Below are positions 1 through 16,319 of a stretch of DNA of 16,319 nucleotides, piece by piece (position 1 is the stretch's first letter; every line of letters begins with the position of its first letter). Origin of the DNA: Nitrososphaerales archaeon TH703. GTDB lineage: Archaea > Thermoproteota > Nitrososphaeria > Nitrososphaerales > Nitrososphaeraceae. Location of the stretch: contig JAATVL010000237.1 in the NCBI GenBank assembly GCA_014523525.1, forward strand, positions 1 to 16,319. Reading direction: 5' to 3'. The position numbers and the translations under genes were made by a program. The notes beneath the pieces are model-generated. The model was not told the origin of the DNA. It searched no databases and worked only from the letters and a program-made list of their open reading frames with translations.

Positions 1-66
1 ATTTCTACATTATGTTTGATTTGATTAGAAGCCATTTCTACATTATGTTTGATTTGATTAGAAGCC
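1..66. repeat. Perfect 33-bp tandem repeat, two copies
   Basis: Positions 1-33 and 34-66 are identical. The following bases from 67 begin with the same five bases and then diverge. The unit length is a multiple of three and lies inside the partial minus-strand gene, giving an 11-residue protein repeat. More copies may lie left of the window. Identity at every base points to a recent duplication. Confidence 0.95.
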
Positions 67-119
67 ATTTCAATATTTTCTCTAATAAGTCTACTTAAGG
101 GATCACTATCTTTACTCAT
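1..119 (-). CDS. 5' end of an unknown gene with 11-residue tandem repeats (partial)
   Basis: An ATG at 117-119 on the minus strand opens a frame that stays open to the window edge (39 complete codons). The product begins MSKDSDPLSRLIRENIE and then has two identical copies of the 11-residue unit MASNQIKHNVE. The residues before the first copy (ending NIE) resemble the end of a degenerate earlier unit. The repeat comes from a perfect 33-bp tandem duplication, so the reading frame is kept. An 11-residue period with regular I/V spacing and many N, K, E and H residues fits a helical or hendecad coiled-coil segment; that is inference. An A/T-rich stretch lies upstream (about 140-155) but no clear TATA box. 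The family is not recognised, and how far the repeats continue is unknown. Confidence 0.6.
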   Translation of the reverse strand, partial: MSKDSDPLSRLIRENIEMASNQIKHNVEMASNQIKHNVE

Positions 120-443
120 AGGATATTATATTGATGATTATTAATTAACTTATCATAATACGATCCTAACCGCAGGTGGAACCATAGTTGGATCCAATCG
201 AAAATGAAGACCAAGAGCGGTTTAGAATTCGGATATGCAAGGGAGCAAGACAACCTGTAGAATTGAGTGTAGATAAACACGGACGTGTTACCTGGTGATT
301 CCGCATTATGCTTAATTATCGTATCATATGAAAATATTATCGATTCAAGTAGGATGTATAATATACGATTATTGTGCACCGTAAATTCATATGATTTCAG
401 ACAAGTGTAATAAGGTACTTGTTTTTAGTCTATAGGATAAAGT
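120..443. other. Gene-poor stretch, 324 bases
   Basis: This stretch separates the minus-strand repeat gene from the plus-strand small gene at 444. No tRNA or other RNA gene could be folded by eye. Positions about 165-300 are richer in G+C than the flanks and contain one short protein-like frame (188-298, separate entry). The outer parts are A/T-rich and presumably carry the promoters of the two diverging genes. Confidence 0.6.
188..298 (+). pseudogene. Possible gene remnant or micro-ORF, 36 codons
   Basis: A frame opens with TTG at 188, directly after an in-frame TAG, and runs 36 codons to TGA at 296-298. Its charged, soluble-protein-like composition (it contains ERFRIRICKGARQPVELSVD and ends HGRVTW) looks more coding than the surrounding DNA, and the G+C content is locally higher. 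No TATA box at the usual distance or ribosome site was found. It could be the tail of a decayed gene, a very small real protein, or chance. The family is not recognised. Confidence 0.2.
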
Positions 444-638
444 ATGGCATCCTGTTTTAGTGTGAAGGAAAGAGAGTTTATCAGAGACCTCAAAGAGTGG
501 AACATTGAAAAATTGCACAAGAAATATTCTTCAAGTTATAGACGAGTAGTGAAATACAGGCTTTTACAAAAGAGAAGGTTTTTGACAAATGACCTTTTGA
601 TGATAAATTTAGTCCTGGAAAAGTTACGATCCTTGTAG
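444..638 (+). CDS. Small basic protein of unknown function, 64 aa
   Basis: ATG at 444 opens a 64-codon frame ending in TAG. The product is rich in K, R, E and L and looks wholly helical: an acidic/basic N-terminal helix (VKEREFIRDLKEWNIEKL), a KYSSSYRRVVKYRLLQKRR stretch, and a C-terminal hydrophobic helix (LLMINLVLEKLRSL). The pattern suggests a small compact, possibly nucleic-acid-binding protein, but no motif confirms that. I believe similar short proteins occur in soil thaumarchaea, though this is from memory. No membrane segment or signal peptide is present. It stands alone, facing the end of the homoserine dehydrogenase gene. Confidence 0.6.
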   Translation: MASCFSVKEREFIRDLKEWNIEKLHKKYSSSYRRVVKYRLLQKRRFLTNDLLMINLVLEKLRSL

Positions 639-750
639 GCAATTTTTATATCCGGATGTCTCATCATACCACCAGGTGCGGTAATGATACATCAGACTGA
701 AAATCAATAGAAATGAAGGATATTTTTGACATAGTATACTCTCAAGTAAT

Positions 751-788
751 AGGAACAACTGAATTAATTCTACTCATCGATTGTTCCT
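751..788. terminator. Weak inverted repeat between converging genes
   Basis: AGGAACAA at 751-758 pairs perfectly with TTGTTCCT at 781-788 around a 22-base loop. It lies between the plus-strand small gene (ends 638) and the end of the minus-strand hom gene (845). It could act as a bidirectional transcript end, but the loop is long and there is no strong T-run. The 206-base gap (639-844) otherwise shows only the hairpin next to hom. Confidence 0.2.
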
Positions 789-824
789 GGATTAAGTTTT
801 CTCTTGATTCAATATCTATGAAGT

Positions 825-843
825 TTTGAAAAAGCGTTTCAAA
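825..843 (-). terminator. Hairpin directly after hom
   Basis: TTTGAAA (825-831) and TTTCAAA (837-843) form a perfect 7-bp stem around a 5-base loop, one base past the hom stop codon. In the hom direction the hairpin is A/T-rich but not followed by a long T-run, so it may serve transcript ending or 3' stability. Function is inferred from position only. Confidence 0.3.
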
Positions 844-844
844 T

Positions 845-1855
845 TTACGATCTAATAATGTTTCTAATATCTATTAAATCCCGCAAGATTGAACTGGCAG
901 TTTCCATTCCACCTGCTCCTTTGCCAATAATTGTTTGTTGGCCTGAATGTTGACATGTAAACGTAACCGCATTGAGAGTACCATCAACACAAATTGGATC
1001 CTTTTTAGAGACTGGCTTTGGTGCAACAACTAGTTTTTTTCCATCACAACTTGCAATTAACTTTATGGCATTTCCCTTTTTTCGTTCATTGACAACCTGG
1101 GTGGCTTGTACATCTCTAATTCCCGTTCTCTGAACATCACTCATTGTTGATTTCATGTTCATTACCAAGTTGGATGCAATTACTAATTTTGCGACTGCAT
1201 CATAACCATCAATATCTAGTGTTGGATCTTTTTCTGCATACCCTTTTTCCGAGGCGTCTTTGAGGGCTTGGGAAAAACTCAACCCCTCATACATTTTGCT
1301 CAGGATATAATTTGTTGTTCCATTAAGGATGCCTTCTAAATTTAGGATTCTGTCTCCTTTCAAACATCTCTTGGCAAATTCTAGTATTGGCGTCCCCCCT
1401 CCAACAGTCCCACTAAATTTAAATTCAATTCTATTGTATTCTGCCAATTCCATCAACGAAGGAAATTCCAATGCAAGAGGTCCCTTATTTACTGTTATTA
1501 CGTTTTTACCTGACTTCATGGCTGTGATGATGTGGGATTTTCCTGGCTCACCATCTGTGATGTTGGTTGGAGTCAGTTCAATAACTACTTCTGCATCCAT
1601 ATTTTCTATAACATCTAATATTCCAGATGTACCTGTATTGGATCCATACTGCACAACCGATTTCTTTTTCTTTTTGACACTTAGCAATCTGTCGAGATCC
1701 AAACCTTGATTGCAAGTTATTATTCCTCCATTATCAGCGCATGCAACTACTTTGGGCTTTATACCATACTCATTATATAGGTCGGTCGAGTGCGATAATA
1801 ACAATTTAACAAAGCTCTGGCCAACCACCCCAAATCCTAACAATATTAGTCTCAA
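845..1855 (-). CDS. hom: Homoserine dehydrogenase
   Basis: The enzyme reduces aspartate semialdehyde to homoserine with NAD(P)H, feeding threonine and methionine synthesis in the cytoplasm. The 336-residue product has the N-terminal Rossmann motif GFGVVGQ (7-13), the nucleotide/substrate segment VNKGPLA (122-128, Lys124), LNGTTNYI (177-184), and the family signature at 207-223 with Glu208, Asp214, Asp219 and Lys223. Asp219 and Lys223 match the catalytic pair known from the yeast enzyme. There is no C-terminal ACT domain, so threonine feedback through such a domain is not expected. This is the short form common in archaea. The start is TTG, because an in-frame TAA sits directly before it. A lysine run (61-65) follows the first fold segment. 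No amino-acid neighbour genes are present. Confidence 0.95.
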   Translation of the reverse strand: MRLILLGFGVVGQSFVKLLLSHSTDLYNEYGIKPKVVACADNGGIITCNQGLDLDRLLSVKKKKKSVVQYGSNTGTSGILDVIENMDAEVVIELTPTNITDGEPGKSHIITAMKSGKNVITVNKGPLALEFPSLMELAEYNRIEFKFSGTVGGGTPILEFAKRCLKGDRILNLEGILNGTTNYILSKMYEGLSFSQALKDASEKGYAEKDPTLDIDGYDAVAKLVIASNLVMNMKSTMSDVQRTGIRDVQATQVVNERKKGNAIKLIASCDGKKLVVAPKPVSKKDPICVDGTLNAVTFTCQHSGQQTIIGKGAGGMETASSILRDLIDIRNIIRS

Positions 1856-1880
1856 TTACTCTAGTATCTAAAATATCCCG

Positions 1881-1890
1881 TTAAATAAGT
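1881..1890 (-). promoter_or_regulatory. TATA-like box of hom
   Basis: On the minus strand the stretch reads ACTTATTTAA, centred about 30 bases before the TTG start of hom. That distance implies a leaderless or nearly leaderless transcript and supports the TTG start. Confidence 0.45.
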
Positions 1891-1983
1891 TTGAATTTCT
1901 CTAAAAACCTATTTTTTGATTTGTCTATTTTCATCATGTTCTCAAGTTTTTAAGATATTCGGACGTATACAGTAAATGAGTGA

Positions 1984-1996
1984 TGCATAAAATGCA
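1984..1996. repeat. Short inverted repeat TGCAT-AAA-ATGCA
   Basis: Perfect 5-bp arms lie around a 3-base spacer in the 242-base gap between the divergent hom and small membrane protein genes. A related arrangement (same arms, 5-base spacer) lies in the promoter at 4185-4199. It may be a regulator site or chance. Confidence 0.25.
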
Positions 1997-2040
1997 CATT
2001 TTTTGACATTCACAATTTAATACATTTTTTGCAAAAATTG

Positions 2041-2077
2041 TCATGAATTTCCGAAGTATCATGATAATAAAAATAAA
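2041..2077 (+). promoter_or_regulatory. Promoter of the small membrane protein gene
   Basis: An A/T-rich TATA-like box at 2065-2077 is centred 27 bases before the TTG start at 2098. Just upstream, two copies of the palindrome TCATGA (2041-2046 and 2059-2064) are spaced 18 bases apart centre to centre, a possible operator. The remaining gap back to 1856 shows nothing else clear. Confidence 0.35.
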
Positions 2078-2097
2078 CTGTTTGGAGATCAAGAGAA

Positions 2098-2310
2098 TTG
2101 TCTAGGGGATTTGCAGTCTTCATATTCTGGCTAATCGGATTTGGAATTGGCTTTGCAGGTTATCTTTTATTACCTGGAATTGCAGAATGGTTTGCCACAT
2201 CAATGCCAAAATTTGTCAATCAGGCAGTAATAGGTGCACTGATAGCAGGGATGATTGGATCAGCAGTAACCACATTCACCGTAGTGATGTGGGCAAATAG
2301 GACAAGTTAA
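2098..2310 (+). CDS. Small two-helix membrane protein, 70 aa
   Basis: The product is almost entirely hydrophobic. A first membrane segment spans about residues 5-26 and contains glycine-packing motifs (GFGIGFAG). An amphipathic linker (EWFATSMPKFVNQ) leads to a second segment at about 42-64 with small residues (GALIAGMIGSAV). The start is TTG at 2098, supported by a GGAG at 2084-2087 and a TATA-like box 27 bases upstream. Glycine-rich paired helices suggest self-association in the membrane, but no family function is recognised. It is probably transcribed alone, since 134 bases with their own promoter signals separate it from the next gene. Confidence 0.7.
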   Translation: MSRGFAVFIFWLIGFGIGFAGYLLLPGIAEWFATSMPKFVNQAVIGALIAGMIGSAVTTFTVVMWANRTS

Positions 2311-2362
2311 TGTCCTCCTAAAAAATATATTTCTGAGTGTACTAGACCAAGAGCATTTTGTA

Positions 2363-2377
2363 AATGAAATTTTCATT
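2363..2377. repeat. Inverted repeat AATGAAA-T-TTTCATT
   Basis: Perfect 7-bp arms with a one-base centre lie between the membrane protein stop and the DUF47 gene. It could be a transcript-end hairpin for the former or part of the control region of the latter. Only the symmetry is certain. Confidence 0.3.
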
Positions 2378-2411
2378 ATCTCTAATTTTAGCGGAAAAAA
2401 AATTTGAAAAG

Positions 2412-2439
2412 GATTAAAAATGTCTGAACGTTTTTAATC
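2412..2439 (+). promoter_or_regulatory. Perfect 9-bp inverted repeat over the promoter of the DUF47-endA pair
   Basis: GATTAAAAA (2412-2420) and TTTTTAATC (2431-2439) are perfect inverse copies around a 10-base spacer, and G2411-T2440 could add a wobble pair in RNA. Arm centres are 19 bases apart, about two helical turns, as expected for a dimeric regulator. The left arm lies where a TATA box should be (28 bases before the ATG at 2445) and the right arm covers the likely transcript start. A bound protein would therefore block transcription. Operator role is inference. Confidence 0.45.
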
Positions 2440-2444
2440 TGTAT

Positions 2445-3098
2445 ATGTATAACGGAGAATTAGAAGTACAGGCTAAAAGAAAGGCCCTGGCCGTTTTACA
2501 CGATGAAATTACTCATATTCTTAATGCAGCAAGAGATCTATCATCACTTACTGATTCCATAATAAAGGGAACCAGCAAGGAAACTGAATTATCCCTTGTT
2601 AGAATGAAAAATGCTGGTGAAGAAGTAGAGAACCTTAGAAGAAAGATGACTAGAGAAATTTCAGATACTGGAAGCCTCATGGTCTATAGGGAGGATGTTC
2701 TCAGAACTGCCTACATAATTGATGATATAGCTGGATATATCACCGGAATAGCATTTAGACTCGCAAATATTAAAATTACCACCTTAAAAAAAGGCAAATT
2801 TGATGAGGATATCAGTGGACTAATAAATATGGTTGTAGAGGCCATTTTTAAGTTAAATGAAATGGCCAGGGCGCTAAGTATAAGCCCTTCAAGCACTATT
2901 GAACTTGCACAAGAGGTACAAAACATTGAGAGAAAAGTCGACAACTCTTACAGAAAAGTTGTAATTAAAGCTCTGAATGAAATTCCGAATACAAAAGATC
3001 TTCTTCTGGTCAAGGACGCAGTAGAGGGAATAGAGGGTATGGCAGATAAATGTCAGGCTGCGTCAGACTCTCTCACTATACTTGCTCTGAGTATGTAA
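2445..3098 (+). CDS. DUF47/PhoU-like helical protein
   Basis: The 217-residue product looks fully helical and matches the DUF47 (PhoU-like, TIGR00153) pattern. A long N-terminal helix is followed by a segment LRRKMTREISD (about 64-74) and MVYREDVLRTAYIIDDIAGY (about 79-98), the conserved region with acidic residues that binds metal in relatives. The C-terminal helix ending VEGIEGMADKCQAASDSL (about 192-209) is typical of the family. Relatives usually accompany Pit-type phosphate transporters and modulate uptake, but no transporter is nearby. Its stop codon overlaps the ATG of endA (TAATG), so the two are almost certainly co-transcribed and translationally coupled. A perfect inverted repeat covers its promoter. 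Family assignment is good; the partner and ligand are unknown. Confidence 0.75.
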   Translation: MYNGELEVQAKRKALAVLHDEITHILNAARDLSSLTDSIIKGTSKETELSLVRMKNAGEEVENLRRKMTREISDTGSLMVYREDVLRTAYIIDDIAGYITGIAFRLANIKITTLKKGKFDEDISGLINMVVEAIFKLNEMARALSISPSSTIELAQEVQNIERKVDNSYRKVVIKALNEIPNTKDLLLVKDAVEGIEGMADKCQAASDSLTILALSM

Positions 3099-3649
3099 TG
3101 GGTCCTTTTTCTGGTTCGCTCGTAGAGAGCAGAATTATAATATGGGATATTGATGATTCAAGGTCAATTTTTTCTCTTGGTTATTATGGCAAACCTCTTG
3201 GGATCTACAAACCAAAGGGAATCAATTTTGAAACTCCTCTCATTCTCGATTTAATTGAAGGATGCTATTTGGTTGAATCAAAATTACTTACCTTAAGAAA
3301 TGTCAATGGAGAGAGAATAGTTTTAAAGGAGATGAAAGAAATTTGCAGAAAACAATATGTGCATTTTGATATAAAGTATCTTGTATTCAAAAAGTTAAGA
3401 GATGTAGGATATATTGTCTCTCCTGGTATCAAGTTTGGCTGTGATTTTGCTGTATATGAGCAAGGTCCTGGAATTGACCATGCACCATATCTGGTGCAGG
3501 TCGTAGACAATCACCAAGATATCACAGCTACTGGAATAGTTTTGGCTGGAAGATTGGCGACTACTGTTAAGAAGCAATTTATATTAGCAATCACATCTGT
3601 GAAACCTCGGAGAGTTTATTTTCTTAGTTTCGATTGGTGGAGAGCATGA
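3098..3649 (+). CDS. endA: tRNA-splicing endonuclease
   Basis: The enzyme cuts bulge-helix-bulge sites to remove introns from archaeal precursor tRNA. The C-terminal catalytic domain is clear: YLVFKKLRDVGYIVSPGIKFG (about 94-114), then the catalytic triad candidates Tyr120 (DFAVYEQGPG), His128 (IDHAPYLVQV) and Lys158/159 (TTVKKQFILAI). The N-terminal part (1-80) fits the family's small alpha/beta domain. At 183 residues it is the homotetramer-type (alpha4) length. ATG at 3098 was chosen because it overlaps the preceding TAA (TAATG). A frame extending 16 codons further upstream would sit inside the DUF47 gene and lacks family similarity. Pairing with a PhoU-like gene is unexpected. Confidence 0.92.
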   Translation: MGPFSGSLVESRIIIWDIDDSRSIFSLGYYGKPLGIYKPKGINFETPLILDLIEGCYLVESKLLTLRNVNGERIVLKEMKEICRKQYVHFDIKYLVFKKLRDVGYIVSPGIKFGCDFAVYEQGPGIDHAPYLVQVVDNHQDITATGIVLAGRLATTVKKQFILAITSVKPRRVYFLSFDWWRA

Positions 3650-3677
3650 ATGACTTTACCTATCGTATCAAACACTT

Positions 3678-3707
3678 ACTTTTTACTTTTCATATACAAA
3701 AATGAAA
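3678..3707 (+). terminator. T-rich transcript end after endA
   Basis: About 30 bases after the endA stop, runs of T (CTTTTTACTTTT) are followed by a small inverted repeat, TTTCAT and ATGAAA around an 8-base loop. T-rich tracts are the known archaeal termination signal. The 137-base gap up to 3787 shows nothing else. Confidence 0.35.
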
Positions 3708-3786
3708 GATCATTCTTACATGATTTAAGTCGTTAAGCTTATTGTTCTTATAAGTCTGAAAAATCAATTCTAAACAAGAATCCCGA

Positions 3787-4068
3787 TTAGTTTCTTTGAA
3801 TAATTTGGATCATGGTTATTTCTTTGTCTTTTATCTTAATACAGCCACGATTAGTAATAAGCCGAGGATTAGAACCAATATCATTATTATAGTAATCTTC
3901 ACGCTCCAAGTTCAACGATCCTAAGGGGATTGTCTCGACAGTTAACCCACTCTTTTTCATTTGTGACGCAAAAATTTCATTCAGGCTTGAATTCTTGGTA
4001 GTTTCAGATTCATCCTCATCTTCATAGATATTAACAGAATCTACCGCAGTGCTTGCTTCATCATTCAT
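3787..4068 (-). CDS. Small acidic protein of unknown function, 93 aa
   Basis: From ATG at 4068 the product has a strongly acidic, probably disordered N-terminus (NIYEDEDESETT, about 13-24), then a helix-like segment (SLNEIFASQMKKSG) and a mixed C-terminal part ending IKIKDKEITMIQIIQRN that could form two strands. The frame could be extended 15 codons upstream, but that stretch is unlike the rest, and a TATA-like box at 4091-4100 lies 27 bases before 4068, favouring the shorter start. It is divergent from the double-SDR gene. No family is recognised; a regulator role is only a guess from position. Confidence 0.55.
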   Translation of the reverse strand: MNDEASTAVDSVNIYEDEDESETTKNSSLNEIFASQMKKSGLTVETIPLGSLNLEREDYYNNDIGSNPRLITNRGCIKIKDKEITMIQIIQRN

Positions 4069-4090
4069 ACATTTTGTAATTTTGCACTGA

Positions 4091-4100
4091 TAAATAAATT
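4091..4100 (-). promoter_or_regulatory. TATA-like box of the small acidic protein gene
   Basis: The minus strand reads AATTTATTTA, centred 27 bases before the ATG at 4068, which implies a leaderless transcript and decides between the two possible starts. Confidence 0.45.
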
Positions 4101-4172
4101 GTATGAAAATCATTGATTGCTACTGGTTTTCAAAATTTTTCATATTTCAAATCATAATGTGTCGAGGCTCGC

Positions 4173-4199
4173 TATATTTAATAGTGCATTAAATATGCA
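4173..4199 (+). promoter_or_regulatory. TATA box plus palindrome before the double-SDR gene
   Basis: TATATTTA at 4173-4180 is a good archaeal TATA box and would place the transcript start near 4200-4205, giving a leader of about 15-20 bases. A perfect inverted repeat TGCAT-N5-ATGCA (4185-4199) lies exactly between the box and the predicted start, where a bound protein would block polymerase. This is a candidate operator. Confidence 0.45.
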
Positions 4200-4219
4200 A
4201 TCAAGTTATACCAATCAGG

Positions 4220-6010
4220 ATGGACTCACAGTTGGATAAAGATTTTAAATTTGCCAATAAGGTTGTATTAGTCACGGGTAGTGGAACTGGAATAGGCCAA
4301 GCTATTGCAAAGAAATTTGCTGAAAATGGTGCAAGCATTATTTTACTTGGAAGAAGAAAAGAACCATTAGAAGAAACGCAATCTGAATTAGAAAACATAG
4401 TCACCAATGCTGGAAGCCGAGGAAAAATTAGGATATTTCCTGGCGTTGATGTTTCAGATGAAACATCAATAACGAATATGTTTAGTACAATTTCAAAAGA
4501 AATAGGACCTGTGGACATTCTTGTTAATAATGCTGGAGTTTCAGGTCCTGTCAAGCTTTTTACGAACTCTAATTTTCCCGAGTTCAAAGAATGTATAATG
4601 ATTCATTTAACAGGTACATTTTGGACTACCCTCAAATGCATTGAAAATATGGAAAAGGGTTCTAAAGTAATTACTATATCTACTTTTTTCACAGAAGAGA
4701 ACAAGTATGAGCAGCGGCCATATAGATTCAGAACTCCCTACACAAGTGCGCAAGGGGCCAAAAATAGGTTAGCCGAAGCTTTTGCCTGGGAATTAGTGCC
4801 TGATGGAATTCAATCAGTAGCAACTAATCCGGGTCCGGTTCATTCGGATCGAATCTACAAGACTGTATATCCAAAGGCGGCTGCAGAATTTTTACGTATC
4901 GGAGGCTTCCCTGGATTATCATCTATCGAAATAGAAAAAATATTGCAACGGCTTTTGAATGTCTTGGGGGAGGACCAGACTGCTGTGAATAAGGAAATGG
5001 AGTTAGTCATACAAGAAGTGTTTAATAAAAGGATTAAAAATGAAGATGAAAAGCTCAAACTTACGTTAAGACTCAGACAGCTTTTATCAAAAACACAGGA
5101 AATCGCTGAAAAAATACAACTGAATACCAAGAAAATGATAGTTGACAATGAATTTCTTTCTCAGGAAGAAGTAGCAGAAATGGTGCTAAACCTATCATCT
5201 GAAAAGATGAGCAAATTATTAAATGGAAAGATCGTGCCAAACGACAGAGTATTTTATCCCACAAAACCAATAATTGGAACATATATTCACCAAAACCAAA
5301 TTGATATCTCGGATAAAGTAATTGTTTTGATAATAAATTCATCATCGGAAAAAGATCATAAACGTGCGAAACTAATTGCAAATTCCCTTGTAAATAAAAT
5401 AAAACAATTGGTGATCCTAACAAAAGATACCAAAGATTTGGATTACTATAAAGAGTTCCATTCTCATTTTGTAAATTTATCAAGTGAGGATGATGTAAAA
5501 AAAATCTTTAAACTGGTTCGTAATAAATTCTCTGCAATAGATGGAGTAATTCTGCTGACTGGCGAATATGACTACGGGGTAGCATTAAAGTCCCTTGAAA
5601 GAAAGCAATGGGACCAGCTGGTGGAAAATTACTTGTTAGTGCCCGCACTGATAACCAGAGAATCTGTAATTAACATGTCTCCAGAAGGGGCAGTAAGTGA
5701 ACCGTCTCTATTCAAAGGTTCGAAGGGATCAATAACTGTCGTCGGGCCGGACTCTCCCATAGGAGACAAAATAAGCGGAGTTGTTCGTGCAAGATCGGAA
5801 ATATTTCGTGGGGCTCTTAGACCCTTCAATGCAACCGTTAATCAAGAGTTAAGAGACGTTATAAAATCAAATATAAGACAATACCTATTGCTTGCCGGCA
5901 ACATAGAGGGATGTCAACCAGATGATGAAAAAATTACTAAAATGATATTAAGTATTCTCTCACAAATTAGCGGAAACAATCAAAGCATAATTTATGTTGA
6001 TGAATCATGA
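4220..6010 (+). CDS. Tandem short-chain dehydrogenase, malonyl-CoA reductase-like
   Basis: The 596-residue product has an N-terminal SDR domain (about 10-235). It carries the classical TGxxxGIG loop (19-26), R45/R46 after the second strand (suggesting NADPH), NNAG (103-106), Ser154, Tyr174 and the NPGPVHSDRI segment. A helical insert follows (about 235-330), then a second Rossmann-like domain (about 362-596) without a glycine-rich loop, so probably non-catalytic. This order, and segments such as STFF...YEQRPY and PGPVxSDR, resemble the C-terminal half of Chloroflexus malonyl-CoA reductase (recalled by eye). That half reduces malonyl-CoA to malonate semialdehyde. Oddly, the residue four after Tyr174 is Gln178; a Lys stands at +7 (Lys181), the FabI-type Y-x6-K spacing. 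It is probably monocistronic. A role in the 3-hydroxypropionate/4-hydroxybutyrate cycle is a hypothesis; the fold is secure. Confidence 0.8.
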   Translation: MDSQLDKDFKFANKVVLVTGSGTGIGQAIAKKFAENGASIILLGRRKEPLEETQSELENIVTNAGSRGKIRIFPGVDVSDETSITNMFSTISKEIGPVDILVNNAGVSGPVKLFTNSNFPEFKECIMIHLTGTFWTTLKCIENMEKGSKVITISTFFTEENKYEQRPYRFRTPYTSAQGAKNRLAEAFAWELVPDGIQSVATNPGPVHSDRIYKTVYPKAAAEFLRIGGFPGLSSIEIEKILQRLLNVLGEDQTAVNKEMELVIQEVFNKRIKNEDEKLKLTLRLRQLLSKTQEIAEKIQLNTKKMIVDNEFLSQEEVAEMVLNLSSEKMSKLLNGKIVPNDRVFYPTKPIIGTYIHQNQIDISDKVIVLIINSSSEKDHKRAKLIANSLVNKIKQLVILTKDTKDLDYYKEFHSHFVNLSSEDDVKKIFKLVRNKFSAIDGVILLTGEYDYGVALKSLERKQWDQLVENYLLVPALITRESVINMSPEGAVSEPSLFKGSKGSITVVGPDSPIGDKISGVVRARSEIFRGALRPFNATVNQELRDVIKSNIRQYLLLAGNIEGCQPDDEKITKMILSILSQISGNNQSIIYVDES

Positions 6011-6029
6011 TGATAATCGTAACTAAATG

Positions 6030-6060
6030 GGAAATTTGCAGCTATTTATTTTTCCAATTT
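6030..6060 (+). terminator. T-rich end after the double-SDR gene
   Basis: Within 50 bases of the stop, GGAAA (6030-6034) and TTTCC (6050-6054) could pair weakly, and the tract TATTTATTTTT followed by CCAATTTT is T-rich, as in archaeal terminators. Weak support. Confidence 0.25.
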
Positions 6061-6067
6061 TATAAAA
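6058..6067 (+). promoter_or_regulatory. TATA-like box of the PIN-ATPase gene
   Basis: The stretch TTTTATAAAA-like (ending TTT plus TATAAAA) is centred about 40 bases before the ATG at 6103, which would give a leader of roughly 13 bases. Confidence 0.35.
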
Positions 6068-6102
6068 AAACACATTAATCTAAAAGACATACACTATTTT
6101 AG

Positions 6103-7917
6103 ATGACTGATAAATTCGTTCTAGACACCAGTGTAATCATTAATGGCAATGTTCCAGAAATCATACAAAATAAAATCAAACAAAACAGCCAGATAATAAT
6201 TCCTATAGCTGTTCTGGACGAACTGCAGGCGCAGGCATCGATGAATAAGTCACATGGATTAGAAGGATTACTTGAAATAAAAAGGATAAGGCATGAATGC
6301 AAAGCTAGAAAAATAAGTCTGGAATTTGCGGGAACCAGACCAACAATTGAAGAAATCAGGTTGGCCAAACATGGAAGAATTGATGCTATTATAAAAGATA
6401 TAGCTTTAGAAAATGATGCTACATTGATAACATGTGACTACGTTCAACACTTGGTATCTGAAGCACATGGAATAAAGTCAATTCATATTAGTTCCCCTAA
6501 AGAAGATTCAAAATTGCAATTTGAAAAATATTTTGATAATGATACAATGAGTGTTCATCTAAAGGAAGGTACTTGTCCATTTGCAAAAAAAGGTGTCCCT
6601 GGTAACTTAAAACTTGTGCGTTTGGAAGGAAAAAGACTCACAGCTGAAGAAGTTTATGAAATTATAAAGGAAATTTTAGAGCGATCAAGATCAAGAAAAG
6701 GATTCACCGAAATTAACAAGGATGGAGCAACTGTCATCCAGTTGGAGAAATATAGAATTGCAATAACAAAAGAGCCCTTTTCAAATGGGCAAGAAATTAC
6801 GATTGTAAAACCAGTAGCAAAGTTGACATTAGAAGATTACGGACTAAGCGAAAAATTATTGGCTCGATTGACATCAGATGTGGAAGGAATTATTATCGCA
6901 GGACCTCCCGGATCTGGCAAGAGTACACTGGCAAGCAGTCTTGCCGAATTTTATGTTACACAAAAAAAGATTGTAAAGACATTGGAATCCCCTAGAGATT
7001 TGCAAGTACCAAAAGAGGTAACCCAGTATGGACCGCTTGAGGGAAGTTTCGAAAATGCTGTTGACATTTTGCTGCTCGTACGTCCTGACTATACGATATT
7101 TGATGAAATAAGACGATATAGAGACTTTCAAGTATTTTCTGACATGAAACTAGCTGGAGTCGGCATGATAGGAGTAATTCATGCAAGCAAACCTTTGGAC
7201 GCAGTACAGAGATTTATTGGCAGAATCGAATTAGGGATGATACCGCAAATTCTAGATACGATTATCTTCATGGACGCCGGAATGGTCAAGAAGGTTTATG
7301 AAATTTCACTGACGGTCAAAGTACCGTATAAGATGACTGAGGCTGATCTTGCCAGGCCCGTAGTAGAAGTGAAAGATTTTTCGACAGGAGTAATAGAATA
7401 TGAGATTTATACATTTGGTGAAGAAAACGTCATTGTGCCCGTTGACCTGGATAGCGATACTAATCAAAACAACATCTATAAACTTGCTGAATCAAAGATA
7501 AAGGACGTAATACGGCGTTTTGATCCGAATCCAGAGATATCCATCTTATCAGGCAATAAAGTTAGAATCAAGGTCCAGAAGGACACAATTCCTCGAATAA
7601 TTGGAAAAGGTGGATCAACCATAAGTGAGCTTGAAAATATGCTTGGTGTAAGAATAGATGTAGAAATGAAAACTCCTACTCTTGGCAAAGAGGTATACTT
7701 TCAAATAAACGAGTCGGGCAATGGAGTTATCATAAAGCTAGACGAAGATACAATTGGTAACAAAGTAAATTTGTACATTGATGATGAATTTATTTGTGCA
7801 AATCAGGTGGGAAAGAAATCAAGAATCAAAATAGACAAGAGGTCTGATAGCGGTAGAAAGATATTAAATGCCATTATAGCAGGACAGAAAATAAAAATTT
7901 TTCAAATTGACAATTAA
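6103..7917 (+). CDS. PINA-type PIN-ATPase-KH protein
   Basis: The 604-residue product joins three recognisable parts. A PIN nuclease-like domain (1-130) keeps the acidic set Asp8 (VLDTS), Glu40 (LDELQA), Asp94 (GRIDA) and Asp112 (TCDY). A VirB11/PilT-like ATPase (about 220-430) has Walker A GPPGSGKST (267-275, Lys273), an acidic Walker B-like IFDEIR, and a GVIHASKP sensor segment. A KH domain (about 480-525) carries IIGKGG (499-504). About 80 further residues, probably strands, end the protein. This order is that of Sulfolobus PINA, reported as a hexameric ATPase acting on Holliday junctions with Hjm and Hjc. A role in recombination or replication-fork repair is therefore likely. The complete acidic set suggests possible nuclease activity. 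It stands alone between unrelated genes. Confidence 0.88.
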   Translation: MTDKFVLDTSVIINGNVPEIIQNKIKQNSQIIIPIAVLDELQAQASMNKSHGLEGLLEIKRIRHECKARKISLEFAGTRPTIEEIRLAKHGRIDAIIKDIALENDATLITCDYVQHLVSEAHGIKSIHISSPKEDSKLQFEKYFDNDTMSVHLKEGTCPFAKKGVPGNLKLVRLEGKRLTAEEVYEIIKEILERSRSRKGFTEINKDGATVIQLEKYRIAITKEPFSNGQEITIVKPVAKLTLEDYGLSEKLLARLTSDVEGIIIAGPPGSGKSTLASSLAEFYVTQKKIVKTLESPRDLQVPKEVTQYGPLEGSFENAVDILLLVRPDYTIFDEIRRYRDFQVFSDMKLAGVGMIGVIHASKPLDAVQRFIGRIELGMIPQILDTIIFMDAGMVKKVYEISLTVKVPYKMTEADLARPVVEVKDFSTGVIEYEIYTFGEENVIVPVDLDSDTNQNNIYKLAESKIKDVIRRFDPNPEISILSGNKVRIKVQKDTIPRIIGKGGSTISELENMLGVRIDVEMKTPTLGKEVYFQINESGNGVIIKLDEDTIGNKVNLYIDDEFICANQVGKKSRIKIDKRSDSGRKILNAIIAGQKIKIFQIDN

Positions 7918-7997
7918 TGCGTCAATAAAATAATAAAAATGATAGGAATGAATACTGATGATTTGGTAACTATTGCAACTAAATCGCTATATTGGTA

Positions 7998-9176
7998 TTA
8001 ACTAATCCTATAAATTGTTCCATCATTAAAAGACAGAACATAAAGATATCCATCAGGCCCTGTCTTTATATCAGTTATTCCTGCAAAACCTTTTCCAAAT
8101 ATTATTGATTCTAGGTCACCTTTACTTTCGACAACACGACCAGCCAATCCAGGTGCATCTAACTTAAAGTCAGTTCTCTCGTCATTTAACTGAAATCTAT
8201 AAAGATTTCCATTTCCATAATCTCCTACGAATGTATTATTTGCATATTCTACGCATAATTTACTTGAATTAAGAAATTCAATATCTGTAATACCAAAAGA
8301 ATCTATAAAGCTAAGTACTGGATCCTTATAATGTGAATTTGGAAAGTTTACCAAGTCCTTTTGTGTTATTCCGCTATCTGAAATTGGTCCCATTGCTAGT
8401 TTCCAGCCACTATTAAATCCAGGTGTAATCATATTAATTTCGTCATGTGATTTTTCTCCATTTTCCGTATCCCATAAGGTTCCGGTAACTGGGTCTACCC
8501 CCAGCCCAAAACTATTTCTTATTCCATAAGCTTGATACCAATTCAGTGGATCATTGGAATTGTCACCTTTGAAAGGATTATTAGGAGCGGGTGATCCATC
8601 ATTTGGGTTTATTTTTAAAATTGCCCCACTAAAGTCTGGATCTGGACCATTTATTATATTTTGATCTTTTCCATTTCGTTGCAACTCTCCAGTTACAGAA
8701 TAAAGATATCCATCACTACTTACAGCCAGTTTCCCACCTTGGTGATTGGTAGCGGGTGTTCCTGGAAGATCCTTAAATACCTCTTGATGAGTTAGCTCTG
8801 GCCCAGCTGATAAAGTGTACTTGAATATCCTATTTATCAGTTGACCATCATTTACAGTTGCATATAAGAATATATTTTCACCCACTCTTTCTATTCCTAA
8901 TAATCCACGTTCATTCTTAGTGTCAACATTTAGGGATAGTAACGGTTGTGGTTGTAGTATCCCATTGCTAACGAGCCTGACGTTTCCATCTTTTTCTAAG
9001 ACGATAATATTATTTTTATCCAGGAATAACATGCTGGTAGGAAATGAAATACCACTCACTAATGCTTCGACCTTAAGGTTAGGATCTTTTAATGATGGTT
9101 GTGCATATAACAAATTACCTTGTAGAATAATTGCGAGTGATATAACAACTAAAGAAGAGGCGAGGAATTTTTTCAT
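7998..9176 (-). CDS. Secreted PQQ-type sugar dehydrogenase (GSDH beta-propeller)
   Basis: The 392-residue product has a signal peptide: a KK start, a hydrophobic core about 7-20 and a likely cut after LLYA near residue 25. It is then a six-bladed beta-propeller of the glucose/sorbosone dehydrogenase family. Visible landmarks are NERGLLGI (88-95), NHQGGKL with His145 (the family's catalytic base), YGIRNSFGLGVDP with Arg220, WDTENGEKSHDEIN (235-248, metal/cofactor region), NSGWK and a last-blade GPDGYLYVLSF. Relatives oxidise aldose sugars outside the membrane using PQQ and calcium. Substrate and cofactor use here are unproven, and PQQ synthesis genes are not in view. The ATG is supported by a strong TATA box 29 bases upstream, so it is probably transcribed separately from the CBS gene before it. 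Confidence 0.85.
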   Translation of the reverse strand: MKKFLASSLVVISLAIILQGNLLYAQPSLKDPNLKVEALVSGISFPTSMLFLDKNNIIVLEKDGNVRLVSNGILQPQPLLSLNVDTKNERGLLGIERVGENIFLYATVNDGQLINRIFKYTLSAGPELTHQEVFKDLPGTPATNHQGGKLAVSSDGYLYSVTGELQRNGKDQNIINGPDPDFSGAILKINPNDGSPAPNNPFKGDNSNDPLNWYQAYGIRNSFGLGVDPVTGTLWDTENGEKSHDEINMITPGFNSGWKLAMGPISDSGITQKDLVNFPNSHYKDPVLSFIDSFGITDIEFLNSSKLCVEYANNTFVGDYGNGNLYRFQLNDERTDFKLDAPGLAGRVVESKGDLESIIFGKGFAGITDIKTGPDGYLYVLSFNDGTIYRIS

Positions 9177-9200
9177 ACTCAGAACAAATGAACTTTGTAA

Positions 9201-9210
9201 CTTTTATATT
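9201..9210 (-). promoter_or_regulatory. TATA box of the sugar dehydrogenase gene
   Basis: The minus strand reads AATATAAAAG, a near-ideal archaeal TATA box, centred about 29 bases before the ATG at 9176. It lies in the 66-base gap after the CBS gene, so the two genes need not share a transcript. Confidence 0.55.
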
Positions 9211-9242
9211 TTGCCTACCATCGTTTCTTTTTTCTTTTATTC

Positions 9243-9656
9243 TCAAGTTTCCTCTGACAAGATTCCATCTACTAATAATATTGTTCTCAATTGTTTTGCC
9301 AAATCAGTAACACTGATTATGCCAACTACCTTTCCATCCGATAGTATGGGCAATCTACGTATCTTATGATTGACCATCCTTTGCACGGCTACTTCAACCG
9401 GAGTGTCAGGACTAGCGTAAGTTTGAATTTTTGACATTATCGTGCCCACCTTAACTTTTGAACATATTAAATCCTTGGTACAGATTTTTTTAACAAAATC
9501 TTTTTCAGTGATTATACCGATAGGAACGTTTGCCCTCTCGACGATAAGAGAGCTTATACGCTTTTCAGTCATAATTTTTGCTGCTTCGTTCGCCGTAATC
9601 CCTTCATCTATTGATATGACGTTCTTTGTCATTATATCCTGTACTCTATCGTTCAA
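9243..9656 (-). CDS. Two-CBS-domain protein
   Basis: The 137-residue product consists only of a CBS pair (Bateman module). Domain one (about 1-60) has VQDIMTKNVISIDEGITANEAAKIM and PIGIITEKDFVKKI. Domain two (about 72-130) has VGTIMSKIQTYASPDTPVEVAV, HKIRRLPIL and VVGIISVTDLAKQL. Such stand-alone pairs bind adenine nucleotides such as AMP, ATP or S-adenosyl-methionine and act as energy or ligand sensors on a partner; the partner here is unknown. The start is TTG at 9656; an in-frame stop lies two codons before it and a TATA-like box at 9678-9687 sits 27 bases upstream. It is divergent from purQ, so a link to purine status is possible but speculative. Confidence 0.85.
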   Translation of the reverse strand: MNDRVQDIMTKNVISIDEGITANEAAKIMTEKRISSLIVERANVPIGIITEKDFVKKICTKDLICSKVKVGTIMSKIQTYASPDTPVEVAVQRMVNHKIRRLPILSDGKVVGIISVTDLAKQLRTILLVDGILSEET

Positions 9657-9677
9657 TATTCAATCTTAATAATCATC

Positions 9678-9687
9678 AAAATAAAAA
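9678..9687 (-). promoter_or_regulatory. TATA-like box of the CBS gene
   Basis: The minus strand reads TTTTTATTTT, centred 27 bases before the TTG start at 9656. This fits a leaderless transcript and supports the TTG. Confidence 0.4.
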
Positions 9688-9762
9688 CCTAAGTCCCAGA
9701 TAATACTTTTAATGGTCTTATGTTTTAATTAAGATTAAACTAGCTTGTCTAACATTACAAAT

Positions 9763-9774
9763 AAATTAAAATTA
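9763..9774 (+). promoter_or_regulatory. TATA-like box of the purQ-purL operon
   Basis: AAATTAAAATTA is centred about 37 bases before the GTG of purQ, implying a leader of around 10 bases. The 148-base gap shared with the CBS gene holds no clear operator. Confidence 0.35.
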
Positions 9775-9804
9775 CTAGTCCAAAACAGTTAAGGTAGATT
9801 CTAG

Positions 9805-10497
9805 GTGAAGTTAGGAATAGTTGTTTTTCCAGGAAGTAATTGTGAGCGAGATGTACATCATGTCTTGAATGATGTCATAGGGATAAGTGCTCAATATGTG
9901 TGGCATATGGAAAAATCAATAGATGATTATGATGCTCTAATATTACCTGGTGGATTCTCTTATGGAGATAGACTGCGCGCAGGAGTTATAGCTGCTCAAA
10001 GCCCAATATTGGAAGCAATAAAGAAAAAGGCAGAAGAGGGCTTACCAATTCTTGGAATTTGTAATGGATTTCAAATACTGGTTGAGGCTGGATTACTACC
10101 TGGCGCACTAATAAAAAATGTTAAATTAAAATTTTCTTGCAAGTGGTTGGAAATGGAAGTGTTGAATGTTAACACCCCTTTTACGAATTTATTCAGATTA
10201 CATGATAAGATCAGTATACCTATTGCACATGGAGAAGGCAGATTTGTCATAGGCGATGATAAACTTCATGATCTTTACGAAAATAATCAGGTTGTTTTCA
10301 AATATAAATATCAAAATCCAAATGGATCCACTGAAATGATTGCAGCAATTTGTAATGAAAAAGGAAATGTCATGGGACTCATGCCACATCCTGAACGTGC
10401 ATCAGAACCAATCTTATCACCTGACCAAAAAAAAAGCAATGCAGGACTGATATTTCTATCATTGAAAAATTTTTTATCTTCTTACATAAAGAATTGA
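9805..10497 (+). CDS. purQ: FGAM synthase glutaminase subunit
   Basis: PurQ releases ammonia from glutamine for the conversion of FGAR to FGAM, the fourth step of purine synthesis, in complex with PurL. The 230-residue product is a class I glutamine amidotransferase. FPGSNCERD (8-16) and LPGGFSYGD (47-55, oxyanion strand) lead to the nucleophile Cys86 in [10 protein letters not shown], and MPHPERA (193-199) supplies His195 and Glu197. Its length is normal for stand-alone PurQ. The start is GTG at 9805, forced by an in-frame TAG directly before it. It leads the purQ-purL-purF group, 15 bases before purL. No purS gene lies next to it. Confidence 0.96.
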
Positions 10498-10512
10498 TTT
10501 AATTGATATAGA

Positions 10513-12684
10513 ATGCTAACAAGAAAGGAAGAAACTTATTTACAAAAAAAATTAGGCAGAAAGCCTAATTTATTAGAAATTGACATGATAGATGCCGAAT
10601 GGTCTGAGCATTGTTCATATAAATCATCTAAAAAATATGTAAGATCATTACCGTCGCATGGTAAAAGAGTAGTTGTTGGCCCAGGATATGACGCAGGGGT
10701 ATTGGAAATAGGAGATGATGATGTTATTACTGTTCACATAGAAAGTCATAACCATCCATCTGCAGTTGAACCGTATGGAGGAGCTGCTACCGGGGTGGGT
10801 GGAGTGATAAGGGATATTATTTCAATGGGTACGAGGCCAATTGCCTTACTTGATGCTTTACGATTTTCCTCACTGAATGATGAGAATAAGACATCAAAAT
10901 CAAAATGGTTATTTAAAAACGTTGTAAAGGGGATTGCAGATTATGGCAATTGCATTGGTGTTCCTACTGTAGCTGGAGAGGTTGAGTTTGATGATTCCTT
11001 TAAAGATTATTGTCTGGTAGATGTTGCTGCAATAGGTCTTGGGAAAAGAGCTCAAATTATTTCGAATCATGCAGATGAGGGTGATCAGATAGTACTTGCT
11101 GGTAATCCTACAGGTAAAGATGGAATTCGAGGAGCATCTTTTGCTTCAAAATTACTTGACGATGAAGAAGATAGGTCCGCAGTTCAAATTCCTGATCCAT
11201 TTTTGGAAAAATTGTTAATTGAAGCCACGGTTGAGGCGTCTAAAAGCAACTGTATTAACGCAATAAAAGATCTGGGAGGTGGAGGATTATCATGTTGTTT
11301 ATCTGAAATGTCTCATCTAGTTGAGAAAGGATTTGAAGTTGACTTGGCTGCGGTTCATACAAAAGTTGCTGATATGTCACCAAATGAAATAATGATTTCT
11401 GAATCGCAAGAAAGAATGGTCTACATAATAAATAGGAAAAAATTATCTAGATTTAAGGAGATATTCAACAAATATGGTATAACGTATTCAATTATTGGTA
11501 AAGTACATGGCCACGATAATCTCAATATTCATTTTCAAGGTAAATCAATAGCTAATATCTCTTGTGACTTGATGGTAAATGCTCCATTGTGTTATAGAAA
11601 ATCAAAGAAGCCAGGTTACCTGAATAGGACAAAAAAGGGTATTGAGATGTACAAGGTAAAGGATTACAATAGTATCTTGTTAGATTTGCTGTCAAATCCA
11701 AATATTGGTAACAAAGATTGGGTCTTCCAACAATATGACCATGAGGTTGGACTGAGGACTGTTATAAAACCTGGTGCAAATGCATCAGTTATCAGAGTAA
11801 ATGACAATAAATTTGTGTCTATCAAATTGGACGGAAATTCCAAACATTGTTATCTTGATCCTTATTTTGGAACCTTAGGATGTTTGTCCGAAGCTTGCAG
11901 AAATGTTGTATGTACAGGTGCAGAACCTATTGGAATTATAGATCATCTTCAGTTTGGCAGTCCTGAAAATCCCCAAATTTATTGGACATTCAGGAAATCA
12001 GTAGAAGCAATTATAGATTTCTGTAATTATATGAAAGTTCCTGTGGTGGGCGGAAAGGTTAGCTTTTATAATGAAACAATGAGTTCTCCAATTAAACCGT
12101 CACCAGTAATTGGAACTATAGGCCTGATTAAAGATAGATCGCACATTACCAAGTGTGTTCCAACTTTTGGAGATACATTGTTTATTTTGGGTAAAACATA
12201 TGAGGAATTGGGCGGAACTGAATATACTGACTCAATTGGATATTCAGAATACGGGAACGTGCCAAAGGTAGATTTAGAGATCGATAGAAAAAATAACTCG
12301 GCGGTATTGGCGCTAATCCAACATGGATTGATTGATTTCGCGCATGACTGTTCAAAGGGCGGAATTGGAGCAGCATTAGCTGAATTAGCCATCTCTGGCA
12401 ACGTGGGAATAGATATTGATTTGGAAAAAATTCCAAATAATTGCTCACGCCATGACTACTTGCTCTTTTCCGAGAGTCATTCCAGATTCATAATAGGCAG
12501 TAAGCAGCCAGACAGGGTAAAGGAGATATTGAGAAGTAAAAGATGTATTTTTTCTGAAATAGGAGAAGTCCAAACCACCAAGATTTTGAATTTACATTAT
12601 TCTCGTAAAGAAATAATAAATTTACCAGTCAATGACCTGGCCTGTAGCTACAATACAATTAATCACATAATGGATGGAACTTAG
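10513..12684 (+). CDS. purL: FGAM synthase synthetase subunit (small PurL)
   Basis: PurL uses ATP and ammonia from PurQ to turn FGAR into FGAM. At 723 residues it is the small bacterial/archaeal form, not the fused large one. Visible landmarks are WSEHCSYKSS (30-39, His33), VHIESHNHPSAVEPYGGAATGVGG (74-97, active-site His and ATP site; only key parts named), RDIISMG (100-106, metal-binding Asp), KDLGGGGLSCC, VGGKVSFYNET and DCSKGGIGAALAEL in the second half, reflecting the two AIR-synthetase-like repeats. ATG at 10513 matches the usual N-terminus just ahead of KLGRKPN. Small PurL normally needs PurS to bridge to PurQ; PurS is not in this window. Confidence 0.97.
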   Translation: MLTRKEETYLQKKLGRKPNLLEIDMIDAEWSEHCSYKSSKKYVRSLPSHGKRVVVGPGYDAGVLEIGDDDVITVHIESHNHPSAVEPYGGAATGVGGVIRDIISMGTRPIALLDALRFSSLNDENKTSKSKWLFKNVVKGIADYGNCIGVPTVAGEVEFDDSFKDYCLVDVAAIGLGKRAQIISNHADEGDQIVLAGNPTGKDGIRGASFASKLLDDEEDRSAVQIPDPFLEKLLIEATVEASKSNCINAIKDLGGGGLSCCLSEMSHLVEKGFEVDLAAVHTKVADMSPNEIMISESQERMVYIINRKKLSRFKEIFNKYGITYSIIGKVHGHDNLNIHFQGKSIANISCDLMVNAPLCYRKSKKPGYLNRTKKGIEMYKVKDYNSILLDLLSNPNIGNKDWVFQQYDHEVGLRTVIKPGANASVIRVNDNKFVSIKLDGNSKHCYLDPYFGTLGCLSEACRNVVCTGAEPIGIIDHLQFGSPENPQIYWTFRKSVEAIIDFCNYMKVPVVGGKVSFYNETMSSPIKPSPVIGTIGLIKDRSHITKCVPTFGDTLFILGKTYEELGGTEYTDSIGYSEYGNVPKVDLEIDRKNNSAVLALIQHGLIDFAHDCSKGGIGAALAELAISGNVGIDIDLEKIPNNCSRHDYLLFSESHSRFIIGSKQPDRVKEILRSKRCIFSEIGEVQTTKILNLHYSRKEIINLPVNDLACSYNTINHIMDGT

Positions 12685-12702
12685 TCACGAATTTATGTGG
12701 AG

Positions 12703-12718
12703 TAAATTTTAATTAAAT
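12703..12718 (+). promoter_or_regulatory. Possible internal promoter before purF
   Basis: TAAATTTTAATTAAAT is centred about 31 bases before the purF ATG, in the 57-base gap after purL. purF may therefore be transcribed both with purQL and on its own. Confidence 0.35.
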
Positions 12719-12741
12719 CCATACCGAAGAAATGATCACTA

Positions 12742-14178
12742 ATGGTCCATGAAAATTGTGGTGTTGTTGGTTTTTTTTCACTGGATGGGCATAATGTGAT
12801 ACCTTATGTGCTTGATTCTTTGCGAGCACTACAGCACAGGGGTCAAGAGTCGTGGGGATTCGCAGTACCCTCAAAATCTCCATACAAAAGTTTAGGCTTG
12901 GTTTCTGCCTCAAGAAATTTTAGATATATCATTAGAAAATTCAACTCTCACGCAGCCATTGGTCATGTCAGATATTCTACTATCGGTAAAAGTAATTTAG
13001 ACAATGCACAGCCATTAAAAATAAAAGATCTTTGTATAGCACATAACGGAACTATAGCCAATGTAGAAGAATTATCCAATATGGTTGGAGGATGCACTTT
13101 TTCGCCTCAGACAATGACCGATACTCTGCTGGCAGCACAAAGATTGATGATGCATCTTGAAAAGAATGATAATATGATTCAAGCGCTTCGTGTATTAAAG
13201 GAAGAAATGATAGGCTCCTTTTGCTTTACACTTTTAACAGATGACGGGTCTGTTTATGCCGTCCGTGATACACGCGGATTCAGACCATTAGTGTTAGGAC
13301 ATATCGAAGAATCAAATACGTACATGATAGCTTCTGAATCATGTGCCATTGATACCGTAGGTGGTAAACTTCTCGGAGATATCCAACCTGGAGAATTATT
13401 AAAACTTAGCTTAAGTGGGATAGAAAGACAACAATATTCTACTAGTGAGTATCATTCACATTGTGCATTTGAATTTACATACTTTGCCCATCCAAGTAGT
13501 ATTATTGAAGGAGTTAATGTATATGAAGCAAGAAAAAAAATGGGTCATTACTTGGCAAGAAAATATCCAGTATATGATGCAGATGTTGTCATTCCAGTTC
13601 CTGACTCAGCAAGACCCGCCGCTTTGGGATATGCTGAAGAATTAGGGATTCATTTTGAAGAGGGATTATTGAAAGACAGATATCGAAAAAAAGGTTCTAT
13701 GAGGAGCTTTATTGAACCATATCATGGTGAGCGGATTGAAATTAACAAGGGTATTGTTCCAATACCAGAAGTTATCAGAGGAAAAAACGTAGTGGTAATC
13801 GACGACAGTATAGTCAGAGGCACAAGTTCAAAATCTATTATACAGATTCTTCGATCAGCGGGCGCATCAAAGATATCACTTATAGTAACTTTTCCACCTA
13901 TAAAATATCCTTGTTATGCAGGAATTGATTTTCCATCACAAGACGAGCTTTTGGCGTTTCAGAATCAAGAGCAAGGGGATAGTCGCATTGAATTTGCAGT
14001 TGCAAAAAGTATTGGCGCAGACAAAGTAATCTACAATGATACCATTACGTTGGCACAGGCAATTGGTATAGATGAAAAAGAATTGTGTTTTTCTTGTTCA
14101 ACGGGGAGTTACAAACCCCTAGGCATAAAGCCAGTTTTCAAAACTCGTGCTGAAATAAAGGGGGACATTGAAGATTAA
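12742..14178 (+). CDS. purF: Amidophosphoribosyltransferase
   Basis: PurF commits PRPP to purine synthesis by replacing its pyrophosphate with ammonia from glutamine. The 478-residue product has a short propeptide MVHEN before Cys6, the expected N-terminal nucleophile (CGVVGF). The Ntn-hydrolase half shows RALQHRGQES (28-37), GHVRYST (74-80) and AHNGTIAN (100-107). The phosphoribosyltransferase half has the PRPP loop VVVIDDSIVRGTSS (350-363). Cysteines 241 (HCAFEF), 391 (PCYAGID), 449 and 452 (CFSC) occupy the four positions that hold the 4Fe-4S cluster in the Bacillus enzyme, so this is the iron-sulfur, autoprocessed type. It follows purL at 57 bases. Confidence 0.97.
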   Translation: MVHENCGVVGFFSLDGHNVIPYVLDSLRALQHRGQESWGFAVPSKSPYKSLGLVSASRNFRYIIRKFNSHAAIGHVRYSTIGKSNLDNAQPLKIKDLCIAHNGTIANVEELSNMVGGCTFSPQTMTDTLLAAQRLMMHLEKNDNMIQALRVLKEEMIGSFCFTLLTDDGSVYAVRDTRGFRPLVLGHIEESNTYMIASESCAIDTVGGKLLGDIQPGELLKLSLSGIERQQYSTSEYHSHCAFEFTYFAHPSSIIEGVNVYEARKKMGHYLARKYPVYDADVVIPVPDSARPAALGYAEELGIHFEEGLLKDRYRKKGSMRSFIEPYHGERIEINKGIVPIPEVIRGKNVVVIDDSIVRGTSSKSIIQILRSAGASKISLIVTFPPIKYPCYAGIDFPSQDELLAFQNQEQGDSRIEFAVAKSIGADKVIYNDTITLAQAIGIDEKELCFSCSTGSYKPLGIKPVFKTRAEIKGDIED

Positions 14179-14243
14179 AATTTACGATAATTAAAAACAG
14201 GGATTCTAATACTCCGATTCCCAACAAGTCTTTTACTAAACTA

Positions 14244-14254
14244 CTTAAATATTT
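14244..14254 (+). promoter_or_regulatory. TATA box of the exported protein gene
   Basis: CTTAAATATTT is centred 26 bases before the TTG at 14275, again fitting a leaderless transcript and supporting the TTG start. Confidence 0.45.
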
Positions 14255-14274
14255 GTAAACTCAACTAATTTAAA

Positions 14275-14649
14275 TTGAAAAGACTAAATCTTATTTTCAT
14301 CTGCATTGCAGGGGTTGTTTCTCTGTCTTTTCTTTCATATCTAATTATTCAATATTATCAACGTCCTGACTATTCATTGGGGGTCGACGCCATGAGAGAA
14401 GATCAAACTCTTTTCACAAACAGCAGGATTATGCTGACTAATATAGGAAAACTACCAGTGACTCATGTTGTTGTTGATTACGGTATTAAAAACGATACAA
14501 TACAATCTATCAATCCGGGAGAAAAAATTTCACTCTCACCACCAGAGGGAAGTAACTTGAATCTTGTTAGAATCATGGCAGACAATGGAATAAACATAAC
14601 TACAGCATACCGAACTCCTATCAAAATGCCAGGGATGATGGGCTCATGA
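14275..14649 (+). CDS. Membrane-anchored extracytoplasmic protein of unknown function, 124 aa
   Basis: After a short basic start (MKRLN), residues about 5-27 form a single hydrophobic segment, an uncleaved anchor or signal. The rest (about 30-124) is predicted outside the membrane and strand-rich. SRIMLTNIGKLPVTHVVVDYG (about 50-70) has the look of a small Ig-like or CARDB-like sandwich discussing 'new strand-turn-strand' order, followed by GEKISLSPPEGS and a methionine-rich tail (KMPGMMGS). The start is TTG at 14275 with an in-frame TAA three codons upstream and a TATA box 26 bases before. No cofactor site is visible; the Met-rich tail could bind copper, which is a guess. It may be co-transcribed with the next gene (106-base gap). 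Confidence 0.65.
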   Translation: MKRLNLIFICIAGVVSLSFLSYLIIQYYQRPDYSLGVDAMREDQTLFTNSRIMLTNIGKLPVTHVVVDYGIKNDTIQSINPGEKISLSPPEGSNLNLVRIMADNGINITTAYRTPIKMPGMMGS

Positions 14650-14660
14650 TAAGAATAGTT

Positions 14661-14750
14661 TTACTTTGTAATTCTAACTTTAAACGAAGTCATTTTCCCC
14701 GACGGTACGCTTGGATCTGCTGGAAGTTTGAGAAAAAAGAAGAAAACATG
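14661..14750 (-). pseudogene. Possible gene-end remnant on the minus strand
   Basis: Within the 106-base gap between the exported protein and the DUF6659-like gene, a minus-strand frame of 30 codons runs from a stop near 14750 to TAA at 14661-14663. Its last residues (KLPADPSVPSGKMTSFKVRI, then TK) read like the final strands of a beta-sandwich protein, and this part is more G+C-rich than its surroundings. No start codon is available except an internal ATG. It may be a decayed fragment or chance. Confidence 0.15.
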
Positions 14751-14755
14751 AAATC

Positions 14756-15199
14756 ATGACATTAAAATTACCGAATGCTAAATTTTTTTTATTGAAAAAT
14801 TCTGTATTCAAGATGTTATGTCAAGAGATAATTAAACTTGATTCATCAATTAGATCTGCAGGGATTACAAATGAAGATGGCATAATATTACATATTAGTC
14901 ATCGTAAGGGTATCAAGCCATTACTCTCTTCTGAAGAAAGAGCTCAATATGCAATTACTGCAGCTACCAGACAATTTACCAGGCTTAGGTGGGAAGTATT
15001 ATTGGGCAAGATACAATACGCAAGTTCACATTATTCCAAACTTATTCGAGCTACCATCCCTATAACTGATGAGAATAGAAAGTTATCATTCGTAATAATA
15101 CTTTCTCTTGACCCTGGAACAGATAATTTTCATGAAATAATAGTTGAAAAGGTAATCCCATTAATCAAACAGAAAAAATCTGACTTGATTAAATCCTAG
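14756..15199 (+). CDS. DUF6659-like protein, 147 aa
   Basis: The product resembles a thaumarchaeal family I remember as DUF6659, a roadblock/PAS-sized sensor-like fold. The shared pattern is CQEIIKLDSSIRSAGITNEDG (about 22-42), then RKGIKPLLSSEE (about 50-61), a basic helix TRQFTRLRWEVLLGKIQYAS (about 71-90), and a hydrophobic strand-rich part (RATIPITDENRKLSFVIILSL) before a C-terminal lysine-rich helix. There is no signal peptide or membrane segment, so it is cytoplasmic. The number of paralogues and the SSIRSAGI(x)NEDG sensor-like core suggest signalling, but no activity is known. ATG at 14756 was taken; a second Met at residue 20 is possible and would fit the family start. Confidence 0.65.
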   Translation: MTLKLPNAKFFLLKNSVFKMLCQEIIKLDSSIRSAGITNEDGIILHISHRKGIKPLLSSEERAQYAITAATRQFTRLRWEVLLGKIQYASSHYSKLIRATIPITDENRKLSFVIILSLDPGTDNFHEIIVEKVIPLIKQKKSDLIKS

Positions 15200-15231
15200 C
15201 CTATTAAAATGATATTTTATTTTGTCTTTAC

Positions 15232-15987
15232 TTATTTTGCAGAAATGCCGCCATCAATAGTCAAAGTTGTTCCAGTAATCCAATTTGCATCATCCGAACA
15301 TAGATAAACAACTGCTCCGGAAATGTCACTAGTATTTCCTATCCTCCTTAATGGAAATGACGATTCTAATAACTCTTTAGACTTTTCATCTTGCAAATAA
15401 GGTTCTATCATGGGACTTCTTATTGTAGATGGTACAATACAGTTGCATCTAATACCAAATGGTCCGTATTCTACTGCTATACTTTTTGTAAACATTATGA
15501 TACCAGCTTTAGTAGCGCCATAAATGGACAGAGGAACATTTGGAATTGCACGTATTCCTAGTAACGAAGAGATATTAACAATACTTCCAATTTTTTTTTC
15601 CATGATTATTGGCAAAACAGCCTTGGTTATCTGAAAGGTACCTATCAAATTTGTAGAGATTAGATTATCCCATTGATCTTCAGTCATCAGGTGAAATGAA
15701 ATTGGATCGTTTAGGACACCAGCATTGTTTACAAGAATGTCCACAGTATCGAAGGATGATATAGTTTGCTCAATAACGTTTAGCACTTCTGCCTCTTTGG
15801 TGATGTCTGCACTTACAGCTAGCAAATCATTGCTCTTATCAGTGTCTGAAATAACCTTTGCCAATTTTGAACGATCTCTACCAACTAGGGTCACTTTACA
15901 TCCTTCATTAACGAGGCGTTCAGTTGTAGATCTTCCTACCCCTCCACCTGCACCTGTTACAATAGCAACTTTTCCCTTAAGACTCAT
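15232..15987 (-). CDS. FabG-like short-chain dehydrogenase/reductase
   Basis: The 251-residue product is a complete classical SDR. It has TGAGGGVG (11-18) for the dinucleotide, R37 and R39 after the second strand (suggesting NADPH), NNAG (87-90), Asn113, Ser141 in NISSLLG, and the Tyr156-x3-Lys160 pair (SIYGATKAG). Its C-terminus, ITGTTLTIDGG, is the usual one. It reduces a carbonyl or oxidises an alcohol; the substrate is not predictable. FabG itself is only the nearest well-known relative, because archaea lack bacterial-type fatty acid synthesis. Both SDR proteins in the window share the fold, but this one has the standard catalytic spacing. The ATG at 15987 lies 26 bases from a TATA-like palindrome, and the gene is divergent from purK. 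Confidence 0.9.
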   Translation of the reverse strand: MSLKGKVAIVTGAGGGVGRSTTERLVNEGCKVTLVGRDRSKLAKVISDTDKSNDLLAVSADITKEAEVLNVIEQTISSFDTVDILVNNAGVLNDPISFHLMTEDQWDNLISTNLIGTFQITKAVLPIIMEKKIGSIVNISSLLGIRAIPNVPLSIYGATKAGIIMFTKSIAVEYGPFGIRCNCIVPSTIRSPMIEPYLQDEKSKELLESSFPLRRIGNTSDISGAVVYLCSDDANWITGTTLTIDGGISAK

Positions 15988-16005
15988 ATCACTTAATAGA
16001 TCTAT

Positions 16006-16024
16006 AAACTTTTAAAGTTTAAAC
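16006..16024. promoter_or_regulatory. Overlapping palindromes in the SDR/purK divergent promoter
   Basis: AAACTTT-T-AAAGTTT (16006-16020) is a perfect 7-bp inverted repeat with a one-base centre, and GTTTAAAC (16017-16024) is a second palindrome overlapping it. The first is centred 26 bases before the SDR start, so it coincides with that gene's TATA box (CTTTAAAAG on the minus strand). It could be the box itself, an operator, or both. Confidence 0.4.
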
Positions 16025-16035
16025 AAATATACATA

Positions 16036-16044
16036 CTTTAATTT
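16036..16044 (+). promoter_or_regulatory. TATA-like box of purK
   Basis: CTTTAATTT is centred about 28 bases before the purK ATG, fitting a leaderless transcript that starts in the 80-base gap shared with the SDR gene. Confidence 0.35.
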
Positions 16045-16067
16045 CCAATAAATTTTGTATTTTATCG

Positions 16068-16319
16068 ATGAAACATTCGCTTGACAAATCTGAACTCTCT
16101 CCTAATGATATTACATTAGGAATTATAGGAGGAGGACAACTCGGTAAAATGATCGGAATAGAGGCAAAAAGAATGTCACTAAATGTTGCGTATTTAGATC
16201 CTGACGTGAATTGTCCCGCCTCATCTATTGCGGATCAAATGATTGTTAGTGATTTTAAAGATGAAAAATCGATTATTAAACTGGCAAACAAATCTGATGT
16301 ATTAACCTTTGAAATTGAG
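16068..16319 (+). CDS. purK: N5-carboxyaminoimidazole ribonucleotide synthase, 5' end (partial)
   Basis: ATG at 16068 opens 84 codons to the window edge with no stop. After a 16-residue lead, TLGIIGGGQLGKMIGIEAKR (about 17-36) is the hallmark nucleotide/substrate loop of PurK, followed by NVAYLDPDVNCPASSIAD (about 39-56) and a segment ending VLTFEIE, all as in the N-terminal domain of PurK. The enzyme carboxylates AIR with ATP and bicarbonate to N5-CAIR; PurE, often next, would lie to the right. The ATP-grasp domain is outside the window. It is separated from purF by three genes not known to belong to purine synthesis and is divergent from the SDR. Confidence 0.9.
   Translation, partial: MKHSLDKSELSPNDITLGIIGGGQLGKMIGIEAKRMSLNVAYLDPDVNCPASSIADQMIVSDFKDEKSIIKLANKSDVLTFEIE

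Follow-up and report, generated by a model that had tools for sequence, protein, structure and literature searches.

Which enzyme reduces malonyl-CoA in the 3-hydroxypropionate/4-hydroxybutyrate (HP/HB) cycle of ammonia-oxidizing archaea (AOA) is the question raised by one gene in a 16,319-nucleotide stretch of a Nitrososphaerales genome, the whole of which is referred to here as the window. In PMC6038301, the malonyl-CoA reductase step has no assigned gene in AOA although the activities were shown in N. maritimus extracts, succinyl-CoA reductase is listed as unidentified in N. maritimus, and acryloyl-CoA reductase has no assigned AOA gene. PMC6964070 (2020) states that N. maritimus has no recognisable malonyl-CoA reductase gene, and both sources agree with an earlier note on this DNA, which had held that the AOA enzyme lacks a firm assignment. 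PMC5797428 (2018) reports no homologue of the bifunctional enzyme in a search with the Chloroflexus protein and, for the semialdehyde step in Nitrosocaldus, puts forward SDRs of ~30% identity; the protein described here may be among those SDRs. The supplement of PMC4084955 (2014) suggests candidates for the route from malonyl-CoA to propionyl-CoA, and the present gene may stand among the earlier supplementary candidates of that paper or of PMC5797428. PMC12894919 (2026) describes a second HP/HB type that has malonic semialdehyde reductase (K18602) among its markers and none for malonyl-CoA reductase; by our reading, this type is the AOA one. A search of the open-access literature, with bioRxiv outside its coverage, found no paper assigning the gene.

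The source genome (G000) carries archaeal amoA (G000:C6) and a gene of the HpaB family (G000:C108), which is the family of 4-hydroxybutyryl-CoA dehydratase, and because both are present we regard the organism as an ammonia oxidizer. The features of the gene are collected in Table 1. Its orthologues in other genera and families are ~46–60% identical in nearly full-length alignments, so the reading frame is not a chance ORF. One 96%-identical orthologue (L002, G007:C6) has an in-frame TAG after ~500 codons, which reflects either decay or an assembly error.

Table 1. Features of the double-SDR gene, with positions in the window
Feature	Position	Strand	Basis
MCR-like double-SDR gene	4220..6010	+	ORF of 596 aa, ATG start; PF00106; AlphaFold; Foldseek
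Catalytic SDR core, residues ~11-211 (NADPH-binding TGSGTGIG, GRR, NNAG)	4250..4852	+	Pfam, conservation, model
His129, at the usual SDR/MCR tetrad Asn (Chloroflexus Asn691)	4604..4606	+	H in 70/70 orthologues
Thr155, at the position of Chloroflexus MCR-C Ser719 / MCR-N Thr	4682..4684	+	T in 70/70
YxxRxxY motif Y168-R171-Y174 (Chloroflexus Y731-R734-Y737)	4721..4741	+	31/31 AOA + MCR rows; 0/57 and 0/20 controls
Gln178 replacing catalytic Lys (Chloroflexus K741); Lys181 three residues on	4751..4753	+	Q178 and K181 in 70/70
Arg211, equivalent of Chloroflexus Arg773	4850..4852	+	R in 70/70; 31/31 AOA + MCR rows; 0/57 and 1/20 controls
Helical insert, residues ~212-335, six helices, at the place of the MCR-C extra domain	4853..5224	+	model secondary structure
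Second Rossmann domain, residues ~366-596, no glycine loop, conserved FRGALRP	5315..6007	+	conservation, model, hhalign

The earlier note had read the protein as an N-terminal SDR domain with complete NADPH and substrate motifs, a helical insert of about 100 residues, and a second Rossmann-like domain without the glycine loop. The N-terminal SDR domain was borne out: PF00106 covered residues 14-210 (E 4e-39), and T19-G26 (TGSGTGIG), G44-R45-R46, D77-V78 and N104-A105-G106 were invariant in 70 AOA sequences, with N103 nearly so. No Pfam family matched the rest of the protein at E 0.001. The AlphaFold model (pLDDT 85.7, pTM 0.88) contained the insert, with a length of ~120 residues in place of the 100 expected. 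The second domain was also as described; it begins DKVIVLIINSSSEKD and has no TGxxxGxG loop, which suggests that it has no cofactor site. Like malonyl-CoA reductase (MCR), the protein is thus an SDR-SDR unit in which a catalytic first domain is followed by a second domain apparently without a cofactor site. The bacterial enzyme is a bifunctional fusion of two such halves (~1,220 aa), and a single 596-aa unit was found here.

We compared the AlphaFold models of the window protein and of its Nitrosocaldus orthologue with the PDB. With Foldseek, the best 25 matches of both models were all MCR at full length. The next match was MFE-2 at 4e-17 for the window protein and glucose dehydrogenase at 4.8e-12 for the orthologue. 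The Candida (3R)-hydroxyacyl-CoA dehydrogenase of MFE-2 (2et6) also has two SDR domains per chain; it ranked below all 25 MCR matches and was absent among the 50 matches listed for the orthologue. Against the kinship, the MCR superpositions of the window protein had an rmsd of 5.6-9.8 A at TM 0.66-0.70. VIA-align placed MCR at ranks 1-19 over 484-518 residues, in a list from which the absence of a family is not taken as its exclusion. The better matches in a viral structure library were SDR- and epimerase-like and uninformative.

Sequence searches agreed for the whole protein and were less decisive for its parts. With phmmer, the 11 best matches among PDB sequences were MCR, comprising two full-length chains (139.6 and 130.3 bits, two domains added) and nine C-half chains (73.7-78.1 bits); glucose dehydrogenase followed at 70.8 bits, and some ordinary SDRs outscored the C-half from Porphyrobacter (59.7 bits) and the chains of the N-half (64.4 and 58.1 bits). 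A profile of 70 AOA sequences scored full-length MCR at 164 and 162 bits, but a single glucose dehydrogenase domain (93.2 bits) ranked ahead of all single-half MCR chains (89.7 bits or less), and we therefore gave up the view that sequence scores identify the catalytic domain, taken by itself, beyond doubt as MCR. An HMM of the AOA SDR domain, run on 75 domains, gave 87-104 bits for 11 MCR-C domains, 54-78 for seven MCR-N domains and 26-71 for 57 other SDRs. The best NCBIfam model for the 596-aa protein was a FabG subfamily; this identity was rejected because the score lay under the cut-off and the second domain was left unexplained.

In a scan of genome contigs with the Chloroflexus MCR-C piece, 79 loci were recovered. 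Sixteen of them (L033-L048), at 64-94% identity to the piece, were taken as MCR, and the AOA protein of a Nitrosopumilus MAG (L056, 29% identity) ranked below seven ordinary SDRs (L049-L055). Three of the MCR genes lie on contigs labelled Gracilibacteria, Gemmatimonadaceae and Actinomycetota (L038, L045 and L048, respectively), through a wider bacterial spread of MCR or mis-binning. Five SDRs of Chloroflexi MAGs (L092, L093, L094, L099 and L102) carry an RxxRxxY variant at the place of YxxRxxY and form their own long branch. With the Chloroflexus MCR-C piece as tblastn query, nothing in the plasmid records matched at E 1e-20.

The bacterial MCR C-half (SDR3-ED-SDR4; Chloroflexus aurantiacus, Roseiflexus castenholzii and Porphyrobacter) has in common with the AOA protein the tandem SDR fold and an insert after the first SDR, and the catalytic domains are 28-34% identical over ~205 residues. 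The AOA protein differs in being a stand-alone protein of 596 aa in which Lys is replaced by Gln, Asn by His and Ser by Thr. Its insert is shorter; in the model it occupies the place of the extra domain (ED) of the C-half, but hhalign found no sequence match between it and the MCR inserts. The SDR core aligned equally well with both halves (MCR-C 99.8%, E 5e-29; MCR-N 99.8%, 3e-28), as did local alignments of whole-length profiles (MCR-C 99.6% over 441 columns; MCR-N 99.8% over 432), and the second domain matched weakly, the N-half better (SDR2 of MCR-N 87%, 4e-6; SDR4 of MCR-C 19%, 1e-3). The N-half (SDR1-SDR2, malonate semialdehyde reductase) has a shorter insert and keeps Lys and Asn. The extra residues ahead of YxxRxxY, an extended loop ending in Pro-Tyr, are shared by the AOA protein and MCR-C, as is the Arg773 equivalent, and this loop is lacking in MCR-N; the Thr at position 155 is as in MCR-N.

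Residue numbers were anchored on Chloroflexus MCR by alignment, and the pairing of residues 211 and 773 was found in the alignment of the PDB sequence search. The YxxRxxY motif, described for both MCR halves in PMC10470521, and the Arg773 equivalent were both present in the AOA protein, R171, Y174 and R211 being conserved in 70/70 AOA orthologues and Y168 in 69/70. Y168 and R211 match Y731 and R773, which by PDB titles are the sites of the variants in 8aer, 8aeo and 8aeq. F157, Y168, R171, Y174, P206 and R211 occurred together in all AOA (13/13), MCR-C (11/11) and MCR-N (7/7) rows, and together in none of the 57 SDRs fetched by the MCR query or the 20 archaeal SDRs. Singly, these MCR-shared residues were found in 3, 2, 6 (R171), 8 (P206) and 0 (R211) of the 57 and in 0, 2, 2, 4 and 1 of the 20, and the full YxxRxxY motif was absent from all 77 control SDRs.

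Two further positions of the active site depart from this likeness. Position 129 is N in 18/18 MCR domains and 52/57 other SDRs, and position 178 is K in 18/18 and 56/57, respectively. The earlier reading of complete motifs therefore stands for the NADPH motifs, Tyr174 and Thr155, and fails for the Lys of YxxxK and the tetrad Asn, which are Gln178 and His129 in all 70 orthologues. MCR-C has Y-xxx-K-xx-Q where AOA have Y-xxx-Q-xx-K, as though Lys and Gln had been swapped; an alignment slip is unlikely because the helix aligned without gaps to both MCR halves. According to PMC10470521, mutation of Lys753 abolished the activity of Roseiflexus MCR, which makes Gln178 the strongest point against a simple transfer of function. 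With two conserved active-site changes, the function of MCR is not simply transferable, and since the Ser/Thr-Tyr-Lys triad is incomplete (Gln178 in 70/70) and the two-half fusion is absent, the protein does not belong among the canonical MCRs, although most likely it acts like one.

Altered tetrads occur in SDR enoyl reductases too, and FabI spaces its Tyr and Lys as Y-x6-K. Y174-x6-K181 has this FabI-like spacing, and the NADPH-binding motifs are retained. An enoyl-CoA (acryloyl-CoA) reductase, for which PMC6038301 gives no assigned AOA gene, is nevertheless very unlikely: fold and tree point to MCR, no such enzyme is named in the titles among the 50 PDB matches listed by Foldseek and VIA-align, and the ungapped alignment would put the Lys three residues off the FabI register.

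We built trees from the catalytic domains of AOA, MCR-N, MCR-C and the 57 SDRs retrieved with the MCR query, a second SDR of the window among them. The AOA, MCR-C and MCR-N domains formed one clade apart from the other SDRs in trees of 88 rows (SH-aLRT 94), 78 rows (98/82) and 51 rows (87/90). The clade recurred at 98/98, with the bootstrap not fully settled, in a 68-row tree against 17 MCR-query SDRs and 20 archaeal SDRs, the latter from AOA and relatives and picked by us among the matches of this protein in relatives. Within the clade, AOA grouped with MCR-N at 98/89 (78 rows) and 94/85 (best tree, 51 rows), but at only 36/0 (68 rows) once the archaeal SDRs were added, and long-branch joining of MCR-N and AOA was flagged for the 88-, 78- and 51-row trees. 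AU tests on the 51-row tree rejected neither AOA with MCR-C (p 0.19) nor MCR-C with MCR-N (p 0.30). The likeness to the MCR C-half claimed in the earlier note thus holds as kinship with MCR, through fold, clade (98/98) and family-specific residues, and the evidence for the C-half over the N-half is divided: sequence scores and the shared extended loop favour the C-half, and the N-half is favoured in two trees and by the second-domain profile. We gave up the idea of a clear C-half orthologue in view of the 78-, 51- and 68-row trees and the comparison of the parts by hhalign. Kinship with MCR is well supported at the family level, and on our best reading the protein forms a free-standing third MCR branch beside the bacterial N- and C-halves. 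The second SDR of the window (15232-15987) is an ordinary one of the glucose 1-dehydrogenase subfamily (NCBIfam, 232.5 bits, above the cut-off); it fell outside the MCR clade and sits between genes resembling purine synthesis genes.

The grouping with MCR-N, the second domain nearest to SDR2 of MCR-N and the MCR-N-like Thr155 would fit an aldehyde reductase of the kind found in the MCR N-half, acting on a semialdehyde to give 3-hydroxypropionate or 4-hydroxybutyrate. Genomes that lack the expected enzyme also speak for it. A clear Fe-ADH match (E 1.3e-24 or better), which we took as a putative malonic semialdehyde reductase of the Nmar_1110 type, was present in 27/37 f1 genomes and both f9 genomes; no clear match was found in the genome of the window (88% complete) or in four f2/f3 AOA genomes. 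The f2/f3 result agrees with the Nitrosocaldus report in PMC5797428, where SDRs are suggested for the semialdehyde step. These four genomes (G037, G038, G053 and G054) have the MCR-like gene, and G037 and G053 carry two HpaB copies. Carbonyl reduction by SDRs depends on a Tyr-Lys proton relay. We consider an aldehyde reductase unlikely, as the Lys of this relay is lost in 70/70 orthologues, the grouping with MCR-N collapses with the archaeal SDRs added, and a clear Fe-ADH match is present in both f9 genomes and in the majority of f1 genomes, most of these also keeping the MCR-like gene.

The distribution of the gene followed that of ammonia oxidation. Among 250 genomes of the order (completeness at least 85%; split into classes by us from the listed genomes), 191 had the gene and 182 had amoA: 179 had both, 12 the gene only (all in groups f1 and f9), three amoA only (G010, G233 and G240, at 86-92% completeness) and 56 neither. 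The presence across AOA genomes proposed as a check in the earlier note was accordingly found in 179 of 182 amoA-bearing genomes. Across 397 genomes of the phylum, 83 carried the gene, all in the AOA groups f1, f2, f3 and f9 of the order, and the other 314 gave no match at E 1e-25. Of 61 relatives, 41 had the gene (E below 1e-50, some as fragments) and 40 had amoA; both were present in 38, the gene only in three (G020, G027 and G028), amoA only in two (G002, 63% complete; G010, 92% complete) and neither in 18. According to PMC8287830, HP/HB key genes occur in all AOA studied and are absent from non-AOA, and the MCR-like gene obeys the same rule. This supports a role in the cycle and does not prove it, because other AOA-specific genes follow the rule too.

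No HP/HB gene was recognized beside the MCR-like gene in 21 loci, where only homologues of the window genes were tested. The recognized neighbours were genes for PhoU, tRNA endonuclease and homoserine dehydrogenase, with PhoU-like and/or tRNA-splicing endonuclease nearby in 10/21 loci and homoserine dehydrogenase in 10/21. Such neighbours, the rewired tetrad and an AOA-only distribution that may be common to many genes would suit a reductase peculiar to AOA that has no part in the HP/HB cycle, or a protein that binds NADPH and catalyses little or nothing. We hold this to be quite unlikely, given that the NADPH motifs, the catalytic Tyr and the MCR-specific residues are conserved and that the gene is kept even in AOA genomes of ~0.8 Mb (G193 and G208). 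In the window itself, the PhoU-like (PF01865) and tRNA-splicing endonuclease genes (2445-3649) overlap by 49 bases. Positions 6103-7917 encode a PIN-ATPase-KH protein that matches the NCBIfam PRK13764 ATPase (754.8 bits, above the cut-off) and, below the cut-off, the model of the Holliday-junction migration ATPase PINA, and positions 7998-9176 encode a glucose/sorbosone dehydrogenase family protein (PF07995) whose hydrophobic N-terminus resembles a signal peptide. A sigma-70 scan, with a model unsuited to archaea, gave fewer sites than shuffles.

The Sulfolobales malonyl-CoA/succinyl-CoA reductase carries out the pathway step proposed here for the AOA protein and is of a different family, PF02774, which we take to be that of aspartate-semialdehyde dehydrogenase and of Sulfolobales-type malonyl-CoA reductases. 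The 596-aa protein has SDR-type Pfam matches only. AOA and their non-AOA relatives alike mostly had two PF02774 members in each genome, as expected for what are presumably two housekeeping enzymes, so AOA have no consistent spare copy. Aldehyde dehydrogenases (PF00171) occurred in 58/61 genomes, AOA or not, and are possible rivals for an acyl-CoA reductase; as pointers to a rival, the HpaB, carboxyltransferase and aldehyde dehydrogenase profiles were set aside, being not AOA-specific and singling out none. In Metallosphaera, presumably, one enzyme reduces both malonyl-CoA and succinyl-CoA. Succinyl-CoA reduction has the same chemistry, and the insert, by which the chain length of the acid might be set, is unlike MCR in sequence; the step also has no identified enzyme in N. 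maritimus in PMC6038301. That the protein serves the cycle as its succinyl-CoA reductase and not as the malonyl-CoA reductase is nonetheless rather unlikely, since its closest characterized relatives use malonyl-CoA and a single enzyme may serve both substrates.

Judged from sequence and predicted structure, the gene is somewhat likelier than otherwise to encode the AOA malonyl-CoA reductase, whether or not the enzyme also acts on succinyl-CoA. The candidacy for the missing step put forward in the earlier note gains from the presence of the gene in AOA, its absence from the searched non-AOA and the lack of a consistent extra PF02774 copy, and loses from the two conserved active-site changes. 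The analysis shows the gene itself, its domains, its kinship with MCR, the conserved residues and, in the genomes searched, the restriction to AOA; which substrate is used, which way the reaction runs, how each catalytic step proceeds and what His129, Gln178 and Lys181 do are inferred. The protein would act as a stand-alone NADPH-dependent double-SDR reductase that converts malonyl-CoA, and perhaps succinyl-CoA, to the semialdehyde (malonate semialdehyde from malonyl-CoA). NADPH would bind to the first SDR domain, the CoA ester would be enclosed by the insert together with the second Rossmann domain, which has no glycine loop, and Arg211 with nearby conserved arginines would hold the acid group. 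Hydride would attack the thioester carbonyl under stabilization by Thr155 and Tyr174, and the CoA thiolate would leave with a proton received via Tyr168/Arg171, a route proposed for Roseiflexus MCR. The part of Gln178 may be to hold the NADPH ribose while supplying no proton to the product aldehyde, and the reduction would therefore stop at the semialdehyde. We see an even balance for and against the fuller statement that a third kind of malonyl-CoA reductase closes the AOA HP/HB cycle, standing alone, with the N-S-Y-K tetrad rewired to H-T-Y-Q, the Lys moved to 181, and thioester reduction halted at the aldehyde by a cut proton relay.

The MCR-like gene is a strong candidate for a carbon-fixation step of abundant microbes that has no known enzyme. 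As it is one gene, present across AOA, expressing it once and running a single spectrophotometric assay would put the question to the test. An active protein would also be an SDR that reduces a thioester while lacking the canonical lysine, relevant to enzymology and to 3-hydroxypropionate production. If the proposal is true, the bacterial 3-hydroxypropionate bi-cycle and the AOA cycle would share an enzyme family.
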